Under the pieces are notes generated by a model, which was not told the DNA's origin, did no database searches, and saw only the letters and a program-made list of their open reading frames with translations. The position numbers and the translations under genes are program-made. A stretch of DNA of 46,251 bases from Thermoanaerobaculia bacterium (GTDB lineage: Bacteria; Acidobacteriota; Thermoanaerobaculia; Gp7-AA8): NCBI GenBank assembly GCA_017883205.1, contig JADGNZ010000048.1, positions 1-46,251 on the forward strand, written 5' to 3'. Below are positions 1-46,251 of this stretch, piece after piece. Position 1 is the first letter of the stretch. Each line of letters opens with the position of its first letter.

Positions 1-2
1 CG

Positions 3-215
3 AAGGCCAAGCTCCATCTGACCGCCGACCTTCTGCAAAAACTGATGAAGATGAACAACTCACTGGATTACGTGAAGGTGGGCATCGATGACGATGGGGA
101 TCTGTTCGTCAGGTCCGAACTGCAGATGGAGAGCGTGACCGGCGATGAATTCAGCGCGGTGGTAAAGAAGGTCGTCGAAGCCAGCACGAAGATTTCTGAC
201 ATCCTCAAAGAGTAG
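3..215 (+). CDS. C-terminal end of a YbjN/type III chaperone-like small protein (partial)
   Basis: The window opens inside a forward reading frame that ends with TAG at 213-215; the start lies outside the window. The 70 visible residues run helix (DLLQKLMKMNN), then strands around VKVGIDDDGDLFVRSEL, then a C-terminal helix (FSAVVKKVVEASTKISDIL). This helix-strand-strand-helix layout, with an acidic beta-turn and a terminal amphipathic helix, resembles YbjN-domain and CesT-like chaperone proteins. The resemblance is to a general fold and the N-terminal half is missing, so the family call is tentative. Codon use matches the neighbours. Confidence 0.5.
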   Translation, partial: KAKLHLTADLLQKLMKMNNSLDYVKVGIDDDGDLFVRSELQMESVTGDEFSAVVKKVVEASTKISDILKE

Positions 216-334
216 CTGTCCCGCGGTTGTGCGGTCTCCCGGGAAGGGGCGCGGACTCACCAGGCAAGCAAGCAAACGCGCTGCTCCGAGACCAAGCAAC
301 CGCTGGTCATGAACGGAAACAGAAGGAATCCTCC

Positions 335-673
335 GTGAGCTCAGAAGCGACAACCGCAAGCAAGATCGAGTGGCAGCCGGTGCTCGTGACCTGTATCGGT
401 GTGGCGGTCCTGCTGCTAGGCGCGTGGCGCTACTATCTGCGGGACCATTTTGGATTTAGCGATGCGCTGGCCTGCGGCCTGCTGCTCATCCCGGCGGCCG
501 CGCTCCTGCTGCTGACGAGTTACGTTTTCCAGCATGCCAGGCTCGCGGTGGTGTTCCCCCTTGTCATGGGCGGAGTGCTCGTTTGCGCCTACCCCCCGTT
601 TGCCGTGGCACTGGGATTGGCACTGGTGGGAGCCATCGTTAGCCCAGCGCTACGCGGGCGTCAGCGAAAATAG
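335..673 (+). CDS. Small three-helix membrane protein of unknown function
   Basis: This 112-residue protein starts best at the GTG at 335, which follows a purine-rich AGAAGGAA Shine-Dalgarno sequence; an in-frame ATG at 227 would add a non-membrane tail with no such signal. A short polar N-terminus (about 15 residues) is followed by three hydrophobic stretches: PVLVTCIGVAVLLLGAWRYYL, ACGLLLIPAAALLLLTSYVF and a long LAVVFPLVMGG to LALVGAIV segment that could cross once or twice. It ends in a basic tail (RGRQRK), which suggests a cytoplasmic C-terminus. I recognise no family. It sits 120 bases downstream of the YbjN-like gene and converges on the PPK2 gene, so nothing in its context assigns a role. 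Confidence 0.6.
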   Translation: MSSEATTASKIEWQPVLVTCIGVAVLLLGAWRYYLRDHFGFSDALACGLLLIPAAALLLLTSYVFQHARLAVVFPLVMGGVLVCAYPPFAVALGLALVGAIVSPALRGRQRK

Positions 674-733
674 GCACGCCGAGGTTACGGTGGGAGTAGC
701 TCGAATGCCGGAGCGCGGCGCGCCTACGTATTC

Positions 734-1534
734 CTACTCCACCACCTCGGCCGACAGATCGATCACCGGGTACTCCATCTTCAGCGACTCCAGTGCGTCC
801 TTGATGACGTCCGCGACGACCAGGTTGCGGTACCACTTTGCGTTTGCGGGGATCACGTGCCAGGGCGCCCATTTCGTCGACGTCTTCTCGAGTACGTCTT
901 GGTACGCGCCCATGTAGTCGTCCCACAGCTTGCGCTCCTCGAGGTCGCCGTGCTGGAACTTCCAGTGCTTCTTCGGGTCGTCGATGCGCTCCTGCAGGCG
1001 TTTGCGCTGCTCGTTCTTGCTGATGTTGAGAAAGAACTTGAGGATCGTCGTGCCGGTCGCTGCAAGCGTCTTCTCGAACTCGTTGATCTGTTTGTAGCGC
1101 TTTCGCCAGACCTTCTCGTCGACCAGGTTGTGCACGCGCACGACAAGCACGTCCTCGTAGTGGCTGCGATTGAAGACTGCGATCTCCCCTTCGCCCGGTG
1201 TCTTCTCGTGGACGCGCCAGAGAAAATCGTGGTCGAGCTCTTCCTGGGTCGGCTTCCTGAACGAGACGACGCGTGCGCCCGACAGGCTCATCCCGTTCAG
1301 CACGTGGCGGACCGTCCCATCCTTGCCAGACGTGTCCATCCCTTGCAGGATGACCAGGACTCTGTGTTTATGCTCGGCGAAGAGCAATTCCTGAAGCTCG
1401 CCAAGGCGGGTTTCAAGCTCGACGCATCGTTCCTTGCCATCTGCCTTGTCGTCGCAGAGCGGCGTGGCCTCGGGATCGAGGTCTTTCATGCGGACCTTAC
1501 TGCCGGGATCGATACGATGGACTTTGGTGTGCAT
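734..1534 (-). CDS. ppk2: Polyphosphate kinase 2 (PPK2) family protein
   Basis: PPK2 enzymes transfer phosphate between polyphosphate and nucleotides, usually making nucleoside di- or triphosphates from polyphosphate. The 266-residue protein has the family's P-loop (GMDTSGKDG, residues about 64-72), a Walker B-type stretch FNRSHYEDVLVVRV, and the lid region KKHWKFQHGDLEERKLWDDY. Its length is typical of single-domain PPK2. I chose the ATG at 1534 because GGGAGGAG lies 9 bases upstream; an upstream in-frame start at 1558 would overlap that ribosome binding site. The gene is divergent from the exopolyphosphatase gene, 92 bases away, and is part of a polyphosphate cluster with ppx, sixA and ppk1. 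Whether it prefers AMP, ADP or GDP cannot be told from the sequence by eye. Confidence 0.93.
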   Translation of the reverse strand: MHTKVHRIDPGSKVRMKDLDPEATPLCDDKADGKERCVELETRLGELQELLFAEHKHRVLVILQGMDTSGKDGTVRHVLNGMSLSGARVVSFRKPTQEELDHDFLWRVHEKTPGEGEIAVFNRSHYEDVLVVRVHNLVDEKVWRKRYKQINEFEKTLAATGTTILKFFLNISKNEQRKRLQERIDDPKKHWKFQHGDLEERKLWDDYMGAYQDVLEKTSTKWAPWHVIPANAKWYRNLVVADVIKDALESLKMEYPVIDLSAEVVE

Positions 1535-1626
1535 TGTGCGATTCTCCTCCCGGAGCAAGCGTTTCGCTCATTCTTCACAAGCTCTTCATCGCCAAATCGG
1601 TGAGGGCGAGGATACTGCGTTGCAGC

Positions 1627-3156
1627 ATGGCTGAAAAATCAAGGCGGATTGCCGCCATCGACGTAGGCACGAACTCCATCCACATGATCGTGGCGGAGAC
1701 GCGTGACCGCGGCTATCGCGTCGTCGACCGCGAGAAGGAGATGGTGCAGCTCGGTCTGGCCAGCCTCGACGGCGAACCGCTGACCGAGGACGCCATGGTT
1801 CGCGGCGTGGCCTCGATCGGGCACATGGCGGAGATCGCGGCCAAGTGGAACGTCGACGAGGTCTTCGCGGTGGCCACGAGCGCCGTGCGCGAGGCGCCGA
1901 ACCGCCGCGACTTCCTCAAGCGCGTGAAGGACACGACTGGCGTGAAAGTGCGCGTCATTTCCGGCGAAGAGGAAGCCGACTACATCTTCCGGGCCGTTCG
2001 CTCGGCGGTCGACGTCGACGGACAAACGGCGCTCTGCATCGACATCGGCGGCGGCAGCGTGGAGTTGATCGTCGGCACCGCCGACGAGACCTACTTCACG
2101 CGCAGCGAGCCCCTCGGCGCGCTTCGTCTGGCGCAGCGCTTCGAGCTGACGGAGCGTCCGTCGCCGCGCGCGCTCGACGAGTGCCGCAATCACATCCACG
2201 ACCGCATCGCCAAGCTTCGCCGCCGCATCCGCCGCCTCGGCGTCGATCTCTGCGCCGGCACATCCGGAACGATTCAGACTCTGGCCACGATGGCGTCGCC
2301 GGCCGACACGCAGTCCTCGACTCACGGTCTGCGCCGGCTGGAGCGAAGCGCGGTGCAGAACCTCATCCCCGTCCTCGCGTCGATGACCTCGCGCGAGCGC
2401 GCCGAGCGCTTCAGCCTCGACGCTCCTCGGGCCACCAGCATTCTCGCCGGAGCCGTCGTGCTGGCCACCTTGTTGGAGACGTTCGACATCGAAGAGATGC
2501 TCGCCTGCCCTCTGGCGATGCGGGAAGGGATGCTCGAAAGCCGCGTGGCGGCGCTCGAAAAGCCCGACGATATCGGCGGCTCACTCCGCTACGCCTCGGT
2601 GCTCGCTCTCGCGCAGCGAACCGACGTCGATCTGAAACACGGCACGCACGTCGCCAAACTGGCCGCACGCATCTTCGATCAGACCAAGGCGCTGCACGCG
2701 CTGGAAGCGAAAACGACCGACCTGCTCGAGTCGGCCGCCGTGCTGCACGAAGCGGGGCTGCACGTCAGCGACCGCGCGCATCACAAGCACAGCTACTACC
2801 TCATCCGCCACGCCGATCTGCGCGGTTACACGGATGAAGAGATTCTGATCATCGCCAACACCGCGCGCTACTACCGGAAAGCACCGCCCGCGCCATCGCA
2901 CGACAACTTCGCGGAGCTGACGCACACGCAGCAGCAGGACGTCGAGAAACTCGCAGCCATTTTGCGGATCGCCGAGGCGCTGGACCGCGGGCATCGGCGC
3001 TCGGTGAGAGACGTGGCCGTGCGCGTGACGCGCGACCAGGCGACGTTCACTGTCCGCACGCGGTCCGATTCCGCAGTCGAGATTGCCAGCGCCAGAAAGC
3101 GGGCGAAATACTTTGCTGACCTTTTTGAAGTAGAGGTTCGCTTCGAAACGATGTGA
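1627..3156 (+). CDS. ppx: Exopolyphosphatase / pppGpp phosphatase (PPX/GppA) with C-terminal HD domain
   Basis: PPX/GppA proteins release phosphate from polyphosphate ends or convert pppGpp to ppGpp. The 509-residue protein starts at the ATG at 1627 (AAIDVGTNSIHMIVAET is the first actin-like phosphate loop) and has the second loop CIDIGGGSVELIVG near residue 140. The C-terminal third carries an HD-type helical domain (LHEAGLHVSDRAHHKHSYYLIRH), as in long Ppx proteins. Start upstream of 1627 (first in-frame ATG at 1534) would run antisense into ppk2 and lacks the motif. A GATACT element sits about 10 bases before the ATG and may be the -10. The stop overlaps the region of the sixA ribosome binding site, so the two genes are probably one transcript. 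PPX versus GppA specificity cannot be decided here. Confidence 0.93.
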   Translation: MAEKSRRIAAIDVGTNSIHMIVAETRDRGYRVVDREKEMVQLGLASLDGEPLTEDAMVRGVASIGHMAEIAAKWNVDEVFAVATSAVREAPNRRDFLKRVKDTTGVKVRVISGEEEADYIFRAVRSAVDVDGQTALCIDIGGGSVELIVGTADETYFTRSEPLGALRLAQRFELTERPSPRALDECRNHIHDRIAKLRRRIRRLGVDLCAGTSGTIQTLATMASPADTQSSTHGLRRLERSAVQNLIPVLASMTSRERAERFSLDAPRATSILAGAVVLATLLETFDIEEMLACPLAMREGMLESRVAALEKPDDIGGSLRYASVLALAQRTDVDLKHGTHVAKLAARIFDQTKALHALEAKTTDLLESAAVLHEAGLHVSDRAHHKHSYYLIRHADLRGYTDEEILIIANTARYYRKAPPAPSHDNFAELTHTQQQDVEKLAAILRIAEALDRGHRRSVRDVAVRVTRDQATFTVRTRSDSAVEIASARKRAKYFADLFEVEVRFETM

Positions 3157-3167
3157 GGAGGCACGGA

Positions 3168-3659
3168 GTGGAGTCTCAGGAGAAATTCATCGTCCTTCTT
3201 CGTCACGGAATCGCCGAGCCGCACGGCGCGCGCGAGGACGATGACGCACGCATTCTCACGAAAAGCGGCAACCGGCGGATGAAGCAGAGCGGCCGCGGGC
3301 TCGCAAAATACTTTCCGAAGGCCGAGGCGATCTATTCGAGTCCGCTGATCCGCTGCATCGAGACGGCGGAGTGGGTGGAGAAAGCGTACGGATCCGCCGT
3401 GCACATGAAGACCTCCGATGCACTGAAGCCCGGCGCCGATGTCAAAGCGTTCCGCGCGTTGCTCAAGAAGATCAGGGCACATCACATCATCTTCGTCGGC
3501 CACGAACCGAATCTGAGCACGACGATGCTGGCAATGACCGGGCTTCACTCTGACGGCACGATCGAGCTGAAAAAGGGCGGCTGCTACGGTTTGCGCCTGG
3601 CCGGCGGGAGCGCGTATCTGGAGTGGATGCTGCCACCGCGCGCGCTGCGGCAGAAGTGA
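3168..3659 (+). CDS. sixA: SixA-type phosphohistidine phosphatase (histidine phosphatase superfamily)
   Basis: The 163-residue protein belongs to the branch-2-free, short histidine phosphatases: LLRHGIAEP carries the catalytic RHG near the N-terminus, an arginine follows in SSPLIRCIETAEW, and GHEPNLS supplies the second catalytic histidine. SixA removes phosphate from phosphohistidine proteins in E. coli; in polyphosphate clusters similar proteins often sit beside ppk, where the substrate is not settled. I chose the GTG at 3168, which has GAGGAGG 6-8 bases upstream; a GTG at 3153 overlaps the ppx stop (ATGTGA) and remains possible. The gene follows ppx without a gap and is likely co-transcribed with it. 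Confidence 0.88.
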   Translation: MESQEKFIVLLRHGIAEPHGAREDDDARILTKSGNRRMKQSGRGLAKYFPKAEAIYSSPLIRCIETAEWVEKAYGSAVHMKTSDALKPGADVKAFRALLKKIRAHHIIFVGHEPNLSTTMLAMTGLHSDGTIELKKGGCYGLRLAGGSAYLEWMLPPRALRQK

Positions 3660-3665
3660 ACGGTA

Positions 3666-3784
3666 GGCGGCGAGACGCCGCCTGGCCAGCCGGCGGGACG
3701 CCAGCGTTCCGCCGACGCAAAGCGCGCCACAGGCGAATGGAACGCTGGCGTCCTCGCCGGCTGGCTTGGCGGCGTCTCGCCGCC
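3666..3784. repeat. Long GC-rich inverted repeat (hairpin element, family A)
   Basis: Two arms of about 45 bases (3666-3710 and 3739-3784) are near-perfect reverse complements and enclose a 28-base loop. Both arms contain the word GGAACGCTGGCGTC or its complement plus GGCGGCG/CGCCGCC ends. It lies between the convergent sixA and lysine-rich genes, where a bidirectional terminator or mRNA-stabilising hairpin would be useful. A second copy of the same family is at 18255-18386 and a degenerate one near 21590. Confidence 0.9.
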
Positions 3785-3794
3785 ATGACTGTCG

Positions 3795-4220
3795 CTACGT
3801 CTTCTTCTTTTTCTTTACCCTCGCGCCGCTGTTCTTCTTCGGCGACTTCTTCTTCGGCGATTCCTTCTTCCTTTTCGCGACTGCCTTGCGCACCTTCTTC
3901 ACGCGTTTGCGGATGACCTTTTTTGCCTCTTTCACGGTCTTCTTCAGCGCGGGTGGAAGCGTGGCTGAGGCGACGATCACTTCCATCACGGAGCCGGAGA
4001 CTCGCCCGACGAACTGCTCTTTGTCGGCGGGAGACATGCCCTTCCAATGATCGACGAGCGTCTGCGTGGCGCTGGCGGGGGCGGCGGGCTCTCCTTCCGG
4101 GGCGGCCGCGGGAGGAGCGGAATCGATGTGGGCCGCGAGGTGATCGAGGGCGCGGACACCAATGTCCTGGATGTAGTTGACCACACGCTTCGGCAAGAGA
4201 TCTTTTGGTTTCATGCTCAT
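3795..4220 (-). CDS. Lysine-rich basic protein encoded downstream of ppk1
   Basis: The 141-residue protein has an N-terminal, mostly neutral part (helical, with LVDHWKGMSPADKEQFVGRV) and, from about residue 90, a tail made almost only of Lys, Arg, Ala, Val, Pro and Ser, with KKKSPKK-type blocks and a KKKKKT end. This resembles histone H1-like tails and the basic tails of AlgP and phasin-like proteins, which bind nucleic acids or polyphosphate. It starts 24 bases after the ppk1 stop on the same strand, so it is very likely in the ppk1 transcript. Two starts fit: ATG at 4220 or ATG at 4214, both preceded by AGGGAAGGGG. I recognise no named family; a polyphosphate- or DNA-binding role is inference from composition and context. 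Confidence 0.75.
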   Translation of the reverse strand: MSMKPKDLLPKRVVNYIQDIGVRALDHLAAHIDSAPPAAAPEGEPAAPASATQTLVDHWKGMSPADKEQFVGRVSGSVMEVIVASATLPPALKKTVKEAKKVIRKRVKKVRKAVAKRKKESPKKKSPKKNSGARVKKKKKT

Positions 4221-4244
4221 CCCCTTCCCTTAATGCTTTTTCTT

Positions 4245-6464
4245 CTAATGCTTTTTTTTCTTCTTCGCCTTTCGGCGGCTGGAGGCCGGATGACGGATGC
4301 TCTCTTCGTATGGCCCCACGCTCACGGAGTCGGCGCGCGCAATCGAGATGAATGACTCCTGGCTGCGCACCGCGCGCTGGTCGCCGGGCGTTCGGCGGCG
4401 GTAGACACCGTCGGCGCCGAGCGTCCAGCCTTTGACGTTGTCGGCCAGTGAGATCGCGAGGATCTGTTCGCTGATTCGCTTCCCCACGGCGGCATCCCGG
4501 ATCGGGAACGTCGTCTCGATGCGGCGGAGGAAGTTGCGCGGCATCCAGTCGCCGCTCGAGACCCACACTTCCGGCACGCCACCGTTGGCGAAGCGGAAGA
4601 TGCGCGAATGCTCGAGGAAGCGGTCGATGATCGAGGTCACGCGGATGTTCTCGCTGAATCCGGCCATGGCCGGAACGAGGCAGCAGATGCCGCGGACGAG
4701 CAGCTCGATCTGCACGCCGGCGCGGCTGGCCCGATACAGCGCTTCGATGACACTTGGCTCGACCAGCGCATTCATCTTGGCCACGATGAACGCCGGTTTC
4801 CCTTCCTTCGCGTTCTCCGTCTCGCGCTCGATCATGCGAATCGTCCAACGGAGGTAATCCATCGGCGAGACGACGAACTCGCGCCAGCGCAGCGTCCCGC
4901 CTTTCGCTTCGACCAGCTCCTGCACCCCGGCCACGCTGAAACCGGTGAGGAGATTCATCAGTTGCGCCGCGTCGGCGCCGAACGCGGGATCGCAAGTGAA
5001 GAGATCGACATCGGTGTAGAGCCGTCCGGTCACGGCGTTGTAATTGCCGGTCGATAGATGGACGTAGCGGCGAAGCTCGCCCCCTTCGCGACGGACGATG
5101 AGGCAGACCTTGCAGTGCGTCTTGTATCCGACGATGCCGTAGACCACCTGCACACCGGCTTCTTCGAGCGTTTTAGCCCAGGTGATGTTCTTTCGCTCGT
5201 CGAAGCGCGCCTGCAGCTCGACAATCGCTGTGACCTGCTTTCCCGCCCGCGCCGCGGCGGACAGCGCCGCGATGATCGGCGATCCGGGATCGGTGCGGTA
5301 GAGCGTCTGCTTGATTGCGACGACATCCGGATCTTCGGTCGCCGTCTGCACGAACTCGATCACGGCCGTGAACGAGTCGTATGGCCGGTGCAAAAAGAGA
5401 TCTCCTCGGCGGATGATCGAGAAGATGTCGTCCGTCGTCGCCAGCTCCGCCGGCATGCGCGGGTTGAACGGCGCTTCCTTCAACGCCGCGTTCGGAATCT
5501 GCGTGTGGAGCTGCTGCAGATCGCCGAGCTTCAACGGACCGGGCGCGAAGAAGATGTCGTCCGGCGAGGAATCGGTCGCGCCGGCCAGCAGCGCCATGAG
5601 CGGATCATCGACTCCCTCTTCGATCTCGAGCCAGACCACTTCGCGCCGCTCCCGGCGCCGCAGCTCGATCTCGATACTCTTGAGGAGGTCCTGCATGTCC
5701 TCCTCTTTGATGTCGATGTCGGAATTGCGGATGACGCGGAAGGCGGCCGTGCGGAGCACCTTCAGGCCCGGGAAGAATCGATGCACATGCGACGCGATGA
5801 CGTCTTCGAGCAGCACGAAGCGCGTCTTCTCCGGCATCGGCACGAGGCGCGGCACCGTCTCCGGGATCTTGATGATGGCTACATGCCGCTCGCCGCGCTC
5901 CGACTCGAGCTGCAGGACGAGGTTGAGCGAAAGGTTGGCGATGAACGGGAAGGGATGGGCCGGATCGATGGCCAGCGGCGTGAGGATCGGCTCGAGATCG
6001 CGGCCGAAGTACTCCTCGACGAAATTGCGCTCTTTCTTGCCGAGGTCGGCGACACGCTCGATGCGGATGCCTTCTTTTCGCAACGCGGGGATGAGCTCTT
6101 CGCCGAGGCAGCGGTAGATCTCGCGCAGCAGCGATCGGGCACCGTTGCGCACGGCCTGAAGCCGTTTCAGGCCGTTGCCGCTCGGCTCGGACGGAACGTT
6201 TGCGGCGATGAGGTCGCGGATCTCGCCGATCCGGATCATGAAGAATTCGTCGAGGTTGTGCGCGCAGATGCTGAGGAACTTCACGCGGTCCAGCAGCGGG
6301 ACAGCCGGATTTCTCGCTTCCGCCAGCACGCGCTCGTTGAAGGCGAGCGCGCTCAACTCGCGGTCGAACAGTGGAATCGGCGTCGGCGGCGGCGCGCTTG
6401 GGACGGCGTTCTCGGAGACGTCCACTCCCTCAGCCGAGATCCCCAAGTCAGCCAGAATAGTCAT
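4245..6464 (-). CDS. ppk1: Polyphosphate kinase 1
   Basis: Ppk1 polymerises the gamma phosphate of ATP into polyphosphate. The 739-residue protein shows the N-terminal domain (LFDRELSALAFNERVLAEA), the middle domain with NLDEFFMIRIGE, and the two phospholipase D-like catalytic domains: GYKTHCKVCLIVRR contains the histidine that is autophosphorylated, followed by YVHLSTGNYN, and FLEHSRIFRFANGG carries the second catalytic histidine. The length is normal, but the protein ends in an unusual basic tail, KAKKKKKH. I chose ATG 6464 (MTILADLG); a GTG at 6485 is possible, and neither has a clear ribosome binding site. The lysine-rich gene follows directly downstream. Two different synthesising or using enzymes (PPK2 and Ppk1) plus PPX in 6 kb make this a dedicated polyphosphate locus. 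Confidence 0.96.
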   Translation of the reverse strand: MTILADLGISAEGVDVSENAVPSAPPPTPIPLFDRELSALAFNERVLAEARNPAVPLLDRVKFLSICAHNLDEFFMIRIGEIRDLIAANVPSEPSGNGLKRLQAVRNGARSLLREIYRCLGEELIPALRKEGIRIERVADLGKKERNFVEEYFGRDLEPILTPLAIDPAHPFPFIANLSLNLVLQLESERGERHVAIIKIPETVPRLVPMPEKTRFVLLEDVIASHVHRFFPGLKVLRTAAFRVIRNSDIDIKEEDMQDLLKSIEIELRRRERREVVWLEIEEGVDDPLMALLAGATDSSPDDIFFAPGPLKLGDLQQLHTQIPNAALKEAPFNPRMPAELATTDDIFSIIRRGDLFLHRPYDSFTAVIEFVQTATEDPDVVAIKQTLYRTDPGSPIIAALSAAARAGKQVTAIVELQARFDERKNITWAKTLEEAGVQVVYGIVGYKTHCKVCLIVRREGGELRRYVHLSTGNYNAVTGRLYTDVDLFTCDPAFGADAAQLMNLLTGFSVAGVQELVEAKGGTLRWREFVVSPMDYLRWTIRMIERETENAKEGKPAFIVAKMNALVEPSVIEALYRASRAGVQIELLVRGICCLVPAMAGFSENIRVTSIIDRFLEHSRIFRFANGGVPEVWVSSGDWMPRNFLRRIETTFPIRDAAVGKRISEQILAISLADNVKGWTLGADGVYRRRTPGDQRAVRSQESFISIARADSVSVGPYEESIRHPASSRRKAKKKKKH

Positions 6465-6524
6465 GGAGCGGGAATGGTATGGCACGAAATCAGGGGAGAG
6501 CGTGTAAATTTTGGTGGGGGGGGG

Positions 6525-6690
6525 TGGGGTGTGGGGAGTGGGGGGTGGGAGAATCAGAGATCAGAGATCAGAGATCAGAGATCAGAGATCAGATCTCTGG
6601 CGAACCTCTGATCTCTTGTCTCTGATTCTTTCTGATCTCTGATTCTCCCACTCCCCACCCCCTACGCCCCACTCCCCTCTACTTGGCATC
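6525..6690. repeat. Inverted repeat with internal ATCAGAG tandem repeats
   Basis: The 267 bases between ppk1 and tonB are mostly repeat. A G-rich left arm (GTGGGGAGTGGGGGGTGGGAG) is followed by six tandem copies of the 7-mer ATCAGAG (about 6552-6594), and then by the C-rich complementary arm with CTCTGATCTC words and CACTCCCCACCCCC. The whole can fold into a long hairpin. Because ppk1 and tonB are divergent, the element sits between their promoters; the remaining 40 bases before tonB show no convincing -35/-10 pair. Its G/C-rich arms match those at 20825-20934, which suggests they belong to one family. Confidence 0.85.
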
Positions 6691-6731
6691 ATCTCTGAAG
6701 AGCACAGCAGTATCCTCAAGAGGTAGCCGAT

Positions 6732-7490
6732 ATGTTTGATGACGTCCTGATCGAATCCGCAGGCAGGGACAAGAAGAAAGGTGAGTGGAAGACGGTGCTC
6801 ATCTCCGGCTTCCTGCACCTCGTGGTCATCGGAGCGGTCGTCGCCGCCGGCTACTACGTCAAGAAGAACCCCGAGATCATCACCAAGCCGATTCAGGCCT
6901 TCGTCGTGTCGGCACCGCCGCCTCCGCCTCCCCCGCCGCCCGCGGCATCGAGCGCTTCGTCCACGCCGCACGTGGCGCAGGAGACTCCGAAGGTGCAGCC
7001 GACGTTTCATCAGCCGACCCACACCCCGCGCGAAGTGCCGCAGACCGACGTTCCGACCGACACCAGCGCCCAGGAAGGTGGCGTCGTCGGAGGGCAGACC
7101 GGCGGTGTCGTAGGCGGTGTGGTGGGCGGGGTCGTCGGAGGTACTCTCGGCGGAACGCTGGGCGGCCAGCTCGGAGGGCAGCTCGGGGGCCAGGGCGACA
7201 AGCCGATGCGCGTCGGCGGCGATGTCAATCCGCCGATCGCAACGAGTCGCATCGACCCGGTCTACAACGAGGTGGCGCGCAAAGCCAAAATCGAGGGATT
7301 GGTCATCGTTGAGACGATCATCGACAGGAACGGCAACGTGACCGATGTTCGCGTGCTCAAAGGTTTGCCGATGGGCCTTGACCAGTCGGCGATCGACGCG
7401 GTCAAGCGCTGGAAGTTCAAGCCCGGCACGATGAATGGGCAGCCGGTACCTGTCATCTTTACGCTCACCGTGAATTTCAAGCTGCAATGA
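6732..7490 (+). CDS. tonB: TonB-family energy transducer
   Basis: TonB proteins pass proton-motive force from ExbB/ExbD to outer-membrane transporters. The 252-residue protein has a cytoplasmic N-terminus, one membrane anchor (VLISGFLHLVVIGAVVAAGYYV, residues about 22-43), a proline run PPPPPPPPPAA, a periplasmic linker, and a C-terminal TonB domain (residues about 170-252: DPVYNEVARKAKIEG, VLKGLPMGLDQSAIDAVKRWKF, PVPVIFTLTVNF). The linker is odd: instead of only Pro-Lys/Pro-Glu repeats it contains a stretch of GGVV, GGTL and GGQL tetrapeptides (about residues 116-155). The ATG at 6732 follows AGAGGT. It heads an operon with exbB and two exbD genes. No TonB-dependent receptor is in the window, so the cargo is unknown. 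Confidence 0.92.
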   Translation: MFDDVLIESAGRDKKKGEWKTVLISGFLHLVVIGAVVAAGYYVKKNPEIITKPIQAFVVSAPPPPPPPPPAASSASSTPHVAQETPKVQPTFHQPTHTPREVPQTDVPTDTSAQEGGVVGGQTGGVVGGVVGGVVGGTLGGTLGGQLGGQLGGQGDKPMRVGGDVNPPIATSRIDPVYNEVARKAKIEGLVIVETIIDRNGNVTDVRVLKGLPMGLDQSAIDAVKRWKFKPGTMNGQPVPVIFTLTVNFKLQ

Positions 7491-7496
7491 TTGAAG

Positions 7497-7567
7497 TGGC
7501 CAGCAGCCAGCGGTAAGCGGTCAGAATAAACGGAGCGTCCTGACCGCTTACTGCTGGCCGCTGGCCA
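7497..7567. repeat. Inverted repeat between tonB and exbB (family B)
   Basis: Arms of 28 bases at 7497-7524 (beginning TGGCCAGCAGCCAGC) and 7540-7567 (beginning CTGACCGCTTACTGC) are near-complementary around a 15-base loop. The hairpin sits in the 96-base gap inside a probable operon, 20 bases before the exbB ATG and next to its ribosome binding site. In mRNA it could tune the ratio of TonB to ExbB by stabilising or partly ending the transcript; no T-tract follows. Confidence 0.88.
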
Positions 7568-7586
7568 CTGGAAAAAGGAGAAGTAC

Positions 7587-8300
7587 ATGGATAACAACAG
7601 TTTCAGCCTCCTCGGGATGTTGGCAACGATGAACTGGGTGGCGCGCGGCGTGGTCGTCGTGCTGGCGCTCATGTCGATCTGGTCGCTCACGATCGCCATC
7701 GAGCGGATCGTCCGCTTTCAGCGCGCCAAGCGCGAGTCGCTCGGCATCGCCCTCGGCGTCACTCCGTTGCTCAAGCAACACAAGCTCGAAGAGGCCATCA
7801 CGATGACTGCCGACAAGAAGTACCGGCACTCCCACCTCGCACGCGTGTTGCGCGCGGGGCTGACCGAGTTCCAGTACGAGTCGACGCAGTCGCTGCCCGA
7901 CGATTTCGACATCGTCGCCTCGGGCCAGCGCGCCATCGAGCGCGAGACGCTGATGACCACCGCGGAGATGAAGAAAGGCCTCGGCAATCTGGCCACGATC
8001 TCGACGACCGCACCGTTCGTCGGCCTCTTCGGCACCGTCGCCGGCATCATTCACGCTTTCCAGGGCATGGCCATCAGCGGCTCCGGCGGACTTGGCGCGG
8101 TATCGGCCGGTATCGCCGAAGCACTCGTGACCACCGCCTTCGGCCTCTTCGTGGCCATCCCCGCGGTGTGGCTCTACAACTACTTCCTCAACAAGGTCGA
8201 GCGCTTCCAAGTGGAGATGTCGAACTCGTCATCGCAGCTCATCGACTACTTCATCAAGAATGAAGCACGCGTTCGCGCCAACGCGGCCGCGGGCCGTTAG
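7587..8300 (+). CDS. exbB: ExbB/TolQ/MotA family proton channel
   Basis: ExbB forms the pentameric scaffold of the TonB motor in the inner membrane. The 237-residue protein has an N-terminal membrane helix (VARGVVVVLALMSIWSLTIAI), a long cytoplasmic helical part (residues about 50-130), and the paired C-terminal helices with the family signature GLGNLATISTTAPFVGLFGTV and the Ala/Thr-rich AISGSGGLGAVSAGIAEALV. The length and three-helix layout are standard. The start at 7587 has AAAGGAG 7 bases upstream. The next gene (exbD) begins 10 bases after its stop. TolQ or a gliding-motor role is an alternative, but adjacent tonB favours ExbB. Confidence 0.93.
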   Translation: MDNNSFSLLGMLATMNWVARGVVVVLALMSIWSLTIAIERIVRFQRAKRESLGIALGVTPLLKQHKLEEAITMTADKKYRHSHLARVLRAGLTEFQYESTQSLPDDFDIVASGQRAIERETLMTTAEMKKGLGNLATISTTAPFVGLFGTVAGIIHAFQGMAISGSGGLGAVSAGIAEALVTTAFGLFVAIPAVWLYNYFLNKVERFQVEMSNSSSQLIDYFIKNEARVRANAAAGR

Positions 8301-8309
8301 GAGTCACTG

Positions 8310-8759
<450 letters not shown>

Positions 8760-8763
8760 TTTT

Positions 8764-8846
8764 GGGGAGTCGCTTGTCGGGGGTCGGGAGTCGTAAAGAA
8801 GAATCAAATCTCCGACACCCGACCCCCGAAGCGCGACCCCCGGGAG
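8764..8846. repeat. Inverted repeat of GTCGGGGGTCGGGAGTCG type (family C)
   Basis: A left arm rich in GTCGGGGGTCGGGAGTCG (8764-8793) and a right arm with CTCCGACACCCGACCCCCGA (8809-8829 onward) can pair around an A-rich loop. It occupies the 93-base gap between the two exbD genes. The same word family appears inside the bufC and bufB coding ends (19768-20003). Confidence 0.85.
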
Positions 8847-8852
8847 AAAACA

Positions 8853-9278
8853 ATGTCAATGTCCGCTGGCTCAAGCCACGGGGTTCGATCGGAAATCAAC
8901 ATCACGCCGCTGGTCGACGTGGTGCTCGTTCTGCTCATCATCTTCATGGTGGCCACACCGATCCTGCAGATGGGACTCGATGTGGAGGTGCCGCCGAAGG
9001 TCGAAGTGACCGGCGCCCCCCCTCCCTCGGAGCAGAATCAGCTCGTCGTCACCGTGCGCGCGGACGGCATCTACCTCAACTCGCTGAAGCTCGCCGACGC
9101 CAAGGCGCTGCGCGATGCACTGGCGCCGCAGATGCTCTCGCGACCGGTCGCGGACCGCGTGGTCTTCGTCAACGCCGAGGATGCGGTGCTGTTCGATCGG
9201 GCCATTCAGGCGATGGATGCCGCGCACGAGGCAGGCGCGAAGAAGGTTGGCTTCCTGACCGACGTGCCGGGGAAGTGA
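8853..9278 (+). CDS. exbD: ExbD/TolR family protein, second copy
   Basis: This 141-residue ExbD paralogue has the same plan: a short cytoplasmic N-terminus, the Asp-containing membrane helix (INITPLVDVVLVLLIIFMVA), and a periplasmic domain (NQLVVTVRADGIYLNSLKL to GAKKVGFLTDVPGK). Start ATG 8853 follows GGGAGAAAACA; an ATG two codons later is possible. Having two ExbDs with one ExbB is known from several phyla, where heterodimeric ExbD pairs are proposed. It is the last gene of the tonB operon; an antitoxin-like gene starts 20 bases later. Confidence 0.92.
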   Translation: MSMSAGSSHGVRSEINITPLVDVVLVLLIIFMVATPILQMGLDVEVPPKVEVTGAPPPSEQNQLVVTVRADGIYLNSLKLADAKALRDALAPQMLSRPVADRVVFVNAEDAVLFDRAIQAMDAAHEAGAKKVGFLTDVPGK

Positions 9279-9298
9279 CTTGCTGAGATGATGCGGTG

Positions 9299-9529
9299 AT
9301 GGCACGAACCACACTTGAAATCGAAGATGATGCGTTGAGGGTGGCTCGAGCGCACGCCGCTCGTCATCACATCACATTGGGCAAAGCCGTCAGCGAACTG
9401 CTACTGCAATCGGCTGACCGCCCGCTCGTGACTGATATTCGAAATGGCTTGCATGTCGTTTGTCTCAACCGGCGCTCGCCCAAAGTGACGACGGCGCTCG
9501 TCAACGAGTTGCGCGACGAGTTTCCGTGA
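9299..9529 (+). CDS. vapB: VapB-type antitoxin, apparently orphaned
   Basis: The 76-residue protein begins with the ribbon-helix-helix pattern of VapB antitoxins (ARTTLEIEDDALRVARAHAA, then TLGKAVSELL) and ends with the toxin-neutralising segment resembling VTxxxVNxLRDE (KVTTALVNELRDEFP). The ATG at 9299 is preceded by an in-frame GTG at 9296 that would add one residue. VapB normally holds VapC ribonuclease in check and represses the operon. Here its stop overlaps the start of a vapC reading frame in the usual GTGA arrangement, but that frame keeps only its first codons (see the next entry). A kept antitoxin without its toxin could still regulate or neutralise related toxins elsewhere. Confidence 0.8.
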   Translation: MARTTLEIEDDALRVARAHAARHHITLGKAVSELLLQSADRPLVTDIRNGLHVVCLNRRSPKVTTALVNELRDEFP

Positions 9530-9561
9530 AGCCCACTCTCCTCGACCTCAACATTCTTACT
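9526..9561 (+). pseudogene. vapC: Remnant of the vapC toxin gene (first ~11 codons only)
   Basis: From the GTG at 9526, which overlaps the vapB stop, the frame reads VKPTLLDLNIL. This is the start of a PIN-domain VapC, including the first catalytic aspartate in LLDxN. After that the reading frame becomes unrelated sequence (TRSSSRTARSD) because it enters the end of the reverse-strand secreted protein, whose stop codon is at 9557-9559. The remaining ~120 codons, including the other catalytic acids, are gone. A deletion or replacement breakpoint therefore lies close to 9556. Confidence 0.78.
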
Positions 9562-11413
9562 CGATCTTCTTCGCGAACTGCACGCTCGGATCTTGCGTGG
9601 TGTTGTCGGTCGTCGAGCCGTAGATGAAGGCGCTGCCGCTCGTGATTGCGATCGAGATCGTCTCTTCGCCGGTCAGAACGTAGCCGTCGAGCATCGCCGC
9701 GGAGCCGGGCTGGATGAAGAAGTTCGGACCGTAGCTCTTCGTCGTTGTCTTCACGACGACGCCGCTCTTGTCGCGGACGGTCAGCGTGAAGGCCACTCCC
9801 TGATCGAGTGTGCGAACGCCGATGTTCAGGCGGAAGCGCTGCACGTCGGGAGGAGCGAGAAGCGCGGCGGTGTCTCCATTTTGCAGCGCGTCCGATGCCG
9901 TCATCTGCTCCTCGGCCAGACCGGTCGTCCCGGCTGTACCCGCATCATTGAAGACGCGCACGAGGGTGATGGGAAACGGTGCGCCAGCATCGGCAATGAG
10001 GTCAGCGCTGCCGATTCCGGAGGCGACGCCCATGGCAGGAAGAAGATCGGGGTAGAGCATCGTCTTTCCCGCGGCAATCGAATAGACGAGCGATGGATCG
10101 CCGGCCGTTCCCGACGCGTTCTGGGTATGAAACACGATCTTGCCGGAGATGGTCGTCGTCTTCGGGTTGAAGAGCTGCACCGCAGTCTTGAAGTACGCGC
10201 CGTTACTCCCCGGCGTGGAACCGACCACAGGAAGATAGTGCGTTTGCGGCACAGGCGTCACGGCTACAAGCACCGAGACAATCTGCGAGAACCCGGAACC
10301 CACATTGCAGCCGGGAGTGCTGTTGATGGCGCGGAGACGGTAGAAGTAGCGATTCGCGGACGTATGTGTGAAGGAGACGCTCGTAGCAGTGATCACTTGC
10401 GACGATGTGAGCGCCCCAAAGTTCTGATCGGTCGATTCGTCGATGACGTAGTCGGTGGCCCCACTCACGGCCGCCCAGGTCATCGCGTACGTCTTCCCCA
10501 CCTCGGCGGTGGCCGGTCCTGTGAGCTCGGGCACCGCAGGAGTCGTACACACGATTGGCACGAACACGGAAACGTTTGCGGTACCGGATGCGCCGCCGAG
10601 GGCCTGGGGCAACGACGCCGTGATCGTCGCAGTTCCCTCCGCGACGCCGCTCACACCGAACTCGATCGAGCGCGTGCCGGCGAGGATGATGGCCGAAGAA
10701 GGAACGGTGACGATTCTGGTATCCGATGAGCTGAGCGACACCGTCGTGTCGCTCGCCACGTTCCCGCTCGTCTGCGCAAGAAGCATCGACGTGTTGCCGG
10801 CCGCAACCGAACTGGCGAACGGAAGAATGGCCACCGTGAGGGGCGGGATGTTGATGGCGCCGTTGACGAGAGTGAGACTGCCCGCAGTTTCGGACTGCGT
10901 TCCTGCCTGATTGTCGAGCTCCGTCGCCGAGTCGATCGTGAGCGAGATCGAAGAGCCGGGCGCTGCGGAGGATGAGAGCGTAAAGACCAGATGTGCGACC
11001 TGATCGCCGGGAGAGGGCGCGTTGAGGTTGAAGGGAATGAGGTTTGACGACTCGTTGAATTGTTCGATCAGCGCGATCGAGCCCACCAGACTCGGCGAAG
11101 ACTCGAAGGCCGGCGACAGCCCCGCCGTGATGCCAGCGCGAGTAAAGGTAACCGACTGCACCGCGGACGCCGGCGCGTAGGCGACTTTGATCGTGAAGGC
11201 CTGGATCTTCGACCCGGCTGGCTGGTCGCGTCCGAGCAGGGTGCCCGAGGCGTCGCGGATGTAGACGGGAACGTCAACCGTGTTGCCGGCCGCATTGACG
11301 GTGCCGACGGTCACCGAATCCTGCGCCGCGGCAGGTGTGGCAATGGCGAGTGTGATGATGAGTGGAAAAAGAGCGGAGACGAGACGTGCGGCGCGGGCTT
11401 GCTTCGGGATCAT
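9557..11413 (-). CDS. Secreted protein with cohesin-like and Ig/Fn3-like domains
   Basis: The 618-residue protein starts at ATG 11413 (AGGA seven bases upstream) with a signal peptide (LVSALFPLIITLAIATPAAAQ). Residues about 30-190 form a cohesin-like domain that matches the neighbouring gene closely (VPVYIRDASG, SFTRAGIT-type words, ESSNLIPFNL). A bacterial Ig-like domain follows (about 190-300: TVSLSSSDTRIVTVPSSAII), then a fibronectin III-like domain (about 300-385: YAMTWAAVSGATDYVIDES). The C-terminal 220 residues (HYLPVVGSTPGSNGAYFKT onward) form a beta-rich domain I cannot name. No membrane anchor is visible at the end. It is one of three adjacent reverse-strand surface or secreted proteins; its 3' end abuts the vapC remnant. 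Confidence 0.82.
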   Translation of the reverse strand: MIPKQARAARLVSALFPLIITLAIATPAAAQDSVTVGTVNAAGNTVDVPVYIRDASGTLLGRDQPAGSKIQAFTIKVAYAPASAVQSVTFTRAGITAGLSPAFESSPSLVGSIALIEQFNESSNLIPFNLNAPSPGDQVAHLVFTLSSSAAPGSSISLTIDSATELDNQAGTQSETAGSLTLVNGAINIPPLTVAILPFASSVAAGNTSMLLAQTSGNVASDTTVSLSSSDTRIVTVPSSAIILAGTRSIEFGVSGVAEGTATITASLPQALGGASGTANVSVFVPIVCTTPAVPELTGPATAEVGKTYAMTWAAVSGATDYVIDESTDQNFGALTSSQVITATSVSFTHTSANRYFYRLRAINSTPGCNVGSGFSQIVSVLVAVTPVPQTHYLPVVGSTPGSNGAYFKTAVQLFNPKTTTISGKIVFHTQNASGTAGDPSLVYSIAAGKTMLYPDLLPAMGVASGIGSADLIADAGAPFPITLVRVFNDAGTAGTTGLAEEQMTASDALQNGDTAALLAPPDVQRFRLNIGVRTLDQGVAFTLTVRDKSGVVVKTTTKSYGPNFFIQPGSAAMLDGYVLTGEETISIAITSGSAFIYGSTTDNTTQDPSVQFAKKIE

Positions 11414-11488
11414 GACCGGGTCCTGGGAATGGGAGAAGTCCGGCACGTGCGGCCCGACGAGATGTCCGAGCCGCACGCGCGAGGCGAA

Positions 11489-12181
11489 CTAGTGAAAGCG
11501 AATGAATCGCACTCCGATGAGAGCAAGGGCAAGGCCGAGCATCATGATGACGACATGCGACATCACCGGGACCGACGGCAGGACCGTGATGGCACCGTTG
11601 ACAAGTGTGAGCCGTCCGTTGCCGCTGCTCTCGATCGTGCCGGGGTCGCCAGCATCATCGGTAAGCTGCGTCAAGGTTGGATCAATCGTCAATGTCACGG
11701 TCGATCCGACCGGAGCCGACTGTGACAGCGCGACGCTGAGATGCGCGACCTGATTCCCCGGCAGTGCACCGTCGAGGGTGAAGGGGATCAGGTTGGTCGA
11801 TTCCTGAAACGTGTCGAGGAGCGAGATCGCACCGGGACTGGCCGGACTTACTTCAAACGTCGGAGTCAACGACGACGTGATGCCGGCGCGCGTGAAGCTG
11901 ATCGCCGACACCGACGACGCCGGCGAATAGGTCACCTTGATGGCGTAGGACTGGATGCGCGATCCGGGCGGTTGATCGAGGCCGAGCGGACTGCCGGATG
12001 CGTCGCGGATGTAGACGGGAACGTCGATGATCCCGCCGGCCGGGCCGTTCACGGTTGCCACCGTGACGGTGTCGGGAATGACCACGGCCGCCGCAGCGGC
12101 CGAAGCCTGCAACAGGCCGGCAGCGACGCCGATCAGCAGAACCGCACGAATGAGCTTCGAATGACTTGCGTACTGTTTCAT
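11489..12181 (-). CDS. Exported cohesin-like protein with C-terminal membrane anchor
   Basis: The 230-residue protein starts at ATG 12181 (AGAGGAA five bases upstream) with a signal peptide (LIRAVLLIGVAAGLLQASAAAAA). The body is a single cohesin-like domain nearly identical in pattern to the N-terminal domain of the next gene (VPVYIRDASGSPLGLDQP, FTRAGITSSLTP, ESTNLIPFTLDG). It ends with SVPVMSHVVIMMLGLALALI plus a short basic tail (VRFIRFH). That arrangement looks like an IPTL-CTERM-type sorting signal, which would anchor or sort the protein at the cell surface. It lies between the two larger cohesin-domain genes and could be the anchored receptor for the dockerin in the upstream gene; this pairing is inference. 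Confidence 0.82.
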   Translation of the reverse strand: MKQYASHSKLIRAVLLIGVAAGLLQASAAAAAVVIPDTVTVATVNGPAGGIIDVPVYIRDASGSPLGLDQPPGSRIQSYAIKVTYSPASSVSAISFTRAGITSSLTPTFEVSPASPGAISLLDTFQESTNLIPFTLDGALPGNQVAHLSVALSQSAPVGSTVTLTIDPTLTQLTDDAGDPGTIESSGNGRLTLVNGAITVLPSVPVMSHVVIMMLGLALALIGVRFIRFH

Positions 12182-12198
12182 ATCGTTCCTCTCACGCA

Positions 12199-15100
12199 CT
12201 AGTTCACCTCATTGCGCGGCGCGCGCGGCTGCGGCGACGCGTCACTCCTGATCGTCGTGCTACTCACTCTGAGTTTTCCATTGGCGACGGTTGCCGTCAT
12301 CGTTCCGGACTGATCGCTGAGCATCGTCACGGTCGGATCGATGCTGATGGCGATGTTTGCATTATTGGCTTCGACCTCGATCTCGGCCACGACCGCGGAG
12401 TGGGACGCGCCGAGGTTGAGACCGCCGTTGCGCGGATCGTAGGAGACGAGGTACGACAGATCGTTCTCCATGCGCGGGCCGATCTCGAACAACGGGACTC
12501 CGGCGTCCTTCGCAGCACCTGCACTGTGCACCGCGATGTCACCCATCGTCCCGTCAGTCTCGAAATGAGCTCGGAACGACATCGACTGCGGCGTGATTGA
12601 GCCGGGGTTGGCCGTCATGATGACCGGAACGACGTAACGGCCGGCGCGGAGAACGGCTTTGCCGAGCGTGATCGAGCCGGCAAGCTGGGGACCTTCCGCT
12701 CCGACGGCAGAGGCGCGCGGCATGCTCGGAAGCGCGGAGGAAGGGAGGTTCGGCTTCTGGCCGCCGAGGAAGAGGTAGTTGACGAGATAGAAAATGTCGG
12801 CTGAGCTGACGACGCCGTCGCCGTTCGCGTCACCGGACAACACTCCGCCCGGCCCGTTCGGCGCCGGTCCGTTCATGAAGAGATAGTTGACGAGGAAGAA
12901 GATGTCAGCCGAGGTGATCGTGCCGTCGTTGTTCGGATCGAATACCTGCGGGTTGTACTGGAAGCCGTTGGTGAGCGTGCCGCTGGAGGTGTCGGGGTTG
13001 GTCACGGTCACATTGACGGCGCCGGAGGCATGAGCCGGCGTTTTCGCGGTGATCTTGATCGCGCTGACCACGACCACGTTGGTTGCTGCTGTTCCGCCAA
13101 AGGTGACGCCCGCGCCGCTGACGAAGTTGGTACCGTTGATCGTCACCGAGTTGCCGCCGGTGACGGTGCCGAAGTTCGGAGCAACAGACGTAACGGTGAC
13201 GGTTGGGAGGACTACGGTCACGTTGGCCGACTTGGTGTCACTGCAGTTGGCGCTCGTAGTCACGGTGACGTTGAGCGTCAAGGTGCCGGGTGACCCGCCG
13301 GCGGTGAAGGTGATGCTGTTGGTGCCGGTGCCCGCGGTGATCGTGCCGCCGGTGATGCTCCACGCATACGTCGCGCCTACGCCCGCGTTGGCAACGGAGG
13401 CGATGTTGCCGGCCGAATTCTTCACGACGCTGGCCGGTGCGGTGATCGTTGCGTTGGGATTGGAATTGACGGTAACCACCGTCGCTGCCGACGGACTGCT
13501 GGTGCAGCCGGTCGTCGTGACCGTGACGGTGTAGCTGCCGCTGGCGGTTGCACTGTAGGTTTGGTTGGTCTGGCCGCCGATCGGGTTGCCGTTGAGGAGC
13601 CACTGGTTACCGCTTGCGCTGCTCGACGTCAGCAGAACACTGCCGCCGGCGCAGAACGTGGTCGGCCCGCCAGGCGTGATCGTCGGTGTCGCCGGGATCG
13701 GATTCACGGTCACGGTGGTCGCGGCCGAAGGAGCGCTGGTGCAGGAGTTGCCGTCGGTGGTCGTCACGGTGTAGCTGCCGCTGGCGGTTGCGCTGTAGGT
13801 CTGATTGGTCTGGCCGCCGATGGGGTTACCGTTGAGGAGCCACTGATTGCCACTGGCACTGCTCGACGTGAGCAGAACGCTGCCGCCGGCGCAGAAGGTC
13901 GTCGGGCCGCCGGGGGTGGCGGTCGGCGTGGCGGGTAGCGGATTGATCGTGACCGGCGTCGAGCCGGAGACGATGCATCCATTCGGTGCCGTGACGGTGA
14001 GGTTCAGAGTAACGCTGCCCGAGGCACCGGCGGTGTAGGTGATGCTCTGAATGTTGGTCGCGGACGTGATCGTACCGTTGGTGATGCCCCAGGCATACGC
14101 GGTCATGCCTGCAGGCCCGGAGGCGGTGTTGCCGGTCGAGGTCGAGCAGACCGCTGCCGGCGTGGGCGTGATCGTGGCCAAGGTCGTGCTGCAATCGACG
14201 TCGTTGAAGCAGGCAGTCGCGTCGCTGAGCGTCGGGGTCACGTTCGGGTCAGTTGTGGCGAGGAACGCTTTGTACTCGAGGAATCGGAAGTTGTAGAACT
14301 GCGGAGAGAGCTGAACGGGCGACGTGGTGAAGAACGTTCCTGCAGTTCCATCCGGTCCGACGAAGTTGAACGGTCCGTTGACGTTGTTCGAGCCGGCGAG
14401 CTGGAACTTCAGGGATGTGTTCGCGGGTGTCGTGCCGTTCCAGGAGAAGGTCGACCAGATCGACGTGAGGCCGCCCCCGGGGTTCGAATCCTTCGGAGAA
14501 GAGACGAAATTGCCTGCCGCTGCGTAACCGGTCTGCACGTACGTTCTGAAGTTGTAATCGCGCGTGGTATCGGCGGACCATGTGCCGCCGCTGTCGGCCG
14601 ACAGAACACGCGAGCCGTTGGCGTAGGTGGACGGCGACGAACGAATCCAGAAATAGCCGCTGCCCGCAGGTACGGAGACGGGACGCAGGACGAGAGCGTA
14701 TTGCGTTCCGGAAGTAATCGCGACCGGCGAGCCGAAGGTCCCCGTGAAGAGGACGGTCGAGCCGCTGGCAAACTGCGCACCGGGGATCGTCGCCGTGGCG
14801 AGATCAGCGCCTGTCGGCAAACCAGCCGCGGTCGCGCGGAGCGAAAGCGTGAGGTTCGGGGGCGTTGCGCCGCAGCCGTTGCAAAAGAGCTGGCCATCGG
14901 CTTTCACAAGGAGACCGCTGACCCCCGCGATGAAGGTCTGACCGCACCAGGCAGGAGTGCCAAAGCCGGTTCCCGTTGTCGTGCCGGCGGTGTTCGCCTG
15001 GTCAGAAGCCGGTGCATTCGACAACGTGACGTCGCCGGGAGAGGTGTTGATGTCGACAGTGGCGGAAGCAACGCCGGTCAGGAAATCGGCCTGTGTCGTG

Positions 15101-17169
15101 TCGGTCAGACAGGCGCTCGCCGGAGCGGCGGTCAGCGAGAAGTTCTGCGTCGTGGTGCCGCCATCGGTCACGACGATCGACGAAGCCGAGCCCGGGACGA
15201 ATCCGGGTTTGCTCGCCGTCATCGATGGATAGGTTCCTGCGGGGATGCCGGTGAACGAGTAATTGCCCGAGCCGTCGGTGGTCGTCGAGCGCCCGACGCC
15301 CAATTGCACCGTGACGCCGGGGATCGGCGCGCCACCGGCGGCGGCGGTCACCGTGCCGGAAACCGTGCCGCCCGCTCCGACCGGGGTGCATCCGGAAAAC
15401 GCCGGGATCGAGCCGAACTTGGTCAGCCAGCGATGATTGAAGGTCTGATCGGCCGGATTGGCATACTCGCTCGTGTACCAGAAGGTGCAGCCATCCGGGT
15501 CGAGCGTCATCGCGCTGTAGTCGCCCCAACGATTGATGCCCGTCTGCGACGCGGTTCCAGTGAAGAACGTCTGCTCCGTCTGACTGAAGGTATTGATCGG
15601 ATCGGTAGCCAGCCGGCCTGCGTACATGATGGAAGGGAACACAGTGCCGCTCGACGTGCTGTAACCCATGGCCATGTTCCCGACGCGATCGATCGCCAGA
15701 CTGGGCATGAAGCGGTTGATGACGTTTGCGCCGTCCGGGTCCCACGTCGTAGCCTGCACGAGAGTGCCCGCGACAGTGCCCCCTGTGACATTTGCCTGAT
15801 ACCAACGGGGCGCGGCAAATCCTGTTGTGTTGCCCCGGCGCACCGTATGGGGTATCCACAACGACTCCACGCCGCCGATATTTGTGTACTGGTTCTGCAC
15901 CATGGCCCGAATCTGGAGGACATCAAGGAGCATGGCCGTGCCGGGTTGCGCGGCGTTCGCTACGGCCGCGTTCGGCCAACTCGTCGCGGTCGACGGTGTG
16001 TCCGGACCGGTGAACGTCGACTGCGAAATGCTGTTCCAATCGACGTGGAACTTGTAGACAGTCAGTGCGTTCAGAAACTCCTCGGTGGAGATGAACAGGT
16101 TCGGCCGGCCAGGAGGCGGCGTGCCTGTCTGCAATCGTGCGTTGCTGGGCATGACCGCGAAGTCGCCGCCGGCGATGTCGAACGTCACGACCTTCACCGT
16201 CGGGCTTCCGGCATACATCTGCGCCTTGTTGAAGGCCCAGGCGCGCGCGGTCTTGAACGACGAGCCGGCGCCGAAAGTGAACATGTTCGCCGACATGTAA
16301 AAACCGTCCGGCCAGACGCCGAACTTCGGGTAGTCATTGAGGGCATCCGTGATCTGGATGGAGTAGAAATTCCAACCACCGGCAACCGGATCGCCGGTCA
16401 TCGAGACAGCGAAACACTGGAAGGAGGGAGCGAGGACGTTGCCGCTGATGTCGGTCAGAAAGGCGAAGTCCGAGATCATCCAGCGATCTTCGAACGTGTC
16501 GTAGAGGACGACCGGATCGCCGAAGTTGTTCGTGTCGCACAGATTGCCAAAGTGACCCTGGCTCATGAAGGTGTTGAAGGTGAAGGCAGCCTGTTGAAAC
16601 CCGTCAGACTTCCGGTAGACGCCGATCGAGGTGTTGACGGTCTGGATGTAGTTGTTCGGACCGACGTCGCCGTTCGGATCGGGAGGGCTGCCCGCGCCCC
16701 AGTTGAAGCGATCGAGACCTTCGTAAACGGCGATCGGCGGCGGGGCCGGCGCCGATGGCGTTGGCACGACCGGTAAGTTGGTCGTCGGCGGAACGAGCGT
16801 TGACTGGAGCGTGACCGGGTGGAAGACCGGATCGGGAAGATCCGCCCGATCTTGTTCTGCCTGCTGGACGTGCGGCAGAGTTCGCAGATCGAACCTGACG
16901 CTGCTGGCTCGCTTCAGTTGCAGTTCGGTGGGTGGCCCGAACGGAATCGGACCCGGCTTCGGTACGGGCGACCCATCACCAGGATCGGACTGCTTCTTCG
17001 CCCGGTCGAAGGCCGCGGCGGGAATGGCCTCGCCACTCTTCGCCGTCTGATCTTGCGTTACCTCTTTCGTCTGTTTTTTCTTGCTCTTGATCTTTCCGCT
17101 CGCATCGGCAGTAGTGATTGTTGAGACAACCATGAGTGCAAGAAGCACGAGGTGGGATATGCGTTTCAT
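12199..17169 (-). CDS. Giant secreted multi-domain protein with Ig-like repeats, IPT/TIG, dockerin and cohesin-like domains
   Basis: The 1,656-residue protein starts at ATG 17169 (AAGGAAG seven bases upstream) with a signal peptide ending near TADAS. Approximate order: a Lys- and Pro-rich linker; residues about 150-580, a propeller-like region ([38 protein letters not shown]); about 600-670, a carboxypeptidase-regulatory-like domain ([18 protein letters not shown]); about 690-1030, beta-sandwich sequence; about 1030-1320, PKD/Ig-like repeats, two of them near-identical; about 1323-1400, an IPT/TIG domain ([20 protein letters not shown]); about 1405-1466, a dockerin with two calcium loops ([24 protein letters not shown]); and about 1490-1645, a cohesin-like domain. 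Dockerin and cohesin in one chain allow self-assembly in principle. Catalytic activity is not evident. Confidence 0.85.
13531..13910. repeat. Tandem near-identical Ig-like repeat units inside the giant surface gene
   Basis: The stretches 13531-13670 and 13771-13910 are almost identical at the DNA level (a shared period of 240 bases). They encode the same words, such as [20 protein letters not shown] and [20 protein letters not shown]. Such recent in-gene duplication can expand or contract by recombination and may vary between strains. Confidence 0.9.
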
Positions 17170-17327
17170 ACGGGTCTTCCTTTGAATGAAGATGTGGCTG
17201 GAGCACGTCAACAAGTCAGCGATCGATTGGGAGTGAATTTTCCGGGACGATTGGGCGGGGAACTCTAACACGCCATGCGCCGAAGTGAGCAAGCAATAAC
17301 TCGTGGGCTACCACGGATTCCGCGATT

Positions 17328-17425
17328 TGGCGGAGGCGGGTCGGAATCGAACCGACCCTTCGACGCTTCCGCGCCGAAACAACGGTTTTGAAGACCGCGG
17401 GAGCCACCAGACCCCATTCGCCTCC
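17328..17425 (-). tRNA. selC: Selenocysteine tRNA, anticodon UCA
   Basis: Read on the minus strand, a 98-base gene folds as tRNA-Sec. The acceptor GGAGGCG (17425-17419) pairs with CGCCTCC near the 3' end, followed by G and an encoded CCA ending at 17328. The anticodon arm is GCGGTC-TTCAAAA-CCG, with TCA in the loop. There is a long variable arm (TTTCGGCGCGGAAGCGTCGAAG) and a T arm GTCGG-TTCGATT-CCGAC. The large D stem with GGTCTGGTGGCTCCC also fits the bacterial Sec type, and the length (about 95-100) is characteristic. It lies alone between the surface-protein gene and a hypothetical gene. No selA, selB or selD is in the window, and I found no in-frame TGA selenoprotein here. Confidence 0.93.
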
Positions 17426-17494
17426 CCGGGCGGGGAAGGCAAGATAACACGCAGTCTCGCCGGAGGGGGTTGCGGGGTCTCGCGGTTGCCGGGC

Positions 17495-17575
17495 CTTCTT
17501 CGCGTCTTCGCGCCTTCGCGTGAGCGTCTTCGCGTGAGCACAGCGAATCACGCGAAGCCGCGAAGAACGCGAAGG
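17495..17575. repeat. Inverted repeat of the CTTCGCG family
   Basis: A left arm with repeated CTTCGCGTCTTCGCGCCTTCGCG and GTGAGC words (17495-17538) faces a right arm with CACGCGAAG, CCGCGAAG and CGCGAAGG (17549-17575). The element lies between the selC gene and the terminator of the hypothetical gene at 17656. Similar CTTCGCG/CGCGAAG elements are a recurrent intergenic repeat type in many bacterial genomes. Confidence 0.8.
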
Positions 17576-17577
17576 AG

Positions 17578-17621
17578 AAAGAAAAATTGCCGCCCCTCGG
17601 GGGTCCAGGCCGAGGGGCGGC
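17578..17621 (-). terminator. Rho-independent terminator downstream of the hypothetical gene
   Basis: Perfect 12-base arms at 17589-17600 and 17610-17621 (GCCGCCCCTCGG / CCGAGGGGCGGC) enclose a 9-base loop. On the minus strand the hairpin is followed by AATTTTTCTTTC, a proper T tract. It lies 35 bases beyond the stop of the reverse-strand gene ending at 17656 and shields the selC gene from read-through. Confidence 0.9.
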
Positions 17622-17655
17622 GTCTGCCATCTAGTTTGGCAACGAAGAGGAAGAG

Positions 17656-18213
17656 CTAATCCTTCGTTGCTCGGTCCAACGCCTCGTTGAAGGCATCGGA
17701 ATACTCATCCTCGCCAACTTCCTCGGCGCGAACCACTCTCGGAGCGAGGAGTCCTTGAGCGCCGGGCGGCAACTGCGCCGGTTGCGGAGTCGGTGCCGCC
17801 GCTTTCGGCTTGCGGTGATTGAGCACCTTCTTCACCACGTGCGACATCGCGTCGACATACGGAATGAGAGCGGCGGCATCGGGACGTTTGACATACGACT
17901 TGCCCCACGAGTAGAAATCGAGAGCCTGCGACCCCGCCTCGGCCGCGCCGTTGTCGACGGTGAACTGCAGCCCATCGGTCAGCGCGGTGAGGCGCTGGAT
18001 CACCGGTAGAAACGCGTTTTGCCTGCGGACGGCCAATTGGTTGGCCTCGATGTCGAACAGGTTCCGCTGGGCGGCCGGCGCGAATGACATGCACGCGGCG
18101 ATGGTCGGCACGACCAGCTCGGGAGCGAAGCGGGCCATCGCCGCCACGCGGCGGATGTCGCGCGGATCGTGATGCTGGAAGTCGGGGATCTGCGCCTGGA
18201 ACTGATCGATCAT
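17656..18213 (-). CDS. Protein of unknown function downstream of the bufferin cluster
   Basis: The 185-residue protein starts best at ATG 18213 (MIDQFQAQIPDF); the longer frame upstream would be translated hairpin repeat. It is mostly helical, with RRVAAMARFAPELVVPTIAA, a middle part ending YSWGKSYVKRPDAAALIPYV, then KKVLNHRKPKAAAPTPQPAQ, a Pro/Ala linker and an acidic C-terminus (EEVGEDEYSDAFNEALDRA). No signal peptide or membrane helix is seen and I recognise no family. It points the same way as the bufferin genes and starts 272 bases after bufD, but a large hairpin separates them, so co-transcription is uncertain. A clear intrinsic terminator follows. Confidence 0.7.
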   Translation of the reverse strand: MIDQFQAQIPDFQHHDPRDIRRVAAMARFAPELVVPTIAACMSFAPAAQRNLFDIEANQLAVRRQNAFLPVIQRLTALTDGLQFTVDNGAAEAGSQALDFYSWGKSYVKRPDAAALIPYVDAMSHVVKKVLNHRKPKAAAPTPQPAQLPPGAQGLLAPRVVRAEEVGEDEYSDAFNEALDRATKD

Positions 18214-18254
18214 GGCGATGAACGATGCCGCGAGATAGATTCCTCGCTGCTCCC

Positions 18255-18386
18255 GGCGGCGGGACGCCGCCAAGCCAGCCGGCGAGGACGCCAGCGTTCC
18301 ATCCGCTCGTGGCGTGCATTGTGCCGGCGGAACGCTGGCGTCCCGCCGGCTGGCCAGGCGGGCTGGCCAGGCGGCGTCTCGCCGCC
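18255..18386. repeat. Long GC-rich inverted repeat (hairpin element, family A, second copy)
   Basis: The arms at 18255-18300 and 18329-18386 share the GGAACGCTGGCGTC core and GGCGGCG ends with the element at 3666-3784. The right arm contains an extra duplicated GGCTGGCCAGGCG. It fills most of the 272-base gap between bufD and the hypothetical gene; the rest of the gap shows nothing I recognise. Confidence 0.9.
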
Positions 18387-18485
18387 TACTGCGCGGCACG
18401 GCGGCTCAGCATGACACCGCGGGCAAGTGTGTTCTGTTCTCCATTCACAACCCGCTCAGACCCTGGCAACCCAGCAACCCAACCC

Positions 18486-18959
18486 TCAGGCGCTGCGGCG
18501 TTTCCACAGCCGGCGGATCAACTCGTCGAGCGAAAAGAGGCCCGGACCGAAGGCGAGGATGATCAGCGAGACGAGCAGATAGAGGAACGGCGCCGCGCTC
18601 GTGAAGGCATCCTGATCCCGAAAGAATCCGACCAGCGCGTCGTGATCGGCGGTCACGTACGCCACGATGAAGTTGATGGTCAGAGGAATGGCGATGAGGC
18701 GCGCGGCCAGGCCGAGGAGGAGGAGCAGACCGCCGACGCACTCCAGCGAAGCGACGAAGTGGGCGTTCACGCCGGGCATCGGGATGTGCAGGTGCGTGAG
18801 GAACTCGGTGAACCGGTCGATGTTCTGCAGCTTCCCCTTCCCTGTCTGAAACAGCTCCCAGCCGAACATGAGCCGGAGTACGAGCAGGAGCGGACTGCGC
18901 AGCTTGTCGAATCCGCGCGACATGACCACGTCGTACCATCGCACCAGCTTGTCGATCAT
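18486..18959 (-). CDS. bufD: DoxX-family membrane protein of the bufferin cluster
   Basis: DoxX proteins are four-helix membrane proteins; in MNIO/bufferin clusters one is often the last gene (HvfD/BufD). The 157-residue protein shows LLLVLRLMFGWELFQTGKGK (the DoxX signature start), FVASLECVGGLLLLLGLAAR, LTINFIVAYVTA and FLYLLVSLIILAFGPG. Two ATGs (18962, 18959) fit; the second has better spacing from AGGAG, and either overlaps the bufC stop, so translation is coupled. The final LFSLDELIRRL fits the family's C-terminus. The precise job is not established; a redox or quinone role in precursor modification or export is proposed for the family. Confidence 0.88.
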   Translation of the reverse strand: MIDKLVRWYDVVMSRGFDKLRSPLLLVLRLMFGWELFQTGKGKLQNIDRFTEFLTHLHIPMPGVNAHFVASLECVGGLLLLLGLAARLIAIPLTINFIVAYVTADHDALVGFFRDQDAFTSAAPFLYLLVSLIILAFGPGLFSLDELIRRLWKRRSA

Positions 18960-19858
18960 CATCTCTCCTGTTCAGTGATGGCGATTGCCGCAAAGAGTCC
19001 CGCCTCACTCCAGTCGCGGAACCAGCCGAAGAGCTCCTGCTGCCTCGGCATGCGCCGAAAGCGGCGCGCAAACTTCGTGATGGCACTGCCGATGGTCTCT
19101 CCGGAAATGAGAGAGCCGAGGAACGTGAAGGCTTCCTGCGAAAGCGGCATGCGGTAGACGCCGTAGTCGCGCCGGTGAACGGCAAGCCAGGTCTTCCCGC
19201 GGCGCGGCTCGACCACGCGCTCCTCACGCCACGCCTGGAAGACTTCATCCGCGTTGCACGCAAAGGTCAGAAGACGGATTGCCGGGATGGGCGTGAAGCG
19301 CAGCGCTTCGATCCGATCCGGCGGCACGGACGCGATCGCGTCCGGCGGCATCGGAGCGGCCTCCGCCTCTTCGAATACATGCGTCATCGCCAGCTCGAGG
19401 CGGGCCAGATCGGCAAGGAACGTTTTTCTCTTCAAGTCCGAGGCGGCGATGAACTCCGGCAGATGGTCGCCGAGCCGGTTCAGCGTGTAGCTTCGCGACG
19501 GAAAGCGCTGCACGTACTCGCGCACCAGGTGACCGAACGCGTGCTCGCCCATGGCGTAGGCAAGCGCTTCGTAGTCGGCCTCCAGCGCCTCGATCATCCG
19601 CAGCATGTACATGGAGTGGTAGATCCCGACCCGCTGAATCGGCTGCAACGTCTTCGACGGGAGCACCACCGTATCGACGCCGATCGCCCCCGCCTCGGCT
19701 GCCTCGTACACATCCCCAGGATGCGTCACGACCGACTGCATCCACTCCTGCAACGGAGCAAGGGCGAGGGGGTCGGGGGTCGGGGGTCGGGGGTCGGAGA
19801 TCAAAGTCGTTGCTACGACTCCCGACTCCCGACTCACCTCTCGGTACGCGTCAGACAT
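18959..19858 (-). CDS. bufC: DUF2063 family protein, partner of the MNIO enzyme
   Basis: The 299-residue protein belongs to the DUF2063 (HvfC/BufC) family that pairs with DUF692 enzymes to recognise RiPP precursors. The normal domain begins near LAPLQEWMQSVVTHP and includes YHSMYMLRMIEALEADYEAL, then a C-terminal region with FLGSLISGETIGSAITKFAR. The start ATG at 19858 overlaps the bufB stop (ATGTCTGA). The first ~30 codons are odd: SRESGVVATTLISDPRPPTP is the translation of a GTCGGGGGTCGG-type hairpin repeat, so an intergenic element has become coding sequence while the overlap with bufB was kept. Confidence 0.88.
   Translation of the reverse strand: MSDAYREVSRESGVVATTLISDPRPPTPDPLALAPLQEWMQSVVTHPGDVYEAAEAGAIGVDTVVLPSKTLQPIQRVGIYHSMYMLRMIEALEADYEALAYAMGEHAFGHLVREYVQRFPSRSYTLNRLGDHLPEFIAASDLKRKTFLADLARLELAMTHVFEEAEAAPMPPDAIASVPPDRIEALRFTPIPAIRLLTFACNADEVFQAWREERVVEPRRGKTWLAVHRRDYGVYRMPLSQEAFTFLGSLISGETIGSAITKFARRFRRMPRQQELFGWFRDWSEAGLFAAIAITEQER
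19768..19846. repeat. Hairpin repeat of family C inside the bufC N-terminal coding end
   Basis: The left arm has GGGGGTCGGGGGTCGGGGG words (19768-19799) and the right arm has ACGACTCCCGACTCCCGACTC (19815-19836); they can pair. It lies within the bufC frame (codons about 5-30 on the minus strand). Confidence 0.85.
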
Positions 19859-20813
19859 GCACGGCCTCTGCGTCTTGCGGGGGTCGCGTGTCGGGTGTCG
19901 GGTGTCGGAGAGATTTGGAGCTGCTTTTTCTACGACCCCCCACCCCCGACTCCCCACTCCCTTTTCTTCTACGACCCCCCACCCCCGACTCCCCACTCCC
20001 TCGAAACGCTTCCGCCTTCCGCGCCTCGGCATGCACGGTCTCGAAGTCGGGGATATTCGCATCCCACTCCATCAGCGTCGAGACGTCGCCGGTGCGGGCG
20101 CAGGCGCGCCCGTAGAGCTGCCACACCTCGTCGATGACGACGTTGTCGTGCGTATCGATGATGTGCGTGCCGTGGTTCGCGTGTCCTGCCAGGTGGACCT
20201 GCACGACGCGATCGGCAGGAATGGCGTCGACGTACGTCTTCGGATCGAAGCCGTGGTTGAACGAGCTGACGTAGATGTTGTTCACGTCGAGCAGCAATCC
20301 GCAGTCGCTCTCGGCGGCCAGCGCTGCCAGGAAATCCCACTCCGTCATCGTCGACGTTGCGAACTCGACATACGACGACGGATTCTCGACGACAAGCGGC
20401 GTCTCCAGAAAATCGGAGATGACGCGCACGCGCGCGGCGGTGTGGCGGAGCGACTCCTCGTTGTACGGCATCGGGAGAAGATCGTGGACGTTGCGTCCGC
20501 TCACGCCCGTCCAGCAAAGGTGGTCGGAGATCCAGCGGGCATTGACGCCGCGCGCCAGCTCCTTCAGTTTGCGGAGGTAATCGAAGTCGATCGGATCGGT
20601 GCCGCCGATCGACATCGAGACGCCGTGAAGAACGATCGGGTATCGCTCGGCGATCGTTTCGAGCACGTAGCGAGGACGGCCGCCGGTGTCGAGATAGTTC
20701 TCGGAGAGTGCCTCGAACCAGTCAACATCGGGCTGCGTATCGAGGATGTGCGCGTAATGCACGGTCCGCAATCCGATGCCGATACCGAGGTCAGGGAAGT
20801 TGAATCGATTCAT
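19851..20813 (-). CDS. bufB: MNIO-family (DUF692) RiPP-modifying enzyme, bufferin type
   Basis: DUF692 proteins are multinuclear non-heme iron oxidases that modify cysteines of RiPP precursors (oxazolone/thioamide or thiooxazole). The 320-residue protein starts at ATG 20813 (MNRFNFPDLGIGIGLRT) and shows the metal-binding barrel motifs in order: LHGVSMSIG, ISDHLCW, HDLLPMPYN, VENPSSYV, LLDVNNIYVSSFNHG, VQVHLAGH, IDTHD and LMEWDANIPDF. The natural domain ends near EARKAEAF; about 48 further residues (GSGESGVGGRR twice, then RHPTPDTRPPQ) are translated hairpin repeat. The stop overlaps bufC. It lies between the Cys-rich precursor gene and bufC, which defines a bufferin-like operon. Confidence 0.92.
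   Translation of the reverse strand: MNRFNFPDLGIGIGLRTVHYAHILDTQPDVDWFEALSENYLDTGGRPRYVLETIAERYPIVLHGVSMSIGGTDPIDFDYLRKLKELARGVNARWISDHLCWTGVSGRNVHDLLPMPYNEESLRHTAARVRVISDFLETPLVVENPSSYVEFATSTMTEWDFLAALAAESDCGLLLDVNNIYVSSFNHGFDPKTYVDAIPADRVVQVHLAGHANHGTHIIDTHDNVVIDEVWQLYGRACARTGDVSTLMEWDANIPDFETVHAEARKAEAFRGSGESGVGGRRRKGSGESGVGGRRKSSSKSLRHPTPDTRPPQDAEAVHV
19878..20003. repeat. Direct and inverted repeats inside the bufB C-terminal coding end
   Basis: A G-rich segment (GGGGGTCGCGTGTCGGGTGTC, from 19879) faces two direct copies of a 35-39-base C-rich unit with TTCTACGACCCCCCAC (starting about 19928 and 19967). The unit is in frame with bufB and adds the duplicated GESGVGGRR-type peptide. The G- and C-rich parts can pair. 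Confidence 0.85.
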
Positions 20814-20824
20814 GGGTTCTTTGA

Positions 20825-20934
20825 GGGGGGTGGGGAGTAGGGGGTGGGGTGTGGGAGAGAGAGCCCGCGTGACCGGCCGGCTTACGAGTCGCCGGACATC
20901 TCTCCCACACCCCACCCCCTACTCCCCACCCCCC
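20825..20934. repeat. Perfect 36-base inverted repeat between bufA and bufB
   Basis: The arms at 20825-20860 (GGGGGGTGGGGAGTAGGGGG start) and 20899-20934 (its exact reverse complement) enclose a 38-base loop. It sits in the 169-base gap between the precursor and enzyme genes. RiPP precursors are usually made in excess over their enzymes, and a hairpin here could block exonucleases or reduce read-through and so set that ratio. Confidence 0.93.
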
Positions 20935-20982
20935 GAGGAGGACGGCGGACCCGTCCTCCGGGGAACGGTGGATGACGGTGGA

Positions 20983-21345
20983 TTACGAAGCCTTCGGAGG
21001 AACGGCGCAGGAGCCTTTGCCCTTGCACTCGTTCTTGCCGCCGGCGCCTTGACCCTTGCAGGCGTTCTTGCCGGCGCAGCTGTGCTTGTACGCCTTCGAC
21101 GCGCACGAGCCCTGGCCCTTGCAGGCATTCTTGCCGTCGGCGCCGAGGCCCTTGCAGCCGTTGAGGCCTTTACAAGCATGCTTGTCGTCAGCCTTCGGCG
21201 CGTCAGCCATCTTCACGGCCTGCGACGACTGGTTGAGAGAAAGCGTGTTCGACCGCGCCTGGTCTGCACGCAGACTGGTACCGGCGCTGAGGCCGGCGAT
21301 GACGCCACCGAGAACGAGATACCGAGCCAGATCACGACTATTCAT
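20983..21345 (-). CDS. bufA: Bufferin-like Cys-rich RiPP precursor with Sec signal peptide
   Basis: The 120-residue protein starts at ATG 21345 with an excellent GGAGGAGA Shine-Dalgarno; the longer frame upstream is non-coding. It has a signal peptide (LARYLVLGGVIAGLSAG), a spacer of about 30 residues, and a C-terminal core with eight cysteines in four C-x5-C pairs: CKGLNGC, CKGQGSC, CAGKNAC and CKGKGSC. Gly-, Lys- and Ala-rich linkers (ADGKNACKGQG) separate them. Long precursors with signal peptides and Cys pairs next to DUF692, DUF2063 and DoxX genes are the hallmark of bufferins and HvfA-type metallophores, which bind copper. The metal here is inference. It is the first gene of the operon. 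Confidence 0.9.
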   Translation of the reverse strand: MNSRDLARYLVLGGVIAGLSAGTSLRADQARSNTLSLNQSSQAVKMADAPKADDKHACKGLNGCKGLGADGKNACKGQGSCASKAYKHSCAGKNACKGQGAGGKNECKGKGSCAVPPKAS

Positions 21346-21734
21346 ACAAATCTCCTCCAAAAAGTTGGTTTGAGTACCGACAGACTTACGGCCGACAGTG
21401 GGTGATTGGATGCAATGATGCCAGATTCGGACAAAAAAGCGCGGGCTGATGTCGCAGCTGCGGTCCATTTTCTGCGATGAAACGGTGTCAAAACGATCGT
21501 GCTGCTGCTTGCGGCGCTGCTGGCCTGGACCCGTTTCAAACCATTGGAGCTATCAGGCCGTATCCAAACCACCGGGTCCAAACCACCGGGGCGGGACGCC
21601 CCGATGGCCGCGGGCGAGACGCCAGGCGAGACGCCCGCACTCCTTAGCGCGTCGCGAATTCCACGCTCCATCCCACGCCGATCTTTAGTCCTCCTTTACG
21701 CTCAACTGGTCTTCCTGTGATTCACTACGCGAGC
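21346..21734. other. Divergent intergenic region between bufA and kdpD with hairpin remnant
   Basis: This 389-base gap should hold the bufA promoter (left) and the promoter of the sensor kinase (right). Around 21588-21660, GGGGCGGGACGCCCCG and GGGCGAGACGCC...GGCGAGACGCCCGC repeat words form short hairpins that resemble the family A elements. I see no credible gene in it, and no unambiguous -35/-10 pair. The final bases (CTTTAGTCCTCCTTTACGC) are pyrimidine-rich like the operator regions noted elsewhere but do not match them. Confidence 0.5.
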
Positions 21735-23204
21735 ATGGATCGCCGAACCAACCCCATCCTCATCTGGATCGCCGCGCTCGGGTCGATTGCCGTCGTCACC
21801 GCGGCCGGCTCCGCGCTCAGACTCAATCCGAACACGGTCGGCTTCGCGTACCTCATCGTCGTCCTTCTGATCTCGGTCTGGGGCGGGTTGCTGGCCGGAA
21901 CCGTGTCGTCGGTCATCGCCACGCTTTGCTACAACTTTTTCTTCTTTCCGCCGCTCTACACGTTCACGATTCAGGAGCCGGCCAACTGGTTTGCTCTCGT
22001 CGCGTTTCTCGTCGCCTCGGTCACCGTGAACCGCCTCGTCGTCGCCGCGCACGTGCAGGCGGAGAAAGCGAAGCAGCGCCGGACGGAGCTGGAAACGCTC
22101 TATGGATTGAGCATCGACCTCTTCGCGGCCACGAACCGCGTCGGCGCGCTCGGCGAGGCCGCAGGGCGCGCGTTGCAGCTCCTCGGCGCACGCGCAGGCG
22201 GACTCGTTCTCTTCGACGGCAGTCCGTTCCGGCAGAACGTCGTCTCGTGGAGCGGCGACAAGCCTGACGAGATCGAAGACCTGATCGCCGGCGTCGGACG
22301 CCACAAAGAGGCGCTGGAGTTTCCGTCGCCGCTCGGACGCGACGTCTACCTCCCGCTCGTCGTCGGAGGGAAGACCACCGGCGCCCTCGTCGCTCGCGGC
22401 ACCGAGGCCTCGAAGCAGACGCTCGAATCGGCGGCCCGGCTCGTGGCGCTGGCAGTGGAGCGGGAACGCTTCATCGAAGAAAACGCTCACGTCCGGGCGC
22501 TGCGTGAAAGCGAAGCGCTCAAGACCTCGCTGCTCCGCGCCATCTCGCACGACCTCACCACGCCGATCACCGCCGTCTCGATTCGGACGGAATCGATCCG
22601 GCGCCGCGCGGGAGCCGACCCCGAGCTGCTCGAAGACATCGGTGCCATCGCCGAGGAGACGGCGCGGCTGCGGAGACGCATCGACAACCTGCTGGCCATG
22701 GCGCGGCTCGAGGCGGGCAAGTCGAAGCCGCACCGCGAGCCGACGCCGCCCGCCGATCTCTTTCGCGCCACACGGGAGAACCTTCCCATCGTCTTCAGCA
22801 CGCGGCCCATCACGGTTCACGTCGAGCCGGACTGCCCTGATGCCAACGTCGATCCGTCGCTGGCGCTGGAGATCCTCGTCAACCTCGTCGAGAACGCGCA
22901 TCGCGTCTCGCCGCCCGGTGCCACCATCGAGCTCGTGGCGCGTAAACATCCCATCGACGCGGACAAGATGCGCATCGAGATCCTCGACCGAGGGCCCGGC
23001 CTTCCGCCCGGTGTGGTCGATGCGGACGGGAACGTGGCCGCTGAAACCACCGATCTCGCCCAGCGCGGCCTCGGCCTGGAGATCGCGCGCGGTCTTGCCG
23101 TCGCGAATGGCGGCAGCATCGGTCTGGCGCCGCGCGCCGGCGGAGGCACGATCGCGCGAGTCGATCTCCCCGCGGCGCGGTTGCCTGCCGAGGAGCGTCC
23201 GTGA
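21735..23204 (+). CDS. kdpD: KdpD-type sensor histidine kinase lacking the N-terminal KdpD and USP domains
   Basis: The 489-residue protein corresponds to the C-terminal half of classical KdpD (about 890 residues). It begins directly with the DUF4118 membrane region: ILIWIAALGSIAVVTAAGSA, VGFAYLIVVLLISVWGG, LLAGTVSSVIATLCYNFFFF and WFALVAFLVASVTVNRLVV. A GAF-like part follows (LETLYGLSIDLFAATNRVG). The H-box is LLRAISHDLTTPITAVS (His272), then come NLVENAHRVSP and the HATPase G boxes (DRGPGLPPG, GLGLEIARGLAV). The kdpD-N half is in separate genes at 36581 and 45313. Start: ATG 21735; a GTG at 21717 adds six residues. The stop overlaps kdpE (GTGA), so both form one operon. Confidence 0.92.
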   Translation: MDRRTNPILIWIAALGSIAVVTAAGSALRLNPNTVGFAYLIVVLLISVWGGLLAGTVSSVIATLCYNFFFFPPLYTFTIQEPANWFALVAFLVASVTVNRLVVAAHVQAEKAKQRRTELETLYGLSIDLFAATNRVGALGEAAGRALQLLGARAGGLVLFDGSPFRQNVVSWSGDKPDEIEDLIAGVGRHKEALEFPSPLGRDVYLPLVVGGKTTGALVARGTEASKQTLESAARLVALAVERERFIEENAHVRALRESEALKTSLLRAISHDLTTPITAVSIRTESIRRRAGADPELLEDIGAIAEETARLRRRIDNLLAMARLEAGKSKPHREPTPPADLFRATRENLPIVFSTRPITVHVEPDCPDANVDPSLALEILVNLVENAHRVSPPGATIELVARKHPIDADKMRIEILDRGPGLPPGVVDADGNVAAETTDLAQRGLGLEIARGLAVANGGSIGLAPRAGGGTIARVDLPAARLPAEERP

Positions 23205-23887
23205 CGATCTCGAACGTCATTCTCATCGTCGATGACGATCCGGCGATCCGCGATTCGCTCTCGAAGGAGCTGCGCGCCAACGGCTATTCGACGATCACCG
23301 CCGTTGACGGAGCCGAGGGGATCAGCGCCTTTCAGTCGCAGGTCCCGGATCTCGTTCTCACCGATCTGGCCATGCCGCGCTCCGATGGATTCGAGCTCAT
23401 CGCCGGCATCCGCGCGTCGTCGCGAGCTCCTGTGATCGTCCTCTCGGTCCGCGGCGCCGATCCCGACAAAGTCCGCGCCCTCGACCTCGGCGCCGACGAC
23501 TTCGTGACCAAGCCTTTCTCGATGGCCGAGCTCCTGGCGCGCGTCCGCGCACAACTGCGCCGCACGGCACCGCCATCGACGACGCTCACGTTTCCCGACC
23601 TGACGATCGAGCTCGATCGCCGCCGCGTCATGCAGGGCGGACGCGAGTTGCGCCTGACGCCGACCGAGTACTCCCTCCTCGAGCTGCTGGCCACAAACGC
23701 GGGCAAGCCGATGTTCATCGAACAGATCATCGCCCGCGTCTGGCGCTCCGCCCCCAGCACAAGCGCCGATACACTCCGCGTTCACATGAGCTCCCTCCGC
23801 AAAAAGCTGGAGCCAAATCCGTCCGAGCCTCTCTACATCGTGACGGAGCCGTGGGTCGGATATCGCTTTATTGCCGAGCCCATTTGA
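23201..23887 (+). CDS. kdpE: KdpE response regulator (OmpR/PhoB family)
   Basis: The 228-residue protein has a receiver domain (residues about 5-118; acidic pocket VDDD near residue 10, phosphoacceptor Asp55 in LVLTDLAMPRSDG, and Lys in VTKPF) and an OmpR-type winged helix (residues about 130-225: LTPTEYSLLELLATNAGKPM, SADTLRVHMSSLRKKLE, VGYRF). It starts with GTG 23201, overlapping the kdpD stop. KdpE binds direct repeats as a dimer, generally upstream of kdpFABC; putative target repeats with an 11-base period occur at 23961, 26051 and 28564. A large perfect hairpin follows immediately after the stop. Confidence 0.95.
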   Translation: MTISNVILIVDDDPAIRDSLSKELRANGYSTITAVDGAEGISAFQSQVPDLVLTDLAMPRSDGFELIAGIRASSRAPVIVLSVRGADPDKVRALDLGADDFVTKPFSMAELLARVRAQLRRTAPPSTTLTFPDLTIELDRRRVMQGGRELRLTPTEYSLLELLATNAGKPMFIEQIIARVWRSAPSTSADTLRVHMSSLRKKLEPNPSEPLYIVTEPWVGYRFIAEPI

Positions 23888-23954
23888 TCCGCAGATGACG
23901 CAGATGTACACAGATGAAAGGCTTTTGTCTGCGTCGATCTGCGTCATCTGCGGA
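23888..23954. repeat. Perfect inverted repeat after kdpE (CCGCAGATGACGCAGAT type)
   Basis: The arms TCCGCAGATGACGCAGAT (23888-23905) and its exact complement (23937-23954) enclose a 31-base loop that contains AAAGGCTTTTG. It begins directly after the kdpE stop and ends just before the first operator-like repeat. The same sort of GCAGATGACGCAGAT repeats are common intergenic elements in several phyla. It could stop or stabilise the kdpDE transcript. Confidence 0.92.
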
Positions 23955-23960
23955 TAAGCC

Positions 23961-23984
23961 TTTCGAAACTCTTAAGCCACTCTT
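23961..23984 (+). promoter_or_regulatory. Direct-repeat operator candidate upstream of the KimA-like gene
   Basis: TTTCGAAACTCTT (23961-23973) is followed by ACTCTT at 23979, giving two ACTCTT half-sites 11 bases apart (23968 and 23979). A partly matching site (AGCCTT, 23957) and a weak one (TTTCTG, 23990) extend the same period. OmpR-family regulators bind direct repeats with 11-base spacing. It sits 61 bases before the predicted start of the importer. The word TTTCGRAACTCTT-N5-ACTCTT recurs exactly at 26051-26074. Confidence 0.55.
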
Positions 23985-24044
23985 TAGCGTTTCTGCTGCC
24001 AGACCGTCGATACAGTCTGAGACAACACGCATGAGCGCACGCTC

Positions 24045-26045
24045 TTGAACGACCAGCAGCCGGAGCGATCGACGATTCAACGCGTGCGACGGATGATCGT
24101 CGGTCCGCCGCGGGACGTGAGCGATCCGAAGATCTTTCATCACGTCTCGCTCATCGCGTTTCTGGCGTGGGTGGGCCTTGGCGCGGACGGATTGTCATCG
24201 TCATCCTACGGTCCCGAAGAGGCCTACAAGGCGCTGGGACCGCACTCGCATCTGTCGATCATGCTCGTGGCGATGACGGCGGTGACGATCGCGGTCATCT
24301 CCATCGCGTACTCGAACCTGATTCAGCACTTTCCCGGCGGTGGCGGCGGATACCTCGTGGCTACAAAGCTGCTCGGGAGCCGCGTCGGCGTGGTATCAGG
24401 TTGCGCTCTGCTGGTCGATTACGTTCTGACCATTACGGTGTCGATCGCCAGCGGCTGCGATCAGCTATGGTCGTTCCTCCCGCCCTCAGTAGCGGGCTAC
24501 AAACTGCTCACCGAGTTTCTCATCCTTCTCCTGTTAGTGGTCCTGAATCTGCGCGGGGTCAAGGAGTCGGTGAACGTTCTCGCGCCGATCTTCGTGCTGT
24601 TCATCGTCACGCATGCGTTCGCGATCGTGTATGCGATCGCCACTCACGTGACGGGCCTGCCGAAGGTGTTCCATGACGCGCACGTGGACTACTCCCATTC
24701 CGTCAGCACGATCGGATTCCTGCCGCTGATGCTCATTCTCCTGCGCGCCTACTCGCTCGGCGGCGGCACGTACACGGGAATCGAGGCGGTCTCGAACGGC
24801 GTGTCGATGCTTCGCGAGCCGCGCGTCCGCACGGGGAAGCGGACCATGGCGCTCATGGCCGCTTCGCTGGCGTTCACCGCCGGCGGGATCATGTTCGCCT
24901 ATCTCCTCACGAATTCGACGCCGACTGAGGGGAAGACTATGAATGCCGTGCTGCTGACGAATCTGTTCGGCCACTGGCACGCCGGAGGCCTTTCCACCGG
25001 CATGGCATTCGTGGTCGTCGCTCTCGTCGCCGAGGCCGCACTGCTCTTCGTGGCGGCGCAGACGGGCTTTCTGGACGGACCGCGCGTGCTCAGCAACATG
25101 GCGCTCGATTCCTGGATGCCGCATCGCTTCAGCCAGCTCTCCGACAGGCTCGTCACCAAGAACGGCGTCTACATGATGGGGATCGCCGCCGCTGCCGCGC
25201 TGTTGTACACCCGAGGAGACATCCTCACGCTGGTGGTCATGTACTCCATCAACGTGTTCATCACCTTCTCCCTGACTGAGCTGGGAATGGCGCGGCACTG
25301 GATCAAAGACCGCGCCAAGGAGCCCCGGTGGAAGAGCCAGCTCGCCATCCACGGAACAGGACTGGTGATGTGCCTCAGCATCCTGGTCATCACGACGCTC
25401 GAGAAATTCTCGCAGGGCGGATGGGTGACCGTGGTCATCACAGGACTCCTGATCGCCCTCTGTTTCGCGATCCGTCGTCACTATGACGAGGTCCGCGCGG
25501 GCCTGAAGCGGCTCGACGACATTCTGACGACGATTCCGCTTCCCGAGACGGGAACCGCTTCTGGCCCTTCGGAGCTGGATGCGAATGTGCCCACCGCGGT
25601 GATCAGTATCTCGTCGTTCTCAGGATTCGGGCTGCACCAGATCCTGTCGATCCACAAGGCGTTTCCGAATTACTTCAAACAGTTGGTCTTCGTCTCCGCC
25701 GCGGTGGTCGACTCCGGCAATTTCAAGGGCGCCGAGGAGCTCGGCAGTCTGCAAAAGAACACCGAGGAGAATCTGCTGAAGTACGTCGCCTGGGCGCAGG
25801 CACACGGCTTCCGCGCCGATTATCGGATGGCCCTCGGCACCGAAGCGGTGGCCACGGTCGAAGCGATCTGTCTCGATGTGGCGAAAGAATTTCCGCGCGC
25901 GATCTTTTTCATGGGACGACTGATCTTCAAGGAAGAGAAGTGGTATCACCGGCTGCTCCACAACGAAACACCGCACGCCATTCAACGCCGGCTGCAGTTC
26001 GAAGGGATCCAGGCGATGGTTCTGCCGATCAGGGTGCTCGAGTGA
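24045..26045 (+). CDS. KimA-like potassium importer (APC superfamily)
   Basis: The 666-residue protein is an APC-superfamily permease with about 12 membrane helices (HVSLIAFLAWVGLGADGLSS, GGGGGYLVATKLLG, LLLLVVLNLRGVKESVNVLA, MAFVVVALVAEAALLFVAAQ, VTVVITGLLIALCFAIRR) and a C-terminal cytoplasmic region of about 180 residues with SSFSGFGLHQILSIHKAFPN. This plan, with YGPEEAYKAL and LGGGTYTGIEAVSN near the transport site, fits KimA (YdaO), a high-affinity K+ importer controlled by c-di-AMP in Firmicutes, better than an amino-acid permease. Start: the TTG at 24045 (LNDQQPERST), with only a weak ribosome signal, so it may be a few residues shorter. It lies between kdpE and kup, which supports a K+ role; transport specificity is inference. 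Confidence 0.78.
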   Translation: MNDQQPERSTIQRVRRMIVGPPRDVSDPKIFHHVSLIAFLAWVGLGADGLSSSSYGPEEAYKALGPHSHLSIMLVAMTAVTIAVISIAYSNLIQHFPGGGGGYLVATKLLGSRVGVVSGCALLVDYVLTITVSIASGCDQLWSFLPPSVAGYKLLTEFLILLLLVVLNLRGVKESVNVLAPIFVLFIVTHAFAIVYAIATHVTGLPKVFHDAHVDYSHSVSTIGFLPLMLILLRAYSLGGGTYTGIEAVSNGVSMLREPRVRTGKRTMALMAASLAFTAGGIMFAYLLTNSTPTEGKTMNAVLLTNLFGHWHAGGLSTGMAFVVVALVAEAALLFVAAQTGFLDGPRVLSNMALDSWMPHRFSQLSDRLVTKNGVYMMGIAAAAALLYTRGDILTLVVMYSINVFITFSLTELGMARHWIKDRAKEPRWKSQLAIHGTGLVMCLSILVITTLEKFSQGGWVTVVITGLLIALCFAIRRHYDEVRAGLKRLDDILTTIPLPETGTASGPSELDANVPTAVISISSFSGFGLHQILSIHKAFPNYFKQLVFVSAAVVDSGNFKGAEELGSLQKNTEENLLKYVAWAQAHGFRADYRMALGTEAVATVEAICLDVAKEFPRAIFFMGRLIFKEEKWYHRLLHNETPHAIQRRLQFEGIQAMVLPIRVLE

Positions 26046-26050
26046 GGGAC

Positions 26051-26074
26051 TTTCGGAACTCTTCATCGACTCTT
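26051..26074 (+). promoter_or_regulatory. Second copy of the direct-repeat operator candidate
   Basis: TTTCGGAACTCTT (26051-26063) plus ACTCTT at 26069 give half-sites exactly 11 bases apart (26058 and 26069), followed by a weaker AATCTC at 26080. It starts five bases after the KimA-like stop and 81 bases before the small membrane protein. Of 24 positions, the word matches the copy at 23961-23984 at all but one of the first 13, and in both half-sites. Confidence 0.55.
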
Positions 26075-26154
26075 ATTCCAATCTCACGATGACGCTTTCG
26101 AACTTCTTAATGAGGCGCCTGCGGAGCAAGTGTTAAACGAGTCAGGACGTCGGC

Positions 26155-26574
26155 ATGACCACCATGATCCGCTCGCTCACATCAGATTCCGGGCAACCGA
26201 AAAAGCACCACGCCGTGACGAGAGCGGCGTTGCTCGTCGTCTTCTGGATCGTTGCGGCGGTGCTCGTCGCCATCGTTCATCAGACGATCGATGCAAGCTC
26301 GCCTGTGATCAGCGTCATTTTGAAGGTGGGCGCGATTGTGGTGATTGCGGCGGCGTTCGGCAGGCTGGCTGCGTCCGAGGGCACGCTCAACTACGCGCTC
26401 TTCGTCGGTACCACGTGGGTGCTCCTCGACATCGCCACGGAGATCTCCATGACTGTCCGCTCGGGGCACCAGTGGTTTGCCCTCATCGGCTCACCCGCGA
26501 ATGGCGGCCTCCGATGCGTGCTGCTGATCGCGTGGATCATCGCGCCAGCGCTGTTCGTCAGAAGGAGGGAATGA
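26155..26574 (+). CDS. Small multi-helix membrane protein between kimA-like and kup
   Basis: The 139-residue protein has a polar N-terminus (MTTMIRSLTSDSGQPKKHHA) and four membrane segments: RAALLVVFWIVAAVLVAIVH, VISVILKVGAIVVIAAAFG, YALFVGTTWVLLDIATEI and RCVLLIAWIIAPALFV. It ends with the basic RRRE. The ATG at 26155 follows AGGA at an 8-base spacing; an ATG three codons later is also possible. I recognise no family. It converges on kup (stop 26585, ten bases away) and is preceded by the same operator-like direct repeats as the importer, so a link to potassium or membrane stress is plausible, but that is inference. Confidence 0.7.
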   Translation: MTTMIRSLTSDSGQPKKHHAVTRAALLVVFWIVAAVLVAIVHQTIDASSPVISVILKVGAIVVIAAAFGRLAASEGTLNYALFVGTTWVLLDIATEISMTVRSGHQWFALIGSPANGGLRCVLLIAWIIAPALFVRRRE

Positions 26575-26584
26575 GAGCGTCGTT

Positions 26585-28501
26585 CTACAGCTCGAACCTG
26601 GTCCCCAGCTCCACGACCCGGTTCGGCGGAATGTGGAAGTAGAGCGTTGCGCTGCGATCGTTGCGCTTCATCAGCGCGAACAGGCGTATCCGAAGACGCG
26701 CGAGAACGGACGTTCGGGCATGATCGGGCGGAACGATCGTCGTACGGCCGAGATAGTAGGTCGTTCGGTCACAGTCGATGGGGATTCCGAGCTGCTGCGC
26801 GCGTTCCAGCACATGCGGCGCATTGGGCTCCTCCATGAAACCGTAGCGTCCCACGACGCGATGAAACCCGAGGGTGAGCGTCTCGACGGAAACGCGCGCA
26901 TCATCGTCGACGGCCGGCGTCTCTTCCGTCGTAATCGTGAGCAGAACGACGTTTTCGTGTAGCACCTGATTATGCTTGAGGTGATGCAGCAGCACGATCG
27001 GCACGCCCTCATCGTCGGCGGCGAGGAAGACGCCCGTCCCGCGCACACGATACGGTGGATGGCGAGCGAGACTGGCGATGAAGTCCTTCAGCGGTAACGC
27101 GCGCTCGCGCGTGCAGGCCGCGAGCATGTGCTTACCTGTCTGCCAGGTGCTCATGAGCAGGTAGACAAACGCGCCGATCAAGAGCGGCAGCCAGCCTCCA
27201 TCGAGGAACTTGAACGCGTTCGCGACGACGAATGCGATGTCGGCGATGAGGAAGGTGCCCGCGACCGCAATGACCGCGATCCATCGCCAATGCCAGCGCA
27301 GACGCGCCACGGCAGCGAAGAGCAGCGTGGTGATGGCCATCGTCGTCGACACGGCCAGTCCGAACGCCGCGGCCAGACGGTCGGATGAGCGGAACGCCAG
27401 CACGATGGCCACGGTGGCGAACATCAGCACCCAGTTGAGCGCGGGAAGGTAAATCTGCCCGATGACGGTGTCTGAGGTATGGATGATCTGCACGCGCGGA
27501 CTGAGCCCGAGCTGCGCGGCCTGGCGGGTCAGAGAGAAGACCGCGGAGATGAGCGCCTGCGAGGCCACGATCGTCGCCAGCGTCGCCAACACCACCATCG
27601 GGTAGAGGAACCTCGGCGGTACGCAGGCGTAGAACGGACGCGCGGACGCGCCCGGATTGCGCAGCAACATCGCGGCCTGGCCGAGATAGCTTAGGACGAG
27701 CGATGGCAGCCCGAGGTAGTACCAGGCCACGCGGATCGGCGTGCGGCCGAAGTGACCCATGTCGGCATAAAGCGCTTCGCCGCCGGTCAGACAGAGAACG
27801 ACGGCGCCGAGAGCGAAGAACCCACGCGCGCCGTTGTTGGCGAAGAAACGGACGGCGTAGAGCGGGTTGACGGCCGCGAGCGCCGCCGGATTCGAGGCCA
27901 AGGTCACAGCGCCGAGAATGGCAATGACCACGAACCAAACAGCCAGAATCGGCCCGAACAGGACGCCGACACGGCCCGACCCGAACGGCTGCACGGCAAA
28001 CAACAGGACCAGGATGCAAACGGTAATCGGGATGACGCTGGGACCAAGAGCCGGCGTGGCCACCTGCAGCCCTTCCACGGCGCTGAGCACCGAGACCGCC
28101 GGCGTGATGATGCCGTCGCCGTAGAGCATCGCCGTACCGATCAACGCCAGCGTGACGAAAACGGCGCTGCGGCGGGGAGACATCCCCTTGTCGCTCGTGA
28201 TCAACGCAAGCAGCGCCAGGATGCCTCCCTCGCCGCGGTTGCCGGCCCGCATGAGCACGGCCACGTACTTCACGCTCACCATCAGGATGAGTGCCCAGAG
28301 AAACAGCGAGACGATGCCCAGGACGTTGTCACGCGTCGGCGTGACGCCGCGCGCACCGTGAAACGCTTCCTGCAGCGCGTAGAGCGGGCTGGTGCCCAAA
28401 TCGCCGAAGACGACGCCCAGCGCGGAAAGGGCAAGCAGCAGCAACGGCGCGGTGCGAGCAGCGGCGCCATGACTGGGCGAGATCTCGGCGTCTTCGGTCA
28501 T
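26585..28501 (-). CDS. kup: KUP-type low-affinity K+ transporter
   Basis: The 638-residue protein has the KUP signature in the first helix (LSALGVVFGDLGTSPLYALQ), then YVAVLMRAGNRGEGGILALL with the family's GEGG motif, DGIITPAVSVLSAVEGLQV, and a C-terminal cytoplasmic domain ending YFHIPPNRVVELGTRFEL. Twelve helices and the length match E. coli Kup (622). Start: ATG 28501; a TTG three bases upstream could add one residue. It is the only reverse-strand gene in the potassium island. It shares the 208-base divergent upstream region, which holds six direct repeats of the ATTCTT type, with the porin-kdp operon. Confidence 0.95.
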   Translation of the reverse strand: MTEDAEISPSHGAAARTAPLLLLALSALGVVFGDLGTSPLYALQEAFHGARGVTPTRDNVLGIVSLFLWALILMVSVKYVAVLMRAGNRGEGGILALLALITSDKGMSPRRSAVFVTLALIGTAMLYGDGIITPAVSVLSAVEGLQVATPALGPSVIPITVCILVLLFAVQPFGSGRVGVLFGPILAVWFVVIAILGAVTLASNPAALAAVNPLYAVRFFANNGARGFFALGAVVLCLTGGEALYADMGHFGRTPIRVAWYYLGLPSLVLSYLGQAAMLLRNPGASARPFYACVPPRFLYPMVVLATLATIVASQALISAVFSLTRQAAQLGLSPRVQIIHTSDTVIGQIYLPALNWVLMFATVAIVLAFRSSDRLAAAFGLAVSTTMAITTLLFAAVARLRWHWRWIAVIAVAGTFLIADIAFVVANAFKFLDGGWLPLLIGAFVYLLMSTWQTGKHMLAACTRERALPLKDFIASLARHPPYRVRGTGVFLAADDEGVPIVLLHHLKHNQVLHENVVLLTITTEETPAVDDDARVSVETLTLGFHRVVGRYGFMEEPNAPHVLERAQQLGIPIDCDRTTYYLGRTTIVPPDHARTSVLARLRIRLFALMKRNDRSATLYFHIPPNRVVELGTRFEL

Positions 28502-28563
28502 CAATCAGAGACGATACCGCGACCGGCCGCGCCTTCTGAACAGATGCGGACCAGTATTTCGAG

Positions 28564-28622
28564 ATCCTTTCGAATTCTTTCGAGATTCTTCCGAATTCTT
28601 TCGGGCTTCTTCCGCCCTTCCT
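28564..28622. promoter_or_regulatory. Array of six 10-11-base-period direct repeats in the kup / porin-kdp divergent region
   Basis: ATCCTT (28564), ATTCTT (28574), ATTCTT (28585), ATTCTT (28595), CTTCTT (28606) and CTTCCT (28617) follow one another at 10 or 11 bases, each with a TTCGA/CCGA-like tail. The spacing places all half-sites on one face of the helix, as expected for cooperative binding by an OmpR/PhoB-family regulator. It lies between kup (63 bases to its start) and the porin gene (88 bases to its start), so one regulator could act on both. The half-site ATTCTT differs by one base from ACTCTT at 23968 and 26058. Confidence 0.6.
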
Positions 28623-28709
28623 TGGACTTTCGTGCGGAGGTCTGCTCTGTCGCGCTGTTATCAATTCGCGTGCAAGTGAAAAGCATCGACACAAAAAGGA
28701 GTCAGGTCC

Positions 28710-30041
28710 ATGGGTAGCGGTAAGCGAGACAATATCGTCATCTACTTTTCAGTCATCATCCTTTTTCTGATCGCGATCACAGCGAGAGCCGGTGACCCGA
28801 GCTCCGTTACGCTGGAGCCAGCGAGCGCGCCGGCTGTCAGCACGGCTGCCAAGCCGGCCGAGGCGGCGCCGGGACCAGGGCCGTTCGCGTTCGCGGACTT
28901 CACGCAGGGCGATGACCAGATACCGGGGACGACTCCACCAGTTCCGGCTCCCTCTCCCGCGATCTACGGTTATGTCGAAGGCGGCTACATGTATGATTTT
29001 ACGTCGCCGGGCTCAAACGACGGCCCAACCTTCATTTTTTACGGCGTGAAAAACAAGGTCAACCTCGACAAGATCAGCTTGAACGCCGAGCGCACGGTCG
29101 ATCCGACGAAGAAGCAGTTTGACATGGGCTTCCATCTGGAAGGGATCTATGGCGCGGATGCCGCGCTCATCCACTCCAATGGAATGGGGGATGCGCAGAC
29201 GGGTCGCAATCAATGGGACCTTCTCCAAGCCTATGTAGACGTCACCTTCCCTGACACGCCGTTACGACTCCGGATCGGAAAATGGATCGAGCTGGCAGGT
29301 TTCGAGCAATTCAGCGCAAATATCTACGGGGCTTTCGGGGATCCGGCAAAGGCGCTCTATTCCTATAGTTATCAATTTCTCTATGCGGAGCCGGGCACTC
29401 AGACAGGCGCCCTGGTAACTTACGTGCTGAATCCCCGTTGGACGTTCGACGCCGGCTTGACGCGCGGCTGGAATCAGTCGCTGCGCGACGCAAACAATGT
29501 TCCGGACTTTCTGGGCCGGGTGACTTTCGCTCCCAGCGACAAAACGTCCGCCATCTTTGTGATGACGGAAGGCCCGGAGTTCCCCGCTGGCACCGGAAAA
29601 AGTCTGCCAGCGGGCGACAAGAGCAACTGGTGGACCGCCCTGGATCTGGTCGTCACTCACAAGGTCAACGACAAACTGAGCCTCGGAGCGGGCTTTGACT
29701 ACGTCGAGACCCCGCATATTCCCGGCTTAGCGGGCGGTGCCAAGCAATGGGGCGGTGCAGCTGGCTACGTCAGTTACGCGTTTGATCCGCGCTTTACACT
29801 GAACACGCGGCTCGAGTGGTATAGAGACTCCGCCGATGGTTTCTCCACCGGAGCGCCTATTAGCGCCGGATACGATGAAGCCACCATAGGAGTAGCCATC
29901 AAGCCGTTTCCAAAGAACAATACCCTCTCGCACTTGCTGTTCCGGCCGGAAGTTCGCTTCGACCACTCTGACCAATCGATTTTCGGCAAGGGCGACCACA
30001 ACCAGTCGACATTCGGCTTCGGCGCTCTTTTCACCTTTTAG
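28710..30041 (+). CDS. Outer-membrane beta-barrel porin leading the kdp operon
   Basis: The 443-residue protein has a signal peptide (VIYFSVIILFLIAITARAG), a Pro/Ala-rich periplasmic part (APAVSTAAKPAEAAPGPGPF) and a barrel with alternating aromatic strands (IYGYVEGGYMYDFTSPG, RLRIGKWIELAGFEQF, SYSYQFLYAEPGTQTGALV, HKVNDKLSLGAGFDYVETP, LFRPEVRFDHSD), ending in aromatic GFGALFTF as outer-membrane proteins do. This fits the BBP2/DUF1597-type porins. The ATG at 28710 follows GGAG. It precedes the 27-residue peptide by 15 bases and then kdpFABC, so it may be the outer-membrane entry route for K+. Selectivity is inference. Confidence 0.88.
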   Translation: MGSGKRDNIVIYFSVIILFLIAITARAGDPSSVTLEPASAPAVSTAAKPAEAAPGPGPFAFADFTQGDDQIPGTTPPVPAPSPAIYGYVEGGYMYDFTSPGSNDGPTFIFYGVKNKVNLDKISLNAERTVDPTKKQFDMGFHLEGIYGADAALIHSNGMGDAQTGRNQWDLLQAYVDVTFPDTPLRLRIGKWIELAGFEQFSANIYGAFGDPAKALYSYSYQFLYAEPGTQTGALVTYVLNPRWTFDAGLTRGWNQSLRDANNVPDFLGRVTFAPSDKTSAIFVMTEGPEFPAGTGKSLPAGDKSNWWTALDLVVTHKVNDKLSLGAGFDYVETPHIPGLAGGAKQWGGAAGYVSYAFDPRFTLNTRLEWYRDSADGFSTGAPISAGYDEATIGVAIKPFPKNNTLSHLLFRPEVRFDHSDQSIFGKGDHNQSTFGFGALFTF

Positions 30042-30055
30042 ATAGGGAGACACTC

Positions 30056-30139
30056 ATGTGGGATGCAATCTTCATCGTACTGACCATCGTCCTGTTCGCC
30101 ATATCGATCTGGTACACGCGCGCCTGCGACAAGGTGTGA
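30056..30139 (+). CDS. 27-residue single-helix membrane peptide upstream of kdpF
   Basis: The short ORF starts at ATG 30056 with AGGGAGA five bases upstream and ends TGA at 30137-30139, just before the kdpF start. It encodes MWDAIFIVLTIVLFAISIWY followed by TRACDKV: one hydrophobic helix and a C-terminal motif with a single Cys and alternating charges (C-D-K). It is distinct from KdpF, which follows 7 bases later with its own ribosome site. I recall similar tiny helical ORFs with a C-terminal CDK/CER-like motif before kdpF in other genomes, but have no name for them. A role as a Kdp subunit or assembly factor is inference. Confidence 0.72.
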   Translation: MWDAIFIVLTIVLFAISIWYTRACDKV

Positions 30140-30146
30140 GGCTGCT

Positions 30147-30236
30147 ATGACATTCGAAACAATCGCCGGACTCGTTCTCGCTGTTTTGGGCTTGATCTAT
30201 CTCTTGTACGCGCTGCTCCGCGCAGAGGAGCTCTAA
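30147..30236 (+). CDS. kdpF: KdpF, small subunit of the Kdp K+ transporter
   Basis: KdpF stabilises the KdpABC complex in the inner membrane. The 29-residue peptide from ATG 30147 has the typical short helix TIAGLVLAVLGLIYLLYALL followed by RAEEL, with the canonical LYALLRAE end. GAGG at a 5-6-base spacing precedes the ATG, and its TAA (30234-30236) overlaps the kdpA start by one base. Length and position match KdpF in other bacteria. Confidence 0.93.
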   Translation: MTFETIAGLVLAVLGLIYLLYALLRAEEL

Positions 30237-31945
30237 TGACTACTCTCGAATTGCTGAAAATCGTCATCTATTTTCTCCTGATCCTTGCGGTGACGAAACC
30301 GCTGGGGCTCTACATGAAACGTGTGTTCTCGAAAGAGAAGACGTTCCTCGATCCGTTGCTCCGTCCGGTGGAGCGGCTGGTCTATCGCGTCAGCGGCGTC
30401 GATGAGACGAAAGAGCACGACTGGAAGCAGTACACCATCGCCATGCTCGTCTTCAGCGCGGTCGGACTGCTGCTCACGTATCTCATCGAGCGGATCCAGC
30501 ATCTGCTGCCGCTCAATCCCGACAAGATGGGAGCGGTCGCTCCCGACCTGGCCTGGAACACGGCAGTGTCGTTCACCACGAACACGAACTGGCAGGCCTA
30601 CAGCGGCGAGTCGACCATGTCGCACTTCACGCAGATGGTGGGCCTGACCTTCCACAACTTCGTTTCCGCGGCCGTCGGAATCGCTCTTGCCATTGCCCTC
30701 ATTCGGGGCATCGCCCGCGTCAGCGCGAAGACGATCGGCAATTTCTGGGTCGATCTGACTCGCTGCACGTTGTGGGTGCTCCTTCCGATCTGCCTCGCCG
30801 CGGCGACGCTCCTTCTGTCGCAAGGCGTGATCCAGAATTTCCATCCCAGCGCTGAAGCGACGACGGTCGAAGGGAAGGTCCAGAAGATCCCGCAAGGTCC
30901 GATCGCGTCACAGGAAGCAATCAAAGAGCTCGGAACCAACGGTGGCGGTTTCTTCAACGCCAATTCGGGATTTCCCTATGAGAACCCGACGCCATCCAGC
31001 AACCTGCTCGAGATGTTCCTCATCTTCAGCCTCGGCGCGGGCCTTTGCTACACGCTCGGATCGATGACCGGCAAGCTCCGGCACGGCTGGGCGGTCTTCT
31101 GGGCCATGTCGATCCTCTTCCTGGCCGGAGCCTTCATCACGACCTACGCCGAGCAGCATGGCAATCCGATGCATCAACGCCTCGGCGTCGCCACCGCAGA
31201 CGGGAACATGGAAGGGAAAGAAGTCCGCTTCGGTATCGGGGACTCGGCGCTCTTCGCGACGATCACTACCGACGCCTCGTGCGGCGCGGTCAACGCGTGG
31301 CATGACTCGTTCACGCCAATCGGCGGCTCGGTTCCTCTCATCAACATGATGCTCGGAGAGGTGATCTTCGGCGGCGTCGGCGCCGGGATGTACGGGATGA
31401 TCCTGTTCATCGTGCTGGCGGTCTTCATCGCCGGACTGATGGTCGGCCGAACGCCCGAATACCTCGGCAAGAAGATCGAGGCGCACGACGTGAAACTGGC
31501 CATGCTGGCCGTGCTCATTCTGGCGTTCTCTGTGCTCGTGGGATCGGCGGTCGCAGCAGCGACTGCCGCAGGCACGTCGAGCACGCTCAACGCCGGACCG
31601 CACGGCCTGAGCGAGATGACGTATGCCTTCGCCAGCGCCACCGGCAACAACGGCAGTGCCTTCGCCGGCCTCAACGCCAACACGAAGTTCTACAACATCG
31701 CCCTGGCGCTCTCGATGTTCGTCGGCCGCTTCCTGATGATCATTCCGCTGATGGGTATCGCCGGCTCGCTGGCCGCGAAGAAGAAGCTCGCCGATACGGC
31801 CGGAACGTTCCCCGTCGACGGCCCCCTGTTTACGTTCCTGCTCGTAGCGATGGTTCTCATCGTCGGCGCGCTGACGTACTTCCCGGTTCTCTCGCTCGGA
31901 CCCTATGTCGAGCACTTCCTCATGAACGCAGGAAAGGTGTTCTAA
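30236..31945 (+). CDS. kdpA: KdpA, K+-binding and channel-like subunit
   Basis: KdpA forms the K+-selective pore of the P-type Kdp ATPase. The 569-residue protein starts at ATG 30236 (one base overlapping kdpF). Selectivity-filter-like segments include SFTTNTNWQAYSGESTMSHF, NGGGFFNANSGFPYENPTPS, SCGAVNAWHDSFTPIGGSVP and FASATGNNGSAFAGLNANTK, each with a Gly-rich turn; about ten membrane helices surround them. The length equals the typical 557-570. kdpB begins 4 bases after its stop. Confidence 0.97.
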   Translation: MTTLELLKIVIYFLLILAVTKPLGLYMKRVFSKEKTFLDPLLRPVERLVYRVSGVDETKEHDWKQYTIAMLVFSAVGLLLTYLIERIQHLLPLNPDKMGAVAPDLAWNTAVSFTTNTNWQAYSGESTMSHFTQMVGLTFHNFVSAAVGIALAIALIRGIARVSAKTIGNFWVDLTRCTLWVLLPICLAAATLLLSQGVIQNFHPSAEATTVEGKVQKIPQGPIASQEAIKELGTNGGGFFNANSGFPYENPTPSSNLLEMFLIFSLGAGLCYTLGSMTGKLRHGWAVFWAMSILFLAGAFITTYAEQHGNPMHQRLGVATADGNMEGKEVRFGIGDSALFATITTDASCGAVNAWHDSFTPIGGSVPLINMMLGEVIFGGVGAGMYGMILFIVLAVFIAGLMVGRTPEYLGKKIEAHDVKLAMLAVLILAFSVLVGSAVAAATAAGTSSTLNAGPHGLSEMTYAFASATGNNGSAFAGLNANTKFYNIALALSMFVGRFLMIIPLMGIAGSLAAKKKLADTAGTFPVDGPLFTFLLVAMVLIVGALTYFPVLSLGPYVEHFLMNAGKVF

Positions 31946-31948
31946 GCC

Positions 31949-33994
31949 ATGTCTGCCCAGAAAAAACTCTCACTGTTCGATCCTGCCATCGTGCGCCGTG
32001 CGCTTCTCGACTCGGTCGTGAAGCTGAGCCCCCGCCGGATGATGAAGAACCCTGTGATGTTCCTCGTCGAAGTGGGCGCGGTGCTCACCACGATCCTTCT
32101 CATCCCGGGACTCTCGAAGCACGTCGACTATCTCTTTCAAACACAAATCACGCTGTGGCTGTGGGCCACGGTGTTCTTCGCGAACTTCGCCGAGGCCGTG
32201 GCCGAGGGCCGCGGCAAAGCGCAAGCGGATGCACTGCGGAAAGCGAAGACCGAGACGACCGCCCGCCGCCTGAGCGGCCCGGAACGCAAAGAAGAGCAGG
32301 TCGCTGCGTCGCAACTCCGCAAGGGCGACCTCGTCGTTGTGGAAGCGAGCCAGATCATCCCCGGCGACGGAACGGTGGTCGAAGGCATCGCTTCGGTCAA
32401 CGAATCGGCGATCACCGGCGAATCTGCGCCGGTCATCCGCGAAGCGGGCGGCGATCGCTCCGCGGTCACCGGCGGCACGATGGTGCTCTCCGACCGCATC
32501 GTCGTCGAGATCACCTCCGAGCCTGGTCAGACCTTCATCGACCGGATGATCAAGCTGGTCGAAGGAGCGGAGCGGCAAAAGACGCCGAACGAGATCGCGC
32601 TCGACATTCTGCTGGCCGGACTGACCATCGTCTTTCTCTTCGCCACGGTCACGCTCAAGCCGTTTGCGATCTACTCCGGCAGCGATGTCAGCGTCACGGT
32701 GCTCATCGCGCTGCTCGTCTGCCTGATCCCGACGACGATTGGCGCCCTGCTCTCGGCGATCGGAATCGCCGGCATGGACCGCGTGCTGCAGCACAACATC
32801 CTGGCGATGTCGGGTCGCGCGGTCGAAGCGTCGGGCGACGTCAACGTCCTTCTGCTCGACAAGACCGGAACGATTACGCTCGGCAACCGGCAGGCTGTGG
32901 AGTTCATCGCCGCGCCCGGAGTCGAAGCGTCCACACTCGCGGAGGTCGCGCAACTCTCTTCACTTGCCGACGAGACTCCGGAGGGACGCTCGATCGTCAT
33001 CCTGGCAAAGGAGCGGTTCGGGCTGCGCGGCCGTGAGTTGAAGACGCTCGGCTCGCATTCGATCGTTCCGTTCACGGCGAAGACGCGCATGTCCGGAATC
33101 GATTTCGAAGGCGGCCGCGCTGTGCGCAAGGGAGCCACCGATTCCGTGGCCGAATACATCCATTCGATCGGCGGGACGTTCCCCGAGCAAGTGCAGCAAG
33201 ACGTTTCGCGCGTTGCTAGCGAAGGCGGCACGCCGCTCGTAGTCGCCGACGGCAAACAGGTTCTCGGCACGATCTATCTGAAGGACATCGTCAAGGGCGG
33301 GATGAAAGAGCGCTTCGACCGGCTGCGCATGATGGGCATTCGCACCGTCATGATCACCGGCGACAACCCGCTCACCGCCGCGTTCATCGCCCGCGAAGCC
33401 GGCGTCGACGACTTTCTCGCGCAGGCAACACCTGAGGACAAGCTCGCTCTGATCCGCAAAGAGCAGGCGAAAGGGAATCTCGTGGCCATGACCGGCGACG
33501 GCACGAATGACGCGCCGGCGCTGGCACAGGCCGACGTCGGCATGGCCATGAATACCGGCACACAACCTGCGAAGGAAGCGGGCAACATGGTCGATCTCGA
33601 CTCCAATCCGACGAAGCTCATCGAGGTCGTCGAGATCGGCAAACAGCTTCTGATGACGCGCGGCGCGCTGACCACGTTCTCGATCGCCAACGACGTGGCC
33701 AAGTACTTCGCCATCATCCCGGCGCTCTTTCTCGTCACGTTTCCTGAGCTGCAGGCGCTCAACATCATGCGGCTGGCAACACCGCAGAGCGCGATCCTCT
33801 CGGCGGTCATTTTCAACGCGATCATCATCATCGCGCTGATTCCGCTGGCGCTGCGCGGAGTCAAATACCGGCCGCTCGGCGCGGGACGCATCCTTCGCCG
33901 GAACCTGCTGATCTACGGCGTTGGCGGTGTGATCATCCCGTTCATCGGCATCAAAGCAATCGACCTGTTACTGCACGCGGTTCATCTGGCGTGA
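31949..33994 (+). CDS. kdpB: KdpB, catalytic P-type ATPase subunit
   Basis: KdpB hydrolyses ATP to drive K+ uptake. The 681-residue protein (typical 680) shows the P-type motifs: the TGES loop ([20 protein letters not shown], with the regulatory Ser of TGESAPV), the phosphorylation site DKTGTIT with Asp304, nucleotide-binding [11 protein letters not shown] and KGATDSV, and the hinge [20 protein letters not shown]. About seven membrane helices include [20 protein letters not shown]. It follows kdpA by 3 bases and kdpC follows 12 bases later, all in one operon. Confidence 0.97.
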
Positions 33995-34006
33995 GGAGTG
34001 AAGACC

Positions 34007-34582
34007 ATGTTTGAGCACATCAAGATTTCGATTCGCATCACCATCGTTCTGCTCGTGATCACCTGCGGCCTCTATCCGCTCGCGGTGTGGGGAATCGGAC
34101 AGGCTTTCTTCCATGACAAAGCCAACGGCTCGCTCATCACTCGCAAAGGGAAGGTGATCGGCTCCGAGATCATCGGGCAGAACTTTGCGGGCGAGCGGTT
34201 CTTTCACCCCCGGCCTTCGGGCGCTGGCACTGACGGCTATGATGCCACCGCGAGCGGTGGCACGAACTTCGGACCGACCTCAAAGAAGTTGCTCGATGCC
34301 ATTACCGACCGCACGACGAAGTACACGGATACGAAACCGGCAGGCGGAATCCCCGCGGACGCGGTGACCGCGTCATGCTCGGGAGTCGATCCCCACATCT
34401 CGCCGGAGAATGCGGCGTCGCAGACGGCGCGCGTGGCGCGTGCCAACGGGCTCCCGCCAGCCCAGGTCGACAACATGATCAGAAGTCGGACCGAGCACCG
34501 CTTCCTCGGCGTCTATGGCGAGCCCCGCGTCAACGTGCTGCTGCTGAATCTGGACATCCAGGACGCCACGACAAAGAAGTGA
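34007..34582 (+). CDS. kdpC: KdpC, periplasmic-facing assembly subunit
   Basis: KdpC stabilises and assists ATP binding in the Kdp complex. The 191-residue protein starts at ATG 34007 with GAGGAG 8 bases upstream (a GTG at 33998 is possible). One membrane helix (ISIRITIVLLVITCGLYPLA) is followed by the KdpC domain: NFAGERFFHPRPSGAGTDGY, SGGTNFGPTSKKLLD, DAVTASCSGVDPHISPENA and RVNVLLLNLDIQ. A strong GC hairpin begins four bases after the stop. Confidence 0.95.
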   Translation: MFEHIKISIRITIVLLVITCGLYPLAVWGIGQAFFHDKANGSLITRKGKVIGSEIIGQNFAGERFFHPRPSGAGTDGYDATASGGTNFGPTSKKLLDAITDRTTKYTDTKPAGGIPADAVTASCSGVDPHISPENAASQTARVARANGLPPAQVDNMIRSRTEHRFLGVYGEPRVNVLLLNLDIQDATTKK

Positions 34583-34585
34583 CCG

Positions 34586-34620
34586 AGCGGGCGCCGCCGT
34601 CTCGGGCGGCGGCGCCCGCT
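34586..34620 (+). terminator. GC-rich hairpin at the end of kdpFABC
   Basis: Perfect 13-base arms AGCGGGCGCCGCC (34586-34598) and GGCGGCGCCCGCT (34608-34620) around a 9-base loop follow the kdpC stop. No T tract follows (TAGTGTTCC), so it may act as an mRNA-stabilising end or a weak terminator rather than a classical one. The USP gene starts nine bases downstream. Confidence 0.7.
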
Positions 34621-34628
34621 AGTGTTCC

Positions 34629-35021
34629 ATGAGCATCGGCGCCGCTATTTCGATGACCTCACCTGATGCCGGCCGGATCATCGCGGCTGCCAGTCTGCGG
34701 GCACAGGAACGCGGCGAGCAGTGCTTTGCGATCATCGTGCTGCATTCCGGAGCTCGAACGGAACGAGAGAAAGAGCTGGTCGAAGAGAATCTCCGGTTGA
34801 TCATGGCGCGGAACGTGGCTCCTGTAGTTCATGAATCCGCCGACATCCCTCGCGCTCTGGTTTCAGCGGCCAGACACTGCGGCGTCCGGACGCTCTTCAT
34901 CGGGAGCGCAAGACCGCGCATCCTTGGCCGGTCGATCCCCGAAAAACTCGTCCGCCTTGCGCCCCCGTTCGACATCGTCATCGTGCAACGAGACGGCGCC
35001 GGGGCAGAAAATCGCCGGTGA
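34629..35021 (+). CDS. Stand-alone universal stress protein-like domain
   Basis: The 130-residue protein (ATG 34629) has an alpha/beta Rossmann-like layout: MTSPDAGRIIAAASLRAQER, FAIIVLHSGARTEREKELVE, ALVSAARHCGVRTLFIGSAR and the C-terminal VRLAPPFDIVIVQRDGAG. The GSARPRxxGRSIPEKLVR segment is reminiscent of the USP domain inside KdpD (GRPTRSGLVSRVVPSTVHRL). It sits just after kdpC and could regulate Kdp or be a detached copy of the KdpD USP module. The nucleotide-binding G-2x-G-9x-G motif of ATP-binding USPs is only partly present, so nucleotide binding is uncertain. Confidence 0.75.
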   Translation: MSIGAAISMTSPDAGRIIAAASLRAQERGEQCFAIIVLHSGARTEREKELVEENLRLIMARNVAPVVHESADIPRALVSAARHCGVRTLFIGSARPRILGRSIPEKLVRLAPPFDIVIVQRDGAGAENRR

Positions 35022-35087
35022 GCGCCAAGCGCGAAATTGTGATTGCCTGTGCAATAGTCAGCACGGAGCACACAGTTGGACGTAGCT

Positions 35088-35259
35088 CACGGGTGCGAGA
35101 AGTGATTTCTCGCAGGAGCATCGGACGGTCGGGCCGCCGTCCGAAACCAGGCGCGCGACAGGGCGCGAAAAGCCTCCGTGGGTTTGAGCCGGGTGCATTC
35201 TCCCGGGCTCACTGCTGACGTTCGCTTCCGGGAGCCCTTCGTCGCGCAGAGGTGCGGCG
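35088..35259 (+). promoter_or_regulatory. Potential structured 5' leader of the CPA2 antiporter gene
   Basis: The 170 bases before the TTG start are rich in hairpins: CGAGAAGTGATTTCTCG (35097-35113), TCGGACGGTCGGGCCGCCGTCCGA (starting about 35121), GGCGCGCGACAGGGCGCG (about 35151-35170) and GAGCCGGGTGCATTCTCCCGGGCTC (about 35187-35211). Several conserved-looking short loops (GAAAC, GAAAAG) lie between. Antiporter genes in some phyla carry Na+ (DUF1646 motif) or Li+ (nhaA-I, nhaA-II) riboswitches; c-di-AMP (ydaO) elements precede K+ genes elsewhere. I cannot match a consensus by eye, so this is a candidate only. Confidence 0.4.
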
Positions 35260-36513
35260 TTGACGATCACGGAACTACTCGTTGCTCTGCTGGCGATCTT
35301 TGCCGCGGCGAAGCTGTTCGGCGAGCTTGCAAGGCGGATCGGCCAACCGGCCGTCCTTGGCGAAATGGTGGGCGGCATCGTCATTGGTGTCTCCGGCCTC
35401 CATCTCATCGATGCGCACAGCTCGCTCATCCACGTCCTCTCGGAGCTTGGCGTCCTGCTCCTGCTTTTTCTGATCGGTCTCGATACCGACATTCACAGGC
35501 TGCTCGCCGTCGGACGTGCCTCCGCCGCGGTCGCTGTTGCAGGCGTTCTCCTGCCCTTCGCGACCGGCTACGGCGTTGGGGCGTTGTTCGCGCTTCCGAC
35601 GACGATCTCGGTCTTTCTCGGCGCTTCGCTGACCGCGACGTCGGTGGCGATCACGGCGCGCGTGCTGTCGGACCTCGGCCAACTGAAGAGCGACGAATCG
35701 CAGGTGATCCTCGGCGCGGCAGTGATCGACGACATTCTCGGACTGGTCCTTCTTACGCTGGTAAGCGCGATGGCAGCGGGCCGGAAGATCACGATGATCG
35801 GCGCCGGAAGAACCTTCGGGATCGCCTTCGGCTTCGTCGCCGTCGCGATCGCGGCCGGGACGATTCTCGCGCCACGCCTCATCGCGCTCACGACTCGCCT
35901 TCGCATTACTCGAGCGCTCTTCTTCACATCGATCATGTTCGCATTCGCCCTGGCGTACCTCGCGGACCTTGCGGGCTCCGCGGTGATCATCGGCGCGTTC
36001 GCTGCGGGTCTCGCTCTGGCCAGGACGGACCGTGCCCGCGACATCGAGCGCGAGGTCTACCCCATCGCCCAGTTCTTCATCCCGATCTTCTTCGTATCGG
36101 TCGGTGCAGCCGTAGACCTGAAGCAGCTCAACCCTTTCAACCCGGCCAGCCGGCAATTCCTCGTCATCGGCCTGCTTCTTGCGCTCGCTGCAATCGCTGG
36201 AAAACTGGTGGCAGGCTTCACTGCATTTGCAGGACGCCCCCTTCGAAGGATCGTCATCGGAGTGGGCATGATCCCGCGCGGCGAGGTTGGTCTGATCTTC
36301 GCGCAGCTCGGCCTGACTGCGGGACTTCTTTCCGCGGGACTCTACAGCTCCGTCGCCCTCATGGTGATGGTAACAACGTTCGTCGCACCGCCGCTGCTTC
36401 GCGTAATGCTCACGCCGGAGACCCCCGACGAAGCGAGCACTCTAAGCGACGTCGTGACGGAGACAATGTCAGACGTCGCAGAAAAAGAGATCGCCGAGGA
36501 GCTACGGCAGTGA
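35260..36513 (+). CDS. CPA2-family cation/proton antiporter
   Basis: The 417-residue protein has about 12-13 membrane helices and the CPA2 features: FAAAKLFGELARRIGQPAVL, LLLFLIGLDTDIHRLLAVGR, SLTATSVAITARVLSDLGQL, VIDDILGLVLLTLVSAM with the paired aspartates of the transport site (the ND/DD-like motif), and FIPIFFVSVGAAVDL. It ends with a short acidic tail (EKEIAEELRQ) and lacks a C-terminal RCK/TrkA-N domain, so it is unlike KefB/KefC in regulation. It starts with TTG 35260, six bases after AGAGGT. Its place in the K+ island suggests K+/H+ or Na+/H+ exchange. Confidence 0.88.
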   Translation: MTITELLVALLAIFAAAKLFGELARRIGQPAVLGEMVGGIVIGVSGLHLIDAHSSLIHVLSELGVLLLLFLIGLDTDIHRLLAVGRASAAVAVAGVLLPFATGYGVGALFALPTTISVFLGASLTATSVAITARVLSDLGQLKSDESQVILGAAVIDDILGLVLLTLVSAMAAGRKITMIGAGRTFGIAFGFVAVAIAAGTILAPRLIALTTRLRITRALFFTSIMFAFALAYLADLAGSAVIIGAFAAGLALARTDRARDIEREVYPIAQFFIPIFFVSVGAAVDLKQLNPFNPASRQFLVIGLLLALAAIAGKLVAGFTAFAGRPLRRIVIGVGMIPRGEVGLIFAQLGLTAGLLSAGLYSSVALMVMVTTFVAPPLLRVMLTPETPDEASTLSDVVTETMSDVAEKEIAEELRQ

Positions 36514-36568
36514 CCGCACCGTGCACAGGGTTCCTCGGCGATCGCGGAGCCGGGAAGAGTCGATCAGG

Positions 36569-36580
36569 TATTCTGAAACC
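36569..36580 (+). promoter_or_regulatory. -10 element six bases before the KdpD-N start (leaderless-type promoter)
   Basis: TATTCT at 36569-36574 is a good extended -10, followed by GAAACC and the ATG at 36581. An identical stretch TCAGGTATTCTGA stands before the paralogue at 45313. A transcript starting 6-7 bases after the -10 would begin at or near the ATG, so the mRNA would lack a leader and Shine-Dalgarno. No clear ribosome site is present. Confidence 0.6.
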
Positions 36581-37711
36581 ATGCCGCGCATGAACGACGA
36601 AGCTCGTCCCGATCCTGACGAGCTGCTCCGCCTTACAAAAACCGACGACAAGGGGCGCGGCCGGCTGAAGGTCTACCTCGGCATGGCTGCCGGCGTCGGC
36701 AAGACGATGCGCATGCTCGACGATGCCCACCGCATGCGCCGCGCCGGCGTCGACATCGCCATCGGTCTCGTCGAAACGCATGGACGTGAGGAGACATCCG
36801 CGCGCATTGCCGATCTCGAGGTGATCCCGCGCCGCCGCGTTTCGTATCGCAACGTCATCATCGAGGAGATGGACCTCGCCGCCATCCTGGCGCGGCATCC
36901 GGACGTCGTCGTCGTCGACGAGCTCCCTCACACGAATGCGCCCGGTTCCAAAAACGAAAAGCGCTGGCAGGACGTGGAAGACATCCTCGCCGGTGGCATC
37001 TCGGTGATGACGGCGCTCAATGTCCAGCATCTCGAGGGAGTGCAGGACGTCGTCCGCTCCGCCACCGGGATCGATATCAGCGAGCGCGTTCCGGATCGCA
37101 CGGTGCGCGAAGCAGACTCCGTGATCCTGGTCGACCTTCCCGTGGCGGAGCTTCAGGAACGTCTGCGCCAGGGAAAGATCTATCCGCCCGATCAGGCCAC
37201 CCGCGCGCTCGATAACTTCTTCCGGACCGAGCTCCTGGTCCGGCTGCGCGAGCTGGCCCTGTTGCAGACCGCGACATTCTCCGGTGGGCCGGTGGTCGTG
37301 CAGGGTACGGCGGAGGTGCGCCTGGCGGTTGCGCTTCCCTTTGAGCCGGAAATCGCGCGATCGCTGGTCCTTCGTGCCTCCCGCCTGGCCGGCCGGATGA
37401 ACACGCGCTGGTACGCCGTCTACGTGCGCCAACGGCGCGCGCATGCGGAGAACATCAGCGCCGAGCAACACAGGAAACTTACCGAGAACGTACAGCTGGC
37501 CATTTCCCTCGGCGCCACCGTTGTCACACGCGAGTCCGAGGACGTCGCCGGCGCTCTCCTCGACTTCGCGAAGTCGGAAGGAATCACGATGTTCGTGGTT
37601 GGCCGCCCCACCCGCTCCGGCCTCGTCAGCCGCGTCGTACCGAGCACCGTGCACCGGTTGCTGGAGCAAGGGCGGGGGCGTGGCTTTGACATCGTGATTG
37701 TGGACGTGTAG
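36581..37711 (+). CDS. KdpD N-terminal sensor module (KdpD domain plus USP), copy 1
   Basis: The 376-residue protein equals the N-terminal cytoplasmic half of KdpD. The KdpD domain (residues about 28-240) has the P-loop-like GMAAGVGKT, then RAGVDIAIGLVETHGREETS, VVVDELPHTNAPGSKNEKRW and ALNVQHLEGVQDVV. The USP-like domain (about 260-376) has ALPFEPEIARSLVLRASRLA and FVVGRPTRSGLVSRVVPSTV. No histidine kinase part follows. The C-terminal kinase half is separate at 21735, 13 kb upstream. It may bind KdpD in trans and sense cytoplasmic K+, c-di-AMP or ATP; that is inference. A 90%-like paralogue starts at 45313. Confidence 0.92.
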   Translation: MPRMNDEARPDPDELLRLTKTDDKGRGRLKVYLGMAAGVGKTMRMLDDAHRMRRAGVDIAIGLVETHGREETSARIADLEVIPRRRVSYRNVIIEEMDLAAILARHPDVVVVDELPHTNAPGSKNEKRWQDVEDILAGGISVMTALNVQHLEGVQDVVRSATGIDISERVPDRTVREADSVILVDLPVAELQERLRQGKIYPPDQATRALDNFFRTELLVRLRELALLQTATFSGGPVVVQGTAEVRLAVALPFEPEIARSLVLRASRLAGRMNTRWYAVYVRQRRAHAENISAEQHRKLTENVQLAISLGATVVTRESEDVAGALLDFAKSEGITMFVVGRPTRSGLVSRVVPSTVHRLLEQGRGRGFDIVIVDV

Positions 37712-37787
37712 AGCCAGGCCGAGGTCGTTCATCCCTGAGGGTCTTGACGCCGCGTCGATCCCTCCCGCCAGTCAGAAAGGAGAAGCC

Positions 37788-39113
37788 ATGCTGTACCCGG
37801 GACCCACGAAACTTCGCTCACAACGCGATATCAATCTGTGGCGGATTCCGCTCAAACTGTCGCTCGCGGCCGTCGCGCTCTTCGGCATCACGATGATCCC
37901 CGACATCCTCGGCGCGTATGGCGTCATCCACATCCCTGCGTGGCTGACGATGCGCAGCATCGACGACGCGCGTGCGATCCTCTCGGCGATGATGGGCGCG
38001 GTCGCGACCGTGCTGGCGCTGATTTTCTCGGTCGCTCTCCTCGTGCTGTCGATGATGTCCACACTGTTCGGCCCGCGCCTCTTGTATCGCTTTCTGCAGG
38101 ACTGGGTAACTCAGGCCACGATCGGTCTGTTCATGGGGGCGTTCATTTACGTCTGCCTCTGTTTCCTGGTTACCCATCAGGACGCCCACACGCGGTTTGT
38201 CCCGCAGATCTCGCTCCTCACAAGCTGGGTGCTTGTCGTGTGCAGCTTCGCATTCCTCGTCTATTACAGCCACCGGATCGCGACGTCGATCCAGAACCCC
38301 GACATGATCGCGCGCGTCGTGGATGACCTCTACCCTGCCGTCGTCAGCGCACACCAGCGTGCCATGAGCGAGGGGAGCGGTGAGTTACCGGACGACAACG
38401 CGATCCTGAGACGTGCCGAGACCGGCGCGGTCGTACCGTGTAAGACGAGCGGCTACTTGCAGCACCTCGATCACGGCGCACTCGTCACCGCCGCGCGAGA
38501 CGCGGGCGCGCTGATCGTGCTTAAGTTTCGCCCCGGCCACTTCGTGCTGCGCGGGGAACCGCTCGCGTCGATCGTGCCGGCGTCCGAGGTGCAGCGGATC
38601 GAGGCGGCGATCAGTCGTCACATCTCCTTCGGCCGCCATCGCACGCTCACGCATGACAGCGAGTTCGCGATCGCGCAGATCATTGAGATCGCCATTCGTG
38701 CGCTCAGCCCGGCGGTCAACGACACGTTCACCGGAGTCGCCTGCGTCGATTGGCTCGCCGATGCGCTGCTCGTGCTCACCGAACAGCCGCCACCCGAGGG
38801 CAACTGGTACGACACCACGGGCGAACTTCGTGTGTGGATCCCGGCGGTCCGGATCGAGCGACTGGTCAGGCTCGCGTTCAACCAGATCCGCCAGGCTTCG
38901 GCGACGACCCCGGCAGTGCTGATCCGGCAGCTCGAGATGATCCGCCGCCTGGGGCCGCGGATGTCCGGGGCCGCGATCCTGGCGCTCGCCGAACAGGCGG
39001 ATGCAATTCGAGACACGGCAACCGCGCTCGTCGCGCTGGATCGTCGCGACCTGGACACCGCGTACGGGCGCGCGAAAGAGGCTCTCGAGAACCTGTCTCT
39101 GTCTAGAAGGTAG
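37788..39113 (+). CDS. DUF2254 membrane protein
   Basis: The 441-residue protein starts at ATG 37788 with an excellent AAAGGAG. The N-terminal third has four membrane helices ([80 protein letters not shown]), and a C-terminal soluble part follows: [20 protein letters not shown], which is the most characteristic DUF2254 word, and [23 protein letters not shown]2254 proteins are widespread, and ion-channel-like functions have been suggested but not shown. It stands 76 bases after kdpD-N and 26 before ynfA. Confidence 0.85.
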
Positions 39114-39139
39114 GAGCCCTCAAACGTAGAATCGGAACG

Positions 39140-39463
39140 ATGCTGAACGCGCTCTGGTATCTCCTTGCCGCAGCGTGCGAAATCGCGGGCTGCTATTCGG
39201 TTTGGATGTGGCTGAGGCTGGGCCGCAGCGCGTGGTGGCTGCTTCCCGGAACGCTCATTTTGATCGCCTTTGCCGTGGTGTTGACGAGGGTTGATTCGGC
39301 CTTCGCAGGCCGTGCCTTCGCAGCGTACGGCGGCGTCTACATCGTCAGCTCGCTGATCTGGCTCGCTGTCATCGAGCGGACAACACCCAGGATCATGGAC
39401 CTGGTTGGCGTCGCGCTCTGTCTCGCTGGGTCAGCAGCGATTCTTATCGGCGGCCGTTCCTGA
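39140..39463 (+). CDS. YnfA/UPF0060 family membrane protein
   Basis: The 107-residue protein has four membrane helices: [60 protein letters not shown] and [20 protein letters not shown], with the UPF0060 signature ([26 protein letters not shown]). The family is related to small multidrug-resistance transporters. A TAGAAT -10-like word (39127-39132) lies 7 bases before the ATG, so the mRNA probably has almost no leader. The length is normal. Confidence 0.92.
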
Positions 39464-39509
39464 CTTCACTTCTGCACCTTGCCCTCTGCCTTCTGGTTGG
39501 CAAGTCTCT

Positions 39510-40160
39510 TCATGGGGTGACTCCTTTGTGGACATCGGGACGGCGATAGATGGCAAACGAATAGACCACCAGGACCAGGGCCATGATCCCGACAACACCC
39601 GGAACAAACCACGGCGCCTCCTTCTCGTGGATGAACGGCCCGAGCGCCATCAACAGAACACCGCCGATCACGAAGACAACCCCGCCGAGGCGATGCGTGC
39701 GGAACCAGACATCCTCATCGGCCAGAGTCCACGGCGTGCGGATGCCGATGAAGAAGTTCCGCGGCACCTTCGGCAGGTAGTTGCCAAGGCCAACGAAAAG
39801 AGCGCCGACGAGAAGCGGGACGAAGGTGGAAGACGATCGCACCATGTTCATCGCCGCGAGCAGAGCAAAAACGTGAATTCCAAGCATGAACACCAGGATG
39901 ATCAGGAGAATGGCGCGATAGGCGCGTGACCGCGGCTCGATGTCGAAACCGCTCGGGGAGATCTTCGGCAGCGCGGCATAAACTCCAGCCAGGATGAGCA
40001 TGATCGCCGGAACCAGAAACGCGCCGATGGCTTTCGGCGCGTAGTCGTTGGCATCCCCAGCCGCGTTCCAGTGAATCGGGACGCTGGCCGGCAGCCGCGA
40101 GTAGACGGCGATCGAAAGAGCGACGGCGGCGATGAAGAGGGCAACCACGGCGAGTTTCAT
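39510..40160 (-). CDS. sdpI: SdpI-family immunity-type membrane protein
   Basis: The 216-residue protein has DUF1648-type first helix and loop (MKLAVVALFIAAVALSIAVY, LPASVPIHWNAAGDANDY with the conserved PxHWN), then SdpI helices (VPAIMLILAGVYAALPKISP, LLIILVFMLGIHVFALLAAM, FVPLLVGALFVGLGNYLPKV, FFIGIRTPWTL, VVFVIGGVLLMALGPFIHEK). It is the immunity protein/signal receptor partner of SdpR in Bacillus. Its ATG overlaps the sdpR TGA (ATGA). No sdpC-like toxin gene is near, so it may act in general envelope stress. Confidence 0.9.
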   Translation of the reverse strand: MKLAVVALFIAAVALSIAVYSRLPASVPIHWNAAGDANDYAPKAIGAFLVPAIMLILAGVYAALPKISPSGFDIEPRSRAYRAILLIILVFMLGIHVFALLAAMNMVRSSSTFVPLLVGALFVGLGNYLPKVPRNFFIGIRTPWTLADEDVWFRTHRLGGVVFVIGGVLLMALGPFIHEKEAPWFVPGVVGIMALVLVVYSFAIYRRPDVHKGVTP

Positions 40161-40438
40161 GAGCGTTTCCTTTTTCGCTCCGATCCAAAGAGATCGACGA
40201 GCATGGCCAGCGTCTCCTCAAACACGCTGGTGTTCAACGAGTAGACCTGGAATTGACCACGCCGCTCGCAACGTACGAGACCGGCGTTCTTGAGGATGTT
40301 GAAGTGGTGTGAGAGCGATCCCTTCGTCATGGCAAAGACCTCGGATAGCTCGCCGGCGGGCATGGGCCGCTTCCGGAGCATCCGGAGAATCTCGCGTCGG
40401 GTCGGATCGGAGAGGGCCTTGAAGACGTCCTGTGACAT
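40157..40438 (-). CDS. sdpR: ArsR/SdpR-family repressor
   Basis: The 93-residue protein is a winged-helix ArsR family member: DVFKALSDPTRREILRML, ELSEVFAMTKGSLSHHFNIL (recognition helix), KNAGLVRCERRGQFQVYSLN, and a basic tail RKRKRS. No metal-binding CxC motif is present, which fits SdpR rather than ArsR. It is co-transcribed with sdpI. Its promoter is overlapped by TATCAAA repeats that are probable operators. Confidence 0.9.
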   Translation of the reverse strand: MSQDVFKALSDPTRREILRMLRKRPMPAGELSEVFAMTKGSLSHHFNILKNAGLVRCERRGQFQVYSLNTSVFEETLAMLVDLFGSERKRKRS

Positions 40439-40479
40439 TTGATAGTTTGAATACTATCAAACTATCAAAATAGTTTCAA
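40438..40479 (-). promoter_or_regulatory. sdpR promoter overlapped by three ACTATCAA half-sites
   Basis: On the minus strand, TTGAAA (40479-40474) and TAGTAT (40456-40451) are 17 bases apart, a near-consensus -35/-10 pair. The same stretch contains ACTATCAA at 40453-40460 and at 40461-40468, plus the inverted TTGATAGT at 40439-40446, which together form an imperfect inverted repeat (TTTGATAGT/ACTATCAAA). An ArsR-family dimer bound there would cover the -10 and -35, which fits autorepression. The start codon follows 12 bases after the -10. Confidence 0.75.
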
Positions 40480-40496
40480 CATTCTTGTCCGGCCGC

Positions 40497-40964
40497 TCAG
40501 CGATCGCCAGCTCGAATGATCGCAAGAGCTTCAACCCCATCGTGCGCGGACAAGAGCGCTGCCACAACGCTCTCCTGACGCAGAACCCGAGCCGCTTCCG
40601 ACAGGAAGCGAAGATGGAGTGAGGACGCATCCAACGGAGACATAAACACGAGAATGATCTGCATCTCCGGACGTTCGCTGACGACCCCTTTTGCGTTGAT
40701 GCCGAGGCCGGCTACGACCTGCGTCACCTCGCGCGTGCGTCCATGCGGCAACGCCACCGGCGGAATGCAAGTAGCGCCATCCGCTTCGCGCTTCATCACG
40801 GTCTCGACCGCCGCAGCAACGGCTTCCGGCGTGAGTCCCGCGTTTGCCAACGGAGCGGCCAGCAGTTGGGAGACGGCGTCGCGCAGCGTTTCCGTGCGAA
40901 GGTTGACGAGGATGTCTCCGCTCTTCAGAATCTCGGACAGAGACGTCGATACCGCGCCGTTCAT
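40497..40964 (-). CDS. PTS IIA-like (fructose/nitrogen type) regulatory protein
   Basis: The 155-residue protein (ATG 40964, MNGAVSTSL) has the EIIA-fructose/Ntr fold: LSEILKSGDILVNLRTETLR, then ATCIPPVALPHGRTREVTQV, where the histidine in ALPHGR is the likely phosphorylation site, GLGINAKGVVSERPEMQIIL and VFMSPLDASSLHLRFLSEAA. A TACGAT -10-like word lies eight bases before the ATG. No PTS EI or HPr is near. EIIA-Ntr proteins can regulate K+ uptake (TrkA, KdpD) in enterobacteria, which fits the context, but the link here is inference. Confidence 0.88.
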   Translation of the reverse strand: MNGAVSTSLSEILKSGDILVNLRTETLRDAVSQLLAAPLANAGLTPEAVAAAVETVMKREADGATCIPPVALPHGRTREVTQVVAGLGINAKGVVSERPEMQIILVFMSPLDASSLHLRFLSEAARVLRQESVVAALLSAHDGVEALAIIRAGDR

Positions 40965-41007
40965 CGCTCCGGATCGTATCAGTAGGAGCAATCGGGAAAT
41001 GCTCGTT

Positions 41008-41450
41008 CTCTTACCAAGGCAAGGATGACCTCTCGCGTTTCTTCAGTCACTCTGCCGGGGGGTAAGCATCGATGATGTTTTTCTTCCTCGCGCATTCGCC
41101 ATGGTAGTGATCAATGGTCGCTTTCTTCCGGCCACTCCTCCGGCGCTCATCGTCGATGATTGCTTTTGCTACGTAGACTCTTGCCAAGGTACACATCGAT
41201 GCTCGCTTTCTTTCGTCTCACTCTTCCAGCGGTCATCGTCGATGATTGCTTTTCTAACGTAGACTCTTACCAAGGTGAGCCTCGACGCTAGGCTTTCTTC
41301 CGTCCACTCTTCCGGCGGTAGTCGTCGACGGTTGTTTTCCAACGTAGACACTTACCAAGGTAAGCATGAATGCTACTTCCAGATCCTCGCACTCTTACCA
41401 AGGTAAGCATCGATGCTGCAATCGCTTCATTGAACTCTTACCAAGGTAAT
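41008..41450. repeat. Array of double-palindrome repeats (CTTACCAAGGTAAG plus AGCATCGATGCT)
   Basis: Six copies of the 14-base palindrome-like CTTACCAAGGTAAG or close variants occur at 41010, 41080, 41266, 41351, 41394 and 41437. Most are followed, sharing AG, by a second perfect or near-perfect palindrome AGCATCGATGCT (perfect at 41406-41417; variants at 41065, 41091 and 41363). Around them lies a longer repeat of 85-86 bases (41173-41258 and 41259-41343) that includes GTAGACTCTT, CTTTCTTCCGTC, TCATCGTCGATGATTGCTTTT and CTAAC. Earlier units (41049-41172) are more degenerate. Spacing between core copies is irregular (about 43-86). There is no ORF. Confidence 0.85.
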
Positions 41451-41720
41451 CCTCTCTCCCTCGATTCGAACCATCGCTGACTCATCAGTCACCTCCGATG
41501 GTCGCTGAAGATCACTGAACTGCTACCTTGGTTTGAGCAATCCAGTCGAACTGCATCATCGGCTCTTTCCGAGGAAAGAGCGCATGGTTCAATATGCAGC
41601 AACGACGGTAACCTGGGCAATCGTGAGTGGATCATTTTCAACCAAGCGTGCTTCAGATCCGGGCATCGATGGTGATAAACCAAGCATCGGATCTGTCCAT
41701 GGTTTGAGCCGACGATGCGT
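41451..41720 (+). other. Non-coding region with further hairpins before the XRE gene
   Basis: No gene of length is convincing here. Features: arms ACCATCG (41470-41476) and CGATGGT (41496-41502), a perfect 9-base stem GCTCTTTCC/GGAAAGAGC (41562-41581), and a single CTACCTTGGT (41523-41532) in the opposite sense to the array. Copies of GGTTTGAGC occur near 41530 and 41701. It could be a transcribed structured RNA or a regulator-binding region. Confidence 0.4.
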
Positions 41721-41732
41721 TACAATGCATCG
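41721..41732 (+). promoter_or_regulatory. -10 element six bases before the XRE gene start (leaderless type)
   Basis: TACAAT (41721-41726) precedes GCATCG and the ATG at 41733, the same 6-base distance as at the two KdpD-N genes. No Shine-Dalgarno is present. Confidence 0.6.
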
Positions 41733-42020
41733 ATGCCACGCGCGATGCGAATCGACCCTGATGCAGCACGCTTCGGCGCGATCCTGAAGCGACTGCGCGA
41801 GACCAAAGGATGGACGCGGCAGAAACTTGCCCAGCGCGCCGGTATGACACCAACGTACATCGGTATTCTCGAGTACGGCGGCAATACTCCGAGTCTGCCG
41901 ACCGTCCTGGAACTGGTCGAAGTCCTCGGCGGCGACATCGCCGACATCATGCGCCGCCTCGCCGCCGCTCGCGTGACACCAGCCCCCGTGCTGCCGCCAC
42001 CGCCGGCCTCAAAAACGTAG
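41733..42020 (+). CDS. XRE-family helix-turn-helix regulator
   Basis: The 95-residue protein has a Cro/CI-type helix-turn-helix at residues about 10-65 (FGAILKRLRETKGWTRQKLA, QRAGMTPTYIGILEYGGNTP, SLPTVLELVEVLGGDIADIM) and a short Pro-rich tail (PAPVLPPPPASKT). It is probably the sole DNA-binding domain, acting as a dimer. The ATG at 41733 is favoured by TACAAT six bases upstream; starts at 41715 or 41745 are possible. It lies immediately downstream of the palindrome array, whose dyads are of a size XRE dimers bind, so the array may be its target; this is inference. Confidence 0.85.
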   Translation: MPRAMRIDPDAARFGAILKRLRETKGWTRQKLAQRAGMTPTYIGILEYGGNTPSLPTVLELVEVLGGDIADIMRRLAAARVTPAPVLPPPPASKT

Positions 42021-42074
42021 CTCGCGGGCAGCGCGGGTCAGTTCGCGTGTTTGCTTTAGCCACCGGTACGCTGC

Positions 42075-43391
42075 TTACCCCTCCTGCAGCGACAGCCAAT
42101 CGGCGACATCTTCGTAGGCGAAGAGGTTCCCGAACCGCGCCCACTGCACCAGCGTATCGAACATGTCCTCGTAGTTCTCGCGCGGCAACGCCATGATGAT
42201 CATCTCGCGAACGAGGTCGCCATTGGCGCCGTGGTCGGGCCGCTGTTGGAGCATCGCGTAGACGTCCTGAAACAGCCGAAGCTTGAGGAGTTGCTCGCGC
42301 CAAATGGCCTTGCGCTCCCCCGCCTCGGCACGCACAAAGCGCCGGCCCTGAGCGGTGAGGACGATGTCCTGCTTCGGTGTGTCGACCAGGTCGAGAATCT
42401 CTGCGGCCTTGGTCGTGGCCATGATGTGTCCGAACTCGCGCCCGGTCGCCGCTGCGACTTCGAAGATGTCATCGACGCCGTTCTTCGCATCGAGATACTC
42501 GAGCAGGCCGATGACGTCTGAGGTGTCCGTGCGCGGAAGAACCTCGATTCGGCTGGCTCGCGCGACCGCCGAGACGGGAATGTCGGGCATCTCAGCGCCG
42601 GTGATGATCTCGTGCAGATAGTCGACGAGCGCCTCCGATTCCCGAGACCGCTGATCGCGCGGCCGGGGCAGTTTGTTCTCGACGATCGTTCGGACGCGCC
42701 CGGGATTGCTGGCCAGGACGATGATCCGATCGGCCATGTACACGACTTCTTTGATGTCGTGACTGACCATGAGGATCGACGACGGATTCGAATCGCGCGG
42801 TTCCCACAGATCGATCACTTCGGCGCGCAGCCCCTCGGCGGTAAGGGCGTCGACGTGGCTGAAGGGTTCGTCCATGAACAGGCACTCGGGATTGATGGAG
42901 AGGGCGCGGGCGATGCCGAGCCGCTGCTTCATGCCGCCCGAAAGCTCGCGTGGATAGGCCTCTTCGAATCCTGCCAGGCCCACGGTCCGAATGGCGCGCT
43001 CAGCGACGGATCTCCGCTCGTCCAAGGGCAGACCCGCGGCCTGCAGCACCGCCTCGACGTTCTGCGTGACCGTCATCCATGGATAGAGCGCGAAGCTCTG
43101 AAACACGATGGCGATGCCGGGCGTGAGGCCGCGAACTTTCTGGCCGTGGTACAGAACCTCACCCTGAGTCGGATGGATGAGTCCCGCAAGAATGCGCAGG
43201 ATGGTCGATTTGCCACACCCTGATGGTCCAAGCAGTGCCACGACCTCGGATGGCTTGATAGCCACGTTGATGTCTTCGAGGACACGAAGGCGCGAGCCAT
43301 TCGGCATGGCGAAGTCGTGCGACACATTGCGGATCTCGCAGAGCGTCTCCGTCTTTTCGGATGCGGCGGGAACATCGATCGTCGCTGTCAT
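42075..43391 (-). CDS. ABC transporter ATPase of NitT/TauT type with C-terminal AAA-associated domain
   Basis: The 438-residue protein has an ABC ATPase domain (residues about 15-260): Walker A GPSGCGKST, Q-loop FQSFALYPWMTV, signature LSGGMKQRLGIA, Walker B CLFMDEPFSHVDAL and the H-loop MVSHDIKEVVYMAD. The remaining 170 residues form the AAA-associated C-terminal domain seen in a subset of NitT/TauT-type ATPases (GHIMATTKAAEILDL, VREMIIMALPRENYEDMFDT). It follows the permease gene by 8 bases on the same strand, with its ribosome site GTGAGGTG overlapping the permease stop. Anion or small-organic-acid transport is typical; the substrate is unknown here. Confidence 0.9.
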   Translation of the reverse strand: MTATIDVPAASEKTETLCEIRNVSHDFAMPNGSRLRVLEDINVAIKPSEVVALLGPSGCGKSTILRILAGLIHPTQGEVLYHGQKVRGLTPGIAIVFQSFALYPWMTVTQNVEAVLQAAGLPLDERRSVAERAIRTVGLAGFEEAYPRELSGGMKQRLGIARALSINPECLFMDEPFSHVDALTAEGLRAEVIDLWEPRDSNPSSILMVSHDIKEVVYMADRIIVLASNPGRVRTIVENKLPRPRDQRSRESEALVDYLHEIITGAEMPDIPVSAVARASRIEVLPRTDTSDVIGLLEYLDAKNGVDDIFEVAAATGREFGHIMATTKAAEILDLVDTPKQDIVLTAQGRRFVRAEAGERKAIWREQLLKLRLFQDVYAMLQQRPDHGANGDLVREMIIMALPRENYEDMFDTLVQWARFGNLFAYEDVADWLSLQEG

Positions 43392-43399
43392 CGGTCACC

Positions 43400-45139
43400 T
43401 CACTTGCTCAAAGTGAATCGGGACTCGGCCAGTCCGTACAGCCGTTTCCAGACTGTTCGATTGAACGTCACAACCACTGCCGCCATGACGATGACGCACG
43501 CGCCGAGCCGCGGGAAATCGGCGTGCTCCGCGGCGAGACTGATCTGCGCGCCGAGCCCGTTCGCGGTCATCACCTGGCCTTTGAATGTCACATACTCGGC
43601 GACGATGCTGGCGTTCCACGCGCCGCCGGCCGCAGTCACCCATCCCGTCACAAGATACGGGAACACCGCCGGCAGATAGAGAAATCGGAAGCGAAGCCAG
43701 CGGCTCAGCCGGTAACTGCGCGCCGCTTCGCCAAGATCCGAGGGGATGGACGAAGCGCCGGCGATGACGTTGAAGAGGATGTACCACTGCGTCCCGAGGA
43801 GCATGAGGACGACGCTGCCCCATCCGAGAGAGACGCCTGCCGCCTTCAACACCGCGATCGCGAGCGGGAACAGCATGGGCGCCGGAAACGAAGCCGCGAT
43901 CTGCACGATGGGCTGAAAGATCCGCGACAAGCGCGGCGAAAGGCCGATGGCGAGACCTGCCGGAAGAGTCCAGATCGTCCCGAGCGCAGTCGAGAGAAGC
44001 ACGCGCCCCAGCGTCCAACCACACGCGCCGAGGATGGGCAGGTAGCCTCTGGCCGGCAATTGCCCGAGCAGCAGGAACATGCGGTAGCTGCCGAAGAGGA
44101 GAATCACGACGAGGAGAGCGAAGAGGCTGAACGACAACACGCGCGAAGCACCTGGGCGCTCTCGCTTCGCTTCCTGCGCATGTGCCACTTGCTGATCGCT
44201 CTTGCCGAGGCGGCGGCGAAGAGCGGCAAGGGCGCTGGCCAGCCAGTCGATGACGCTCGATCGCCGCAGCCAGTCGTAAAACCACGATGTCGACGTCTGC
44301 TCGTCCGAGCCGCCTTCTTCGACACGAAACTTCTGCGCCCAGACGACGACCGGGCGCCACAGCAATTGATCGAGCACGACGATCATCGTGATCATCGCGA
44401 AGATCGCCCACACCATCGCGCGCACGTCGCCCTTCGCCACGGCGACGCTCATGTACGAGCCGATGCCGGGAAGGCGGAAATCCCTGGCGCCGAGGACGAA
44501 CGACTCGGTGATCATCAAGAAGAACCAGCCGCCGGCCATGCTCATCATGCTGTTCCAGACCAGGCCGATCGTGGCGAACGGCAGCTCGAGCCACTTCAGC
44601 CGCTGCCACCAGTCGAAGCGATAGATGGTCGAGGCTTCGATCTGATCTTTCGGAATGGAACGGAGCGAGTGGTAGAAACTGAACGTCATGTTCCACGCCT
44701 GGCCGGTGAAAATCATGAGCACGGAGGCGAGCTCCAGGCCCACATTGCTTTCCGGGAAGATCGAAACCAGCGCGAGAACGACGCCCGGCATGAAGCCGAG
44801 AACGGGAATGCTCTGAAGAATGTCGAGCAGCGGCACGAGGACGCGCTCCGCGATCGGATCCTTCGCCGCCCAGTAGCCGTACGTCAGCGTAAAGAGCAGC
44901 GAAAGGACGTACGCGATCAGGCCGCGCGTGAGCGAATAGAAGGTGTAGAGCGGAAGCGCGGAGAGCGACAGATCGATGTGGACGGCAGGCCGGAGCGTGC
45001 GCCACTCGCCGGCCAGCGACGAGAGTCCGAAGACGATGCCGGTGATGCCGACGAGCAGGACGGCATCGATCCAGACGCCTCGCCGGAAGCGCTCGAAGAA
45101 CGCGGTAGCTTCGCCCCATGCTCCTTCCCGCGGCCGCAT
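43400..45139 (-). CDS. ABC permease with two fused permease domains
   Basis: The 579-residue protein starts at ATG 45139 (AAAGGA eight bases upstream); the longer frame would start within the divergent promoter region. It contains two BPD-type permease units: the first with YAVAE-like EAAxxxG loop (IPKDQIEASTIYRFDWWQRL) and FMPGVVLALVSIFPESNVGL, and the second with SIPSDLGEAARSYRLSRWLR and FPAPMLFPLAIAVLKAAGV. Two permease domains in one chain mean the complex could be one permease with two ATPases. No substrate-binding protein gene is in the window, so the importer may use one elsewhere. Confidence 0.88.
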   Translation of the reverse strand: MRPREGAWGEATAFFERFRRGVWIDAVLLVGITGIVFGLSSLAGEWRTLRPAVHIDLSLSALPLYTFYSLTRGLIAYVLSLLFTLTYGYWAAKDPIAERVLVPLLDILQSIPVLGFMPGVVLALVSIFPESNVGLELASVLMIFTGQAWNMTFSFYHSLRSIPKDQIEASTIYRFDWWQRLKWLELPFATIGLVWNSMMSMAGGWFFLMITESFVLGARDFRLPGIGSYMSVAVAKGDVRAMVWAIFAMITMIVVLDQLLWRPVVVWAQKFRVEEGGSDEQTSTSWFYDWLRRSSVIDWLASALAALRRRLGKSDQQVAHAQEAKRERPGASRVLSFSLFALLVVILLFGSYRMFLLLGQLPARGYLPILGACGWTLGRVLLSTALGTIWTLPAGLAIGLSPRLSRIFQPIVQIAASFPAPMLFPLAIAVLKAAGVSLGWGSVVLMLLGTQWYILFNVIAGASSIPSDLGEAARSYRLSRWLRFRFLYLPAVFPYLVTGWVTAAGGAWNASIVAEYVTFKGQVMTANGLGAQISLAAEHADFPRLGACVIVMAAVVVTFNRTVWKRLYGLAESRFTLSK

Positions 45140-45312
45140 CGTATTGATCCTTTGTCCATCGCTGTAACGCTCTCGGAGACGACCCCGGCATCGTAGCACC
45201 CTGGACGACTGCATCCGAAGAACTCCGAGCGGCGTGACGTCCAGAACATGCGAATGTTCAATTGAAGTGAGTCTGCCTGCGGCCCGACCCGCCGGTCAGG
45301 TATTCTGAGCGC

Positions 45313-46251
45313 ATGGCCCGCGCGACCGAGGATGCCCGCCCTGATCCCGACGAGCTGCTGCGCCTCACGAAAACCGACGACAAGGGACGCGGCCGCCTAA
45401 AGGTCTACCTCGGCATGGCCGCGGGCGTCGGCAAGACGATGCGGATGCTCGACGATGCTCACCGCATGCGCCGCGCCGGCGTGGACATCGTCATCGGCCT
45501 CGTCGAAACGCATGGCCGCGAGGAAACCGCGGCACGCATCGCCGATCTGGAAGTGATCCCTCGGCAGAAGGTTTCCTACCGCGATGTCGTCATCGAAGAG
45601 ATGGATCTACGCGCGGTCATCGCACGGCATCCGGATGTCGCTGTCGTCGATGAGCTGCCGCACACGAATGCGCCGGGCTCGAAAAACGAGAAGCGCTGGC
45701 AGGATGTCGAAGACCTTCTCGCCGCCGGCATCTCGGTGATGACCGCGCTCAACGTGCAGCATCTCGAAGGCGTGCAGGACGTCGTCCACTCTGCCACCGG
45801 AATCGAGATTCGCGAGCGCGTGCCGGACCGAATCGTGCGCGAAGCCGACTCGGTCATCCTCGTCGACCTTCCCGTCGCGGAGCTTCAGGAGCGCCTGCGT
45901 CAGGGAAAGATCTATCCGCCGGAGCAGGCTACCCGCGCCCTCGACAACTTCTTTCGCACGGAGCTTCTCTTGCGGTTGCGTGAGCTCGCGCTGCTGCAGA
46001 CAGCGACGTTCTCCGGAGCGCCGGTCGTCGTGCAGGGAGCCGCGGAGGTGCGCCTGGCGGTCGCGCTTCCATTCGAGCCATTGATCGCAAAGTCGCTGGT
46101 CCTGCGCGCATCGCGTCTGGCCGGCCGCATGAACACGCGCTGGTACGCCGTCTACGTCCGGCAGCGCCGCGCCCACCCGGAGAACATCAGCGCCGAGCAG
46201 CACCGCAAACTCAGCGACAACGTCCAACTCGCCATCTCCCTCGGCGCCACC
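45313..46251 (+). CDS. KdpD N-terminal sensor module, copy 2 (runs off the window)
   Basis: The gene starts at ATG 45313 (MARATEDARPDPDEL) after TATTCT at 45301-45306, which is spaced exactly as in copy 1. The 313 visible residues match copy 1 (36581) at roughly nine of ten positions by eye, including GMAAGVGKT, ELPHTNAPGSKNEKRW and ALNVQHLEGVQDVV. Differences are conservative (for example QK for RR in VIPRQKVSY). The end of the USP domain and whatever follows are outside the window, so it could be another short copy or a full-length KdpD. The gene is divergent from the ABC permease. Confidence 0.88.
   Translation, partial: MARATEDARPDPDELLRLTKTDDKGRGRLKVYLGMAAGVGKTMRMLDDAHRMRRAGVDIVIGLVETHGREETAARIADLEVIPRQKVSYRDVVIEEMDLRAVIARHPDVAVVDELPHTNAPGSKNEKRWQDVEDLLAAGISVMTALNVQHLEGVQDVVHSATGIEIRERVPDRIVREADSVILVDLPVAELQERLRQGKIYPPEQATRALDNFFRTELLLRLRELALLQTATFSGAPVVVQGAAEVRLAVALPFEPLIAKSLVLRASRLAGRMNTRWYAVYVRQRRAHPENISAEQHRKLSDNVQLAISLGAT

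What the first reader, a model, noticed from the sequence alone, without database searches (positions are those of the whole stretch)
41008..41450. Array of double palindromes between a PTS IIA gene and an XRE regulator
Six copies of CTTACCAAGGTAAG-type dyads, most fused to a second palindrome AGCATCGATGCT, sit in a 740-base gap without a gene. A longer 85-86-base unit is repeated in tandem. CRISPR, tRNA and simple hairpin families do not explain it: the two palindromes are adjacent, and core spacings vary from 43 to 86 bases. It could be a multi-site operator for the XRE protein, an origin-like or partition-like cluster, or a structured RNA. I know of no described element with this double palindrome.
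Basis: partly seen in the sequence, partly recalled or inferred. Interest (0 to 1): 0.75.

Follow-up and report, generated by a model that had tools for sequence, protein, structure and literature searches.

The report
Phased operator array before XRE gene
A small DNA-binding repressor gene is preceded by a long row of copies of what is probably its own binding site, spaced like teeth on a comb at whole multiples of two DNA turns, an exaggerated self-control switch that our literature searches did not turn up.

Summary
The array is real and more regular than reported. Nine exact CCWWGG cores lie between PTS IIA and XRE (41014-41702); gaps of 85,85,86,85,43,43,85,171 fit a 42.5-bp lattice that ends at the XRE promoter. 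Of 16 XRE genes of this subfamily, in 5 of 18 genomes of one bacterial family, 12 have 4-11 CCWWGG in 700 bp upstream, one has seven just downstream, two have a two-site form and one has only two distant cores. In all, 95 cores lie in 600 bp upstream against 7.6 in shuffles; 73 of 79 gaps are near multiples of 21.2 bp, two DNA turns. In L039, L043 and L045 spacers are near chance identity while cores and phase persist. Eighteen more distant XREs lack it. A second XRE clade carries another dyad on the same lattice. Best reading: an autoregulatory multi-site operator bound by neighbouring XRE dimers, duplicated together with the gene. Binding and repression are inferred, not shown. The second palindrome is confined to this array and its C103 copy. 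Fifteen arrays away from any subfamily XRE, and many other 21-bp arrays, remain unexplained.

The parts
41014..41702 (.). operator array: nine exact CCWWGG cores on a 42.5-bp (2 x 21.2) lattice
   Evidence: tandem-repeat periods 86 and 43
41014..41019 (.). core 1 CCAAGG (in CTTACCAAGGCAAG)
41099..41104 (.). core 2 CCATGG
41184..41189 (.). core 3 CCAAGG
41270..41275 (.). core 4 CCAAGG
41355..41360 (.). core 5 CCAAGG (perfect CTTACCAAGGTAAG)
41398..41403 (.). core 6 CCAAGG (perfect CTTACCAAGGTAAG)
41441..41446 (.). core 7 CCAAGG
41526..41531 (.). core 8 CCTTGG
41569..41574 (.). near-cognate CCGAGG within CTCTTTCCGAGGAAAGAG, on lattice, kept in the C103 copy
41612..41617 (.). near-cognate CCTGGG, on lattice, kept in the C103 copy
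41697..41702 (.). core 9 CCATGG, promoter-proximal, about where a -35 element would be
41721..41726 (+). predicted -10 element TACAAT, 12 to 7 bases before the ATG (leaderless transcript inferred)
41406..41417 (.). second palindrome AGCATCGATGCT, 11 bp (one turn) from core 6; shared only with the C103 copy
41733..42020 (+). XRE (HTH_3/HTH_31) regulator, 95 aa, probable array-binding protein
   Evidence: Pfam; frame; dN 0.011 and dS 0.249 against the C103 copy

Best explanation
The array is an expanded autoregulatory operator of the adjacent XRE gene. XRE dimers bind CCWWGG-centred dyads (here TTACCWWGGTAA). The proximal site lies on the XRE promoter, so binding represses a probably leaderless transcript. 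The upstream sites repeat at multiples of 21.2 bp (two helical turns), so dimers line up on one face of the DNA and can touch neighbours, directly or through a weaker-bound dimer in the empty slot. The result would be a cooperative, sharply thresholded and titrating feedback loop. Array plus XRE gene is duplicated as one module. Shown by sequence: array, lattice, co-occurrence, overlap with a predicted promoter, duplication, and absence of array and XRE at this site in two congeners. Inferred: binding, repression, cooperativity, titration.
For: Of 16 subfamily XRE genes (117 bits or more, next best 88.6), 12 have 4-11 CCWWGG in 700 bp upstream, L021 has seven just 3' of the gene, L041 and L049 have two, L047 only two distant ones. 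95 cores in 600 bp against 7.6 +/- 2.7 in shuffles; 73 of 79 gaps at 22, 42-44, 63-64, 83-87, 106, 130, 170-171 (Rayleigh R 0.88 at 21.1-21.2 bp; in the five loci without detectable tandem repeat R is 0.87 at 21.2 and highest, 0.90, at 20.3). Spacer identity 0.25-0.28 in L039, L043 and L045, 0.25 expected. Eighteen more distant XREs have nine CCWWGG in up to 700 bp each. TANNNT box at -16 to -12 in 11 of 16 loci, in 0-6% of background windows. Exact TTACCWWGGTAA exists only in the two arrays. A viral-contig XRE, 38% identical, has CCATGG at -48/-20, the geometry of L041 and L049. A second XRE clade has another dyad on the same lattice. Sequence and fold are nearest to C.AhdI and C.BclI, R-M controller proteins.
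Against: No binding or expression data. L021 has its array behind the gene and L047 has hardly one. Fifteen similar arrays lie away from any XRE of the subfamily, and three of those fit no XRE site matrix well. The same genome holds many 21-bp arrays without CCWWGG, most with no XRE adjacent, and 6 of the 18 distant XRE loci have 21-bp arrays of other sequence somewhere within about 1.5 kb, so a 21-bp repeat alone is not specific. Of 31 viral-contig stretches with the two-site pattern only one contig has the XRE, the one already known. Pairs of CCATGG at 15-37 bp also exceed the control in some family genomes without the subfamily (e.g. G006 12 against 0, G010 10 against 2); those of G006 that were listed are not phased, those of G010 were not listed.
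Confidence: 0.8

Rival explanations
1. Neutral tandem repeat: replication slippage in a genome prone to 21-bp minisatellites made the array, and the XRE gene is a bystander.
For: Three contigs of this genome (420 kb) have 14 regions of 21/42/63-type repeats, 11 of them with no XRE profile hit within 1.5 kb; units at 41110-41374 are plainly duplicated.
Against: Cores and phase persist in loci whose spacers are unalike; the proximal site has a narrow range of positions near a -10 box in nine loci; distant relatives carry just two sites, so sites probably precede expansion; distant XREs have few CCWWGG. Slippage probably supplied the copies.
Confidence: 0.1
2. Filament or centromere-like site: XRE coats the lattice to organise or partition DNA, with orphan arrays as further chromosomal sites, as Omega/parS heptads do on plasmid pSM19035.
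For: Fixed 21-bp phase; 15 arrays away from a subfamily XRE in three genomes, 10 of 15 fitting best the site matrix of an XRE in the same genome; promoter-overlapping parS arrays exist (PMC9499535, passages read).
Against: No ParA or partner gene among the eight neighbours scanned; several arrays and XREs per chromosome; present in only 5 of 18 family genomes. Orphan arrays may simply share descent with XRE-linked ones.
Confidence: 0.06
3. Structured RNA or hairpin array transcribed from the gap.
For: Folding z-scores of -2.7 and -4.2 for the two strands of the window gap, 20 shuffles each; 7 of 11 array stretches have z below -2 on at least one strand, down to -7.3 in L022.
Against: In most of these both strands gain, as palindromic DNA gives; no gain in L023, L024 and L048; mirrored spacer positions pair at 0.325 against 0.285 +/- 0.015 in cross-array controls, the excess lying next to the core; no Rfam match here.
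Confidence: 0.03

Closest known systems
Restriction-modification controller (C) proteins, e.g. C.AhdI, C.BclI, C.Csp231I
   Same: Small HTH proteins, nearest solved sequences and among the nearest folds; most such systems have two binding sites before the C gene; C.Csp231I needs the spacer length, not its sequence (PMC4321490, abstract and passages read)
   Different: No restriction or methylase gene among the window neighbours scanned; up to 11 sites instead of two; different core; site phase 21.2 bp
Rco repressor of plasmid pLS20 (Xre family)
   Same: Xre repressor binding cooperatively to several motifs in two operators, disturbed by a 5-bp insertion (PMC4207663, passages read)
   Different: Conjugation switch with two operators and a loop; not an evenly phased row of dyads
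Omega (ParB of pSM19035) and its heptad arrays
   Same: Promoter-overlapping arrays of 7-10 consecutive short sites (PMC9499535, passages read)
   Different: Ribbon-helix-helix protein, 7-bp non-palindromic sites, works with ParA
Xre-RES of Pseudomonas putida
   Same: Two Xre dimers modelled about 20 bp apart on a promoter (PMC12204516, passages read)
   Different: Toxin-antitoxin complex, one or two sites
Lambda-type operators (recalled, no call)
   Same: Cooperative Cro/CI-fold dimers on neighbouring dyads of autoregulated promoters
   Different: Three sites per operator, prophage switch

Membership tests
XRE/Cro-C1 HTH regulators (HTH_3, HTH_31) | HTH_3/HTH_31 domain above Pfam cutoff | tested here: met
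   HTH_31 47.4 bits (cutoff 27), HTH_3 44.6 (cutoff 23)
Autoregulatory multi-site operator | Sites overlap the regulator's own promoter | tested here: met
   Core 41697-41702 ends 18 bp before the predicted -10 TACAAT; proximal core at -18 to -36 in 9 of 16 loci. The promoter itself is a prediction
Autoregulatory multi-site operator | Regulator binds the sites and represses | not testable with these tools
   needs gel shift and reporter
R-M controller protein | Linked endonuclease or methyltransferase gene | tested here: not met
   Window neighbours scanned are ArsR-type HTH, SdpI, PTS IIA, ABC ATPase, permease, DUF2254, KdpD sensor
R-M controller protein | C-protein-like sequence and fold | tested here: met
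   C.AhdI E 9e-13 by profile, C.BclI first by fold
HipB/Y4mF antitoxin | Score above curated cutoff | tested here: not met
   39.4 bits against 71.65 for the window protein
ParABS-type centromere | ParA-type ATPase next to the binding protein | tested here: not met
   None among the eight neighbouring proteins scanned
Known structured RNA, including tRNA | Rfam match at 40992-41730 | tested here: not met
   The only matches at gathering score are tRNA-Sec and nhaA-I elsewhere in the window
CRISPR array | Identical repeats with unique spacers and cas genes | not tested
   No dedicated CRISPR search was run; by sight the repeats are degenerate and palindromic

The most novel reading that the evidence does not exclude
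A family-specific class of self-dispersing regulator-array modules: several XRE clades have each grown a lattice of their own dyad at exactly two DNA turns, dimers polymerise along it as a DNA-coating filament, and the many orphan 21-bp arrays in the chromosome are further docking tracks for these proteins, giving a sequence-addressed chromosome-organising or silencing system rather than ordinary promoter control.
Probability: 0.13. Interest if true: 0.88.

Novelty: new variant of a known kind. Interest (0 to 1): 0.64.

Why it matters
Operators usually hold a few sites (recalled). Here one repressor subfamily has arrays of up to 11 sites on a strict two-turn lattice, in some loci kept while the DNA between them diverged, and a second clade did the same with another dyad. 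That gives many natural replicates for asking how repressor dimers assemble along DNA, how operator number sets a feedback threshold, and how protein and site specificity change together. It also offers a testable origin for otherwise unexplained 21-bp repeat arrays in bacterial genomes.

Tried and rejected
Rejected: the double palindrome as the unit (second dyad in C88 and C103 only, apart from one two-mismatch match in L045). Rejected as a general rule: covarying hairpins in the spacers; mirrored positions pair at 0.325 against a mean of 0.285 (sd 0.015, maximum 0.325 of 500 draws) in cross-array controls, the excess lying next to the core. Not favoured: structured RNA.

Led nowhere: genome-contig scan with the XRE protein gave only three weak Bifidobacterium segments. 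Plasmid (97 records) and phage (10 records) protein searches with the viral-contig XRE L127 gave only relatives under 60% identity; their upstream DNA was not examined. Three-site lattice search of viral contigs gave 30 stretches, none with an XRE profile hit within 1.5 kb, 26 of 30 inside a frame of 100 codons or more, that is, mostly coding repeats. The two-site pattern gave 31 stretches; the only XRE was on the contig already known. Subfamily searches of 396 phylum and 148 class genomes found members only in the same family; in these the tool scored only the best 13 or 36 candidates per genome, whereas in the family all were scored. Single-site trans targets of the window XRE: of nine places with up to one mismatch to TTACCWWGGTAA, eight are in arrays.

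Literature: searches showed no description of such an array. Three of these returned nothing; one search returned 980 papers of which 12 were listed. Only open-licence PMC papers are held. Papers seen as passages: PMC4207663, PMC4321490, PMC9499535, PMC12204516, PMC10688885 (XRE paralogues of Caulobacter, no array in the passages shown). Others as listings only.

Slips corrected: my note said all 16 loci carry the lattice upstream; the checked count is 12, plus one downstream array, two two-site loci and one weak locus (L047).

Full report
WHAT IS THERE. Between a PTS IIA gene (40497-40991, minus) and a small XRE gene (41733-42020, plus) lie nine exact CCWWGG cores at 41014, 41099, 41184, 41270, 41355, 41398, 41441, 41526 and 41697. 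The gaps are 85, 85, 86, 85, 43, 43, 85 and 171; two near-cognate cores (CCGAGG 41569, CCTGGG 41612) sit on the same grid in the last gap. All lie on even steps of a 21.27-bp lattice counted back from 41697, drifting by about 0.12 step over 683 bp. Other one-mismatch hexamers in the gap lie off the grid. In the best copies the core is inside CTTACCAAGGTAAG. The second palindrome AGCATCGATGCT is perfect once, 11 bp from core 6, with five more at one or two mismatches.

THE SAME GENOME. The window is contig C88 of an unnamed 6.37-Mb genome, G000. TTACCWWGGTAA occurs exactly four times in it, three in this array and one in a second copy on contig C103; with one mismatch allowed there are nine places, eight in arrays on C88, C103 and C100. 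The C103 copy has nearly the same XRE gene (97% identical) between other genes (by sight). Strong DNA similarity starts inside the array and ends 7 bp after the XRE stop codon, so array and gene make the duplicated unit. Over 87 codons there are 15 synonymous and 2 nonsynonymous differences (dN 0.011, dS 0.249): the protein is under selection.

RELATIVES. A profile of 16 XREs (A1) finds the same 16 genes in 5 of 18 genomes of the family, with a clear score gap (117 bits or more against 88.6), and none of the subfamily elsewhere in 148 class genomes or 396 phylum genomes, where only the best 36 or 13 candidates per genome were scored. Counting CCWWGG in 700 bp upstream: L019 8, L020 4, L038 9, L039 8, L040 4, L022 9, L043 5, L044 10, L045 10, L048 11, L023 5, L024 8; L041, L049 and L047 have 2 each; L021 has 1 upstream but 7 in the 700 bp after its matched part. 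Eighteen more distant XREs have nine in all; six of those 18 loci do show 21-bp arrays of other sequence. In 600 bp upstream of the 16 genes there are 95 cores against 7.6 +/- 2.7 in 200 shuffles (maximum 16).

THE LATTICE. Of 79 gaps between neighbouring cores, 73 are 22, 42-44, 63-64, 83-87, 106, 130 or 170-171. The six others are 6, 27, 27, 28, 37 and 56; four of these come from an extra core splitting an on-lattice gap (6+37, 28+56) and the two 27s are the two-site loci. The Rayleigh R is 0.88 near 21.1-21.2 bp, reached by none of 2000 sets of uniform random gaps. In five loci, L039, L040, L043, L044 and L045, where the tandem-repeat finder (score 60 or more) sees no array, 30 gaps give R 0.87 at 21.2 and a maximum of 0.90 at 20.3. 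There, spacers 12-33 bases after the core agree at 0.25 (L039), 0.26 (L043), 0.28 (L045), 0.31 (L044) and 0.33 (L040), with 0.25-0.26 expected; so in L039, L043 and L045 little but sites and spacing has been kept. Gaps such as 22, 43, 64 and 85 are not multiples of three, unlike most of the coding repeats among the viral-contig matches.

THE PROMOTER. A TANNNT box begins 12-16 bases before the start codon in 11 of 16 genes, against 0-6% of background 12-base windows; start codons of four loci were shifted by three bases to the nearest ATG, and in L044 a box appears at -12 only if the start is moved upstream, by eye. That spacing means a leaderless or nearly leaderless transcript (inference). 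The proximal core lies at -18 to -25 in seven loci (L022, L038, L039, L041, L043, L045, L049) and at -36 in L019 and L020; it is at -55 or farther in the other seven. L041 and L049 show no such -10 box. A repressor at the near positions would block polymerase (inference).

TWO-SITE FORM. L041 (-45, -18) and L049 (-47, -20) have only a pair of CCATGG. A viral-contig XRE found with the profile, 38% identical (L127, read on through L144 at the other end of the contig), has CCATGG at -48 and -20; by eye the distal one overlaps the likely start of a divergent frame, which may explain it in part. It was found after the geometry was seen and is one independent case. It suggests an ancestral two-site operator later multiplied.

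SECOND CLADE. L030 (31% identical to the window XRE) has 10.6 copies of a 21-bp unit before its gene. Searching its protein in the family gave eight matches in four genomes. L030 itself (=L273) and the two nearest (66% and 63%: L274, L275) have 10, 7 and 8 copies in about 500 bp of a different dyad, roughly RYRC-n2-4-AGYRY, with gaps 21, 42, 62-65, 84, 86, 104 and 105; the five more distant ones have 0 or 1. The motif was defined on these three sequences, so the count is not independent of them. A plain lag-21 identity test is also positive in one locus without the motif (L278, p 0.002) and borderline in another (L276, p 0.05), perhaps because that DNA is coding.

EMPTY SITE AND ORPHANS. In the two congeners G001 and G002 the orthologous ABC genes (75-76% DNA identity) adjoin a PTS IIA gene directly, convergent, with no XRE profile hit and no array in the 1.5 kb on that side. 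In G000 the IIA gene points the other way, so a simple insertion is not the whole story. Fifteen arrays with CCATGG cores lie away from a subfamily XRE: six in G000, five in G002, four in G009. Some are weak: C66 has one 42-bp pair, and C41 and C100 have three and four exact cores beside CCACGG. No XRE profile hit was found in the fetched stretches around 14 of the 15; the array at G002:C22 has an XRE of another type about 0.56 kb away. For 10 of 15 the best-fitting site matrix belongs to an XRE of the same genome; C2 and C100 fit one of another genome slightly better, and three GC-rich arrays of G009 fit none well. Shared descent of arrays can explain this as well as binding.

BACKGROUND OF 21-BP ARRAYS. 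Strong tandem repeats with 21/42/63-type periods number 14 in 420 kb of G000, 4 in 400 kb of G009, 1 in 200 kb of G016 and 0 in 190 kb of G012. The G000 contigs were chosen partly because they hold XRE genes or matches, so the G000 rate may be high. Eleven of the 14 have no XRE profile hit within 1.5 kb. Sixteen consensus units, chosen from arrays seen in passing, show more dyad symmetry than shuffled units (Fisher combined p 1e-6), with five below p 0.05 and one at 0.05. What these arrays do is open.

PROTEIN. Profile search puts C.AhdI (9e-13) and C.BclI (4.7e-12) first among solved structures. The predicted fold (mean pLDDT 78.5) matches C.BclI, ClgR, C.AhdI and C.Esp1396I. It is not an R-M controller by context. 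Xre dimers about 20 bp apart have been modelled (PMC12204516, passages), and spacer length rather than sequence matters for C.Csp231I (PMC4321490, passages), which fits a lattice with free spacers.

MECHANISM. Most likely: XRE dimers fill CCWWGG sites on one face of the DNA, neighbours help each other, and the proximal one shuts the promoter. Many upstream sites would sharpen the response and hold protein in reserve. Shown: sites, phase, linkage, overlap with a predicted promoter, selection on the protein. Inferred: all binding and regulation.

ALTERNATIVES. Slippage surely helped to make copies, but does not explain phase kept without sequence similarity. RNA structure is not favoured: 7 of 11 arrays fold better than shuffles on at least one strand, most of them on both, and others do not. 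A filament or centromere-like role is possible and is stated as the novel case.

Noticed in passing
G000 contigs C31 and C65, e.g. C31:60007-60412, C31:94661-95004, C65:77417-77698, C65:120510-121132: Many tandem arrays of 21 or 42 bp, each with its own sequence, often with a dyad, most without an XRE gene next to them; rarer in samples of two family genomes that lack the XRE subfamily.
   Followed up: partly
L273, L274, L275 upstream of the XRE gene: A second XRE clade with a different dyad repeated on the same 21-bp lattice.
   Followed up: partly
L017:2534-2720 and 3483-3600; L089:4050-4170: REP-like palindromic repeats containing GGGGTCAGGTCT flank or adjoin orphan arrays and might have carried them.
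   Followed up: no
L090 (G000:C49:178316-178497) and L091 (G000:C91:115344-115371): CCATGG arrays with a 22-bp step and TCCCGCACCGTGTACC-like spacers, of another kind.
   Followed up: no
L150, L151, L153 (G009 contigs C3, C32, C41): GC-rich 43-bp CCATGG arrays with a TGCAGCGCG-type dyad between the cores that match no XRE site matrix well.
   Followed up: no
L146:1951-2220 (G002:C22): An XRE gene of another type (45% identical to L055) about 0.56 kb from a CCATGG array of the window type.
   Followed up: partly
window 35091-35142: nhaA-I riboswitch before a frame at 35260-36513 that reads like a cation:proton antiporter, by sight.
   Followed up: no
window 17332-17425: Selenocysteine tRNA gene on the minus strand.
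   Followed up: no
window 6519-6593 and 19768-20000: Clusters of 7-bp and 14-bp tandem repeats.
   Followed up: no
window 36521-37711 and 45313-46251: Two very similar KdpD-sensor-domain genes bracketing the region; the second runs off the window (the first has the KdpD Pfam domain).
   Followed up: no
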